A stretch of 44,089 bases of DNA, taken from positions 1 through 44,089 of the IMG/VR virus record IMGVR_UViG_3300019458_000055; one strand, given 5' to 3'. Made by a program: the position numbers and the translations under genes. Of the stretch, positions 1 through 44,089 are shown piece by piece. The notes under the pieces are model-generated. The model was given only the letters and a program-made list of their open reading frames with translations. It did no database searches and was not told where the DNA came from. Within the stretch, counting starts at the first letter, position 1; the number at the start of each line of letters is the position of its first letter. The stretch comes from a virus.

Positions 1-28
1 CCCTGACCGTTCGCGTGTTGGTCGGTGG

Positions 29-102
29 GGGGCTACCTCTGGCGAGGCGACCGGGGCTTGGAATCTCGGGTCGGTGGGGTTCGATCCCCCCTAGCTCCAC
101 CG
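29..102 (+). ncRNA. tmRNA tRNA-like-domain-like or atypical tRNA element
   Basis: Seen: bases 29-35 (GGGGCTA) pair with 92-98 (TAGCTCC) as a 7-bp acceptor stem, followed by ACCG. The third pair is G31-T96, which equals the G3:U70 alanine identity pair. A T arm with loop TTCGATC (80-86) sits on a stem 75-79/87-91, with one mismatch at its base. A 5-bp stem 52-56/64-68 closes a 7-base loop (57-63) that would present TGG as anticodon. Bases 36-51 do not form a normal D arm but resemble the D-loop analogue of tmRNA (CTCTGG then CGAC). Known: bacterial tmRNA starts GGGGCU and ends AGCUCCACCA, with G3:U70. Inference: a mini tRNA-like RNA with tmRNA-type ends and no mRNA domain. It could instead be an odd tRNA-Pro(UGG), an ssrA remnant, or an attachment core. 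Confidence 0.45.
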
Positions 103-146
103 GGGTAAAACTGTCGGGCAGTTAGTAAGATAACAGTATGACGGTG

Positions 147-177
147 GCCTCGCAATCGTGCTCCACGATTGCGAGGC
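147..177. other. Perfect 14-bp hairpin with 3-nt loop
   Basis: Bases 147-160 are the exact reverse complement of 164-177, with loop CTC. No T-run follows, so it is not a standard intrinsic terminator. It lies between the tRNA-like element and the first promoter candidate. It could be an RNA processing site, a transcription insulator, or a protein-binding cruciform. Confidence 0.6.
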
Positions 178-200
178 TCGCAGACACAGGTGCGTGCCCC

Positions 201-229
201 TTGCGCGCCTGATTGGATTCTCCTACATT
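201..229 (+). promoter_or_regulatory. Candidate sigma70-type promoter for the early operon
   Basis: TTGCGC (201-206) and TACATT (224-229) are separated by exactly 17 bases, upstream of the first gene and just before the palindrome at 244-257. The match to consensus is partial (3/6 and 4/6). The placement supports it more than the sequence does. Confidence 0.3.
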
Positions 230-243
230 GCGCCTGTCCGTTA

Positions 244-257
244 GTTAGTTAACTAAC
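244..257. promoter_or_regulatory. Perfect 14-nt palindrome, likely operator
   Basis: GTTAGTTAACTAAC is an exact palindrome ending 13 bases before the ATG at 271. An extra half-site (GTTA, 240-243) precedes it, a related CACTAAC follows at 264-270, and GTTAGT occurs again at 121-126. Ribbon-helix-helix repressors usually bind such inverted repeats ahead of their own gene, and the adjacent gene encodes one. The operator role is inferred. Confidence 0.5.
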
Positions 258-270
258 CTTACTCACTAAC

Positions 271-471
271 ATGGCCAAGGCGATACGAGCCCGAGAGGGG
301 AAAGGGAGACGGCTTCCGTGCAGTATCCCTTTCACCAATGCTGAGATTGCGCTGATCGACCGCGCAGCCTACGAAACCCGTGCGCGCTCACGGTCTGAAT
401 ACGTCCGTCGGGTCACGCTGCGCGCGGCGCAGCGCATGATGAGCCGAATGGCGAAGAGCGCCGGAGCATAG
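271..471 (+). CDS. Small ribbon-helix-helix DNA-binding protein
   Basis: A 66-aa basic protein. Residues ~17-55 fit a ribbon-helix-helix fold: a short beta strand (RLPCSIPFT), helix A (NAEIALIDRAAYET), a turn, and helix B starting RSRSEYVRRVTLRAA. The pattern recalls Arc/MetJ or plasmid RHH regulators. The RHH strand pair would enter the DNA major groove as a dimer. It is the first gene of the leftmost run and has a palindrome right upstream, so autoregulation of the early operon is likely. No clear Shine-Dalgarno sequence precedes the ATG, and initiation may rely on a short leader. A relaxosome accessory role is less likely because no relaxase is present. Confidence 0.6.
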   Translation: MAKAIRAREGKGRRLPCSIPFTNAEIALIDRAAYETRARSRSEYVRRVTLRAAQRMMSRMAKSAGA

Positions 472-472
472 C

Positions 473-991
473 ATGGGACTCGACATCACAGCGTATCGCG
501 ATCTGCGACCGGCCGCTACCGGCGAAGGGTTGCATCCCGAGTACAAGGATGACGTTGATTATGAGCGCGGCTATGTGCGCTTGCATCTCAACTCAGCCTT
601 CCCCGGCCGTGCTGATGAATTCACGAACGGTGGCGTCTACAAAGCGAGCGATAGCCTACGGTTTCGTGCTGGCTCATATAGCGGCTATAACCAGTGGCGC
701 AAACAACTCGCGGAACTCACGCAAGCATATCGTCCTGTCTTGTTGCGACATGAGCCCTCGCATGCGGCAGGCGCGTGGAAAGCGAGCGAAGGCCCATTCT
801 ACGAGCTCATCAACTTCTCTGATTGCGAAGGGGTGTTAGGCACTGCGGTCAGTACGAAACTCGCCCAAGATTTTGCTGCGTTCCAAGCGAAGGCAGACAG
901 ACACGACGACGAATACTTTCGCAGGAAATACGCCGAATGGCGTCGTGCGTTCGAGATGGCCGCAGATAACGGCGCCGTCTACTTTCACTAG
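473..991 (+). CDS. Conserved phage hypothetical protein (MGLDITAY type)
   Basis: A 172-aa soluble protein that starts MGLDITAY, an opening I recall from several phage and prophage proteins without a known role. The middle is rich in aromatic residues (RFRAGSYSGYNQWRKQL), and FYELINFSDCEGVLGT is a likely conserved core followed by a helical C-terminus (LAQDFAAFQAKA). No catalytic motif is evident. It starts 2 bases after the RHH gene stop, so the two are probably co-transcribed. The function is unknown. Confidence 0.75.
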   Translation: MGLDITAYRDLRPAATGEGLHPEYKDDVDYERGYVRLHLNSAFPGRADEFTNGGVYKASDSLRFRAGSYSGYNQWRKQLAELTQAYRPVLLRHEPSHAAGAWKASEGPFYELINFSDCEGVLGTAVSTKLAQDFAAFQAKADRHDDEYFRRKYAEWRRAFEMAADNGAVYFH

Positions 992-1002
992 AGGCGAAAC
1001 GG

Positions 1003-1308
1003 ATGATGACCCGCACCTACACAGACGGCCAGAAAGTGCCGGACGATATCGAGATCGAAGTCGTGGACACGCCAAAGGGCGAGGAGTTCTCCCACTACTG
1101 CGCGGAAGGTCCGGGCCATGAGTGGGTCTGGATGGACCGCTACGAATCGTGGATCTGCCAAGGCTGTGCCGCGTACGGGTCCGAGATCGAAGAGGATGAG
1201 CCCGAGACCGCGCATCTGGCCGCGCTGGCCGACCCGGCCGCTGGCGATGATTCGTTCCCGAACGACGATGTCACCGTGGACGATGGTGACGAAGAACTGG
1301 CGTTCTAA
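1003..1308 (+). CDS. Acidic hypothetical protein with a CxxC pair
   Basis: 101 aa, strongly acidic in the C-terminal half (EIEEDEPE, DDDVTVDDGDEE type stretches). One CxxC (WICQGC) and an upstream HYC/GPGHEW segment could bind a metal, but a full zinc site is not certain. ATG occurs twice in tandem (1003 and 1006) after a weak purine-rich stretch. The stop shares bases with the next ATG (TAATG), so translation is coupled. The acidic tail recalls DNA-mimic proteins, but nothing else supports that reading. Confidence 0.7.
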   Translation: MMTRTYTDGQKVPDDIEIEVVDTPKGEEFSHYCAEGPGHEWVWMDRYESWICQGCAAYGSEIEEDEPETAHLAALADPAAGDDSFPNDDVTVDDGDEELAF

Positions 1309-1790
1309 TGAGCGACTCTACTAGCGAGATCAAGATCGGCCAGTGTTGGAAACGACTGCGGTCACGTTTTGCAGAACCGTTCGTAGTGATGCGTCGCGAA
1401 TACTGGTGGTTACAGCGTCCGTCACGTCACTTCGGGGAAGTATGCAGCAGTGACTATCTCAGATCCGCGTTTCAACTCCTTTCCTCGACCATCGAACCCC
1501 ATCATAAGGCTGCGCTCTATCACGCACTGCGCAATATGTCCTCGCCCTTCGAGACGTTTGCGGTCCTTGCCATGTTCTACGATGCGGCCGAAGCGGTCTA
1601 CAGCGAACGCAAGGACACCGAGCAGGCTGAGCTCTGTCGCGTGGCCCGCGACGGTGCAGAGATGGTGCGTGCGTTGCTGAGCGAGACTGGAGCCGCCAAC
1701 GAAACGCGCACGAACGAACTCTTGCAGCAGTTGCGTGCGTCGATCGACGCGACGCGGTTGCGCATCCCACACCAGGGACTCCAACCATAA
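1308..1790 (+). CDS. Hypothetical protein, mostly helical
   Basis: 160 aa, not recognised. It has a tryptophan- and arginine-rich N-terminus (EYWWLQRPSRHFGE), then predicted helices through the C-terminus (AVLAMFYDAAEAVYSERKDTEQAELCRVARDGAEMVRALL). No signal peptide or membrane segment is visible. TAATG coupling to the gene before supports the start. Its position among early small genes suggests a host take-over or accessory role, which is inference only. Confidence 0.7.
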   Translation: MSDSTSEIKIGQCWKRLRSRFAEPFVVMRREYWWLQRPSRHFGEVCSSDYLRSAFQLLSSTIEPHHKAALYHALRNMSSPFETFAVLAMFYDAAEAVYSERKDTEQAELCRVARDGAEMVRALLSETGAANETRTNELLQQLRASIDATRLRIPHQGLQP

Positions 1791-1792
1791 CG

Positions 1793-1987
1793 ATGCGCCC
1801 CGATACACTGGCAGGTGCATTGCTCGTCCTCGTCGTGACATCCGTGCTGGCGATCGGCGGGTTGTGCTTAATGGCGAACGAGACCCTGCCTGGGCGACGA
1901 CTGCGTCGGATCGCCGGCGTGCTGGTCGTACTCGCGGTCGCGATCTACTGGCTGAGCAGCGGCCTCTTCTCCAGCGGATGCTGCTAA
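1793..1987 (+). CDS. Small two-helix membrane protein
   Basis: 64 aa with hydrophobic segments at ~7-27 (AGALLVLVVTSVLAIGGLCL) and ~39-58 (IAGVLVVLAVAIYWLSSGLF), joined by a basic loop (PGRRLRR). It ends in two cysteines. The topology would be a helical hairpin in the inner membrane with the basic loop in the cytoplasm. It is far from the lysis genes, so it is more likely an early membrane-acting protein (superinfection exclusion or host modulation) than a holin. Its start is 2 bases past the previous stop. Confidence 0.65.
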   Translation: MRPDTLAGALLVLVVTSVLAIGGLCLMANETLPGRRLRRIAGVLVVLAVAIYWLSSGLFSSGCC

Positions 1988-1995
1988 TGAGGACT

Positions 1996-2019
1996 CACAG
2001 AGAGGAAAGTATGAGCACA
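1996..2019 (+). repeat. Translation-initiation cassette, copy 1
   Basis: CACAGAGAGGAAAGTATGAG and the following bases recur almost unchanged at 2582-2605, both times covering the Shine-Dalgarno sequence (GAGAGGAAAG), the ATG and the first codons (Met-Ser-Thr-Ala). The two copies differ at only a few bases. Confidence 0.6.
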
Positions 2020-2421
2020 GCAGCCGAGGACAGTTCTCACTCAAAGATGCCGGGCGACACAATGCGCGCTGTCGCGCTGCCTGATGGCACTGCATTCAGT
2101 GTGTGGTCACGCCCGCTCCCCAAGGATCACTGGCTATACGCTGAAACGTTTAATGCGCCGCCCATGCCGTTTCGCATGGGGGTCAATGATCCGCGTCGCC
2201 AAGAATGGGCTGAGAAGATTCGAGCAGCGGCTCGATATGCCGTGCGTGGCGCGACGCTGAATGGCAAGGATCAAGATCTCGATCCCGACGCACTAGTGAG
2301 CAACATGGTGGTCGGCATGCTTGGGTACTTCACGGCGGACGGCCTAACGAGTTGTCGCGCGGACGAAGCATGGGCTGACCCGCATCCGACACCACCCTTG
2401 TTCTCTCAAGAGAAGCCATGA
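2011..2421 (+). CDS. Hypothetical protein
   Basis: 136 aa. The start at ATG 2011 is chosen over upstream in-frame codons because a strong ribosome site (AGAGGAAAG) precedes it and the upstream frame overlaps the small membrane protein. A central helical part (RRQEWAEKIRAAARYAVRGATL) is followed by a DPDALVSNMVVGMLGYFTADGLTS segment. No known motif is evident. It overlaps the next gene by 4 bases (ATGA) and lies just upstream of the recombinase block, so it may serve DNA metabolism. Confidence 0.65.
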   Translation: MSTAAEDSSHSKMPGDTMRAVALPDGTAFSVWSRPLPKDHWLYAETFNAPPMPFRMGVNDPRRQEWAEKIRAAARYAVRGATLNGKDQDLDPDALVSNMVVGMLGYFTADGLTSCRADEAWADPHPTPPLFSQEKP

Positions 2422-2600
2422 CCGCCGCCGACGCGCTGGTGCGCTTCGATCGCCGCATCGCAGACACGGTGTTCAAGTTCGGCGTCGGCTGCTATCCAAC
2501 GTTCACGTTGAAGGAAGCCCAAGAGATCAGTGCGGCCTGGCACGCCCACCTAACGATGCTTAACCCTGTACCTGTACCAACTACAGAGAGGAAAGCATGA
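2418..2600 (+). CDS. Small hypothetical protein
   Basis: 60 aa and not recognised. It starts [22 protein letters not shown], and the centre ([20 protein letters not shown]) looks helical. It is tied to both neighbours by 4-base ATGA overlaps, and its last codons contain the ribosome-binding cassette of the bet gene. Position suggests co-expression with the annealing protein. Confidence 0.55.
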
Positions 2601-2605
2601 GCACG
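2582..2605 (+). repeat. Translation-initiation cassette, copy 2 (bet)
   Basis: A near-identical copy of 1996-2019 that drives the bet gene. It contains GAGAGGAAAGC before the ATG at 2597. The similarity of the first codons suggests duplication of a leader rather than convergence. Confidence 0.6.
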
Positions 2606-3472
2606 GCATTAGCAGTGCAGCATGACGCGGGCGTGACGCCGATGCGGCCGCAGTGGACGCGGGAGCAGATTGATCTCCTCAAGTCCACGGTCGCCAACGG
2701 ATGCACGGACGACGAGCTCGCGCTCTTCAGTTACGTGTGTGCCCGTACCGGACTGGACCCGTTCGCGAAGCAGATTTACGCGATCAAGCGCAGCGGGAAG
2801 ATGATCATCCAGACCGGGATTGACGGCTTCCGGTTGAATGCCCAGCGCTCGGGCGAGTACGAGGGACAGGCCCCGACGCAATGGTGCGGGGCGAGCGGCC
2901 AATGGACAGACATCTGGACGTCCGCCGAGCCACCACATGCAGCGCGCGTTGGCGTCTGCCGCAAGGGATTTCGTGAGCCGCTGTACGCGATCGCACTCTA
3001 TGACGAGTACGTGCAGCTCAGCGATGGCAAGCCGACGCAGATGTGGAAGCAGCGTCCTGCGGGACAACTCGCCAAGTGCGCCGAAGCCTTAGCGCTCCGC
3101 AAAGCCTTCCCGCAGGAATTGTCCGGGCTCTACACGATCGACGAGATGGAGCAGGCCAGCAACAGCGCGCACCAGGCGCCCCCGGTCCGGCTCACGCTCG
3201 AGGAGGCCGTGCAAGTGCAGGTCCAGAAGCGCGCGTTAGGCACGTTCGGTACGGACGGACTCCGCAAAGTGGGGCAGTGGGCAAGCGAGCAGATCGAGGC
3301 GAAGGGCTCGTTCGATGAGCGCCTACAGACGATCTTCATCGCCTGTTCGATGATCCTGGAAGCACGCGAGCAGGGCACGCTCAAGGAACCGCTATCGAAG
3401 GCCAAGGCCAAGAAACCGGACGAGACGCCGGACTCGGCGGACGCGCAGACCGACAGCGATTTGCCGTTCTAG
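2597..3472 (+). CDS. bet: Phage recombination protein Bet (single-strand annealing)
   Basis: 291 aa, close to the usual size of lambda Red-beta/RecT relatives. The family core is clear: [49 protein letters not shown] near residues 38-90, and [27 protein letters not shown] near 152-180. The C-terminus is a charged linker ending in DSDLPF, an acidic/hydrophobic tip like those that dock on host SSB. It anneals complementary single strands during recombination and replication restart. The usual partner is a 5'-3' exonuclease, but here the nearby nuclease is a DEDD 3'-5' type. The start is fixed by the strong ribosome site. Confidence 0.93.
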
Positions 3473-3492
3473 CGCCCGTGCTTGAGCCCTCG

Positions 3493-4095
3493 ATGCCTAA
3501 CGTCACAGGTCCAGCCGAGGACCTTCTTGCTCTCGGTCGCGGGTTGTTCAGCACGGTGCTAGTTGATCCACCTTGGCGCTTTCAGAATCGCACTGGCAAG
3601 ATGGCTCCCGAACACCGCCGTCTTAGCCGTTACGGCACAATGGCGTTGACAGAAATAATGGAGCTTCCCGTCGCTCAAATAGTCGGCGAACGCGCGCATC
3701 TCTACCTGTGGGTGCCTAACGCGCTTATCCTCGAAGGTCTCGAAGTCATGAAGCGGTGGGGCTTCACGTACAAGACGCACGTTGTGTGGTACAAAACTCG
3801 TAAGGACGGTGGGCCAGATGGACGCGGAGTAGGCTTCTATTTCCGTAACGTGACTGAACTTCTGCTATTCGGGATTCGAGGCCGGAACAATCGTACCTTA
3901 CCGCCAGGACGCCGCCAAACGAACATCATCGTCTCGCGAAAGCGCGAGCACTCGCGCAAGCCAGACGAGCAGTATCGGATCATAGAAACGTGTTCCTCCG
4001 GCCCGTACTTAGAAATGTTCGCGCGGCATGCGCGCCGAGACTGGGTGCAATGGGGCAACGAAGCGCCCCGCTTAGTGGAGGATCAACTCACGTGA
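3493..4095 (+). CDS. MT-A70 family DNA N6-adenine methyltransferase
   Basis: 200 aa. TVLVDPPWRF near residues 21-30 is the catalytic DPPW motif of the MT-A70/Ime4 group. GERAHLYLWVPNALILEGLEVMKRWGF and THVVWYKTRKDG match the rest of the SAM-dependent fold, and KPDEQYRIIETCSSGPYLEMFARHARRDWVQWGNE is the typical C-terminal strand and helix. It transfers methyl from SAM to adenine N6. In phages this usually protects against host restriction. A GTG at 3478 would add five residues, but ATG 3493 fits the fold. It sits between bet and the exonuclease. Confidence 0.9.
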   Translation: MPNVTGPAEDLLALGRGLFSTVLVDPPWRFQNRTGKMAPEHRRLSRYGTMALTEIMELPVAQIVGERAHLYLWVPNALILEGLEVMKRWGFTYKTHVVWYKTRKDGGPDGRGVGFYFRNVTELLLFGIRGRNNRTLPPGRRQTNIIVSRKREHSRKPDEQYRIIETCSSGPYLEMFARHARRDWVQWGNEAPRLVEDQLT

Positions 4096-4796
4096 CGCGC
4101 TCCCGCACAATCACGTTCGACATCGAGACCGTTGCGACGGACGCGGCGACCGAGGCCGTGCTGACGGCACCGTTTGATGAGGCCGCGTTCACGCCGAAGG
4201 GCGGCGCGACCAAGCCGGAGACTATCGCGCGCCAGCTCGAGGAAGCCCGCGCGGAGTGGGAGACAGGCAAGCTCGCACGCGTCGATGCACTCGCGCTCAG
4301 CCCACGGACCGGCCGGATCGTGTGCGCCGGCACGTCGGCCAATGGGAGCGAACCGATTGTCCTGCGTGCGGTCCAGGAAGCCACCGAATCCAGTGTGCTG
4401 TTCGGCGCATGGGCCGACATTCTGAGCGGGGCTTTGCTCGTCTCCTTCAACGGGCTCGCGTTCGATCTGGCGTTTCTGGTCACGCGGTCGGTCTTGTTAG
4501 GCGTGCGGCCTGCCGGCATCGGTCCACGGGTGGCGCCATTGTTCCGCCGATACAGCTATGCGCCGCACTTCGATGTGCGCATGGTTCTATCGAATTGGGA
4601 CCAGCGCGCATCAGGGACTCGTGCCGAGTGGGCTGCGGCCTTCGGGCTTAAGCCGCAGACGTTGGATGGTTCTGCGGTCGGCGCGTTGCATCGTGCCGGT
4701 GATCACGACGCGATTGTCAAACATTGTAGCGCGGACGTGTCCGAGACCTACCACATGTTCACGCAGTTAGCACCATTCTACGGTGTGGAGATATGA
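4092..4796 (+). CDS. DEDD-type 3'-5' exonuclease (PolB-like, DnaQ superfamily)
   Basis: 234 aa. The GTG at 4092 overlaps the previous stop (GTGA), which sets the start. Motif Exo I is ITFDIET (D10, E12), Exo II is VSFNGLAFDLAFL (D about 125), and Exo III is HCSADVSETYHMF (D about 215). These acids bind two metal ions that cut single strands from the 3' end. It matches free-standing 'predicted 3'-5' exonuclease, PolB-like' proteins. Next to Bet it may process ends for annealing or remove flaps. The next gene overlaps by ATGA. Confidence 0.85.
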   Translation: MTRSRTITFDIETVATDAATEAVLTAPFDEAAFTPKGGATKPETIARQLEEARAEWETGKLARVDALALSPRTGRIVCAGTSANGSEPIVLRAVQEATESSVLFGAWADILSGALLVSFNGLAFDLAFLVTRSVLLGVRPAGIGPRVAPLFRRYSYAPHFDVRMVLSNWDQRASGTRAEWAAAFGLKPQTLDGSAVGALHRAGDHDAIVKHCSADVSETYHMFTQLAPFYGVEI

Positions 4797-5185
4797 GCGG
4801 GGTCACTGTGTGTAAACGTTGGCCCACCGCTCGGCCAGACCCGGACTGGTTCGCGATCCTGCGCGTTGGGGACGTGTTGCAGCGTGGTCGGCACGGGCCG
4901 CTGCGCGTCGTGCGTGACGTGCATCGGTATTCCGCCCATAGTTGGAACCGACACCGACGGCGTCAGGCGGGCCGGCTCGGCTCCATCACGTTCGCAATTC
5001 GCCACTGCTCGTGGACGAAACGACCGTATACGGTGTACACGGCGAGCGACCTCAAGACATTCGGTTATCGGTACGTGGGCGCTCGCGTGCGGTTAGATAG
5101 ACCTATCGACAAACGCTTGGCTGTCGCAATCCGCGACTCTACTAATCAGTCGCTAAAATGCTGCGCGGTACGAGGCCTGCCATGA
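4793..5185 (+). CDS. Basic hypothetical protein
   Basis: 130 aa, very basic and rich in arginine (RYSAHSWNRHRRRQAGRLGS). FAILRVGDVLQRGRHGPLRVVRDV looks like a small beta-barrel segment of the KOW/SH3 kind, but I cannot assign a family. ATGA overlaps at both ends place it in a tight operon with the exonuclease. Nucleic-acid binding is possible from charge alone. Confidence 0.6.
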   Translation: MSGVTVCKRWPTARPDPDWFAILRVGDVLQRGRHGPLRVVRDVHRYSAHSWNRHRRRQAGRLGSITFAIRHCSWTKRPYTVYTASDLKTFGYRYVGARVRLDRPIDKRLAVAIRDSTNQSLKCCAVRGLP

Positions 5186-5415
5186 CTACCGTGCCATTCT
5201 ACCAACGTTATCTCGTTCTGATTGATGGCCAAGTTGCCGGACTTGATGCCAACGGCATTCTGGCCTATACACTATCTGTTCTTCCACATACGGAGCAACG
5301 GGAACTGCCGATGGTATACGCAGCGCATGTGTTCACACTCGAGGAGGCGGCCAAGACTATTGGGCGATCGGGGGCCCCAATGGTTTCACGAAGGTCAGAA
5401 GCTACCGACGTTTGA
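5182..5415 (+). CDS. Small hypothetical protein
   Basis: 77 aa. ATG 5182 is preferred because it overlaps the preceding stop (ATGA). The product begins MTTVPFYQRYLVLIDGQVAGLDANG and looks alpha/beta, with HVFTLEEAAKTIG as a probable helix. No family was recognised. A frame open at 5222-5437 overlaps it and is treated as a shadow. Confidence 0.5.
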   Translation: MTTVPFYQRYLVLIDGQVAGLDANGILAYTLSVLPHTEQRELPMVYAAHVFTLEEAAKTIGRSGAPMVSRRSEATDV

Positions 5416-5429
5416 GTTAGTGTTTGTCG

Positions 5430-5552
5430 ATGCCTAACGCCCAGCCCGTCCGGATTGTCTGGCATCAGGGCCGGCTGTGGCTCGTCGGACGGATCAGACG
5501 CTGCACACGATCGAACAATTCACTTCCACCGGAGACTTCTCATGGCTCGTAA
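5430..5552 (+). CDS. Possible very small protein
   Basis: A 40-codon frame starts ATGCCTAACG (the same first bases as the MT-A70 gene) and gives MPNAQPVRIVWHQGRLWLVG followed by a basic tail. It fills the gap between two genes and overlaps the next start by 11 bases. There is no clear ribosome site. It may be just spacer carrying the genome-wide CCTAACG motif. Confidence 0.3.
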   Translation: MPNAQPVRIVWHQGRLWLVGRIRRCTRSNNSLPPETSHGS

Positions 5553-5886
5553 GACTGCAGTACCAACGATCTTCCGTCAGGGCGATGTCGCGCTGGTGCG
5601 CGTTACCAGCGTCCCGGCAGACGCCAAGAAGCGCGCGAAAGAGAACGGCCGCGTGATCCTTGCCCACGGTGAAGTCACTGGTCACGCGCATCGCGTCGAA
5701 GGCGGAAATGCGGCCCTGCTGGATGCACCGGACGGGACTGTGTACCTGACCATCGATGAGCTGTTCGGTGGCGCGACGGTCGTGCACGAAGAGCACGCCA
5801 CGATCGAGCTCAAGCCTAGCGCATACAAAGTCATTCGCCAGCGCGAGTGGACAGACGCCCAAGAGCCACGCCAAGTCGCCGATTAG
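5542..5886 (+). CDS. Conserved small beta-rich protein (HGEVTGHAH family)
   Basis: 114 aa. ATG 5542 follows GGAG at 5531, and the longer upstream frame lacks a ribosome site. The pattern FRQGDVALVRV, then LAHGEVTGHAHRV, then VVHEEHATIELKPSAYKVIRQREW, is one I recall from many phage and bacterial proteins of unknown role, commonly next to DUF6745-like genes as here. Histidines in GHAH and EEHA could hold a metal in a cupin-like barrel, which is inference. It stops 2 bases before the repeat gene. Confidence 0.75.
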   Translation: MARKTAVPTIFRQGDVALVRVTSVPADAKKRAKENGRVILAHGEVTGHAHRVEGGNAALLDAPDGTVYLTIDELFGGATVVHEEHATIELKPSAYKVIRQREWTDAQEPRQVAD

Positions 5887-5888
5887 CA

Positions 5889-7397
5889 ATGAAGCCGATT
5901 ATCAAGGCGTATGCTGAGGCGTGCAATTATCCGGGCACGCTAGACGAGGGTGCTGTCGACCGCGCCTTGCGAGAGTACGTTGCAGCTCTTGGCATCACGC
6001 GTGAGGTAGTGCAGCTCCGCGAAGGTTGGACGTTGGAGCAGCATCCATCTCTCGCGCGTTTCGCCACGGCCGTTGCGGCTGATGCGCGTCAGCGTATCGA
6101 GAAGCAACGGCCAGTCGCTGCTCTCGCTGCTGGCGATGCTCTCACTGCTCGCGATGCTCGCGATGCTCTCGCTGCTCGCGATGCTCGCGCTGCTCTCGCT
6201 GCTGGCGATGCTCGCGCTGCTCTCGCTGCTCGCGATGCTCGCGCTGCTCGCGATGCTCGCGATGCTCGCGATGCTCTCGATGCTCGCGATGCTGGCGATG
6301 CTCGCGCTGCTCGCGATGCTCGCGATGCTCTCGCTGCTCGCGATGCTCGCGCTGCTCTCGCTGCTGGCGATGCTCGCGCTGCTCTCGCTGCTCTCGATGC
6401 TCGTGATGCTCGCGATGCTCGCGATGCTCTCGCTGCTCGCGCTGCTCTCACTGCTCGCGCTGCTCTCGCTGCTCGCGATGCTCGTGATGCTCGCGATGCT
6501 CGCGATGCTCGCGATGCTCGCGATGCTGGCGATGCTCTCACTGCTCGCGATGCTCGCGCTGCTCGCGATGCTCTCGCTGCTCGCGATGCTCGCGATGCTC
6601 GTGATGCTCGCGATGCTCTCGCTGCTCTCGCTGCTCGCGCTGCTCGCGCTGCTCGCGATGCTCGCGCTGCTCTCGATGCTCGCGATGCTGGCGATGCTGG
6701 CGATGCTGGCGATGCTGCACCACGCCGCTTCGCGGCGTGGTGCATACAAGGCACGACGTGGGGGTGGGACTGGTGGTATCGTGAGGTTTCGTATCTCGCG
6801 TGCACGCACATCGGTGCAGTCCAGATGGGATTCGAACAGGTGTCGCGCTGGGCCAAGCCAGTCTATGACGCGTTCCTGATGGGTTGCTGGCTGATCCACT
6901 TTACTGACGACACGCTCTACTGGGCAGCCAAACCAGTCGTTCACTTCAAGACGATTCCAGGCGGCGCGCGCCGGTTGCATAACGAGAACGGGGCGGCGCT
7001 CGAGTCGGTGGTGGAGCGACTGTACTTCTGGCATGGCGTGCTGGTTCCGGCATTCGTAGTAGTGAAGCCAGAGTGGATCACGACGCAGCACATCGCAGAC
7101 GAAGCGAACGTGGAAGTCCGGCGCATCATGATGGAGCGCTACGGGTACGAGCGTTACCTGACTGACATCGGCGCGAAGCGTGTACAGGCTGACGACTACG
7201 GCGAGCTATTCCGCGTGTCGCGTGCGAACGATTCGGATCTCGTAATGGTGCGGGTGGTGAACTCGACACCAGAGCCAAATGGCGAGTACAAACGCTACAT
7301 GCTCCGAGTGCCGCCGCAGATCGAGCGGGCGAGGGAAGGTGTCGCGTGGTCGTTCGGTCTCAGCGAAGGCGAGTACGCGCCAGCCATCCAGACCTAG
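5889..7397 (+). CDS. DUF6745-like protein with a 200-residue triplet-repeat insert
   Basis: 502 aa. Residues 1-76 form an ordinary alpha/beta start. Residues ~77-276 are pure tripeptide repeats, Ala-(Arg/Leu/Gly)-(Asp/Ala/Thr). Residues ~280-500 match my recollection of DUF6745: an aromatic patch (WGWDWWYREVSYL), LHNENGAALE, LYFWHGVLVPAFVVVKPEWIT, and EVRRIMMERYGYERYLTDIGAKRVQ. The function of that family is unknown. ATG 5889 is chosen because it follows the upstream stop by 2 bases and opens a sensible N-terminus. The gene ends just before the methyltransferase gene, and its neighbour at 5542 is a usual partner. Confidence 0.8.
   Translation: MKPIIKAYAEACNYPGTLDEGAVDRALREYVAALGITREVVQLREGWTLEQHPSLARFATAVAADARQRIEKQRPVAALAAGDALTARDARDALAARDARAALAAGDARAALAARDARAARDARDARDALDARDAGDARAARDARDALAARDARAALAAGDARAALAALDARDARDARDALAARAALTARAALAARDARDARDARDARDARDAGDALTARDARAARDALAARDARDARDARDALAALAARAARAARDARAALDARDAGDAGDAGDAAPRRFAAWCIQGTTWGWDWWYREVSYLACTHIGAVQMGFEQVSRWAKPVYDAFLMGCWLIHFTDDTLYWAAKPVVHFKTIPGGARRLHNENGAALESVVERLYFWHGVLVPAFVVVKPEWITTQHIADEANVEVRRIMMERYGYERYLTDIGAKRVQADDYGELFRVSRANDSDLVMVRVVNSTPEPNGEYKRYMLRVPPQIERAREGVAWSFGLSEGEYAPAIQT
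6117..6716 (+). repeat. 600-nt tandem array of 9-bp units (about 67 copies)
   Basis: Units read GCT, then CGC/CTC/GGC/CGT, then GAT/GCT/ACT. Variants differ by single bases, and nearly every alanine is GCT although the rest of the genome favours GCG/GCC, so the array grew by slippage or unequal exchange rather than by protein-level selection on an old repeat. A longer block (about 70 nt starting near 6156) recurs near 6315. No frame on the + strand has a stop, which explains long shadow frames on both strands. Confidence 0.95.
6716..6744. other. Perfect 13-bp inverted repeat with 3-nt loop inside coding sequence
   Basis: Bases 6716-6728 are the exact reverse complement of 6732-6744, with loop TTC. 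It starts at the last base of the triplet array and encodes the residues that begin the DUF6745-like part (APRRFAAWC). A stem this strong in mRNA right after a repeat array is unusual. It may mark a recombination or slippage boundary. Confidence 0.8.
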
Positions 7398-7399
7398 CG

Positions 7400-8185
7400 A
7401 TGACGCACACGACCACAGCCGGCACGTTGTCGCAGGAGCGAGCGCGGAGCGCGCAGGAAGCGCGGCGGTTGGCCCACACGGACCTTCGCATGCCGGATGT
7501 GGCACGCTACGATGCGCCAGCAGCGGACACGATCTACCCGCTGGAGTACGCGTACTATCTGCTGCCTAACATTGTGGGAAAGCATGTCCTAGACTATGGC
7601 TGCGGCGATGGGCTGAACACGGTGGGCCTGCTGCGGCGTGGAGCGTATGTAGTGGCGCTTGATATATCGGCAGACCTCTTGCGCGTTGCTAAGCAACGAG
7701 CACTGACGAATGTCGGCAAAACAGGTGTATGGTTCTACTGCGCTGACGCACACGCTACGAGACTATCCGCCGCTTGGTTCGATGTCGTGTTCGGGACGGC
7801 GATCTTGCACCATCTGGACTTGGACCGCGCCCTCACAGAAGTGTACCGTCTGCTCAAACCGGGCGGCGTGGCGATCTTCAAGGAGCCCATGCGATCATCG
7901 GCTGTGCTTCGCGCGATCCGGCGGCTGATCCCGTACACCACGCCGGAAACGTCACCGGACGAGTACCCATTACGCGCATCGGACTGGGACGCGGCAATCA
8001 GGCGAGCTGGCTTCACGCTCGAGCAGTCCAAGGACTTCCTGTTGCCGACGACCAATGTGATCGAGGCGTTCCTGCCCAGGTTCGCGCGCTGGAGCTACCG
8101 CCTGGACGCGTGGCTGTTGCGGTACGTGCCGTTCTTACGGTTCTACGCCTCGCAGCGCGTCGTGCGCTTGCGCAAGGGAGCCTAA
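7400..8185 (+). CDS. Class I SAM-dependent methyltransferase (Methyltransf_11 type)
   Basis: 261 aa. Motif I is VLDYGCGDGLNT near residues 63-74, motif II acid is in VVALDIS, and motif post-I/IV is FDVVFGTAILHHLDLDRALTEVYRLLKPGGVAIFKEPM. This is the UbiE/small-molecule type rather than a DNA methyltransferase, since it lacks DPPY/NPPF or a target recognition domain. The C-terminus (IRRAGFTLEQSKDF) follows the usual fold. The substrate is unknown; nucleotide, sugar or lipid are possible. ATG 7400 follows the previous stop at once. It is an accessory gene, likely acquired. Confidence 0.85.
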   Translation: MTHTTTAGTLSQERARSAQEARRLAHTDLRMPDVARYDAPAADTIYPLEYAYYLLPNIVGKHVLDYGCGDGLNTVGLLRRGAYVVALDISADLLRVAKQRALTNVGKTGVWFYCADAHATRLSAAWFDVVFGTAILHHLDLDRALTEVYRLLKPGGVAIFKEPMRSSAVLRAIRRLIPYTTPETSPDEYPLRASDWDAAIRRAGFTLEQSKDFLLPTTNVIEAFLPRFARWSYRLDAWLLRYVPFLRFYASQRVVRLRKGA

Positions 8186-8190
8186 CGACA

Positions 8191-8400
8191 ATGGCGTCGA
8201 ACTATGGTCAATGTCACTGTGGACACCATATATCAGAGCACTATAACTGCGGTGCGCCGTGGGAAATGGCTTGTTATAGGTGTGGATGTTATCAGTTCAC
8301 AGACCGAGCGTTTCAGACGCGCGAGGTTTGGCAACTCAAGACCAGCGAGAAACGCGCCGACCCGAAAGGTTGGGAACGCCGACATGCGAAATACCGCTAG
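8191..8400 (+). CDS. Small cysteine/histidine-rich zinc-ribbon-like protein
   Basis: 69 aa. CHCGHHISEHYNC and CYRCGCYQF give several metal ligands in two knuckles. The tail is basic (KRADPKGWERRHAKYR). Ribosome site AAGGGAG (8174-8180) supports ATG 8191. A nucleic-acid or protein-binding adaptor is plausible. No family name is certain. Confidence 0.65.
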   Translation: MASNYGQCHCGHHISEHYNCGAPWEMACYRCGCYQFTDRAFQTREVWQLKTSEKRADPKGWERRHAKYR

Positions 8401-8419
8401 TCCCGGAGGGTTCCTAACG

Positions 8420-8746
8420 ATGCCACCCTCTGAAGTCGAGCTGTGCGCCATTGTGCGCGATTGGCTGTTGCTCGACGGCTGGGACGTGCATCAAGAAGTG
8501 TCGTCGGTACGCGGCACTATTGATATGCTTGCAGTGGGCGGGAAGCTGCTCTGGGCTATCGAAGCAAAAACACGCTTGAGCTTTGGAGTGTGCGCACAGG
8601 CGCTAGAACGAAAGGCCGCGGTGCATCAAGTCAGTATCGCGGTGCCCAAGAGGCGAGCGCTACATAACCGATGCTTCAATTCCGGGAACCTAGACGATGG
8701 ATCGCGAGAGCATCCCGACTTACGTCGGACGGTGCACGGTGTGTAA
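8420..8746 (+). CDS. Small PD-(D/E)XK nuclease-like protein
   Basis: 108 aa with GGAGGG (8405-8410) before ATG 8420. VRDWLLLDGWDVHQEVSSVRGTIDMLAVGGKLLWAIEAKTRLSFG has the D...ExK core (D about 35, E about 48, K about 50) typical of Mrr/VRR-type restriction-like nucleases. After AVPKRR the sequence (ALHNRCFNSGNLDDGSRE) no longer looks like the family and overlaps the next gene by 50 bases. The last third may therefore be a frameshifted or degenerate tail. It may act in DNA processing or host DNA damage. Confidence 0.7.
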   Translation: MPPSEVELCAIVRDWLLLDGWDVHQEVSSVRGTIDMLAVGGKLLWAIEAKTRLSFGVCAQALERKAAVHQVSIAVPKRRALHNRCFNSGNLDDGSREHPDLRRTVHGV

Positions 8747-8948
8747 AGGCATCGTCTACGCGCATGTCTACGACGATGACGCTAAAGCGACGCGGAGCAA
8801 AGAAATCGCACGCGAAATTGCCGCGTGCGTTAGGCACGGATACACGGTTAGTCTGGAGGCCGTTCGCGACGTGCGCAGCGGCATCTTTTGCGAGTGTATT
8901 CGTGCAAAGCGACCGCGACGCGTACAGCAACGATCCCTGCCGTTATAG
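8697..8948 (+). CDS. Small CxxC protein
   Basis: 83 aa. CTVCKGIVYAHVYDDD near the start and FCECIRAKR near the end could form one zinc site. The middle (KEIAREIAACVRHGYTVSLEAV) is a helix-strand unit. ATG 8697 follows a TAG by 3 bases in a junction style common in this genome, though that TAG is out of frame with the nuclease gene that runs over it. It is not a recognised family. Confidence 0.55.
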   Translation: MDRESIPTYVGRCTVCKGIVYAHVYDDDAKATRSKEIAREIAACVRHGYTVSLEAVRDVRSGIFCECIRAKRPRRVQQRSLPL

Positions 8949-8950
8949 CG

Positions 8951-9160
8951 ATGCCGCCCCTAATCACGAAGGACGACAGCGGACTGGGGCCAGAGTTCGC
9001 TGCGTGTATGCGCCTCATGGGCATCGCAACAAAGGAACCGGGCGAACCGATTCAGCCGCTATCGCATGAAGAACACAAAGCGATTGCGCGAGAACTCATG
9101 CGCCTCTTTGAGATGGCTAACATGTGCACATGTGGGGCGAGCCAACCGGAGGACGCCTAA
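8951..9160 (+). CDS. Small hypothetical protein with C-terminal CxC
   Basis: 69 aa. ATG 8951 follows the previous stop by 2 bases. The helical centre (HEEHKAIARELMRLFEMANM) ends in CTCGASQPEDA. The stop overlaps the next start (TAATG). I do not recognise it. The run of four tiny proteins here is typical of a phage accessory region. Confidence 0.5.
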   Translation: MPPLITKDDSGLGPEFAACMRLMGIATKEPGEPIQPLSHEEHKAIARELMRLFEMANMCTCGASQPEDA

Positions 9161-9384
9161 TGACTCCGCCCCTGCTCACGTTCGTCGTGCATGCGGCCGA
9201 GTCGGGACGGTTGCCCAAACCGGACGCGGAGCTTGGGCTCGTCCAGGCACCGGACCGCCGACTGGCGCGCGCGATCGCCACGGCCCAATGGCCGGGCCAG
9301 ATCCTCTGTATCCAGCCGTTAGGCGCCGTGCTCACCTCAACGCGCGCGCCGAAGAAGAAACGCACTTGGTGGGGACAACGATGA
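9160..9384 (+). CDS. Small hypothetical protein
   Basis: 74 aa, TAATG-coupled to the gene before. MTPPLLTFVVHAAESGRLPKPDAELGLVQAPDRRLARAIAT is alpha/beta, and the end is very basic (APKKKRTWWGQR). It may bind nucleic acid through the tail. No family was recognised. Confidence 0.5.
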   Translation: MTPPLLTFVVHAAESGRLPKPDAELGLVQAPDRRLARAIATAQWPGQILCIQPLGAVLTSTRAPKKKRTWWGQR

Positions 9385-9491
9385 TAACCCGCTCTTGCGC
9401 CCGTGGCCGGACGATGCTATGGTGGCGCTCCGCTTGCGATGGCTCCCGTGGGCTGTGGCGACCCCAATATTGGGCGCCGGTATGGATGTGA
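9381..9491 (+). CDS. Doubtful mini-ORF
   Basis: A 36-aa frame that overlaps the previous stop (ATGA) and encodes a Trp/Arg-rich product (MITRSCARGRTMLWWRSACDG). Only the ATGA junction argues for it. The sequence has no conserved look and may be leader for the next gene. A 12-nt palindrome lies inside at 9463-9474. Confidence 0.2.
   Translation: MITRSCARGRTMLWWRSACDGSRGLWRPQYWAPVWM
9463..9474. promoter_or_regulatory. 12-nt perfect palindrome
   Basis: CCCAATATTGGG lies in the 170-base gap ahead of the gene at 9558, one of the few larger spacers. It could be an operator. No promoter elements with proper spacing were found nearby. Confidence 0.3.
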
Positions 9492-9557
9492 TGCCGCACG
9501 CGTCACGCGTGGCGGGGAGCCCTTCACTGAAGTCCGGCGCTTTGCCCCACTTGCACA

Positions 9558-10412
9558 ATGGCTCGTGTGAACCTCTGGCGGCCTGAACCGAAGCGGAAGG
9601 CTGGCGTTGTTCGGCCTGCGGTTGTTGCTGGCGTGCCGATGGCGCGCTACCGACATAGTGAGTTAGCAGTTCGACTGCGCCGACGATCCAATCTCCCGCA
9701 GCAAGAACCCGGTATTGCGTGGGCGCGGCTCGGTGAGCGACATGAGAAGGATCGCGCACGGAATGACGTGCTAGAACTCCTCACGGCGGATGCGTTTCGG
9801 ACGAAGAAGCTGCGCATCCTGACATTTCCCGGGATCTGGTGGGAGTTCGAGCGCTTACTGATTGCGCAGCGTATTGGTATGCGGCCAGGAGGAGACCTCG
9901 CGCTCAGGTTCCGTCGCCTCCACATTGTCGCGCTCGAGCGCGAAGAGACCATCTTTCGTGCTGCGGTGGCGAATATGCCGCGCTTCGGGACCATCCGCAT
10001 CGTTGAGACACCGACCTTTGCAACCGCTGCTGTGAAGACTGAATGCATCCAGCGGTTTTTTCGCACGTCCTTTGAGGACTACGTACTGCGTGAGAATGCC
10101 ACACCCGGAGTAGCGCCGCGGCAATGTTTCGACGCGGCGTGGTTGGACTTCAATGGCCATATTGGGCCTCGCCGTCTCGAGGCGATCGGACAGTTCTGGA
10201 ATAACCAGTTACGCCGGCTATTGGTGGTTACCCTCCTGAATGGGAGAACACATCCCGATGTTGGGGCCTTGATCAGTGCCCACGGGACTGTTGAACGTAT
10301 GCTGGAAGCGCACCTACCTGGCGCCTGTTGTGAACGTGCGATGTACTACGGCGACGGGGCCCCGATGGTCCAAGTTGTGTTGCGGAAGTCAGGCGCTTTC
10401 GCTTCCCCGTAG
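9558..10412 (+). CDS. Unknown 284-aa protein, possible methyltransferase-like fold
   Basis: Residues ~1-65 are basic and arginine-rich. ILTFPGIWWEFERLLIAQR (about 87-105) resembles a glycine-containing nucleotide-binding turn after a beta strand, and FDAAWLDFNGHIGPRRLEAIGQFWNNQLRRLLVVTLLNGR (about 190-230) resembles the motif IV strand (AWLDFNG) and following helix and strand of a SAM-binding Rossmann fold. I infer a diverged methyltransferase-like protein; a structural role is also possible. It is the last gene before the replication initiator and is preceded by the largest internal spacer. Confidence 0.55.
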   Translation: MARVNLWRPEPKRKAGVVRPAVVAGVPMARYRHSELAVRLRRRSNLPQQEPGIAWARLGERHEKDRARNDVLELLTADAFRTKKLRILTFPGIWWEFERLLIAQRIGMRPGGDLALRFRRLHIVALEREETIFRAAVANMPRFGTIRIVETPTFATAAVKTECIQRFFRTSFEDYVLRENATPGVAPRQCFDAAWLDFNGHIGPRRLEAIGQFWNNQLRRLLVVTLLNGRTHPDVGALISAHGTVERMLEAHLPGACCERAMYYGDGAPMVQVVLRKSGAFASP

Positions 10413-10468
10413 GAGCAACTATCGCGTGTGGGATTTTCACGTTGAACTGGCGGACGACTGATCCCTTG

Positions 10469-11464
10469 ATGGCTCGACAACGGTTCGTGAAACCTGATGT
10501 CTTTCAGCATGCAGAGTTGCATGACGCGCAAGCCGAGTCTGGCCTGCCGCTCATCCTGGCCTATATCGGGCTCTGGTGTCAGTGCGACCGGCGGGGCTGC
10601 TTCGAGTGGAGACCCAAAGTGCTCAAGTTGCACATCATGCCGTTCGATCCGATCGACTTCGAGGCCGTGCTCACGGCGCTCGAGCGCGCCGGCTTTGTCC
10701 GACGCTATGACGTTGATGGACGGCCATTTGGCTACGTCCCCACCTTCGAGCGCCACCAACATATCCACCCCAAGGAGGCCGCGAATCGACTCATCCCAGA
10801 CCCGCCCGACTACTGTAAAACCACTGGCGAAACTAGAACTAGCCTAGAACTAGCCGCGGCAAATGCCTCATGCATGACCGATAAAACAGTGGCTAGCCTA
10901 GAACTAACCACTGATGAAACTATGGCTAGCCCGTCGGCTTCTAACCGATACCGATACCGAGCTTCTAATACGGCTATACCGTCCGATACCGATACCGATA
11001 CCGCGGTTCTGACCGAACCGCGCGGTGGTTCGGTCGGCGGCGCTACGCGCTCGGATCGGTCAACCGCGTCGGCACGAGCCGAACAGCTCGTCGATGGTGC
11101 CAACGCCGCCGTGCAAACTCGGTTCAACGGCGCCGCATTGCTCAAAGCGGGGAGCCATGCGCTCGAGCTCGTGCACGCGCTGGACACGGCAGGCATCTCG
11201 ATCGAGACCGCGATCGCGAGCATGGGCGAGCAGATGGAGTGCTACACCCGAGACAAGCCGCCACGGTCGGTCCGATACTTCACGCCCGGCATCCTGAGAG
11301 CGGGTGCCACGCCAGCGTATGAGCCGTTGCCCGCCAAAGGGCGCCAGGTGAACTACAACCCGCCGACCCCAGAACCTGACCCGGCTGAGCTCGTCGCGGC
11401 CGCGACTGTCGGCGCGATGATGAGCAGCCTCGCCAAACAACTCAAACCCCAACAACCCACATGA
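10469..11464 (+). CDS. Replication initiator/organiser with N-terminal winged-helix domain
   Basis: 331 aa from ATG 10469; an upstream TTG is less likely. MARQRFVKPDVFQHAELHD...LILAYIGLWCQCDRRGCFEWRPKVLKLHIMPFDPIDFEAVLTALERAGFVRRYDVDGRPFGYVPTFERHQHIHPKEA (residues 1-105) is the familiar phage replisome-organiser winged-helix domain. A Ser/Thr-rich linker (about 115-200) coincides with DNA repeats. The C-terminal part (LELVHALDTAGISIETAIASMGEQMECYTRDKPPRSVRYFTPGILR) resembles the loader-contact part of such proteins. It would bind the origin and recruit host helicase machinery, as lambda O or phage DnaT/DnaD-like proteins do. No phage helicase is present. Confidence 0.75.
   Translation: MARQRFVKPDVFQHAELHDAQAESGLPLILAYIGLWCQCDRRGCFEWRPKVLKLHIMPFDPIDFEAVLTALERAGFVRRYDVDGRPFGYVPTFERHQHIHPKEAANRLIPDPPDYCKTTGETRTSLELAAANASCMTDKTVASLELTTDETMASPSASNRYRYRASNTAIPSDTDTDTAVLTEPRGGSVGGATRSDRSTASARAEQLVDGANAAVQTRFNGAALLKAGSHALELVHALDTAGISIETAIASMGEQMECYTRDKPPRSVRYFTPGILRAGATPAYEPLPAKGRQVNYNPPTPEPDPAELVAAATVGAMMSSLAKQLKPQQPT
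10831..11035. other. Candidate replication origin: iterons inside the initiator gene
   Basis: A 17-mer CTAGCCTAGAACTAGCC (10839-10855) recurs at 10893-10909 with one change, and shorter CTAGCC copies lie at 10925. GATACC hexamers form tandem runs at 10945-10960 and 10983-11003. A 9-bp inverted repeat (11011-11019/11027-11035) follows. The stretch is richer in A/T than its surroundings and encodes only the Ser/Thr linker. Lambda places its origin in the same spot of gene O. Confidence 0.55.
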
Positions 11465-11658
11465 CCTCGCCTGCGAACATCCGGCTGAGTAATATCCACG
11501 ACGACGATTACGCATGGCTGCGGTTGCTCGTCTTAGACTTTGAGGATAGTGTGATTGACTTCGCCTACGTCCCGGTCGCTGCCCGGCTGGAAGTCCTGCG
11601 CGAACGCCGGCGAGAACTGGTCCGAGCGATCGCGGCCCGGATGGAGGCCAAGAAATGA
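11461..11658 (+). CDS. Small hypothetical protein
   Basis: 65 aa, ATGA-coupled to both neighbours. The helical, charged C-terminus (ARLEVLRERRRELVRAIAARMEAKK) suggests a coiled coil. Between initiator and VRR-NUC it may assist replication. It is not recognised. Confidence 0.55.
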   Translation: MTSPANIRLSNIHDDDYAWLRLLVLDFEDSVIDFAYVPVAARLEVLRERRRELVRAIAARMEAKK

Positions 11659-12131
11659 CCGTGACCCGCGCATGGCTCGCCGAACGTGGCTACACCGTCG
11701 TGGATGGCAAAGCTGTCCCTACCGCGTCGATCGCGCCACCGGAACTGGCACTACTACCCACGTTCCCGGACCCCAACGGCTGCTGGTGCATCGACGGCGA
11801 GTGGACGCGCGCCAGCGACCAACCGAGCGACACGGACGACCGAGAAGGCAAGCATCAAGAGCAGATCCGCCAGCTCTTCACGTCCAAAGGCTGTCGCGTG
11901 CTCTGCTTGTCCCAATACCGCCCCAGCGCGATCGCCAAGGGCGTGCCAGACTTGTACGTGTTCGGTGAGATCCGAGGCGAGGCGTTCTGGTGGGAGACCA
12001 AACGGCCACGAGGCGGGATCATGTCCCCAGACCAGATCGCCTTCGCGCTTGATTGCGCACGAACGCACACCCTCTACGGCTGCGGCCCGCTCAGTGCCGC
12101 CTACCAGTTCGCCCAGGCGATCGGCCTGTGA
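11655..12131 (+). CDS. VRR-NUC domain nuclease
   Basis: 158 aa. Residues ~1-70 are a variable start with a CWCIDGEW patch. From about 75 the VRR-NUC (PD-(D/E)XK) domain is clear: EGKHQEQIRQLFTSKGCRVLCLSQYRP, GVPDLYVF (acid near 99), FWWETKRPRGGIMSPDQIAF (ExK near 113-115), and the closing TLYGCGPLSAAYQFAQ. Phage VRR-NUC proteins often act on branched DNA (Holliday junction or flap cutting) before packaging. It overlaps its upstream neighbour by ATGA. Confidence 0.88.
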   Translation: MTVTRAWLAERGYTVVDGKAVPTASIAPPELALLPTFPDPNGCWCIDGEWTRASDQPSDTDDREGKHQEQIRQLFTSKGCRVLCLSQYRPSAIAKGVPDLYVFGEIRGEAFWWETKRPRGGIMSPDQIAFALDCARTHTLYGCGPLSAAYQFAQAIGL

Positions 12132-12163
12132 GTACACCTGTTAGGGTCTATTGACATGGGCGT

Positions 12164-12442
12164 GTGAGTACCGGGCTCTTCCCTGTTCTGAGCGAGAATG
12201 ACCTTGACGTGTTGCATTGGATGCTAGACCACGCCACGCCGGGATTCGTTCTCGCATCCATCGCCGACTATTGCGATGTCCGGGCCGTCGCCGCGTCTGC
12301 CTCCACGACGACGACCCCGGGCCGCCGTGTCGTTTCCTCTAGAAAATGGCAACGCTGCGCGGAACGGATTATGGCGGCGGCCTTGTCTCCTGCCGTCCGT
12401 GACGTGGATCACGGTATGAGCGCTATTGATGACCGCTCCTGA
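12164..12442 (+). CDS. Hypothetical protein
   Basis: 92 aa from GTG 12164. MSTGLFPVLSENDLDVLHWMLDHATPGFVLASIADYCDVRA looks like a folded helical unit, while the C-terminal half is of low quality (ASASTTTTPGRRVVSSRKW). It overlaps the small-terminase start by 14 bases. The sequence around its start (TGTGAGTAC) also occurs at 12128, at the stop of the previous gene. Moderate doubt about the real frame remains. Confidence 0.4.
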   Translation: MSTGLFPVLSENDLDVLHWMLDHATPGFVLASIADYCDVRAVAASASTTTTPGRRVVSSRKWQRCAERIMAAALSPAVRDVDHGMSAIDDRS

Positions 12443-12821
12443 TCCGATTAACGCGCCTAAATTCGCGGTGAGCCCGATCAATGGGGCCAAGATCCCGCTC
12501 GGGGTGCATCCGGGGCATACCGGCGGCAAGAAAGGCCGCTCTGGCCGCAAGAAGGACGAGCTGCGGCTCGCGCTCCGGCAAGGTTTGGAAGTGCTGCTGC
12601 CGATGATCGAGGCGAAGATCAAGGCGAAGAAAGCCACGTTAGCCGATCTGGTGAAAGTGGCGGAACTCCAAGCCAAGTATGGACTTGGCGCACCGCACGA
12701 GCTCAAGGTGAATACCGACGATGCCGAGCCGTTGGTAGTGATCCACGAGCATGTGCAAGTGCCATTGGACCGGTTGCGGTCAATCACGGCGAGCATCAGC
12801 GAGGAGGAGGAGGAGAGATGA
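12429..12821 (+). CDS. Putative small terminase subunit
   Basis: 130 aa from ATG 12429. GVHPGHTGGKKGRSGRKKDELRLALRQGLEVLLPMIEAKIK (about 27-70) has the basic G-K-x-GRSGRKK DNA-binding start and helices typical of phage small terminases. A second helical region (ATLADLVKVAELQAKYGLGAP) suits oligomerisation, and the tail is acidic (SEEEEER). It would recognise the packaging site and hand DNA to TerL, encoded 310 bases on. Assignment rests on motif and synteny. Confidence 0.65.
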   Translation: MTAPDPINAPKFAVSPINGAKIPLGVHPGHTGGKKGRSGRKKDELRLALRQGLEVLLPMIEAKIKAKKATLADLVKVAELQAKYGLGAPHELKVNTDDAEPLVVIHEHVQVPLDRLRSITASISEEEEER

Positions 12822-13132
12822 GTAAGTACCGCAAGAAACCTGTTGTGATTGAGGCCGTGCAACTGCGCTGGGACACGTGGGACGAAATGTGCGCGCACGC
12901 GGACGTCGGCAGGCTGACGGACGGCAAACCTGAAGGGTGTTATGTCGGGCCGAACGGTGAGCATGGCCCGGATCCCATTTGGGACGGCTATACCATTGGT
13001 CTCTATATCCCGACGCTAGAAGGGCTTATGGTCGCGCGCGAACAGGACTGGATCATTCGCGGGGTTGCGGGTGAGCTCTACCCGTGCAAGCCAGACATTT
13101 TCGCCGCGACATATGAGCTGGCGGACATCTAA
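12818..13132 (+). CDS. PGDYG-like small phage protein
   Basis: 104 aa. SKYRKKPVVIEAVQLRWDTW at the start and DWIIRGVAGELYPCKPDIFAATYE at the end are the recurring ends of this very widespread phage family of unknown function; the middle is variable. ATGA links it to the small terminase, and TAATG links it to the large one. Placement between the two terminase genes is unusual but translationally neat. Confidence 0.85.
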   Translation: MSKYRKKPVVIEAVQLRWDTWDEMCAHADVGRLTDGKPEGCYVGPNGEHGPDPIWDGYTIGLYIPTLEGLMVAREQDWIIRGVAGELYPCKPDIFAATYELADI

Positions 13133-14616
13133 TGCCGACCCTGGCGCTCCCTGGCCTCTTCCCGCATCAGCAGGCGGTCGCGGACCATCCCGCACCACGC
13201 AAGCTCCTGCCGTGGGGCCGGCGCGCAGGCAAGTCCCGCTTCGACTTGAGTGCTGCGGTCGAAGGCCACGGACCAGTCACCAACGGCCAGCCGTTGCACC
13301 GGGGACTCTTGCAGAACCGGGACGTGCTCTGGGTCGGTCGCTCGGTCAAGCAAGCCGGCATCATCTGGACTGAAGAGGTCAAACCGCGCTTTAGCCGCGC
13401 TGGCGCGTACACCAACGATACGCAGATGGTGGCGCAGCTCTACGGCTTTGGGCGCCTGATCGTCTGCTCCCAAGACGCGGACTCGATCGCGAACGCACGC
13501 GGCATGGGTGCTCGTGTGGCCGGGGTGATCTGCGATGAGGCCGCGCACTGGGACGACGCGGAGAACGTGTGGAAGCAGATCCTGGTGCCGATGTTGTTGG
13601 ACAACGAAGGCTGGGCCGTGTTCTCGAGCACGACGCACGCGGGCAGTTGGTTCAATCAGCAATGCGACCGATTCGATGCGGGCGGCTTGGGCGAGGACTG
13701 GATGCTGTGGGAAGCGACGGCCCTGCAAAATCCCATCATCTCGCCCGCTGCGTTCGACAAAATGGTGGCCGAGTACAGCCCCGAAGATCCGCGGCTGCAG
13801 GAGGAGGTCTACGCCAAACGGCTAGCGGGCGGCACGGGCTTGGCGTTCCCTGAGTGGAACAACGCGGTGCATCGGCTGAGCTTGACCGCACGGGTACCGG
13901 AGACTTGGCGTTGGGTGGCGGGCATGGACTACGGCTATCGGAACGGCGGGTATGTTGGGCTGTTCGCGTGCGGGCCGGACGACGAATTGTGGCTCATGTG
14001 GGAATTACGCTTTGTCGAGATGTCGCTGGAAGAGATCGGGCGCACGTTGGGCGAACTCATGCCGCAGTACGGGCGGCTGCCCGAGTGGATCGCGTGCGAT
14101 TCCGCGATGTGGGACACCGGACCCACCATCCCTGAAGGCATCCAGAAGGCGCTCAACGAGACGTTAGGCTCGGCCCATGTGTCGTTAGTGTCGACGCCCA
14201 AGGGTCGCCATTCCCGCCTGACGAGTAAGGCGCTCTGCCACGAAGCGCTCAAGTACGAGCGGGACAAACACGGGAATCCGTTGCCGTGGGCGCCGCCGAA
14301 CTTGCGCGTGCATCCGCGATGCACCTACTTTCTCGCGACTGTGCCGAGCTTGCCGCGTGATGAGAAGAATAGCGAGGACGTGGACACGACTGCCGACGAT
14401 CATGCCTATGATGCGTGGCGCTACATGCTGATGTGCCGGCAGCCCAAGGCGGGGCGTGACGTGGTAGTCGTGCCGGAAAATGTGCATCCCGGCTTCCGGC
14501 CAGACGGGACGCGGCGGCCGCGGGTACAGACGGCAGAGACCGAAGCGGAGGAATTGGCGATGGTGTTGCAGCGTCAGGGCGTCACGATCGGCGGTCGTTA
14601 CGGGGGCCGGCCATGA
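13132..14616 (+). CDS. terL: Terminase large subunit
   Basis: 494 aa. The N-terminal ATPase has Walker A GRRAGKS (29-35), Walker B VICDEA (about 133-138) and a C-motif-like VFSSTTHAGSWF. The RNase-H-fold nuclease has acids in GMDYGYRNGG (D about 266), ACDSAMWD (about 321) and TADDHAYDAWRY (about 420-432). It moves DNA into the prohead through the portal and cuts concatemers. It starts in the TAATG junction with the preceding gene. Length is normal and all key acids are present. Confidence 0.95.
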   Translation: MPTLALPGLFPHQQAVADHPAPRKLLPWGRRAGKSRFDLSAAVEGHGPVTNGQPLHRGLLQNRDVLWVGRSVKQAGIIWTEEVKPRFSRAGAYTNDTQMVAQLYGFGRLIVCSQDADSIANARGMGARVAGVICDEAAHWDDAENVWKQILVPMLLDNEGWAVFSSTTHAGSWFNQQCDRFDAGGLGEDWMLWEATALQNPIISPAAFDKMVAEYSPEDPRLQEEVYAKRLAGGTGLAFPEWNNAVHRLSLTARVPETWRWVAGMDYGYRNGGYVGLFACGPDDELWLMWELRFVEMSLEEIGRTLGELMPQYGRLPEWIACDSAMWDTGPTIPEGIQKALNETLGSAHVSLVSTPKGRHSRLTSKALCHEALKYERDKHGNPLPWAPPNLRVHPRCTYFLATVPSLPRDEKNSEDVDTTADDHAYDAWRYMLMCRQPKAGRDVVVVPENVHPGFRPDGTRRPRVQTAETEAEELAMVLQRQGVTIGGRYGGRP

Positions 14617-14651
14617 AGTACTACGGGGCAACTATCAACGGAGGTTAAACG

Positions 14652-14879
14652 ATGCGAACTGAAGACCTTGCCAGACTGTCACCACCCGAAGCTGCGTCCA
14701 AAATGCTGACGGCCCACGAGGGCGTGCAACGGAATGCAGAGGCTGAGGCATGGCATTTCGCAGAGCGGTATGACCATGCCTCTCAGGATTACAAGTTCTT
14801 CGTCGAGGTTGTGCGTCACATTGTCTGGGGCGGAGAGTTCCCAGCGGTGGAACGTCGACAGTTGGTGTTTGCTGGATGA
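14652..14879 (+). CDS. Small hypothetical protein
   Basis: 75 aa after a good ribosome site (GGAGG at 14640-14644). Helical and charged (PPEAASKMLTAHEGVQRNAEAEAWHFAERYDHASQDYKFFVEVVRHIVWGG). It has no family. An ATGA overlap with the next gene shows coupling. It lies between TerL and portal with five other small genes. Confidence 0.6.
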   Translation: MRTEDLARLSPPEAASKMLTAHEGVQRNAEAEAWHFAERYDHASQDYKFFVEVVRHIVWGGEFPAVERRQLVFAG

Positions 14880-15328
14880 CCCTTGCGGAAGCCGAAGCCG
14901 AGTACGCGGCCAAGCTGGCCGGGTACAACGCGGACGATGTGAGTTACGTCGACCTCGCGTATGCGAACGACACCGTGCTTGTTGCACGTGGAACACCGGT
15001 GCACGAGTTGCCGTTAGGCGAATACCGTCGTCGTCGGTTGAGCGATTGGCCAGTCTTGCTGGCGGCTCGGTTTGGTCGCGAAATACCAGACAATCCCTTC
15101 CTACCAGCCGCCCAGCAGGACTATGATCAGCGGGGCCGTGAGTGGCAGCCGTTCTGGCTCGACGCGGGGGAAGGCGTAGCAGACCGGTACGTCATCGTCT
15201 TTCCGTGGAACCCGACCGACGGCTATTACGCCCGATCGGCGCTACCTGGGGATCTGTGGCCGGACGGAAGCGGGAAGAAGATCGAGGCCGTGCATCCAAG
15301 CGAGATGCCGTTGGTGAGCGAGCCATGA
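14876..15328 (+). CDS. Hypothetical protein
   Basis: 150 aa. MTLAEAEAEYAAKLAGYNADDVSYVDLAYAND is a helical start; the rest is rich in aromatics and prolines (REWQPFWLDAGEGVADRYVIVFPWNPTDGYYARSALPGDLW) and looks like a compact beta domain. It is not recognised. ATGA coupling at both ends. A head-associated or accessory role is open. Confidence 0.6.
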   Translation: MTLAEAEAEYAAKLAGYNADDVSYVDLAYANDTVLVARGTPVHELPLGEYRRRRLSDWPVLLAARFGREIPDNPFLPAAQQDYDQRGREWQPFWLDAGEGVADRYVIVFPWNPTDGYYARSALPGDLWPDGSGKKIEAVHPSEMPLVSEP

Positions 15329-15402
15329 GAGATGTCCAGCAATGCGAGACCTGCGAGGGGCGCATTGGCTGTGTTGCGCCAGTATTTCTTCCTGGACGTT
15401 AA
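15325..15402 (+). CDS. 25-aa cysteine-containing mini-protein
   Basis: MRDVQQCETCEGRIGCVAPV and five more residues. The ATG overlaps the previous stop (ATGA). Three cysteines (CETCEGRIGC) in 10 residues could bind a metal. It is very short, but the coupling and the cysteines make it more than noise. Confidence 0.35.
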   Translation: MRDVQQCETCEGRIGCVAPVFLPGR

Positions 15403-15417
15403 CGGAGAGAGGTACCC

Positions 15418-15819
15418 ATGACCTTCCGCGACTGGTGGGAACGCTATATCTGGCCCCCGAGAACGGTGCCGCTGGGCGCGTCGCTGTTCGTTGAACTCGC
15501 GGCCTTGGTCGACAAGCGCTCGACCGAATACGGGGCCGCGCTTGAGCGACAGATCGCGTGGCTGCAGAGTCGGAACGCGGAACTGACGCAAGCGTTGCTG
15601 GCCAAGCCGCAAGCCCCGGTACCTGTGTCCCAACCCGAGCCGACGACGGTCATGCTGCCGGCCGAGGTCGTGAAAGCCTTGACCGATCGGATGGGCCTTC
15701 GCTGGATGGATACGAACGCGGGTCGGAACGCGGCAATGTGGGCGAGTATGGCGTTAGCGACGATGGATGTTGAGCAAGTGGCAAAGAAGATCTACGACGG
15801 GGAGGATTCGTGGAGTTGA
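15418..15819 (+). CDS. Hypothetical protein with coiled-coil middle
   Basis: 133 aa with ribosome site GGAGAGAGG before ATG 15418. Residues 1-12 (TFRDWWERYIWPP) form an amphipathic aromatic start, ~25-60 a coiled coil (ALVDKRSTEYGAALERQIAWLQSRNAELTQALL), then a proline linker and a helical end. It could be a minor structural or chaperone protein. It overlaps the next gene by 10 bases. Confidence 0.6.
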   Translation: MTFRDWWERYIWPPRTVPLGASLFVELAALVDKRSTEYGAALERQIAWLQSRNAELTQALLAKPQAPVPVSQPEPTTVMLPAEVVKALTDRMGLRWMDTNAGRNAAMWASMALATMDVEQVAKKIYDGEDSWS

Positions 15820-15968
15820 GTCGTCCAGTGCCGCGTCGGCATGTCGAGCGGTTGGTCCGCCGGATCGCGGCCAAGCAGGCCATCGCGGAGGAGCCAGCGA
15901 CCAAGCGCATGCCGCGGAAGCAACGTCGTCAACTCGCGCGTGAACTCGCGAAACAGGAGACCGGATGA
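15810..15968 (+). CDS. Small basic protein
   Basis: 52 aa from GTG 15810, 5 bases after GGAGG (15801-15805). It is almost all helix-forming and basic (RRHVERLVRRIAAKQAIAEE, then RKQRRQLARELAKQ). It may bind nucleic acid or a virion part. It ends in an ATGA overlap with the next gene. The ribosome site and two-sided coupling support it. Confidence 0.5.
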   Translation: MELSRPVPRRHVERLVRRIAAKQAIAEEPATKRMPRKQRRQLARELAKQETG

Positions 15969-16114
15969 ACCGACGGCTGACGTCACGCAAGATATCAGGC
16001 AAGATTGAGCCGACTGTGACGAGCTACGAGCCGGACACGTGGACTACGCTCGACATGCCCGTGTGGAAGATCGGTCGATCCCGTACGGGGAAGCCCGGAT
16101 CATTGGCGGCGTAG
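15965..16114 (+). CDS. Small hypothetical protein
   Basis: 49 aa, starting ATGA on the previous stop. MNRRLTSRKISGKIEPTVTS and a short beta-like end (DTWTTLDMPVWKIGRS). Nothing recognised. It fills the space before the portal gene, whose start lies 28 bases downstream. Confidence 0.4.
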   Translation: MNRRLTSRKISGKIEPTVTSYEPDTWTTLDMPVWKIGRSRTGKPGSLAA

Positions 16115-16142
16115 TCCACGTGCATTGGGCAGACGGAGCCGA

Positions 16143-18587
16143 ATGACCGCCACGTACGCGGGCGTGACGGCTGGCATGCCGGACGATCTGTCCGGGACGG
16201 GCGAGGACGAATCGCCCGCGAGCGATCGGCCCGATGGGCCTAGGTACGGCGACAAGGTCCAAACGCCGACGCTGCTGACGCTACCGCCCAAGCAGGCCGC
16301 GGCGCAGTTGCTCAAACGCTGGACGACGCAGGACCAAGGATATTCCTACTGGCTGGCAGAATGGGAAGTGAACGAACGGCGCCGGAACGGGGAGTGCAAC
16401 ATCTGGGTCGTCAAGGACCAGGATACCAATAGCGGGCGCGTGTACCTGCCGCCGGGCGCGAGCAAAGTGCCGCCGGCCGTGTTCAACAAAGCGGATCGGC
16501 TGACAGGCCGCATTACCTCGCAGATCTACGCGGACCCCGCCGTGATGGAGGCCATCCCGGGCGAGCGGGACAGTGACGAGTCGCGGGACGCTGCGGACCT
16601 AGCGACGCGCGTGTTGCGCGACTTGGATAGTGAAGCCGTGCTCAACGATTTCAACGCGCATCGGACCGCGATGGACCATGCCGGCTCGTTCGGCTCGGGC
16701 TACCTGGTGTACGAAGCGGACCCGTATGCGGGCGGTCGGCAACCGATGCAGATGGAAGCCAGTCCGCACGCTACTTCGGTTAAGGACGCGGAGTATCGAA
16801 TTGTGCCGTCATATACAAAGCAGGATGCTAATGGCCAATTGCAGATTATGCCGGCGCAGAAGATCGAATGGCCGGAACTCGTTACGCGGTACGTCCGACC
16901 AGACGGGACGCTGACGGACCACCGGGCGGAAGCCGCGTTACGCTGGGTGCCGCAGCTCACGAATACGGTTTACCCTGCGTGCCACGTGCGTTTCTGGCCG
17001 CCCGAAGCGGCGAGCTTTGATCAGGCCGAGTTGGTGTTGGTCGCGGACTATGTCAGTTGGGGCGCGCTCCAAAACCGCTACGTGTCGCTAGCACCGACTC
17101 AGCAAGTAAGGGACAACATAGACGACGACGCTGCTCCGCCGTCGGCACCGATCAAGGACGTGCCACCGCCGACCGATGAAGAGATCGAGAAGTTCTTGAG
17201 CGAGCGCATCCCTAAGACGGAACTGCTATTACCGCGCGTGAATAATCGGCCGCGGGACACACAGACAGGCGAGAAAGGCCAGCGGCTCGTGTTCCGGCTG
17301 CGGGCCTGGGCCAAGGAATGCCCTGCCTATCCCGATGGCCTCGAGATGTGCGTACTGGGCAAGGACTACTTGGTGTCGCGCGGGCCGTGGATCGGGGACA
17401 CCAAGGACGGGCGCGAAGTGCTGGATCTCCCAGTTGTGCAAGTGCAGCAGTTCCGCGGGGAGCGGGGCAATCCCCACGGTCGCGGGATCATGCACGCGCT
17501 AGGGCCGGCGAGCGAATGGCGGGCCGAGTTGGTGGGGTCGATCGAGGATCTGTTGCAGCGGATCAATCGTGCCAAGGTGTTCTGGCCGACCAATAGCATC
17601 TATAGCGGGAAAGAACAGCTGCTGGAGTTGATGCGCTACGTCCCGATGAATCCGGGTGGCGAGCCGAGCTATGAACGAGTCCCAACCGATGCGTTGGGCC
17701 CCGCGACCGAGCTATTCAGCGTGGCGACGCGCGAGATGGACGATGCGTCGCATTTGCAGCAAGCAGGACAAGGGCTCGAGACCAGCGATGCTGCGTCGGG
17801 CCGTGCGAAGTATGCGGTTTTGGGTCAAGTACAGGCGGGTTTAAGCGATGCGCGGCAGAACGCCGCGACAGCCTTCGAGCGCGCGGGGCGGATCAAGTTG
17901 CAGCTGGTGCGGAAGAGCTATTCGGTGCCGCAGTTGCTCAAGTACACGGGCGAGGACGGCGACTTCAAGGTGCGCCGATGGTTGGGCAGTGATCTCCACG
18001 GTGTACGCGACGTCCGACTGGTGCCAGGCTCGCTGTCCATGATGGCCCCGCTTCAAAAGGCCCAGACGGCCATGAGCTTTGCGGCGTTGCCTGGCATCAT
18101 GCCGCAAGACGAACTACGCGACTTAGTATTCCAACACGTGAGTGCGGAATTGGGGTGGAAGGACAATCCGCACTTCTTGCGGGTCAAGCAGCAGATTGCC
18201 AAGTGGGAGCAGGGGCCTGAGGGTGAGCGGCTGCAGCAGATGCGGACGATGGACGACGGATCGGTCGATCCAACAGCACAAGCGATCTTCACGCCGCGGC
18301 CGGTTGATAACCAGCCCGACGTGGCGACGATCCGGTTGCGCATGATCGGTCGCGCGATGGCGGGCTGGCGCTATACCCAACTGCCGCCGCAGTGGACACG
18401 GGCGTTGGACATGGCGTATCAGCAGGCCGCGATGGTGTTGACGCCGCCGGCGCCAGATCCGACGCAGGTCGCAGTACAGCAAGGGATCGCGGGCCAGCAA
18501 TCGCAGCAGCAAGCACCCGGCGCGTTGTCCGCGACTGGGGAAACCACGACAGCCGGCCCAGAGCCGGGAGTGCCACCCAATGCCTGA
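16143..18587 (+). CDS. Portal protein (P22-like podovirus type)
   Basis: 814 aa from ATG 16143 (a TTG 18 bases upstream is the alternative). The charged start is followed by WLAEWEVNERRRNGECNIWVVKD and VFNKADRLTGRITSQIYADPAVMEAIPGERDSDESRDAADLATRVLRDLDSE, typical of large podovirus portals where a crown and wing precede the stem. A Gln/Ala-rich C-terminus (AVQQGIAGQQSQQQAPGA) would form barrel or tail contacts. Twelve copies make the DNA gate at one capsid vertex, working with TerL. The scaffold gene overlaps by 8 bases. Confidence 0.85.
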   Translation: MTATYAGVTAGMPDDLSGTGEDESPASDRPDGPRYGDKVQTPTLLTLPPKQAAAQLLKRWTTQDQGYSYWLAEWEVNERRRNGECNIWVVKDQDTNSGRVYLPPGASKVPPAVFNKADRLTGRITSQIYADPAVMEAIPGERDSDESRDAADLATRVLRDLDSEAVLNDFNAHRTAMDHAGSFGSGYLVYEADPYAGGRQPMQMEASPHATSVKDAEYRIVPSYTKQDANGQLQIMPAQKIEWPELVTRYVRPDGTLTDHRAEAALRWVPQLTNTVYPACHVRFWPPEAASFDQAELVLVADYVSWGALQNRYVSLAPTQQVRDNIDDDAAPPSAPIKDVPPPTDEEIEKFLSERIPKTELLLPRVNNRPRDTQTGEKGQRLVFRLRAWAKECPAYPDGLEMCVLGKDYLVSRGPWIGDTKDGREVLDLPVVQVQQFRGERGNPHGRGIMHALGPASEWRAELVGSIEDLLQRINRAKVFWPTNSIYSGKEQLLELMRYVPMNPGGEPSYERVPTDALGPATELFSVATREMDDASHLQQAGQGLETSDAASGRAKYAVLGQVQAGLSDARQNAATAFERAGRIKLQLVRKSYSVPQLLKYTGEDGDFKVRRWLGSDLHGVRDVRLVPGSLSMMAPLQKAQTAMSFAALPGIMPQDELRDLVFQHVSAELGWKDNPHFLRVKQQIAKWEQGPEGERLQQMRTMDDGSVDPTAQAIFTPRPVDNQPDVATIRLRMIGRAMAGWRYTQLPPQWTRALDMAYQQAAMVLTPPAPDPTQVAVQQGIAGQQSQQQAPGALSATGETTTAGPEPGVPPNA

Positions 18588-19767
18588 CGCGGTCGATCTA
18601 GCGACGGAACTGGATGATGACGACATAGCCGGACTGCCGGATAACCTGCTCGATGACGACGCGCCCGTTCGGCCACACCCAGAACCGGACGCGCCAGCCA
18701 CTACGGCCGATGACCAGGTAACAGAACCATCGGCCGGGACGAGTGACGAGCGGCCACGCGGGCCAGACGGGAAGTTCATCGCGAAATCGGAATCGGCAGG
18801 AGCTCCGACCGTTACTAAAGTCGGCGTCTCGCAAGCGGATAGCGCGGTGGCACCCGCAGCTGTCGCTCCTGCCGCACCGGCCGCATTCAAGTTGCCCGAC
18901 GGGGCGCAGCCGTTTCCGTTCAAGGTCGACAACGAACAAGTCACCTTGGACGGTGTGGTGCGCTATCCCGAAGGCGTGTGGATTCCGGCCGAGGCGTGGG
19001 ACCGCCAGTTCGTACCCAAGTACTTGGGCAGTCGGCAGCGCTGGATGCAGGAACGCCAGCAGTGGGGCCAGCGGGAAGAGCAGTTTGCCCGCCAAGTCGA
19101 GACCGAGCGGAATACGAATGCCAAACTGCTAGCTGAAGTCAAAACGCTGCTCGAGGCGGGCCCGGAGGCGATGCAGGCGTGGCTCCAAGAGTATCACACC
19201 AATGCCCCGCTCATGCTCGCCCGGATGGAGAGCGTCCATGCGAAGGAACAGTTGGCGGCTATGGAACGCGAGCGACAAGCAGAGGTCGAAGATGCGCAAG
19301 CACAGGCCATGGTGCCGCGACTGCAGCAATGGCTCGGGGATGCCGTCGCCTTGACAGTCAAAGACACGCCGGAGTTCGCGGCCTTGGGCACGGACCCCAA
19401 GGAATTACACGGCTTGGCGCTCGAGTTATATGACACCTATGGCGCACAGCTCTTTTGGGAAGCGGACAAGGCGTATCCCGAGATGGGTATTGCGCAAGGA
19501 CAGATTTTGGTTAATCCTCATACGTTGACGAGTGCGCTGCAACGCGAAGCGCGACGCGTCAACACGATTCGTTCTCGGGTACTGACGGCAAAAGAAGCAG
19601 AGGAACGGAATAAGGCCGCTCTCGCGAGTTCAGCCACTGCCTCATCCCCCGCTTCGCCACGACAACCCGCAGGCCCACCGGCCAAGCCGGCGCCCAAGAA
19701 AAAGAACGATTACGAAGCGTGGGAAGAGGACTTCGACAAGAAGCCCCTGCTTTCCGACGACGACTAA
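18580..19767 (+). CDS. Scaffolding protein
   Basis: 395 aa. Acidic disordered start (ATELDDDDIAGLPDNLLDDD), a GPDGKF motif near 65, a folded middle (PFKVDNEQVTLDGVVRYPEGVWIPAEAWDR), a long coiled coil (about 140-235, EERQQWGQREEQFARQVETER and on), and a Lys-rich end (KPAPKKKNDYEAWEEDFDKK). Position between portal and coat plus this layout fits phage scaffolds, which shape the prohead and leave before or during packaging. Confidence 0.8.
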   Translation: MPDAVDLATELDDDDIAGLPDNLLDDDAPVRPHPEPDAPATTADDQVTEPSAGTSDERPRGPDGKFIAKSESAGAPTVTKVGVSQADSAVAPAAVAPAAPAAFKLPDGAQPFPFKVDNEQVTLDGVVRYPEGVWIPAEAWDRQFVPKYLGSRQRWMQERQQWGQREEQFARQVETERNTNAKLLAEVKTLLEAGPEAMQAWLQEYHTNAPLMLARMESVHAKEQLAAMERERQAEVEDAQAQAMVPRLQQWLGDAVALTVKDTPEFAALGTDPKELHGLALELYDTYGAQLFWEADKAYPEMGIAQGQILVNPHTLTSALQREARRVNTIRSRVLTAKEAEERNKAALASSATASSPASPRQPAGPPAKPAPKKKNDYEAWEEDFDKKPLLSDDD

Positions 19768-19798
19768 TCCACCATTTTTCTAGGGGAGGGCCGCGAGC

Positions 19799-21094
19799 GT
19801 GGCCTATGCACTAACCACCTCTGGCACTGGTACTGGTTCAAACACGCTGGTCAAGCTCCAGCGTAAAGTGCAGGGGAACATCCTGCTCGGCTTCCAGCGC
19901 AGATGCCGCGAATGGGCAATGGCTGAGAAGCTCAGCAACTTTGACCTCGACGCGAGCGCGCGGGAAGTTACGGCCCCCGTCGATATCACCCGGCAACCGG
20001 CCGGCGCGTTCATTCCCGAAGGCGGCTACGAAGCCATCCCGCAGACCGCCGCACCGGAAGAGCTCACGTTCACGTGGGCCAACCACAACTTCCGCTGGTC
20101 GTACACGCGGACCTCACAGTTCATCGACAAGAAGTTCCGGAACGCGGAACTCGAGCGGCAATCGAAATACCAGGTCAAGAAAGGCGTGGAAGGGCTCTCG
20201 CGCCGTGTCGCGTGGTCGTTCTACGGCACGTCCGATGGCGTCATGTCGCTCACCAGCACCAACGCGACCCAGTCGTCCGGTACGTACGGGCTGTTGGACG
20301 GCTTCGGGCAGACGGACATCGACGACACGACCTATCTCTCGTCCATGTACGTGGTGAACGACCGCGTCGCGCTCATTCGGTCTGGCGCGCTGGTCGCCAA
20401 CTCGGCCGGCGGCTTGGTAACAGCCTCTTCGACGTCTGGCATTGCGGTCACGTGGGGCGGTTCCGTCGATTCCGACGCGAACGATCAGATCGTCATGTCG
20501 GCCTCGTCTGGTCACACGCTGATCACCGGCACGATCGCACATACCGACTACAACTTGGCACCAGTCGGCATTCTCAATGCGACCAAGACGGCGTCGGTGC
20601 ATGGGCTGTCCAGCGCGACGGCCCCGCTCTGGGCTGTGGCGTACAGCGACCCCGGTGGCGGGCTCTTCACGGGCACCAAGGCGATGCGCGGCCGGGACGA
20701 AATCCGCAACAAGGGCACCGCTGAGCCAGACATTCTCATCTGGGACCAGGGCGTCAAGCGCAAGACGTACGAGTCGACATCCGCCGCAGTCAACTTCAAC
20801 GATCCGCTGGGGATGGAGATCATCGGGTCGGTCAAGACTGGCGGGATCACGCAGTTCGAGTCGCAGTACGCGCCACCGGGCTACGTGTTCATGGGTGCCA
20901 AGAAGTCGATCAAGAAGTGGACGCTGGTGAACATGCCGGACGAAGAGACGGGCGACCTGTCTGGCTCCGACGGCTACACCGACGACAAGTTGCAGGATAT
21001 CAACGCGAACGTCGGGAGCTTCGACTTCCCGTACGCGTGGATCTGGCCCTGCCGGGCCAATCTGGCCTACTGGAGCGGCCTGACCCGCGCGTAG
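19799..21094 (+). CDS. Major capsid (coat) protein
   Basis: 431 aa from GTG 19799, 8-15 bases after GGGGAGGG. MAYALTTSGTGTGSNTLVKLQRKVQGNILLGFQRRCREWAMAEKLSNFDLDASAREVTAPVDITR reads as an HK97-fold coat with a short arm; an insertion (about 150-260) with TSGHTLITGTIAHTDYNLAPVGILNATK resembles surface domains. It has the right place after portal and scaffold and is followed by the strongest terminator-like hairpin, as expected of the most abundant product. Confidence 0.85.
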   Translation: MAYALTTSGTGTGSNTLVKLQRKVQGNILLGFQRRCREWAMAEKLSNFDLDASAREVTAPVDITRQPAGAFIPEGGYEAIPQTAAPEELTFTWANHNFRWSYTRTSQFIDKKFRNAELERQSKYQVKKGVEGLSRRVAWSFYGTSDGVMSLTSTNATQSSGTYGLLDGFGQTDIDDTTYLSSMYVVNDRVALIRSGALVANSAGGLVTASSTSGIAVTWGGSVDSDANDQIVMSASSGHTLITGTIAHTDYNLAPVGILNATKTASVHGLSSATAPLWAVAYSDPGGGLFTGTKAMRGRDEIRNKGTAEPDILIWDQGVKRKTYESTSAAVNFNDPLGMEIIGSVKTGGITQFESQYAPPGYVFMGAKKSIKKWTLVNMPDEETGDLSGSDGYTDDKLQDINANVGSFDFPYAWIWPCRANLAYWSGLTRA

Positions 21095-21108
21095 CACGCT
21101 GAGATATA

Positions 21109-21137
21109 CGGGGGCAGGTCGTATAGGCTTGCCCCCG
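21109..21137 (+). terminator. Hairpin downstream of the coat gene
   Basis: CGGGGGCAGG (21109-21118) pairs with CTTGCCCCCG (21128-21137), 10 pairs including one G-T, with a 9-base loop. It starts 15 bases after the coat gene stop. GCTGGTTCCCTTT follows, a weak T tract, so it is a partial terminator or an mRNA 3'-stabilising stem. Confidence 0.6.
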
Positions 21138-21173
21138 GCTGGTTCCCTTTCACCTGGTGACTGAGAGCAACGG

Positions 21174-21413
21174 ATGGCGGACCCTACAAACATCACCCGA
21201 AAACTGGTCGGCATCGCGGGCGGGGTGAGCCCGGACGCGGACATCATCGGGGACATCGTCACACAACTCAACAACTTGAGCGCATCCGTGCGGCTCATCA
21301 CGGCCAAGCTGGACCTGGATGCTGGTGTGACGGATACGAATTACGCTGCGCTCGTGACGGACTCCGCGATTGCGACCGCACCAACGGTGATCACGGTGAG
21401 CACGGGGCTGTAA
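21174..21413 (+). CDS. Small virion-associated protein (head fibre or decoration candidate)
   Basis: 79 aa. ITAKLDLDAGVTDTNYAAL is a motif I recall near coat genes in many phages, in proteins described as head fibres or unknown. It is mostly helical with a beta end. Position just after the coat protein supports a head-related role. ATG 21174 is preceded by GAGAGCAACGG. Confidence 0.55.
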   Translation: MADPTNITRKLVGIAGGVSPDADIIGDIVTQLNNLSASVRLITAKLDLDAGVTDTNYAALVTDSAIATAPTVITVSTGL

Positions 21414-21414
21414 G

Positions 21415-22137
21415 TTGAAGCTGGACCGCATCTTCTGGTGGACGCGCGAGCCTGAACGGTCGTGGGTGCACCAACTCGCTCGGATCGCGCCGCCGACCAG
21501 CCATCTGTCACATTTGGTGATGGTCTGGTTTGCTGGTTTGCCCGAGGTGCCGCAACAGCGCTGGATGGTGTGCGAAGCGACGCCAGTGGCCTACGTGCCG
21601 CATCTGCTCGAGCTGTTACTGGCGCAGCCGATCCGGAATGCCGAAGCGCGCACTGGATGGGCCTACTACCAACGGACCCGGTGCATCCTGTCGCCCTTCT
21701 GGGTGATCCAAGGGTCCGACATCGGGCACAAGTACAAGTATTCGATCCAGGAGTCGCAGGCGCGCGAGTCGTTAGGCTTCTCGGGTGAGGCGCCCGCAAT
21801 CGGGATGCGACGCTATGCGGAGCCATCGGACCGGACGTGGCCCGTACTGGCCGAGCAGGCGCTCACCCGGCGCTATCGGTTGGTCGCGTTGGCCAAGGCG
21901 CACGAGCAACGGGAGACGGACTATGTGCTCGCGCAGCGCCGCGGCGTGATCGCGTTAGGCAACGACGTCGTGGACGCGACACGGGACGCAGCGCCGGCGA
22001 TCATGGACGGCGCGCTCTCGACGCGAGTGGACGATCGCACCTTAGCAGACGGGAATGCGTCGGAAGATGACGCCTATTACCTCGAAACGGGGCAGGTGCC
22101 CCTTGATCCGGTCGCGATGGCGGCCTTGAGACCCTAA
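21415..22137 (+). CDS. Hypothetical protein of the head-tail region
   Basis: 240 aa from a TTG at 21415, right after the previous stop; no ATG is near. MKLDRIFWWTREPERSWVHQLARIAPPTSHLSHLVMVWF is a folded start, and QALTRRYRLVALAKAHEQRETDYVLAQRRGVIALG a helical middle. The tail is acidic. Not recognised. It may be a connector or accessory protein. Confidence 0.6.
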   Translation: MKLDRIFWWTREPERSWVHQLARIAPPTSHLSHLVMVWFAGLPEVPQQRWMVCEATPVAYVPHLLELLLAQPIRNAEARTGWAYYQRTRCILSPFWVIQGSDIGHKYKYSIQESQARESLGFSGEAPAIGMRRYAEPSDRTWPVLAEQALTRRYRLVALAKAHEQRETDYVLAQRRGVIALGNDVVDATRDAAPAIMDGALSTRVDDRTLADGNASEDDAYYLETGQVPLDPVAMAALRP

Positions 22138-22138
22138 C

Positions 22139-22723
22139 GTGGCCAAGATCAAATCGCAGGCTGATCAACGCATGCATCGGCGCTTCCACGACCAGCACGG
22201 GCGGATCTGGGAAGGGCCGGTCGAGAAAGAAACCGGCCATCCGTGCGCGACCTTACGCCCCCGATTCACGGCGCCGTGGGTGCCGCCGCAGGATCTCAAG
22301 TACTTCAAGTTTGATACGGACATTGATGACCCGTATCTGATCGTGCTCGAGTATCCCACGCTGCTTGAGGATCTGCGACAATCACATGAGGAGTATCAGC
22401 GGTTGCTGCGCGTCAAAGGGCAGCAGCTGTACAAGGATGCGTTTGATCCCGAGCGACCGACGCAGGTCTTGCTGGATCAGACGGGCCATCCGCCCGCGTC
22501 CCCGCTGCCCGTGTTGGCGGCGATGCGCAACGATCAGTGGGTGTTAGGCTTCTCGTCGGAGAAGCCGGCATGGGCCGGGCGCGTGTTCGCGGAGCCGGTG
22601 CCTGTGGCCGATAAGTTGTGGGCCGAGTTCGCGGGTCAAGTGGATGAAGACCGCGCCCGTGCCTCGCGCGCGCAGCGCCGCGGGCAAGTTCGTCAAAGCG
22701 GAGGCCTAAATGGCGTGGATTGA
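22139..22723 (+). CDS. Hypothetical protein of the head-tail region
   Basis: 194 aa from GTG 22139. GRIWEGPVEKETGHPCATLRPRFTAPWVPPQDLKYFKFD is a proline-rich beta region; YPTLLEDLRQSHEEYQRLLRVKGQQLYKDAFD is helical; the C-terminus is basic. Unknown family. It overlaps the following gene by 14 bases. It is probably a virion component because all its neighbours are. Confidence 0.6.
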   Translation: MAKIKSQADQRMHRRFHDQHGRIWEGPVEKETGHPCATLRPRFTAPWVPPQDLKYFKFDTDIDDPYLIVLEYPTLLEDLRQSHEEYQRLLRVKGQQLYKDAFDPERPTQVLLDQTGHPPASPLPVLAAMRNDQWVLGFSSEKPAWAGRVFAEPVPVADKLWAEFAGQVDEDRARASRAQRRGQVRQSGGLNGVD

Positions 22724-23093
22724 CCAGCCCCTACTGACGGCGCAGGGCACCTCGTACTACACCGTCGATGCAGCGGCGACTCTGATCCTTGGTCAACCAG
22801 CTGCCAAGTCGGTCGGGACATGGGCCATCCAAATCGTCGCGAACGGGGCGACGTTCTCGCTCACGTTCAAGGCGCGCGTGCGTGGCAGTGGCCTAACGGG
22901 CGCCAACTTGTTAGGCGTGCCATACCAGTATCTACAAGACGGGACCGCGATCGATAAGCTCGCGAACGTCGCCGTCACGGACGCGAATCCGGGCATCTTC
23001 TATGTGCGCTGCGATTTCTTGGAGCTGGCGATTGTGGTTGCGTCTGTCTCGGTCGCGAATCCGACTATCTATGTGTTAGGCGGTCCTGGGTAG
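22710..23093 (+). CDS. Small beta-sandwich structural protein
   Basis: 127 aa with alternating polar/hydrophobic strands throughout (TWAIQIVANGATFSLTFKARVRGSGLTGANLLGVPYQYL and IFYVRCDFLELAIVVASVSVANPTIYVLGG). This is a typical decoration- or adaptor-like beta domain. The TTAGGC motif occurs here twice (22911, 23075). It ends 10 bases before the large fibre gene. Confidence 0.6.
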   Translation: MAWIDQPLLTAQGTSYYTVDAAATLILGQPAAKSVGTWAIQIVANGATFSLTFKARVRGSGLTGANLLGVPYQYLQDGTAIDKLANVAVTDANPGIFYVRCDFLELAIVVASVSVANPTIYVLGGPG

Positions 23094-23102
23094 CGCGGTC
23101 AA

Positions 23103-26100
23103 ATGCCGACCGCGACTGCCCCGTTTGGCTTCCCGCGGCAGGCTGTTCTTAGCCTGAACGCTGCACTGTCCGGTACGCCGGGATCGGTCGCCATAGCGCT
23201 CGCGCCAGCGGCGGGCCTCACGTTCATTGCGACGCAAGGCGACATCCGCTCGCAGACCGAGTACGTCACGATCGGGACGACGGGCGCTGGGACATTGATC
23301 GGTCCCAAGGTGGGCACGATCACGCATATCAGCGGTTCTGGTTGGATTACCGGGGCGGTGATCCGCACCGTTGTCGACTCCGTGACGATCGCAGGGCCTG
23401 CGTGCTTCGTCACGATCAATCCGACGGGCCTCACGGCCGCGACGTATACCGGCAGCGTTACGGTGACCGATGCGCGGGCGAACAATTCGCCGCAGACCAT
23501 TCCGATCACGCTGATCGTGCAGGGCATCATCGCGCCGCCCTTGATTTCGTTCTCCGGTGGGTCTGGTATCCCGGTCAGCTTCAGCGCGACCGAAGGTGGT
23601 GCGAACCCAACACCCAAAACGATCACGATTGGCAACGACGGACCGGGCGCATTGGCTGGGGTCGCTGTTGGGAACCAGCGGGATTTACTCGGCAACGCCG
23701 TCACATGGATCAATCCGAGTTATAGCGCACCGACTGTGACGATCGCGCCGCTCATCAGCGGTCTCACTGCGGGGAACTACAACGGCACATGTGATGTCAC
23801 GAGTACCAATGCAGGCAATACCCCGCGTTCGATCCAAGTGATCCTCAATGTGTCAGCCGCGGCATTGCCGAACATTAAGATCAGCGTCCCGAGCCTCAGC
23901 TTCAGTGCGACGGCGGGCGGTGCCGACCCGGCCAGTCAGACAGTTACGATTACGGAGCTCGGCGGCGGCGCTCTCGGCACCTTGGGCACTATTACGTTAG
24001 GCACGATCCAGTACGCGCAAGGCGCAGCCTGGGCCGACACGAGTTCCTATGCTGCCGGCGTGGTGACCGTTCGCTGCGTGACTGGAACGTTAGGCGCGGG
24101 CACTTACAACTGCCTGATTCCCATCGAAGCGACGTTAGCCGGGAACAGCCCGCTGTACTTCCCAGTGTCTTTCACGATCACGGCCGTCGCGCAACCGCCT
24201 GTGATCACGCTGACCGGGGGCGTGTCGACCCTCGCATTCACAGGCACGGAGAACGTGGCCGCGTCCGTCCCGGTGAGCCAAACGTTGACGGTGGCGAACG
24301 GCGGCGGGGGATCATTCGTGAATCTCCGGGTGCAAAACCCGAGTGCCTCTTGGTTAGGCGTATCGCTCGTCGGGTCCACGATCACCGTGACGCCGACGGT
24401 CACTGGGCTCATCGCCGGTAACTACAACGCGACGTTTGATATCATCGCGGACAACGCCAACCCACCCGTGTACACGTTCCCGAGCGTGTCGCTGATTGTC
24501 ACGGCCCCGCCAGCGCAGATCGTGTTGACGCCGTCCGCACTGACGTTCGCCGCCACGGCTGGCGGAAGCAACCCGGTGACTCAGGCGGTCACGGTCAGTA
24601 ATGGTGGTGGCGGCAGTGTGCTGCCGATCTCGTTAGGCAGTCCTGTCTATAATGGACCAGGGCAGACGTGGGCCGACGGCACGACGCTCAACGGGTCCAC
24701 CGTGACCGTCGCGTGCGCGGTCGGATCGTTAGCTCCTGGAACGTATACCTGCACCATCTCCGTCTTCTCAGCGTCCTCAAGCAACAGTCCGCAGAATATT
24801 GGCGTGCAGTTCAACGTGTCGGCGGCAGCCTCTTCACAACTCGCGCTCGCGCCGTCGGCGCTCACGTTCAATGCAACGGCTGGTGGTGGCAATCCGGCGA
24901 ATCAGACGGTAGCGGTCAGCAACAGCGGCGGTGGCTCGTTAGGCACGGTGGCGCAGGGGACCATTACCTATGGGGCGGGCGGCGCCCAGACGTGGGCCGA
25001 TACGAGTTCCTTTGCGGGCTCGACGGAGACGGTGCGTGTCGTGACGGGTGCGTTGCCGGCGGCCACCTATACCGCGACTATCCCGATCACGAGCACGCTC
25101 GCGATCAATTCGCCGCAGAACATCGCGGTGCAGTTCGTGGTTGCGCCAGCTGCCGCGCAGATCCAACTGACCCCGAACGCACTGACGTTTACGGCCGTGT
25201 CGGGTGGTGCCAACCCGAGTAACCAAACCGTTGCGATCACCAATGCCGGCGGCGGCTCGTTAGGCACGCTCGGGTTAGGCACGCCGGTCTATCCAGGCGG
25301 CGGACCGACCGGGTGGGCGGATACGAGTTCGCTGGCCAGTACCACCATAACGATCCGGCTGGCGACTGGCGCGCTCTTGCCAGGCACGTACACTTGCACG
25401 TTCCCGGTCACGAGTACGACCGCCACGAATAGCCCGGTCAGTCTCGGCGTGACATTCACCGTCACGAGTAGCGGGACAGGGGGCATCATCCCTGCGATGT
25501 TGCCGCCGAGTTTCCTGTCATGGAACCCGTCGACTCGGCAATGGACATTTGTCGGCACCCAAGGTGTTGATGCGCCGACGATCACAATGCCGACCTTCAG
25601 TGGCACGGTACGCAACATCGCGAACGCGACTGATTGGAACACGGCAATGACGGATCTTACGAACGGGACGCTCGTCGATGGCGACGTGCTCAACCTCACA
25701 GCTGATATCACGATTGCTGGACAGCAAATGCCGAAGCGCCCGGCTGCGACGACTGGCTTTGTCCAAATCCGCAGCAGCGCGCACGCCTCGTTACCAGCGT
25801 ATAGCAGCAACTTCATGACGGCTGGCACGTCACAGCGGGTGGACCCAGCCATCCACAGCGCGCTGTTCCGCAAGATCCGCTTGAGCGCGACCAACGGACA
25901 TATCACGTACGTCGCAGGCGCACGGGGCTACTGGTGGACCGGCATCGAACTCGTGCCGGATTCTTCCAGCGTGACCATCGCGGAAGCCCTGATGACCATG
26001 TCGCAGCCAACGCCGATCGTGGCAGTGTCCGCAACGAGTCTCATCAAGGACATCGTGCTGGACCGCGTCTACATCCACGGCAGCGGCAACAATGTGCAAC

Positions 26101-27158
26101 GGGCGGTGTGGATCGATGGGGAGCGCATCACGATCGCCAACAGTGTGTTCCGCAACATCAAGTTTTTCCCTGGCGCCGGCGAGAATCACGCGATCTCCGG
26201 TACGCAGGTCCGTCAGCTACTGGTGTTCAATACGGAACTGGATTCGCTGACGGAGAACGTCCTGGTCGGATTCTACGTGCCAGGTGTGCCGAACTACGTC
26301 AGCGAGGACATGGCGTTTATCCGCTGCTTCTACAACAAAAATACGGCCTACTCGCCGTCAGATATCTCCGGCTGGGAAAAGAACTGGCTCGAGTTCAAAT
26401 CGGGTCGGCGCGTGCTGGCCTATGGCTGTCACTTCTTGAACTACGACTTCGGCGCACAGACGCGGTCGATCGTGCTCACGGCTGACGGCCAACCGTCCGG
26501 CACGCCCTTCTACGAGATTCGCGACATCACGTACATGGCCTGTTTGTTCGAGGACGTGAACGGTGGCACGTGTAACTGGCACGCGCAGGGGTCCAGCAGT
26601 TTCCCGCACCTCGAGACCCAGCGGATCGAAATGTTGCACTGTCACTGGAAGGATGTCGTGCCAGGCAATCGTTCCCGCTTCGAGCTCGGCGGATCGGCTG
26701 GCGTGAATCAGCAGCACACGCTGAATCAACTGCGCATTCACCATAACTGTTTCGATCACAACCACTCCTGGCTCGCATTGCCCGGCGCGGCCGAGCTCGA
26801 CGCGATGGTGAACTTCTACTACTGCGATAACACATTCAAACGCGCGCAGCAGTTCGGGCCGATCTTCTCTTCGTCGTATAGTGCAAATATTCCGGCCCTT
26901 GATGGGCATAGCGGTGTCGGCCAGTGGACCTGCCGGAAGAACTACGGGATTGCTGGGGGCCCGACGCTGGGCGGGCTCGTGAATCCGCCGCACAACAATG
27001 CACTGGTCGCGCTCGCGACGGATCTTTTTGAAAGTCCGTCGACCAACGACTTCCGGATCAAGGCGGGTTCGATCTACAAAGGCGCGGCTACGGACGGTAC
27101 CGATCCTGGACCCGACTGGTCGCTCTTGAACACGGCGACGGCCAACGTCAAACCCTAA
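23103..27158 (+). CDS. Large fibre/adhesin: Ig/BACON-like repeats plus beta-helix domain
   Basis: 1351 aa. Residues 1-~790 hold about seven modules of ~105 aa; the later ones share ...LTPSALTFAATAGGSNP(V/A)(T/N)Q(A/T)V(T/A)VSNGGGGS..., then TWADTSS..., then GTYT(C/A)TI...NSPQNI.V.F.V. They resemble bacterial Ig-like BACON/Calx-type domains. Residues ~800-1351 form a right-handed beta-helix of the pectate-lyase type (KDIVLDRVYIHGSGNNVQRAVWIDGERITIANSVFRNIKFF). The modules would make a stalk and the helix would bind or cut host polysaccharide. It lies between head and adaptor genes, an unusual place for a fibre. Confidence 0.8.
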   Translation: MPTATAPFGFPRQAVLSLNAALSGTPGSVAIALAPAAGLTFIATQGDIRSQTEYVTIGTTGAGTLIGPKVGTITHISGSGWITGAVIRTVVDSVTIAGPACFVTINPTGLTAATYTGSVTVTDARANNSPQTIPITLIVQGIIAPPLISFSGGSGIPVSFSATEGGANPTPKTITIGNDGPGALAGVAVGNQRDLLGNAVTWINPSYSAPTVTIAPLISGLTAGNYNGTCDVTSTNAGNTPRSIQVILNVSAAALPNIKISVPSLSFSATAGGADPASQTVTITELGGGALGTLGTITLGTIQYAQGAAWADTSSYAAGVVTVRCVTGTLGAGTYNCLIPIEATLAGNSPLYFPVSFTITAVAQPPVITLTGGVSTLAFTGTENVAASVPVSQTLTVANGGGGSFVNLRVQNPSASWLGVSLVGSTITVTPTVTGLIAGNYNATFDIIADNANPPVYTFPSVSLIVTAPPAQIVLTPSALTFAATAGGSNPVTQAVTVSNGGGGSVLPISLGSPVYNGPGQTWADGTTLNGSTVTVACAVGSLAPGTYTCTISVFSASSSNSPQNIGVQFNVSAAASSQLALAPSALTFNATAGGGNPANQTVAVSNSGGGSLGTVAQGTITYGAGGAQTWADTSSFAGSTETVRVVTGALPAATYTATIPITSTLAINSPQNIAVQFVVAPAAAQIQLTPNALTFTAVSGGANPSNQTVAITNAGGGSLGTLGLGTPVYPGGGPTGWADTSSLASTTITIRLATGALLPGTYTCTFPVTSTTATNSPVSLGVTFTVTSSGTGGIIPAMLPPSFLSWNPSTRQWTFVGTQGVDAPTITMPTFSGTVRNIANATDWNTAMTDLTNGTLVDGDVLNLTADITIAGQQMPKRPAATTGFVQIRSSAHASLPAYSSNFMTAGTSQRVDPAIHSALFRKIRLSATNGHITYVAGARGYWWTGIELVPDSSSVTIAEALMTMSQPTPIVAVSATSLIKDIVLDRVYIHGSGNNVQRAVWIDGERITIANSVFRNIKFFPGAGENHAISGTQVRQLLVFNTELDSLTENVLVGFYVPGVPNYVSEDMAFIRCFYNKNTAYSPSDISGWEKNWLEFKSGRRVLAYGCHFLNYDFGAQTRSIVLTADGQPSGTPFYEIRDITYMACLFEDVNGGTCNWHAQGSSSFPHLETQRIEMLHCHWKDVVPGNRSRFELGGSAGVNQQHTLNQLRIHHNCFDHNHSWLALPGAAELDAMVNFYYCDNTFKRAQQFGPIFSSSYSANIPALDGHSGVGQWTCRKNYGIAGGPTLGGLVNPPHNNALVALATDLFESPSTNDFRIKAGSIYKGAATDGTDPGPDWSLLNTATANVKP

Positions 27159-27187
27159 CGAGTTTCCTTTTTTGAGAGGACGAACCA

Positions 27188-27739
27188 ATGGCAATTGAAA
27201 CGATTGTATGCGGCGCCACCGACGGCCCGACCCTCACCGCGGCCGCGCGTGCCTCGTGCATCCCGACGGCCAATCGGATCGTGCTTCCGAACAATTTCTT
27301 TTATATCGGGCGAGCAGTCCGCTTCGTGTTAGGCGGTCGCATCTCATGCGCAGTCACGACACCCGGCACGGCCCGCTTCGACATCTGCATGGGCGCCGCG
27401 GGCACGACGATCGTGTTCGATACACTCGCGCTCAACCTGAACGTGGTCGCGAAGACGACAGTCCCATTCTTGTTCGATGTGACGCTCGTCTGTCGTGCGG
27501 TCGGGACCAGCACAAGCACCACGTTTTTCCCGCATGGCTTCTTCGCGTCCGAAGCGGTGGTTGGTGCAGCGCTCCCATCGGCGGGCGGGAACGGGTGGCT
27601 CAATGTCCCAGTGGGTACGCCTGCAGTCGGCGCTGGCATGGACAACACGGCGGCGAGCGCGCTGGACGTGTTTTTCACGCAGACCGTGGCGACTGGGTCA
27701 ATGACGGTCCATAACTACGTCGTGCAGGTGCTCAACTAG
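27188..27739 (+). CDS. Beta-rich structural protein
   Basis: 183 aa with GAGAGG before ATG 27188. Strand-rich pattern with long small-residue segments (RAVRFVLGGRISCAVTTPGTARFDICMGAAGTTIVFDTLALNLNVV). It looks like a jelly-roll or knob protein. GTFFPHGFFASEA-like loops may face outward. No family was recognised. It probably belongs to the virion surface, as a partner of the fibre before it. Confidence 0.6.
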   Translation: MAIETIVCGATDGPTLTAAARASCIPTANRIVLPNNFFYIGRAVRFVLGGRISCAVTTPGTARFDICMGAAGTTIVFDTLALNLNVVAKTTVPFLFDVTLVCRAVGTSTSTTFFPHGFFASEAVVGAALPSAGGNGWLNVPVGTPAVGAGMDNTAASALDVFFTQTVATGSMTVHNYVVQVLN

Positions 27740-27743
27740 ACCG

Positions 27744-29315
27744 ATGCTAGCCAGTAACGGGAACCTCACGGTCTCGGCGGGCTCGACTAGTGCGATCGTC
27801 ACCGCGCACGGGCTCAACGTTAAGCCGCAGGTCGTTGTCTTCTTCGCCTACGGTGGTGGCGCGACCGGTCAGCGGAACGGCACGCAAGAGTTCTGCTTTG
27901 GCGCGATGGATGGCACCAATCAGTTCGGATCAGGCAGCACGGTCCCGGACGCGCAGACAAACGGCGATCTCGTGGCGATGGTGAACAACACCTCCGAGGT
28001 GTTGCTCGAGGTCGAGGCGACGGGGAACACGGTTACTGGACGTGTTGCCATGACCTCGCTGGATTCGACGAACTTCACCATCACACCGACTGACGCGTTC
28101 GCCTCGCAGCGATTCGTCACTTGGATCGCGCTTGCTGGGATCACCAATGCGTTCGTCGATGCGTTCATGATGGCTGCTGCTGGCGGTAGTTTCTCGCGGA
28201 CGGCACCAAATTTCCGGCCAGACGGGGCGTTGATCGTCATGCCGAACACGGCTACCACGATGAATAATGTTGGCCAACGGGCCCATTACTCAGTCGGTGC
28301 GACGGCTGGCGGCAATCAATGGTGTGCGATGTGGGCCCGTGAGGAGGCGACGAGCAACTACACGATCGGGTCGGTGCTGACGGACGCTGTTGCCGCGCAC
28401 TCGGTGAACGCAACCTCGTTCATTGAGCGGATTCAGTTCACATCGTTCGATGCGACTGGTTATACCATGAACCGGATCAACGGCAGCGCGGCCCGTCCGC
28501 TGTGTGTGATCTGTTTTCAAGGTGGGCGCCCTATCGTGGGGACGATTACCGCTCGTACTGGTTCAACCGGAACGATCAGCGTTCCAACGGTCGGCCAGAC
28601 ATCAAAGTTTTTATTTCTTAGTGCAAGGCCACCCGCGACTGCTGCAGATGCAGCACCCGTCGAACCCGGCGAGGTCGCTTACGGGATCGCGACTGGGACT
28701 TCGCAGCGACAGACGTGGTGGAAGTTTGAGCATAACGCTGAAGTGGTTGGTGGCGGATCGCCAACGGACGCGATCTCGAATCATGATAGTAACCTGATCT
28801 GGCGCACGTTTACACGGACTGCCACGGACACGATTGCCCAAGCGCAATCGATGGACATCCAGAGTATTCAGACCGACTCGGTGACGCTCAATCAGACCGT
28901 GGTCGATGCGAATGCCACACTGATCGGCTACTTGTCGATGGGCGATCCCTTTTATCCAGGCATTCAGTTCCCGCGACCGTCACGTGGATCGGCATTCGAT
29001 GATATCACACGGCTCATGAAGCGGCCACTGGATTTTGTTCCTGCGGTCAATCTGGATATGTCGCCATTTGCGGTGCGCGCGATCGCGAATGCCGGTCAGG
29101 CCAAGCCAGTCAATCTTGCGCGGCTTGGCAGCATGTATGCAACCGCGCATCCAGGTCCGAATCCGGCCGATACAGTGTTCAAGTTCCCGGCACCGGCTAC
29201 TACGTTCGACTCGACTGGTGCGGGGTCTGTGGCTCCAGTCACACCGCCAGGCGCAAGCGGTTGGCCGGATCGGCGGCGCCGCTTCATTGGTGGCAGTGGA
29301 GGTCCCGGTGGCTGA
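27744..29315 (+). CDS. Beta-sandwich virion protein
   Basis: 523 aa. Residues ~1-270 repeat a strand pattern (NLTVSAGSTSAIVTAHGLNVKPQVVVFFAYGGG, EFCFGAMDGTNQFGSGSTVPDAQTNGDLVAMV) seen in phage proteins that I know only as structural; a similar strand block (TVGQTSKFLFLSARPPATAADAAPVEPGEVAYGIATG) comes later. The end is a proline- and glycine-rich tail (GASGWPDRRRRFIGGSGG). It overlaps the next gene by 8 bases. The role in the tail or head surface is unknown. Confidence 0.6.
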   Translation: MLASNGNLTVSAGSTSAIVTAHGLNVKPQVVVFFAYGGGATGQRNGTQEFCFGAMDGTNQFGSGSTVPDAQTNGDLVAMVNNTSEVLLEVEATGNTVTGRVAMTSLDSTNFTITPTDAFASQRFVTWIALAGITNAFVDAFMMAAAGGSFSRTAPNFRPDGALIVMPNTATTMNNVGQRAHYSVGATAGGNQWCAMWAREEATSNYTIGSVLTDAVAAHSVNATSFIERIQFTSFDATGYTMNRINGSAARPLCVICFQGGRPIVGTITARTGSTGTISVPTVGQTSKFLFLSARPPATAADAAPVEPGEVAYGIATGTSQRQTWWKFEHNAEVVGGGSPTDAISNHDSNLIWRTFTRTATDTIAQAQSMDIQSIQTDSVTLNQTVVDANATLIGYLSMGDPFYPGIQFPRPSRGSAFDDITRLMKRPLDFVPAVNLDMSPFAVRAIANAGQAKPVNLARLGSMYATAHPGPNPADTVFKFPAPATTFDSTGAGSVAPVTPPGASGWPDRRRRFIGGSGGPGG

Positions 29316-29985
29316 TTTCGCGACTGGGCCCGATCTCTTAGCGCGCTGCCGACAGGAATCGCAAGAGCCGACGTTGGGTGATGTCACGACTGATGCCGTC
29401 TGGTACAGCTACCTCACAGACAGTCAGCGCAAGGTGCATCGCATCTGGGACGCGTGCGTGCCGCATCTTCTGGTCTCCGATCCGACCGCGATTACCTCAA
29501 GCGACGGCGGCTTCACGTATGCGTTGCCGTCAAACATGCCGGTGTATGGTCGGTTCACGGTGCGTCATGGCCGGAGTGGGCCACTGCTCGCGATCGGCGA
29601 AGAGTTCTCCAATAGCGCGGACTTAGTACTTGAGGGCACAAAGCTCCGCATACCGAACGGGCGCGCACGCACGTTTAGCAACGGGCTCTATCTCCGGTGT
29701 GTGTTGGAAGCCCCCGTGATCGATGCGTCGACCGACCCGATCATCCTACCCGTGAGCGCGCGAATCCTCATTGTCTACGATGCGGTCGCGACGTGGTGCA
29801 CCACGATCGGGCAAAAGAATCCCCTGCCCTTCCGTGATCTGTTCCAGCGCACGTTGTGGGGCGACCCACAAGTCGTGGGCGATGGGGGCCTCATGGGAGC
29901 CCTCCGGACGGCTGCGCTCGGCCAGTTCAGCGACCCGGACCTCGTGAACGGCGGCGGGACCATCTGGTGGCGGAGCGTGCGTTGA
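29308..29985 (+). CDS. Head-tail adaptor (gp4 / tail tubular A-like candidate)
   Basis: 225 aa from GTG 29308, after AGTGGAGGT. MADFATGPDLLARCRQESQEPTLGDVTTDAVWYSYLTDSQRKVHRIW is the helical bundle start common to podovirus adaptors. The middle has beta strands and the end is a helix tail. Its place directly before the large tail hub protein fits the tail tubular A/B or gp4/gp10 pairing. The frame extends upstream, but that would overlap the preceding gene by 280 bases. Confidence 0.6.
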   Translation: MADFATGPDLLARCRQESQEPTLGDVTTDAVWYSYLTDSQRKVHRIWDACVPHLLVSDPTAITSSDGGFTYALPSNMPVYGRFTVRHGRSGPLLAIGEEFSNSADLVLEGTKLRIPNGRARTFSNGLYLRCVLEAPVIDASTDPIILPVSARILIVYDAVATWCTTIGQKNPLPFRDLFQRTLWGDPQVVGDGGLMGALRTAALGQFSDPDLVNGGGTIWWRSVR

Positions 29986-31628
29986 TGGCATTCACGGATC
30001 AGGCCATCCCGATTGGGCCCAACCAGCGGCAGACATTCCCGTGGGGGCCGCCGCGTGCGATGCACGATCGCCGTGCGTCCGCTGGCGCGCAGCCCGACCG
30101 CGCGATCGAGCTCACCAACGTCTGGATCAAGGATGCGGATACGGTATCCCCGATCGTGACGGGACGACCGGGATTTTCCTTGATGGGCGGTCAGACAGGA
30201 TCGGTGGGCCAGCGCGTCGTGCAAGCGTTCCACCAGTTCACGAAGGTCGCGGGTACCGAACGCACGGTGCAAGTCTGCGGCGGCGAACTGTTCACGTACG
30301 ACTGGGGCACCAACGCGTGGACGCAACGCATCTCCGCGGCCGCGCTCGCGGGGGCGAGTATCACGCTGAGCGTGAACGCGGAAGTGTATGCCGCCTCATT
30401 CGCCGATAACCTCGTGGTCAGCGATGGGACCAACACGGCGTTCGGCTGGGACGGCACGCCCGGTTCCGGGCTCACCAAGATGACCAACGCGCCGGTCTTC
30501 TACGGGCAGCCCGTCATCTACTACGCCAAGCTGTTCGGGATCAAGCAGGCCGAGCGCACGACGCTGGTGTGGTCCGAAGAAGGGGCGTTAAACACGGGCT
30601 ACGAGGCGAGTGGCTATACCAATGCCTGGACGATACGCCAGACGTCGCAGGAGCCCATCTATGCGCTCGCGGCGACGAACAGCGCGCTCTACGTCTTTCG
30701 GCAGAACTCGTACACGTACATCACGGGCGAAGTCACGCCGGAGCTAAGCGCGTTCGGGACGCGGGAAGGTGGAGAGAAGGTTGGGACGCGGAGCCCCAAG
30801 GGCGTGCTCGTAATCGAGGACAAGGTCTACGTCGCGACGAGTGATCGCCGCGTCGTGGAGATCCAAGGCACCAGCGTGCGGGACATCTCGAGCGGGGCGC
30901 GCGAGATGTGCGCCACGTGGTCGACCACGCTATCGGAGAAGCTTGAACTCTCGCTCTGGGACGCGGGCGCGGACGGTTTACGAATCATGGTCGGATTCCC
31001 CGAGAATGCGCAGAGCGACATGAGCGCCTATCTGTGCCTGAATCCGGCGACCGGCGAGTGCGAAGGGGTGTGGCGCGGCTTTATCGCGAGCGCCATCGCG
31101 ACGGTACGTAATGGGGACGGGGAGCGGCGTTGGGTGCACGGGGGCGGGTCGAGCGCGACCACGCTCGACGAAGGCTATAGTTACGTCCACGACGTGCCCA
31201 CCGGGACGATCTTCGACGATCAGTTCCAAGTCAGTACGCTGCCGATCAGTCATGTCGTGGAAACACCGGAGCTCGGGGCGAGCCCGACCACGGAGATCCA
31301 GTGGCGCATGGCAGATCTCACGTTCAACGCGCCGACCACGATGACCGGGGTTATCACGTCGGTCCTCACGCCGCGGGGCAGCAAGACGTTAGGCACTAAT
31401 CTGACCGTCCCGGGAGTTAGTGGTGCATCGCTGTGGGACATCGCGTTGTGGGATAGTGGGCTCTGGGCCGCTGTCGGTGGCGAGCGGCACATTACAGCGG
31501 GGATGCAGAAAGTGGTTGGCCGTTGGGTGACGGTGAAGCTGACCCACGCGGTCGTTGGGGAACGGTTCGGTCTCTCTCAAATTGTGGTCCACGGCGAGGC
31601 GTTAGGCCATCGCCCGAGCGCCTACTAA
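29985..31628 (+). CDS. Tail hub/nozzle protein (gp10 / tail tubular B-like)
   Basis: 547 aa from ATG 29985, sharing a base with the previous stop (TGATG). Repeated strand units (VQVCGGELFTYDWGTNAWTQRIS, EVYAASFADNLVVSDGTNTAFGWDG, PIYALAATNSALYVFRQNSYTYITGE, GVLVIEDKVYVATSDRRVVEIQG) read as beta-propeller blades, as in P22 gp10 and T7 gp12 type nozzles. It seals the tail and guides DNA. Size fits the group. Confidence 0.7.
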   Translation: MAFTDQAIPIGPNQRQTFPWGPPRAMHDRRASAGAQPDRAIELTNVWIKDADTVSPIVTGRPGFSLMGGQTGSVGQRVVQAFHQFTKVAGTERTVQVCGGELFTYDWGTNAWTQRISAAALAGASITLSVNAEVYAASFADNLVVSDGTNTAFGWDGTPGSGLTKMTNAPVFYGQPVIYYAKLFGIKQAERTTLVWSEEGALNTGYEASGYTNAWTIRQTSQEPIYALAATNSALYVFRQNSYTYITGEVTPELSAFGTREGGEKVGTRSPKGVLVIEDKVYVATSDRRVVEIQGTSVRDISSGAREMCATWSTTLSEKLELSLWDAGADGLRIMVGFPENAQSDMSAYLCLNPATGECEGVWRGFIASAIATVRNGDGERRWVHGGGSSATTLDEGYSYVHDVPTGTIFDDQFQVSTLPISHVVETPELGASPTTEIQWRMADLTFNAPTTMTGVITSVLTPRGSKTLGTNLTVPGVSGASLWDIALWDSGLWAAVGGERHITAGMQKVVGRWVTVKLTHAVVGERFGLSQIVVHGEALGHRPSAY

Positions 31629-32290
31629 TGCCAGTTATCCCGACACTGAACGCACCAAACTACACGGCCGGCCAGCCGATCCTCTCGGCGCAGGTCAAGG
31701 CCGATTTCGCGTCCATCAAGGACACGGTGAACACGTTCGCGGTGCTGACCGATGTCGCGCGCACGATCAGCGCGATCCAGACGTTCAGCGCGACCCCCGT
31801 GTTCAACGCCGGCGTTACGGTTACTGGCAACTCGACCGTTGCTGGTACGTTAGGCAGCATTACCACGCTGTCCTGCGCGACGCTCAACGCGAGCGGCGTG
31901 GTTACTGCTGGCACCGGCCTCACCGTGACGACGGGGAATCTCACGCTCTCGGCAGGGCAAGCGATTGCCAAACGGGTCGACGACGGCGATTCCGGCACGG
32001 CTAAGACACTGGACTTCGCGACGGGGAACATCCATCGCGTCCGCCTCACGGGCAATTGCACCTTCACGTTCAGCAATCCCGCAACGGGCGCCACATACTT
32101 CGTCGAACTGCTGCAGGATGCGACGGGTTCACGCACGGTCACGTGGCCGGCGACGGTCAAGTGGGGCGGTGGCGGGACGGCGCCGACGCTCACGACCACG
32201 GCGAGCCGCAAGGACTGTTTCTGCTTCTTCTTCAATGGGACCAACTACATGGGCAGTCCCTACGATTTCAACTTTGTCGATACGGTCTGA
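31628..32290 (+). CDS. Tail fibre-like protein
   Basis: 220 aa, TAATG start on the hub gene stop. An N-terminal helix (NYTAGQPILSAQVKADFASIKDTVNTFAV) is followed by threonine/valine-rich fibre repeats (FSATPVFNAGVTVTGNSTVAGTLGSITTLSCATLNASGVVTAGTGLTVTTGNLTLSAG) and a C-terminal domain (VRLTGNCTFTFSNPATGATYFVELLQDATGSRTVTWPATVKWGGG) frequent in phage fibres. It is likely a trimer. TGATG links it to the next gene. Confidence 0.75.
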   Translation: MPVIPTLNAPNYTAGQPILSAQVKADFASIKDTVNTFAVLTDVARTISAIQTFSATPVFNAGVTVTGNSTVAGTLGSITTLSCATLNASGVVTAGTGLTVTTGNLTLSAGQAIAKRVDDGDSGTAKTLDFATGNIHRVRLTGNCTFTFSNPATGATYFVELLQDATGSRTVTWPATVKWGGGGTAPTLTTTASRKDCFCFFFNGTNYMGSPYDFNFVDTV

Positions 32291-32997
32291 TGTTTACGCC
32301 GTGGGCAGGCCATTCGCGCGGCTCGCGGGAATACACCAGCTCCGGCTCATTTAATGTGCCAGCCAAGGTGCGCAGTATCACGGTCACGGTCGTTGGGGGT
32401 GGTGGTGCAGGCGGTGTCGCGCTCAACCCCGAATTGCCTGGCGATACCGGTGGCGGTGGCGGCGGTGGTGCTGAAAGTGTGATTGGTACGCAGGTCGTGA
32501 CGCCAAACGATGTGATTACGGTGACGGTCGGGGCGGGCGGCGCCTCGACGGGCGCGAACGGAAACGACAGCTCACTATCCGGCCCATTCGCGACGATCAC
32601 GGCGAAAGGTGGTCGCGGGGCTGGCGTGGGGTATGGCGGACCGACGGATCAGACGCATGGTGGGGATGGGGGCAGTGGGGGGATCGGCGTCGCTGGGGCG
32701 GGTGGGGCTGCTGGCAATCCGGGCGGGAACGGGACCAACAGTTCGTCAGGGGTCAGCGGAGCCTTGACACACTATCCCGGTGGTGGTGGCGGTGGTGGAG
32801 ATAGTGACACTGGCGCGGCCAACGGTGGAAACGGGGGCGCTGGCTTCAGTGCCGGCAAGACGGGGCTCGTCGGCCAATCGGCCGGCGGCGGCGGCGGCGG
32901 TTCGTTCGCGAGCGGAAAGGGCCAAGGCGGCAACGGCCAGACCGGTATAGGCCCTGGCCAAGCAGGAGATACGGGCTATGTCAAAATCGAGTGGTGA
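32290..32997 (+). CDS. Glycine-rich receptor-binding fibre protein
   Basis: 235 aa. Residues ~15-55 are beta strands (SFNVPAKVRSITVTVVGGGGAGG), then a long region of about 40% glycine (GGGGGGGAESV, GGDGGSGGIGVAGAGGAAGN, GGGGGGGDSDTGAANGGNGG) and a short end (GYVKIEW). This matches the glycine-rich domain of phage fibres, where polyglycine-II sandwiches display receptor-binding loops. Loops between Gly runs should vary fastest. It overlaps the next gene by 20 bases. Confidence 0.8.
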   Translation: MFTPWAGHSRGSREYTSSGSFNVPAKVRSITVTVVGGGGAGGVALNPELPGDTGGGGGGGAESVIGTQVVTPNDVITVTVGAGGASTGANGNDSSLSGPFATITAKGGRGAGVGYGGPTDQTHGGDGGSGGIGVAGAGGAAGNPGGNGTNSSSGVSGALTHYPGGGGGGGDSDTGAANGGNGGAGFSAGKTGLVGQSAGGGGGGSFASGKGQGGNGQTGIGPGQAGDTGYVKIEW

Positions 32998-33238
32998 GTT
33001 AGCGCTCGTGAGCGCAGAGGCGAACGGCCAACGGGCTGTGGTGCTGGCAGTCCCACATGAACAGTTGAACATCGTACTTGAGCGATTTCGTGCCGCAGAG
33101 TTCGCTGCATTGCGATACCGGGACGCGGTCCAGATAGTTTTGGCAGGGCACGGTTACACTGACGGCACACTGGCCTCAATTGATACGGATACGCACGTGC
33201 TGAATGTGCTGGTCCCAGAGCGAGCGCATGGCGGATGA
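32978..33238 (+). CDS. Small hypothetical protein of the fibre cluster
   Basis: 86 aa, starting inside the end of the glycine-rich gene. MSKSSGELALVSAEANGQRAVVLAVPHEQLNIVLERFRAAEFAALRY is alpha/beta. Its position suggests a fibre chaperone or cap, but no family supports this. ATGA overlaps with the following gene. Confidence 0.5.
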   Translation: MSKSSGELALVSAEANGQRAVVLAVPHEQLNIVLERFRAAEFAALRYRDAVQIVLAGHGYTDGTLASIDTDTHVLNVLVPERAHGG

Positions 33239-33600
33239 CCGCACCGAGCCTTGCCTCCTCGCCGCATGTCGCGCGTCAGGAAGCGCGGTTGCGGTGGAAA
33301 GTCATCAGCGCGACTACGACCTTTGTCGCCGTCGATCTGTGGCTGATCGATGTCATTCTCGGCGATACGACCGCCGAGAACATCACGATCAATCTCCCGC
33401 GGGCCAGAGACATGAGCGGCCATCTCGTGTACGTGAAAAAGTTGGTGGCTGGCAACACACTCACGATCGATCCGAGTGGCGCCGAACTGATCGACGGGGC
33501 CGCGACGCTCGCGTTCACGACCGCCAACCAAACCGTCTTGATCGGTGCGGGCCCGACGACGACCGCGCCGTTTGTCTATGGCTGGACGAAACTGAACTGA
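33235..33600 (+). CDS. Small fibre-tip-like beta protein
   Basis: 121 aa, ATGA coupled. NITINLPRARDMSGHLVYVKKLVAGNTLTIDPSGAELIDGAATLAFTTANQTVLIGAG is a pattern found at the C-terminal ends of many phage tail fibres. Here it is a separate gene, so it may be a detachable tip or an assembly partner for the fibres encoded before it. Confidence 0.6.
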   Translation: MTAPSLASSPHVARQEARLRWKVISATTTFVAVDLWLIDVILGDTTAENITINLPRARDMSGHLVYVKKLVAGNTLTIDPSGAELIDGAATLAFTTANQTVLIGAGPTTTAPFVYGWTKLN

Positions 33601-33607
33601 GGATGCT

Positions 33608-34150
33608 ATGGGCCTGCTAAAGAACATCTTCAAGGGAGCAGTCAAGATCGGTGCGCCGATTTTAGGCCAGGCGTTGATCCCGATTCCTGGTGTCGGTGCG
33701 GCCATCGGTGGGGCAGTTGGCAATACGATCGGGAGTGGGAGGCCAACCATCGGGAAAGCGCTTGGCGGTGCTGCGGCAGGAGCGATCGGCGGCGGCATTC
33801 TGAGCAAGATCCCTGGCGCTGCCGCGTTAGGCGGTGCAGCTGGTGGGAGAGCCGCCGGGAGTACAGGCGCGAGTGCTGGTGGTGGTGTCTTGGGCAAGAT
33901 CTTCGGCAGCGCGGCCAAGTACGGGCCGGACATCTTGCAGACGGGGATAGCTGGTTATGGCGCCTACGAGGGCGCCAAGGCGCAGAAGCGGGGCGACAAG
34001 ATGCAGCAGCAAGCGTTGGACATGGCGATGCGCGAGTACGCCGCGAACGAGCCGCTGCGTGCTAAGGCGCGGAGCCTAATGCTGGCGCCGCAAGCACCGC
34101 GGCAAGATCTGTCCGCGCTCTACCGATCGACCGAGAACCCGTGGGGTTGA
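33608..34150 (+). CDS. Ejection protein candidate (gp7-like)
   Basis: 180 aa. The first half is glycine/alanine-rich with membrane-like character (PIPGVGAAIGGAVGNTIGSG, GGAAAGAIGGGILSKIPGAAALGG), the second half a Lys/Gln helix (AKAQKRGDKMQQQALDMAMREYAAN). Such small Gly/Ala proteins are P22 gp7-type internal virion proteins that enter the host envelope at infection. It is the first of the block that ends at 38257. Confidence 0.65.
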   Translation: MGLLKNIFKGAVKIGAPILGQALIPIPGVGAAIGGAVGNTIGSGRPTIGKALGGAAAGAIGGGILSKIPGAAALGGAAGGRAAGSTGASAGGGVLGKIFGSAAKYGPDILQTGIAGYGAYEGAKAQKRGDKMQQQALDMAMREYAANEPLRAKARSLMLAPQAPRQDLSALYRSTENPWG

Positions 34151-34151
34151 G

Positions 34152-35603
34152 ATGGCAAGTTATAGCGTGAAGAAGATCAGTGGCCTGCTCGGTCAGCCGG
34201 GCGCGACGACGAGCGGACCGAACCTAACCCCACCTACGGGGAGCCGTATGGACCCGTATAACACGGGGACGCCGTGGAATGCTACGCTCTCTGGCGGTGG
34301 CGCGATGATGGCGCCGCCAAACATGCCGCCGCAGACGGGCGTCACCACATCGCCAGGGACCGTGCCACAGCCGCCGCCGAATGTGCCCCGACCGCCGCAA
34401 ACGTTCGCGACGGGCAACGTGCAGGGTGTCACGTCGTTCGGGCCCGGCAACTCGCTCATCGGTGCACAGATCAATCCCACTACGGACCCACGGCTCGCCA
34501 ATGTCCAGGGAGCGGCCGATCAAGCGATGGGGAAGTACACGGGGTTTCAGGAAGGGCAATACGGGCCCCTCAGCATGAACACATCGCAGTCCGATGCGCT
34601 CTACAAGGAGTTGTTAGGCTTGGCCCGGAGCGGTGGCAGCGCCACGACGGTGGGCGGTCCGAGCCTACCACCCGAACTGACCGGCGCGATCGGTGACCTG
34701 ACTAGACAGATCGGCTCCGGCCCGGACCGCGCGAAGTTGGCCGCTGATACGTTCGATATCCTCTCGCAGCGCGCGGCACCCGGCCGAGAGAAGGCGGTCC
34801 GTGAGTTGGGCCAGAAAACGGCCGCGCTCGGTCGCGTTGGAAGCGGCATCTATGGCTCTAACCTCACGGATCTGCAGACCAACTTCGACACGGAGGACGC
34901 GTTGAGTAAGCGACAGCTCGCGACGGAATCGGCTGGGCAGACACTGGCCGATCGTATCCAGTCGTTGAGTGCGCTGCAAGGGGTGTCCGGTGCGTTAGGC
35001 AGTGGCTACGCGGGCGCGTTACGTGCTGCGCAGCAAGCGGACAGCGACAAGTTCAACCGACTCTTCGATCTGACGCGCGATATCAGTGCGCGCGAAAGCG
35101 ACCAGTACGGACGGGCCGCGGCTGATCGGAACTTCGCGGCTGGTCGCGAGAGCGAACTGTATGGCCGACGCCGCGGCGAATATGGGGACTTGTTAGGTGC
35201 AGAGAGTCAACTCTTTGGGCAAGGGCAGTCGGCGCGCGACGAGTTGCGTGGCGAGCGGGGCTATCAAGGCGCGCTCGAGGCGGACGCGATTCGTCGGCGG
35301 ACGAGTCAACGCGATGCGGAAGAGAGTTATCTGGACAGCGCGGAACGGCGCCGGCAGGCCGAGATCGGTGGGCTCAGTGGCGCGTTCGGCGGACAGCCAA
35401 CGGGCCTACAAACGCAGATCAGCCAAGGGCTCAGTGCGCAAGGCGCCGACGCGATTAGCGGGGCTGGCGACTGGCTGTCGCAGTACTTGCTGCGAAAGCA
35501 GATGGCGCGGCAACCACAGCCCGGCATGGCCCGACCGCCGAATGTCTACGTCCCGCCCATCAATATTCCTGACTACACGTACAACGACCCGCGATTTGGA
35601 TAA
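34152..35603 (+). CDS. Ejection/internal virion protein candidate (gp20-like)
   Basis: 483 aa. A proline-rich start (LTPPTGSRMDPYNTG, MPPQTGVTTSPGTVPQPPPN), then a long Gln/Arg/Ala coiled region (about 180-430; SKRQLATESAGQTLADRIQSLSALQGVSG, ARESDQYGRAAADRNFAAGRESELYGRRRGEYGDLL). The last part is proline-rich. It fits internal virion proteins that form a channel through the envelope. Starts 1 base after the preceding stop. Confidence 0.6.
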   Translation: MASYSVKKISGLLGQPGATTSGPNLTPPTGSRMDPYNTGTPWNATLSGGGAMMAPPNMPPQTGVTTSPGTVPQPPPNVPRPPQTFATGNVQGVTSFGPGNSLIGAQINPTTDPRLANVQGAADQAMGKYTGFQEGQYGPLSMNTSQSDALYKELLGLARSGGSATTVGGPSLPPELTGAIGDLTRQIGSGPDRAKLAADTFDILSQRAAPGREKAVRELGQKTAALGRVGSGIYGSNLTDLQTNFDTEDALSKRQLATESAGQTLADRIQSLSALQGVSGALGSGYAGALRAAQQADSDKFNRLFDLTRDISARESDQYGRAAADRNFAAGRESELYGRRRGEYGDLLGAESQLFGQGQSARDELRGERGYQGALEADAIRRRTSQRDAEESYLDSAERRRQAEIGGLSGAFGGQPTGLQTQISQGLSAQGADAISGAGDWLSQYLLRKQMARQPQPGMARPPNVYVPPINIPDYTYNDPRFG

Positions 35604-35606
35604 GTC

Positions 35607-36539
35607 ATGCCGAGCCTTCTCTCCTATCTCGCACGGGCCGCGCCGGGCGTTCTAGCCCGGGGCCAGCAGGGCCGTATGCAGGGCGAGCAGTTGCGCCGTC
35701 AGCAGGACCTAGCAGAGCAGCAACGCCAAGATGCCGAGAACCGCGTGATCGAGCAGCACATCATGGACGCCGCACGCTTTGCGGAGCAACAGCGGCAGTT
35801 CAATGTGAGCCAACAAGCCACGGCGGACGAGCGCACAGAAGCCCGCAAGTATCGCGAGTCGATGGATACGTACAATCGGGCCCGTCAGGCCGAGCAGGAC
35901 GCACGCGCGGCCGCGGCTGCTGCATTGGCCCAGAGCAATGCTGATCGTATATACGGCATTCAGAAGGACCGCTTAGAGATTGAAAAGCGAAGACTAGAAC
36001 GCATGGGACAGCCGAAGCCTGGCAAGCCGGTCTCTGAGGCAGGCGCGAACGCGTTGGCCGTCACACAGGGGCTTCTCAAGAGCGCGACGGATCTGCGGGC
36101 CAAGTTCGGGCAGTTCGTTGCGGAAGGTCAGAATGTCAGCGGTCCGATCCGCGGACGGATGTCGCCCATCCTGCAAGCGTTCCGCAGACAGCCGAGCGAG
36201 GTCACGAACGCGCAAGCTGGGCTGGCCAATCTGTCGTCGGACATCATGAAAGCGCGATCGGGCGGTGCGATCACGCCGCAAGAGTTTGAGCGGTTGGAGC
36301 CGTTCCTCGCAGATCGCAATACCGACGAAGTGTCGGCTCAAGACAAACTTGCGTCGTTGGTGCAGGAGCTCGGGCGCGTGCAGGAGGAGAAGCTGGAAGC
36401 GCTGGAGGACATCGGCCGCGACGTGAGCAAACTGAAGGGGCGCTATAGTCCTGAGATCGCTAGGATGCTGGAACAGTCGCGGGTGCCATCCATCTCCAGC
36501 AAAAGTGCGCGACCACCTCTAAGCCAGATGCCGAAATGA
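35607..36539 (+). CDS. Internal virion protein candidate, coiled coil
   Basis: 310 aa. Residues ~20-135 are a near-continuous charged helix (RGQQGRMQGEQLRRQQDLAEQQRQDAENRVIEQHIMDAARFAEQQRQF and on). The second half has helical bundles (FGQFVAEGQNVSGPIRGRMSPILQAF). The ATGA overlap with the next gene supports joint expression of the ejection set. Confidence 0.6.
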   Translation: MPSLLSYLARAAPGVLARGQQGRMQGEQLRRQQDLAEQQRQDAENRVIEQHIMDAARFAEQQRQFNVSQQATADERTEARKYRESMDTYNRARQAEQDARAAAAAALAQSNADRIYGIQKDRLEIEKRRLERMGQPKPGKPVSEAGANALAVTQGLLKSATDLRAKFGQFVAEGQNVSGPIRGRMSPILQAFRRQPSEVTNAQAGLANLSSDIMKARSGGAITPQEFERLEPFLADRNTDEVSAQDKLASLVQELGRVQEEKLEALEDIGRDVSKLKGRYSPEIARMLEQSRVPSISSKSARPPLSQMPK

Positions 36540-38257
36540 ACGGCATGCAACCACCCAAACGGAAGCCGCTTCGTCCCGATCAATATCAGTGGGCGAAGGA
36601 TAATGGCTACTCCGATGATGAACTGCGGGCCCAAGGCTATGATCCGCCGGCCGACTTCTCTGGCGTACAGGCTGGCTCAAGCACAACGGCACCGCTCAAG
36701 CCCATGCCGAAAACGGGCAAGGTTGCCGCGGCTGGTCGTGGCCTGATGGAATCGCTCTTGTTCGGCGGGAGCGATGAAGCAGCTGCGGCCCTGTCGTTCC
36801 GTCGGGACGAGGACGCGCCCTTGTCCGAGCTCGCGAAAGGGAGCGAACCGGGTGGCTCAACCGCACAGCGCTACAAGCAGTTCAAAGCCTCGCGCGAACA
36901 GGCACAGGCCGATCAGCCTGGCGCGTATCTCGGCGGCGAACTGACGGGACTGGCCGCGTCGATGGCGCTCCCGCTCGGTGCAGCCAAGGCAGCGCCGACA
37001 TTGGTCGGTCGCGCGTTGCGGGCTGGTGGGACTGGTCTCGGTATTGGCGCGACGTCCGGTGCGCTATCCGCTGATGGTGGGCTCGCAGAACGTGCGAAGG
37101 GGGCCGCGCTCGGCGGGGCGATCGGTGGGCTCGGCGGCGCTGCCGCATCGCCCATCATCGAAGGTGTCGCCCGTGCACCAGCCGCAGTGCTGGCTGGCGT
37201 CGGTGCTGCGGGTGGCGCGCTAATGGGCGATAGTCCGATGGACCGATTGCAGAAAGCCGCGATTGGTGGCGCGTTGCTGGGCGGGCCTAAGACCATTGCG
37301 GCTACGGCCCGGTCGATCGTTTCGCCTCGATTCTCGGCGGGCGATGTGTTACGAACAGTAATGGGCAAGCCGCCGATCAAAGCGCCGCACTTCGCGGAAG
37401 AGCTAGCGAAAGCGACCGGGATCAAGCCGACCAACGTGCCCAAAGAACTAGCGACCATGCGGGTCGACCAGCTCGCGCAGTCGTCGCCGGAATACCAAGC
37501 TCTCTGGGCGCAGCATCAGGCGCCAGTAGACGATCCGCTGCTCGTCGACATGATTCAGCAGAGTCCGACGCTCCGTGATGCGAAAAAGCGGGCGATCAAC
37601 ACCATGCGTGAGTTCAAGTTGCCGGTGAGCCAAATCAAGAGTGCGACAGGGGAGAGAACCGTCCTGCCGACGCCGCAGATGCTGCACTTCATGAAGATGG
37701 AAGTCGACAAGGACATCGCGCAGCTCGTGGCAGGGAAGGTACGACCCGGCCAGTCCACCAACATCGCGGCCAAGACGCAGACGCTCAACACGTTCCGCGA
37801 TTACATCGAACAAGCCGTCCCTGGCTACGCGGAGGCTAACGCCACGTTTGCCGCGTCATCGGCCAAGCTCAAAGCGTTGCAGCAGGGTGCGAAGGCATGG
37901 CCCAAGAGCGCAGATGAGATTGAGTTCATGACGCAAGGGATGGCACCCGAGGAGCTAGAAGCATTCCGCACAGGGCTCGCTAGTCACGTCTACAAACGGA
38001 TCAATGACAGCAAGCCAGGCAGCGACGTGCTTGGGTCGCTCCTCGGCACGGAAGTTGGCACTGCTGGGGCGCCAGATAAGCTCCGTCGGCTGCGCGTCCT
38101 GTTTCCTGACGAGGCATCGTATCGGACGTTTGAGGAGAAGATCCTGCGACAGAAGCGGGACATTGGCGCCAAGACGATCGCGACACAGCGTGGCGCGGCT
38201 GGCTTGTTGGGTCGCACGCCGCTCCTCATGCAAGCACTGACTGGACAAGGCCAATGA
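36536..38257 (+). CDS. Large ejection protein candidate (gp16-like)
   Basis: 573 aa, close to the P22 gp16 length (about 609). LRPDQYQWAKDNGYSDDELRAQGYDPP is a folded start; residues ~120-270 are rich in Ala/Gly with hydrophobic runs (GLAASMALPLGAAKAAPTLVGRALRAGGTGLGIGATSGAL, GGAIGGLGGAAASPII, LAGVGAAGGALMGD), the rest helical and charged. This is a protein made to insert into membrane. It ends in an ATGA overlap with the first lysis-area gene. Confidence 0.6.
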   Translation: MNGMQPPKRKPLRPDQYQWAKDNGYSDDELRAQGYDPPADFSGVQAGSSTTAPLKPMPKTGKVAAAGRGLMESLLFGGSDEAAAALSFRRDEDAPLSELAKGSEPGGSTAQRYKQFKASREQAQADQPGAYLGGELTGLAASMALPLGAAKAAPTLVGRALRAGGTGLGIGATSGALSADGGLAERAKGAALGGAIGGLGGAAASPIIEGVARAPAAVLAGVGAAGGALMGDSPMDRLQKAAIGGALLGGPKTIAATARSIVSPRFSAGDVLRTVMGKPPIKAPHFAEELAKATGIKPTNVPKELATMRVDQLAQSSPEYQALWAQHQAPVDDPLLVDMIQQSPTLRDAKKRAINTMREFKLPVSQIKSATGERTVLPTPQMLHFMKMEVDKDIAQLVAGKVRPGQSTNIAAKTQTLNTFRDYIEQAVPGYAEANATFAASSAKLKALQQGAKAWPKSADEIEFMTQGMAPEELEAFRTGLASHVYKRINDSKPGSDVLGSLLGTEVGTAGAPDKLRRLRVLFPDEASYRTFEEKILRQKRDIGAKTIATQRGAAGLLGRTPLLMQALTGQGQ

Positions 38258-38418
38258 GTCAACTCAACGACTTTATCGCGGCCAAAATGCACAAGATGCA
38301 GGACGAAGATCGGCCGCAGAAACAGAAACTTGCGATCGCCTTCAGTTATGCGCGTAAGGAAGGGCTCAAGGGCGCTAAGAAGAAGCCGTCCATGCTCGAG
38401 CGCATCTTCAAGAAATGA
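38254..38418 (+). CDS. Small basic phage protein
   Basis: 54 aa, ATGA-coupled on both sides. MSQLNDFIAAKMHKMQDEDR then a basic end (EGLKGAKKKPSMLERIFKK). The segment LAIAFSYARKEGLK recalls short phage proteins whose helix precedes a Lys-rich tail. Clear coding signal from coupling despite its size. Function unknown. Confidence 0.55.
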   Translation: MSQLNDFIAAKMHKMQDEDRPQKQKLAIAFSYARKEGLKGAKKKPSMLERIFKK

Positions 38419-38678
38419 CGACGCTCACCACGATGTTCAAAGAGGCGAACGGCGACTATTCCTCCGTCCGCGTCGTTGGCATCGCGATTGGGCTGGCGAC
38501 GGCATTCTTTCTTTTCTCGTTAGGCCTCGCATGTACGATCGCGGTCATCAATGGCAGGCACGAAAGCCTGCAGTGGACGATGGCGAGCGCGGCCGCAGTG
38601 GTAGCTGCGGGTAGCTTCGGTGCGGCCAACGTGCTGAGCAAACGCACGCCGGCGGTGGATGCTGTGGTGCAGCAATGA
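38415..38678 (+). CDS. Two-helix membrane protein, holin candidate
   Basis: 87 aa. Membrane segments at ~20-43 (VGIAIGLATAFFLFSLGLACTIAVI) and ~52-74 (LQWTMASAAAVVAAGSFGAANVL). Short charged ends. Two-helix holins open the inner membrane so the endolysin can pass. It is followed by other small membrane proteins, so which is the holin is not settled. ATGA overlaps at both ends. Confidence 0.6.
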   Translation: MTTLTTMFKEANGDYSSVRVVGIAIGLATAFFLFSLGLACTIAVINGRHESLQWTMASAAAVVAAGSFGAANVLSKRTPAVDAVVQQ

Positions 38679-38959
38679 TGATCGTCCGGCTCTGCGGGCT
38701 CATCGTGTTTCTGATCATTGCGATCTCTGCGGCCGTGGATATTCGGCACTCGCTGACGTCGAGCGACCCGCACCCGCTGATCACCGGGACGCATGCCGCC
38801 ATGCTGCTGATCGCGCTCTTTGCGGTTAGTATCACGAATGAACGACTGAGCAACCAACTGCTTCGCGCCCTGGCGATCCTGCGTGGCATCAAGCCAAAGA
38901 CGGACGAACATCCGACGCATCGCCCGCGCCGACGCAAACCCTCACGAGGTGATCCATGA
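38675..38959 (+). CDS. Second two-helix membrane protein, holin/antiholin candidate
   Basis: 94 aa. Start at the first of two tandem ATGs (38675, 38678). Hydrophobic segments at ~5-22 (RLCGLIVFLIIAISAAV) and ~40-56 (THAAMLLIALFAVSI), then a very basic tail (HRPRRRKPSRG). Two possible starts one codon apart recall lambda S dual starts, but spacing is too short to copy that. It may be a holin partner. Confidence 0.55.
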   Translation: MMIVRLCGLIVFLIIAISAAVDIRHSLTSSDPHPLITGTHAAMLLIALFAVSITNERLSNQLLRALAILRGIKPKTDEHPTHRPRRRKPSRGDP

Positions 38960-39243
38960 GTACGATACGTGTCGCGATTGAGCACTTGCAGCGCGAGCGG
39001 GATATCCTGTCGGACGAGAAGCAAGCGCTTGCCACGGAGTTGCTGCAGTTCCCGCACTCAAATCGGCCGATTGGGGAAGGCCCAGAGAGCGGGGACTATG
39101 TGACGTGGATTCACACCGTGCCAGGCAACGAAGCGACGGCCGACGCTTATGACCGACTCTACGCGAAGCATCAGACGGCGGTTGCGCGCTATGAGGCGAA
39201 CGTGGCTGTTACTCGGCAGTTGGAGGCGTGGCTCCGTACGTGA
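38956..39243 (+). CDS. Hypothetical coiled-coil protein
   Basis: 95 aa from ATG 38956 (ATGA). MSTIRVAIEHLQRERDILSDEKQALATELLQF is a coiled coil, and DAYDRLYAKHQTAVARYEANVAVTRQLEAWL a second. GESGDYVTWIHTVPGNEA-like loop between. No membrane segment. Role in lysis or assembly unknown. Confidence 0.55.
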   Translation: MSTIRVAIEHLQRERDILSDEKQALATELLQFPHSNRPIGEGPESGDYVTWIHTVPGNEATADAYDRLYAKHQTAVARYEANVAVTRQLEAWLRT

Positions 39244-39806
39244 ACAACCCGTTCCGTGAGCCCATCCAAGTAGAGGCGTTGCATTTCTCGGGCTACGAAG
39301 ATCGCTGTCCACAGTGTAACTGGCGATCGGCGTATATCTCAATGTGTCACGCGCGACTCAAGTGTCGCATGCCAGCAGGCGTAGAGCACCGGCACGTCGA
39401 GTGCGTCCGCTGCGGTATGACCCGGATTGAGCGTGTGCTGCCGCTCGATGCCGATGTGCCGCTTGAGCCGGCAGAGGTTGAAGCAATGACGGCGTGTCTT
39501 TCGCGACACTTTCACTGTCAGGTGCGGCCCATCGAGGAGTATTGTCAACGATTGGATTTCTGGATGGAGCGGATGGTTGAGCGCCTAACGGCGAGCCAAT
39601 ACGAGGATGATCGCGCGAAAGTCGAGTGGTTGCGATGGGTCCGGCTGCAAATCAGGAAGTCCAATCTTCTCGCTCGGACCTTGTACAATTGGGAAGACGC
39701 TCGAACGACACCATGTCCGGTCCATCAAGGCCGGTGGGCAGGCATCGGAATCTGCGTGCACGGCTGTGATGAAACCGGCTGGCTGCCCAACGAGTTAGGG
39801 CCATGA
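39240..39806 (+). CDS. Hypothetical protein with zinc-ribbon
   Basis: 188 aa from GTG 39240, which overlaps the previous stop (GTGA); an in-frame GTG at 39228 is the alternative. CPQCNWRSAYISMC and HVECVRCGMTRIE give two CxxC knuckles near residues 20-65, a zinc-ribbon. A helical middle is followed by a second C/H group (CPVHQGRWAGIGICVHGC) near the end. Binding to nucleic acid or protein is possible. It is out of place inside the lysis cluster. Confidence 0.6.
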   Translation: MNNPFREPIQVEALHFSGYEDRCPQCNWRSAYISMCHARLKCRMPAGVEHRHVECVRCGMTRIERVLPLDADVPLEPAEVEAMTACLSRHFHCQVRPIEEYCQRLDFWMERMVERLTASQYEDDRAKVEWLRWVRLQIRKSNLLARTLYNWEDARTTPCPVHQGRWAGIGICVHGCDETGWLPNELGP

Positions 39807-40486
39807 ATAAGTGGCGTCCCTACCTCCCCCACGCGTTAGGCGCAGCCGCGGGGCTGTGCCTGATCGGCTTTGGCGTCCAATGGTGGCAGCATCGCAGTGT
39901 CGCCCGTGAGCTCGTGCACGCACGATCGACCGCCTTGGCGGCGGCGCAGCACGATGACTCGGTAAGCAGGGTCAACGCGGCGCAGACGGGGCGCATCATC
40001 GCCCTCACGCGTAGCGCAGAACAAGCCGACAGTACGGCCGCACTCTGGCGGCGGCGGGCGTTGGCGAACGAACGCGCGCTCGCGCAATTCGCAACGACAC
40101 GGGACCAACTTCGGGACTCGCTCCGGCTCAGTACGACGGGCGCGGATTCCTTGCCCGTGTTGGTGCGACTGGTCAACACGCTCACGAGCGAGACGACCGC
40201 GCTGCGGCAAAGTTTGGGCGCGGCGCTCTTCGCGGACTCGATGCGCAAGCACGCGGTGGATTCGCTCACCACGGGCCATCTGGCCGACAGCGCGCGCTAC
40301 GAGCTCGTGGTGGTTTCGAACAAGCAACTGCGGGCTGCCCTGACGGACGCGCAACGGGCGCTGGCTCGCGCGGAAGCGCCGTGTCGGATCTTGTTCTTCA
40401 AGTGTCCAACACGCACATCGGTCGCAGTGGTCGGTGGGGCGGTCGGCGCGGGTGTGACCTATCTCCTCACGGCGAAGGGCGGATGA
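39803..40486 (+). CDS. Spanin-like membrane coiled-coil protein
   Basis: 227 aa. N-terminal membrane anchor (~9-27, PHALGAAAGLCLIGFGVQWW), a periplasmic coiled coil (~35-190) of charged heptads (RSAEQADSTAALWRRRALANERALAQFATTRDQLRDSL), a CRILFFKC pair, and a C-terminal hydrophobic stretch (~208-225, VAVVGGAVGAGVTYLLTA). The first part is like an i-spanin (Rz). A second membrane segment instead of a partner lipoprotein is odd. A spanin role in outer-membrane disruption is inferred from fold and position near the endolysin. Confidence 0.55.
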   Translation: MNKWRPYLPHALGAAAGLCLIGFGVQWWQHRSVARELVHARSTALAAAQHDDSVSRVNAAQTGRIIALTRSAEQADSTAALWRRRALANERALAQFATTRDQLRDSLRLSTTGADSLPVLVRLVNTLTSETTALRQSLGAALFADSMRKHAVDSLTTGHLADSARYELVVVSNKQLRAALTDAQRALARAEAPCRILFFKCPTRTSVAVVGGAVGAGVTYLLTAKGG

Positions 40487-40821
40487 TGCAGGCGACTGGC
40501 TTCGAGGTCACGCCGGGCGTGTGGCTCGGGGCGGCGTTAGGCGTGATTATCGTCGGCATTGGGACGTTGATCCGCATGAACTTCACGCTACGCGATCGGT
40601 CCGGCCGGATGCTCCAGACGTTATACGGTGATGAGAAGACACCGGGTCTCGTCAAAGACGTTGAAGACATGAAGGACGAAGTCACCACCACACGCAGTGA
40701 CATGGCGCTCACCAAGCACACGATGGAATCCATGGAGCGGCGGCACGAAGAGATGGCGAAGAATCTCGGTGCGATTTTGCGCGGCGAAGGTCCATTTAAG
40801 CCCTGGCGCGGCCGATCATGA
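40483..40821 (+). CDS. One-helix membrane protein with coiled-coil tail
   Basis: 112 aa from ATG 40483 (ATGA on the previous stop). Membrane helix ~11-32 (VWLGAALGVIIVGIGTLIRM), then a coiled coil (VKDVEDMKDEVTTTRSDMALTKHTMESMERRHEEMAKN). This XhlA-like arrangement occurs in phage lysis cassettes. It may be a holin accessory or pinholin. Confidence 0.55.
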   Translation: MMQATGFEVTPGVWLGAALGVIIVGIGTLIRMNFTLRDRSGRMLQTLYGDEKTPGLVKDVEDMKDEVTTTRSDMALTKHTMESMERRHEEMAKNLGAILRGEGPFKPWRGRS

Positions 40822-41096
40822 CACCAACGGGCGATTACTCCGTGCGGGCAGACACGCCGACTAATGGACGCGAACTCCGTCGCGCGCTCAAGAGCGACAT
40901 CCGCCGCGGCTTCTTTACCGCGGTCTGGTTCGTCGCGTTGCTGTTCGCCGTCTCCTACGGCCTCCGCACGTTAGGCGTTGGTCGCGGCGCGCGGACACAG
41001 TCGGCGCACACTGCGGCGACGGTTGAATCGCTTCAGGCCAGATCCGATACCGTGATCCGTCTCCTGCGGGAGATTCAAACGCTGGTGGAGAAATAA
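40818..41096 (+). CDS. One-helix membrane protein
   Basis: 92 aa. A basic cytoplasmic start (RELRRALKSDIRRG), one membrane helix (~32-52, FFTAVWFVALLFAVSYGLRTLG) and a short coiled coil (AATVESLQARSDTVIRLLREIQTLVEK). ATGA-coupled to the gene before and only 6 bases from the endolysin. It may be a holin helper or second spanin part. Confidence 0.55.
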   Translation: MTPTGDYSVRADTPTNGRELRRALKSDIRRGFFTAVWFVALLFAVSYGLRTLGVGRGARTQSAHTAATVESLQARSDTVIRLLREIQTLVEK

Positions 41097-41102
41097 TTCA
41101 AG

Positions 41103-41591
41103 ATGCCTATCTTCGGTGTCGTCCCGAAGGAGGTCCCGGCGCAGCGCACATCCGCTGGGTCCGCCCCCAAGCTCGTCGAAGCCGTCAACGCTATGCTGGC
41201 CGACCTCGCAGGCGGTCTGCCGGAGACGCCATTTGAGTGGCTGCGCACCCCTGAACGACAGACATTTCTCTATGGCTTCTCACGCATCTATGACGACGGT
41301 CGTGGCAATGTCACCAACGCAGCGACGCACTTAGAGAGCTGGCACGGATTCGGGTTGGCCTGCGACATCGTGGAGAAGGACGCGACGCCGTGGAACGCAC
41401 CCGTGTCCTTCTGGAACGACATAGGGGACGCCGCCGAAGCGCACGGGCTCACATGGGGCGGACGTTGGCGACGGCCCGACCTGCCACACGTGCAGTGGGG
41501 ACGATGCCCGCTCAAGCCAAGCGATGCGGACCGTATCCTCTACGGCGTGCAGGGGATTCATGCCGTGTGGGACAAGTATGGAGCGGCCTAA
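41103..41591 (+). CDS. Endolysin, M15 family peptidase
   Basis: 162 aa. SWHGFGLACDIVEKD (about 79-93) holds the SxHxxGxAxD zinc motif (H81, D88), and TWGGRWRRPDLPHVQWG (about 117-132) the second histidine. This is the VanY/L-alanyl-D-glutamate type that cuts peptide stems of peptidoglycan. There is no signal peptide, so release depends on holin. It has no binding domain, as usual in phages of Gram-negative hosts. Size is normal. Confidence 0.9.
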   Translation: MPIFGVVPKEVPAQRTSAGSAPKLVEAVNAMLADLAGGLPETPFEWLRTPERQTFLYGFSRIYDDGRGNVTNAATHLESWHGFGLACDIVEKDATPWNAPVSFWNDIGDAAEAHGLTWGGRWRRPDLPHVQWGRCPLKPSDADRILYGVQGIHAVWDKYGAA

Positions 41592-41622
41592 GGTTTGGTT
41601 TGGACCCTAATGAGAACCTAAA

Positions 41623-41994
41623 ATGGGAATGTTCGATTATCTCTCTTGTGAGTATCCTCTCCCCGAGGGTGCCCCAGTGAATGGGTGGCAGACAAAGGAC
41701 ACGCCAGCCCAATACATGGAGACGTATAGGATCACTAGGGATGGGTTCTTGTTTGATGAGAATGGTGTGGCGCTGCCAGACTACCACGGGGACTTGTGGT
41801 TCAGCCATTCCAATGTGACTAGCCGTGGGCCAAATGGCTATATGACTCAGGATGGGCAGCCATACCGAACCTGGCGCTTCGTTGCCCGATTTACTGATGG
41901 AAGGCTAACCAGGCTGGAGGGTGGCTTGGTCCCCCCGACTGGAATATTCCAGGGCTCCCCGATAAGCCCAAAGGAGTTTTACAGGAAAGAATAG
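41623..41994 (+). CDS. Conserved phage hypothetical protein (MGMFDY type)
   Basis: 123 aa. MGMFDYLSCEYPLPEGAPVNGWQTKDTPAQYMETYRITRDG and YHGDLWFS are shared, as I recall, by many short phage proteins of unknown function. Base use is clearly poorer in GC than in nearby genes (many third-position A/T), which suggests recent gain. No ATGA links: a 31-base gap before and a 110-base gap after. It is likely a moron-type insert. Confidence 0.75.
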   Translation: MGMFDYLSCEYPLPEGAPVNGWQTKDTPAQYMETYRITRDGFLFDENGVALPDYHGDLWFSHSNVTSRGPNGYMTQDGQPYRTWRFVARFTDGRLTRLEGGLVPPTGIFQGSPISPKEFYRKE

Positions 41995-42077
41995 TGTGGG
42001 TGGCCTAACGATGCATGATCTAGATCTCGGTGGCGGATACGGCCTTACATATTTCGCGACAATCACCTTGAACTTGA

Positions 42078-42093
42078 GGCGCGACAGCGCGCC
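42078..42093. other. Small perfect hairpin ahead of the secreted protein gene
   Basis: GGCGCG (42078-42083) pairs with CGCGCC (42088-42093) with loop ACAG, 11 bases before ATG 42105. It could hide the ribosome site or act as an attenuator. There is no clear ribosome site for the ATG. Confidence 0.35.
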
Positions 42094-42104
42094 GGGCAAC
42101 CTCT

Positions 42105-43850
42105 ATGAACCGCGTCCTGCGTCGGACCATTGCTGTCAGTTTCGCCGTGCTCAGTACAGCGTATGCCGCCCCACTCACTGCGCAACAATGCGATAGTGCG
42201 TTCGCGGGATGGGTGAAGCAGAATCTCGACTCCGTGACTGCGGCTCATGTGAAGGTATCGAGTATTCTGCAGCCGCTGTATGTGCCGTCGGAGCTCGGGA
42301 CCGCGACAGCTCGAGTGCGCGACTCCGTCGCGAAGGTGTGTCGGAATGTCCCACCCCCTCCTGTCACGCCCCCTCCTGTCACACCGCCGCCGACACCACC
42401 GACCACGGGGAACGTGCCAAGCACGCCGCCCGAACTGCCGCGCGCAACGGTCGACGTGAGCTGGCCGACGCCGACGCGAACGATTACCGTAGCGGCTAGT
42501 GGAAACCTGCAGGTAGCCCTCGATAGCGCACGTCGCGGTGACGAAATCGTCCTACCTGCAGGCTCCACCTGGACGCGGAACATCGTCCTCAATGCCAAGC
42601 CGGGTGCCTGCACGCAGTACGTGACCGTGCGGACCAGTGCGATCGGCAGCCTGCCCCCGCTCGGCAGTCGCATCGATCCCGTCCTGCACAAGCCCGCATT
42701 GGCACGTATCGAAGGACCGGATGTGACCACGCCGATCCAGACCGCCCTCGACGCGTGTGGCTGGCGGCTGGTCGGCCTTGAGATCACCGTCGCACCGACG
42801 CTCGCGCCGTGGCCCGCGACGAACCCCCAGCAGGGGCTCATCTACATGGGCAACCCGTACACGGTCGACACGCTCCGGCAAGGGTCGTATATGATCCTTG
42901 ACCGTTCGTGGGTACACGCGCGCGCGTCCGACAACTTGAGTCGCTGCGTGATGTTGGCCGGCGCGCATCTGGCCGTCATTGGGTCGGTCCTGCAGGACTG
43001 CAAGGCCACGAACAAGGACTCGCAGGCGATCGGTTCGTGGCGTGGGTGTGCGGTCTGTCTGATCGAGAACAATCGACTTGAGGGCGCCGGCGAAGTCATT
43101 CTCTTTGGCGGCGATGTGGCACCGAACGGCGTCGTGGGCCATGACCTCACGATCCGCCGCAACATCATGACCCGGCCGATGGCGTGGCAGACGCAAGGCT
43201 GGACGGTCAAGAATCTCTTCGAGCTCAAGAACGCGCTCCGCGTGCTGGTGGAAGAGAACATCTTTGAGAATCACTGGTGCTGTGGCCAGCAGGGGCCCAG
43301 CATCATGCTTGGCACGCTGGACAATCCGTGCACCTGGTGCATCGTGGCCGACGTGACGTTCCAGTGGAATCTCATTAACAACGTCAGCGGCGTGTTCAAC
43401 TTGGTGGACCGTTACGGCAACGCGCAGCGCATGGCGCGCGTCAAGATCGCCAACAATCTCGCGACGAACGTGCAACCGTTAGGTGGGCAGCAGCCGCGGT
43501 GTTACATCATCCAGCAGGAGATTCACGATCTCTGGATCGAGCGGAATACGTGCGGGGCACCGTACGGTTATGTGATGATCTTTGGGCCGCCCAAGACGCG
43601 CTTCACCTTCCGCGCGAACGCCCAGGCGACGGCATCGATCTATACGTGGTGGAGCTCGGGCGGCCAGGGCGATGCGTCGTTTGCCTCGACCTTGCTTGCG
43701 CCCTATGTGATCGACAGCAACCTGTTCGTGGCCGCGAGCGCTTCGCTGATGCCGAGCGGGAACACGCGGGTGGCGGTCACTGGTCCGATTCCGGCCGGTG
43801 TCGGGGTCGATCAGGCGGCACTCCAGGCGAGGCTGCAGGGCGTGCGGTAA
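42105..43850 (+). CDS. Secreted beta-helix (pectate-lyase-like) protein
   Basis: 581 aa. Residues 1-~26 are a Sec signal peptide: basic start (NRVLRRT), hydrophobic core (IAVSFAVLSTAYA) and an A-x-A or PLTAQ cleavage zone. Then a ~60-aa helical part, a proline/threonine linker (VTPPPVTPPPTPPTTG) and a right-handed beta-helix (GRSYMILDRSWVHARASDNLSRCVMLAGAHLAVIGSVLQDCKATNKDSQAIGSWRGCAVCLIENNRLEGAGEVILFGGD). The helix has the same step pattern as the C-terminal domain encoded near 25900-26700. The role may be a polysaccharide depolymerase sent to the host periplasm or surface. Not part of the virion block. Confidence 0.8.
   Translation: MNRVLRRTIAVSFAVLSTAYAAPLTAQQCDSAFAGWVKQNLDSVTAAHVKVSSILQPLYVPSELGTATARVRDSVAKVCRNVPPPPVTPPPVTPPPTPPTTGNVPSTPPELPRATVDVSWPTPTRTITVAASGNLQVALDSARRGDEIVLPAGSTWTRNIVLNAKPGACTQYVTVRTSAIGSLPPLGSRIDPVLHKPALARIEGPDVTTPIQTALDACGWRLVGLEITVAPTLAPWPATNPQQGLIYMGNPYTVDTLRQGSYMILDRSWVHARASDNLSRCVMLAGAHLAVIGSVLQDCKATNKDSQAIGSWRGCAVCLIENNRLEGAGEVILFGGDVAPNGVVGHDLTIRRNIMTRPMAWQTQGWTVKNLFELKNALRVLVEENIFENHWCCGQQGPSIMLGTLDNPCTWCIVADVTFQWNLINNVSGVFNLVDRYGNAQRMARVKIANNLATNVQPLGGQQPRCYIIQQEIHDLWIERNTCGAPYGYVMIFGPPKTRFTFRANAQATASIYTWWSSGGQGDASFASTLLAPYVIDSNLFVAASASLMPSGNTRVAVTGPIPAGVGVDQAALQARLQGVR
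42506..42562. repeat. 11-bp inverted repeat around 35 bases in the secreted-protein gene
   Basis: CCTGCAGGTAG (42506-42516) is the exact reverse complement of 42552-42562. Each arm contains the palindrome CCTGCAGG. It lies in the region coding for the first beta-helix turn, just after the proline linker, where a domain could have been joined. Confidence 0.5.
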
Positions 43851-43887
43851 AAGCGTTCGGTAAGAGCTAGGGCTAACCATCGATAGT

Positions 43888-44089
43888 ATGTACCAGGCGC
43901 CAGAGCATGACGCACAATCAGCTTCGGAAGTCGATAGAGAACTGCGTCGTGAATTTGTCCGGGCAGTTTCAGGCAGAGTCGCTCCGCCGCCGAGGACCAA
44001 ACTGCGAGAGGCGTATCTTGATGGATTGCATGTCGTCCGCGGTCTCCAAGAAAACAGCCAGCTCGACAAAGAGTCCGCCGAGCGCCTTA
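43888..44089 (+). CDS. Partial ORF running off the end
   Basis: 67 codons to the window end with no stop: MYQAPEHDAQSASEVDRELR then a basic helical part (REFVRAVSGRVAPPPRTKLREAYLDGLHVVRGLQENS). Upstream a TAA at 43861 closes the frame. If the molecule is circular the frame stays open through bases 1-122 and stops at 123-125, passing over the tRNA-like element. Function unknown. Confidence 0.5.
   Translation, partial: MYQAPEHDAQSASEVDRELRREFVRAVSGRVAPPPRTKLREAYLDGLHVVRGLQENSQLDKESAERL

Follow-up and report, generated by a model that had tools for sequence, protein, structure and literature searches.

A tRNA-Ala-derived alanine-acceptor element with a non-tRNA core near one end of a viral record, and its possible decoy function

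The window analysed here is the whole IMG/VR virus record IMGVR_UViG_3300019458_000055 (G000; 44,089 bases), and a tRNA-like element at its positions 29-101 is confirmed. The element carries the acceptor and T-arm half of a tRNA, the G3:U70 pair, A73 and an exact 3' match to tRNA-Ala. Our leading explanation, to which we give somewhat less than even confidence, is that it represents an alanine-acceptor RNA derived from tRNA-Ala, with a replaced core and a predicted decoy-like function. It would have kept the tRNA-Ala acceptor stem and T arm, with the D/anticodon half swapped for a short, different core.

The whole element is 73 nt long and is laid out as GGGGCTA, a 40-base core and GGGGTTCGATCCCCCCTAGCTCCACC. 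The 5' strand of the acceptor stem, GGGGCTA (29-35, +), pairs at 7/7 positions with the 3' strand TAGCTCC (92-98), which is followed by A73 (base 99) and CC (100-101), all read directly on the + strand. The alanine identity element that a sequence-only reading had reported in a tRNA-like RNA is indeed present, with G3 at base 31 and the G3:U70 pair formed by G31:T96 inside the 7/7 stem. Since base 102 is G, the element stops at 101 without encoding the final A of CCA. The T arm, TGGGG-TTCGATC-CCCCC (75-91, +; read directly and with local covariance models), has a stem paired at 4/5 positions, in which the outermost T75:C91 is a mismatch. Between the two halves there is neither an mRNA domain nor a pseudoknot, in agreement with the same reading, but its estimate of about 20 bases between them has to be corrected, for the non-tRNA core covers about 40 bases (36-74) and the inner hairpin loop 7-8 bases. 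In the MFE fold the core forms a possible hairpin in the D-arm place, CCTC-TGGC-GAGG (36-47, +), and a possible H2-like or anticodon-like hairpin, GACC.GGG/CTC.GGTC, around the loop CTTGGAAT (49-72, +), for which there is a second register, CCGGGG/TCTCGG enclosing CTTGGAA.

The combination of these parts is well above chance. On both strands of the 44 kb, 29-101 is the sole place where a T arm is accompanied, at 40-84 nt, by an acceptor stem paired 7/7. TAGCTCC found a 7/7 partner by chance no more than 3 nt from the normal tRNA spacing in 0.2% of trials, and the chance of an exact GGGGCTA inside the 31-nt range is 0.07%. Two local covariance models were built for this analysis, R1 for tag-less tmRNAs and R2 for tRNA-Ala, and 29-101 ranked first in the window with each of them (R2: 32.5 bits, E 3.7e-7; R1: 26.7 bits, E 1.7e-4), the next-best matches reaching 14.4 bits (R2) and 12.8 bits (R1). 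A chance likeness with no tRNA ancestry would suit the unremarkable core, yet it is refuted for the 3' half by the 26-base tRNA-Ala identity described below together with an E of 3.7e-7 in 44 kb, and we consider it extremely improbable.

With the same two models, ordinary tRNA-Ala scored 33-38 bits (R1) and 96-98 bits (R2). Tag-less tmRNAs scored 45-83 bits overall with R1 (45-62 for held-out ones), and those in the R1 training set gave 74-83 bits with R1 and 23-37 bits with R2 (nine compared). Judged against both classes, the signal of the element is confined to the acceptor/T-arm half and its core belongs to neither class, and this is what chiefly restricts any statement about function. The runs of ARAGORN and of the Rfam tmRNA and tRNA models that had been proposed as checks gave no significant match: ARAGORN in default mode reported nothing at the element, Rfam nothing at gathering cut-offs and the Rfam tRNA model nothing at E<=10, and the Rfam tmRNA model (RF00023) gave 11.2 bits against a gathering threshold of 47. 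The RF00023 model gives an ordinary tRNA-Ala 32.6 bits, so a weak tmRNA score is expected of any alanine acceptor.

The ends of the element come from tRNA-Ala. GGGGCTA at 29-35 matches the acceptor strand in Acidobacteriota tRNA-Ala(GGC) base for base, and exact-match searches showed that the 26-base block at 76-101 (+) is identical to the 3' end of this tRNA; this 26-mer occurs in 9/199 Acidobacteriota genomes searched. The 24-mer 78-101 was found at 8 loci in the genome contigs collection, all in Acidobacteriota MAGs and all at the 3' end of a tRNA-Ala(GGC), and no exact copy of it was found in the viral contigs collection. The ssrA genes of seven of the same Acidobacteriota genomes agree with 76-101 at only 19/26 positions and start with GGGGGCG, not GGGGCTA. 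Because the agreement is 26/26 with tRNA-Ala and 19/26 with ssrA, the ends are tRNA-Ala ends, and the earlier interpretation of them as the two halves of a tmRNA does not hold; nor does the comparison with host ssrA favour it, with Acidobacteriota taken as the inferred host. The sequence identity only suggests that the phage host is an acidobacterium. A tmRNA origin was rejected on this end identity and on the higher score of tRNA-Ala than of the element with the tmRNA model.

Compared with Acidobacteriota tRNA-Ala(GGC) (L002-L009), the acceptor strands, the T loop and the 3' 26 bases of the element are identical, while it has no D arm and no GGC anticodon arm, and its core is unalignable. G3:U70, A73 and the T arm of a tRNA-Ala are thus in place, whereas a D arm with T8/A14/G18G19 and an NGC anticodon are missing; base 8 is C and the sole possible anticodon is UGG.

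A further explanation is a shortened tmRNA descended from ssrA, tag-less and consisting of the TLD plus H2. Other phages do have RNAs of this kind, and the element has TGG...CGAC in its D region and a hairpin at the H2 position in the Rfam alignment. Its ends are those of tRNA-Ala, however, its 26.7 bits with R1 lie below tRNA-Ala and further below the clear tag-less tmRNAs, and the GGAC linker is not present, so that we regard this origin as very doubtful. The D-loop signature of tag-less tmRNAs, GG..TTCGAC, is absent, the element having TGGCGAGGCGAC, which is two bases longer; the RAC linker before the T stem is absent too, with GGTCGG instead of GGACG, and the H2 position between D loop and T arm is occupied by two competing hairpins, no better than in shuffles.

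The folding of the core is unremarkable. Shuffled cores were at least as stable in 58% of cases, and with a z of -0.24 for 28-102, fold energy was discarded as proof of structure. Two such hairpins arise in 15.5% of shuffled cores, so the 36-47 hairpin is not significant alone. The cloverleaf is lost in the fold predicted for 1-180, and no promoter or terminator was recognised for the element.

The second register of the 49-72 hairpin bears on another explanation, an atypical decoding tRNA in which an alanine acceptor is joined to a proline-reading UGG (loop CUUGGAA) and would place alanine at CCA codons. In mitochondrial mode ARAGORN reads 29-101 as "D-loop mtRNA-Pro(tgg)" with a 6-bp anticodon stem, a call made at the same place in 1/1000 shuffled cores, and G3:U70 occurs together with a normal cloverleaf in two phage tRNA-Pro(UGG) (L241, 2211-2283, -; L227, 1629-1706, +), the UGG anticodon and G3:U70 both being imposed by the search pattern. 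The element lacks a D arm and T8, however, the alternative MFE hairpin is far more stable than the anticodon register (-34.3 vs -23.4 kcal/mol), spurious mitochondrial-mode calls are also made on some tag-less tmRNAs, and CCA codon use is normal (11.5 per 1000). This explanation appears improbable to us, and a code change in which CCA is read as alanine was set aside on the normal overall usage. Besides, L164 (2372-2442, -), L135 (7726-7798, -) and L121 carry phage tRNA-Ala whose D arms are very short or odd; ARAGORN misses them in default mode and finds them in mitochondrial mode.

The record has a G+C content of about 60-64%, and its + strand carries all recognised genes, including RecT, MT-A70, a replication initiator, terminase, a P22-like portal and an M15-type endolysin. 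No SmpB gene was found in the window. The element starts 28 bases from one record end; no end repeats of the record were found, and the ORF at 43888-44089, open at the other end, would on a circular record read through 1-125, across the element. Downstream of the element and ahead of the first gene is a hairpin (147-177, +) with a fully paired 14-bp stem, a 3-base loop and no T run. The palindromic repeats TTAGTTAGTTAACTAACC at 241-270, immediately before ORF 271-471, are likely an operator, and the product of this ORF has a weak likeness to NikA/TacA DNA-binding proteins. No phage relatives were found in the viral contigs collection through ORF 473-991 and the terminase, the phages collection gave terminases of only about 22-31% identity, and a regular-expression scan of the available DNA of RecT relatives (<=57% identical) gave no such element. 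The searches turned up no counterpart of the element at full length.

The strongest rival is a dead tRNA-Ala remnant, either an old attachment-site core (the 3' 26 bases) or a transduced gene that in a single event lost its middle or had it exchanged. An exact 26-base block at a tRNA 3' end resembles attP cores, shuffled cores fold just as well, and the T75:C91 mismatch would mean a host-like 3' strand with a changed 5' strand. A rearrangement is also suggested by an exact 11-base direct repeat, GGTCGGTGGGG, at 20-30 (+) and 69-79, the second copy of which enters the T arm; it is possibly the trace of such an event. An attachment core, however, leaves GGGGCTA at the right spacing unexplained (chance 0.07-0.2%), none of the integrase matches listed lies near the tRNA-Ala gene in eight Acidobacteriota genomes, and no tyrosine integrase or resolvase was found in the record, which may be incomplete, neither PF00589 nor PF00239 being matched at E<=10 in six frames. 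A working attachment site is accordingly disfavoured despite the 26-base identity, and the suggestion that the element is the ssrA copy of an attachment site fails on its identity; any attachment target would be tRNA-Ala. With a core that is unremarkable, a broken T-stem pair and relatives lacking, the remnant stands nearly level with the decoy, and we hold it to be a serious possibility.

For the decoy reading, the mechanism can be outlined from general tRNA biology. RNase P and the CCA-adding enzyme would finish the RNA ends. G3:U70 and A73 are enough for AlaRS to recognise an acceptor stem. An RNA made from the element would therefore probably be charged by AlaRS, and EF-Tu could bind it. 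Because the normal decoding half is missing, an ordinary tRNA role is not expected and a competitor role is proposed, in which the alanylated decoy might compete with tmRNA for SmpB, AlaRS, EF-Tu or stalled ribosomes. Slow neutral decay is disfavoured, since the ends are exact (7 + 26 bases) and the 40-base core is unalignable; decay would not be expected to spare only the parts recognised by enzymes, which we count for the decoy reading. Other phage alanine-acceptor RNAs without a cloverleaf core, including that of L261, support it as well. Against it stand the core without statistical support, the T75:C91 break, the fold lost in 1-180 and the want of a whole relative; scores like those of a generic acceptor/T-arm with both models, below the tag-less tmRNAs; and the tmRNA D-loop and GGAC signatures, absent or altered, with no promoter or terminator recognised. 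If functional, a phage alanine-acceptor RNA without the decoding half would offer a natural test of the requirements of AlaRS, EF-Tu and SmpB, and might act against ribosome rescue.

Two pattern scans of the viral contigs, one with TTGGA imposed and one without, and with G3:U70, CTCC and TTC imposed, yielded at least about 28 distinct tag-less tmRNAs of about 77-90 nt, nearly all missed by ARAGORN. They are carried by L277, L328, L284, L312, L310, L288, L301, L319, L269, L270, L306 and others, and further by L303, L296, L297, L243, L230, L314, L275, L300, L267 and L299. They combine the tmRNA signature in the D loop (TTCGAC, TTAGAC or a variant of these) with an H2 helix, the RAC linker, a T arm and CCA. 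No space is left in which a tag or pseudoknots could fit, and the H2 sequences are completely different between members. Among 53 non-cloverleaf candidates H2 has a mean of 5.28 bp at its fixed place, compared with 4.02 when the halves are swapped (maximum 4.59 in 200 trials). In the alignment A1 (21 sequences), 92.6% of H2 cells pair, all four pairs change on both sides, and the whole-structure covariation score is 0.569, whereas slid controls reach no more than 0.118; as the A1 sequences were picked by eye, the swap test is the safer of the two. No SmpB gene was found in the 39 carrier records examined, and a tyrosine integrase is present in 6/43 carrier records. In L284 (18.7 kb of G063), L328 (9.0 kb of G061) and also L261 (6.4 kb of G086), the gene for the terminase large subunit follows the RNA on the same strand, 0.6-2.8 kb downstream.

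This larger set of shortened rescue RNAs in other viruses is little described. It matters more than the element itself, and makes a block of trans-translation by phage RNA decoys directly testable. Like the element, its members (L328, L284, L310, L270, L312 and L277 were compared) have a G3:U70 acceptor, a T arm and a short core and are missed by ARAGORN; unlike it, they show the tmRNA D-loop signature, a covarying H2 and the RAC linker, and score 45-83 bits rather than 26.7.

Closer in layout are the RNAs of L255, L257, L258 and L261, in which, as in the element, the acceptor leads directly into a short hairpin, the linker is missing, and a second hairpin holding TTGGA (imposed by the search) ends 0-1 base before the T stem. 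They differ in their stems and mostly in their acceptor sequences, L258 having the same GGGGCTA, and score 41 bits (L255 and L261, which fit the tag-less tmRNAs better), 33 (L257) and 28 (L258) with R1. GGGGCTTGGAATC, 13 core bases, is common to L261 and the element, and among the matches listed L261 is the sole record with GGGCTTGGAA before such a 3' end, a hint from the sequence that the two cores may be related. TTGGA was rejected as a family motif, for it was imposed by the search pattern and shows no conservation in the set obtained when it was dropped from the pattern.

Cultured examples of the short form were sought as well and dismissed, the matches examined being full tmRNAs or ordinary tRNAs; the full tmRNAs, mostly permuted, are those of Tunturi_4, Rb1, PHB04, DLP_6, S-CRM01 and cr50_1, with the one of Bongo in standard form. 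In Tunturiibacter phage Tunturi_4 (L389; PP885687.1, about 43.4-44.3 kb) an unannotated permuted tmRNA gene adjoins one that encodes a release factor with an RF-1 domain, two possible ribosome-rescue genes side by side. Synechococcus phage S-CRM01 (L382, about 88.3-88.6 kb) carries an apparently unannotated permuted tmRNA gene found by ARAGORN.

It is conceivable, though we think it rather unlikely, that phages have repeatedly cut down or rebuilt alanine-acceptor RNAs to the tRNA-like half against host ribosome rescue and that the element is a form made from tRNA-Ala, not from ssrA, and convergent with the DS6A-type decoy. With the same reserve, that reading would place it beside the tag-less tmRNAs of viral contigs as a broad family.

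Among known systems, full tmRNAs were reported in about 2.3% of phage genomes in one survey (PMC9004378). The 2025 tmRNA database holds 97,179 sequences, 79 of them from phage, and lists nine "standard, no CDS" forms, one named example of these being from a phage (PMC11915505). The tmRNA without an mRNA domain in mitochondria (Jacob et al. 2004, cited in PMC11915505) resembles the element in having a tRNA-like domain and no tag, and differs from it in being organellar, in occurring with SmpB and in having usually permuted genes (PMC11915505). Another close counterpart is the ssrA of mycobacteriophage DS6A, described as "TLD only" (PMC4131195). A molecule similar to the DS6A TLD strongly inhibits tmRNA whether or not it can be charged, perhaps by SmpB titration (PMC4131195, citing Mao et al. 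2009). Of the roles offered earlier, the blocking of trans-translation thereby gains an experimental precedent in a TLD-only phage RNA of the DS6A type (PMC4131195), which may apply to the element by analogy. Compared by description, the element has tRNA-Ala ends and no GGAC linker, unlike DS6A ssrA, and shares with it a phage-encoded RNA of about tRNA size, with an alanine-type tRNA-like domain and neither tag frame nor pseudoknots (PMC4131195; PMC11915505).
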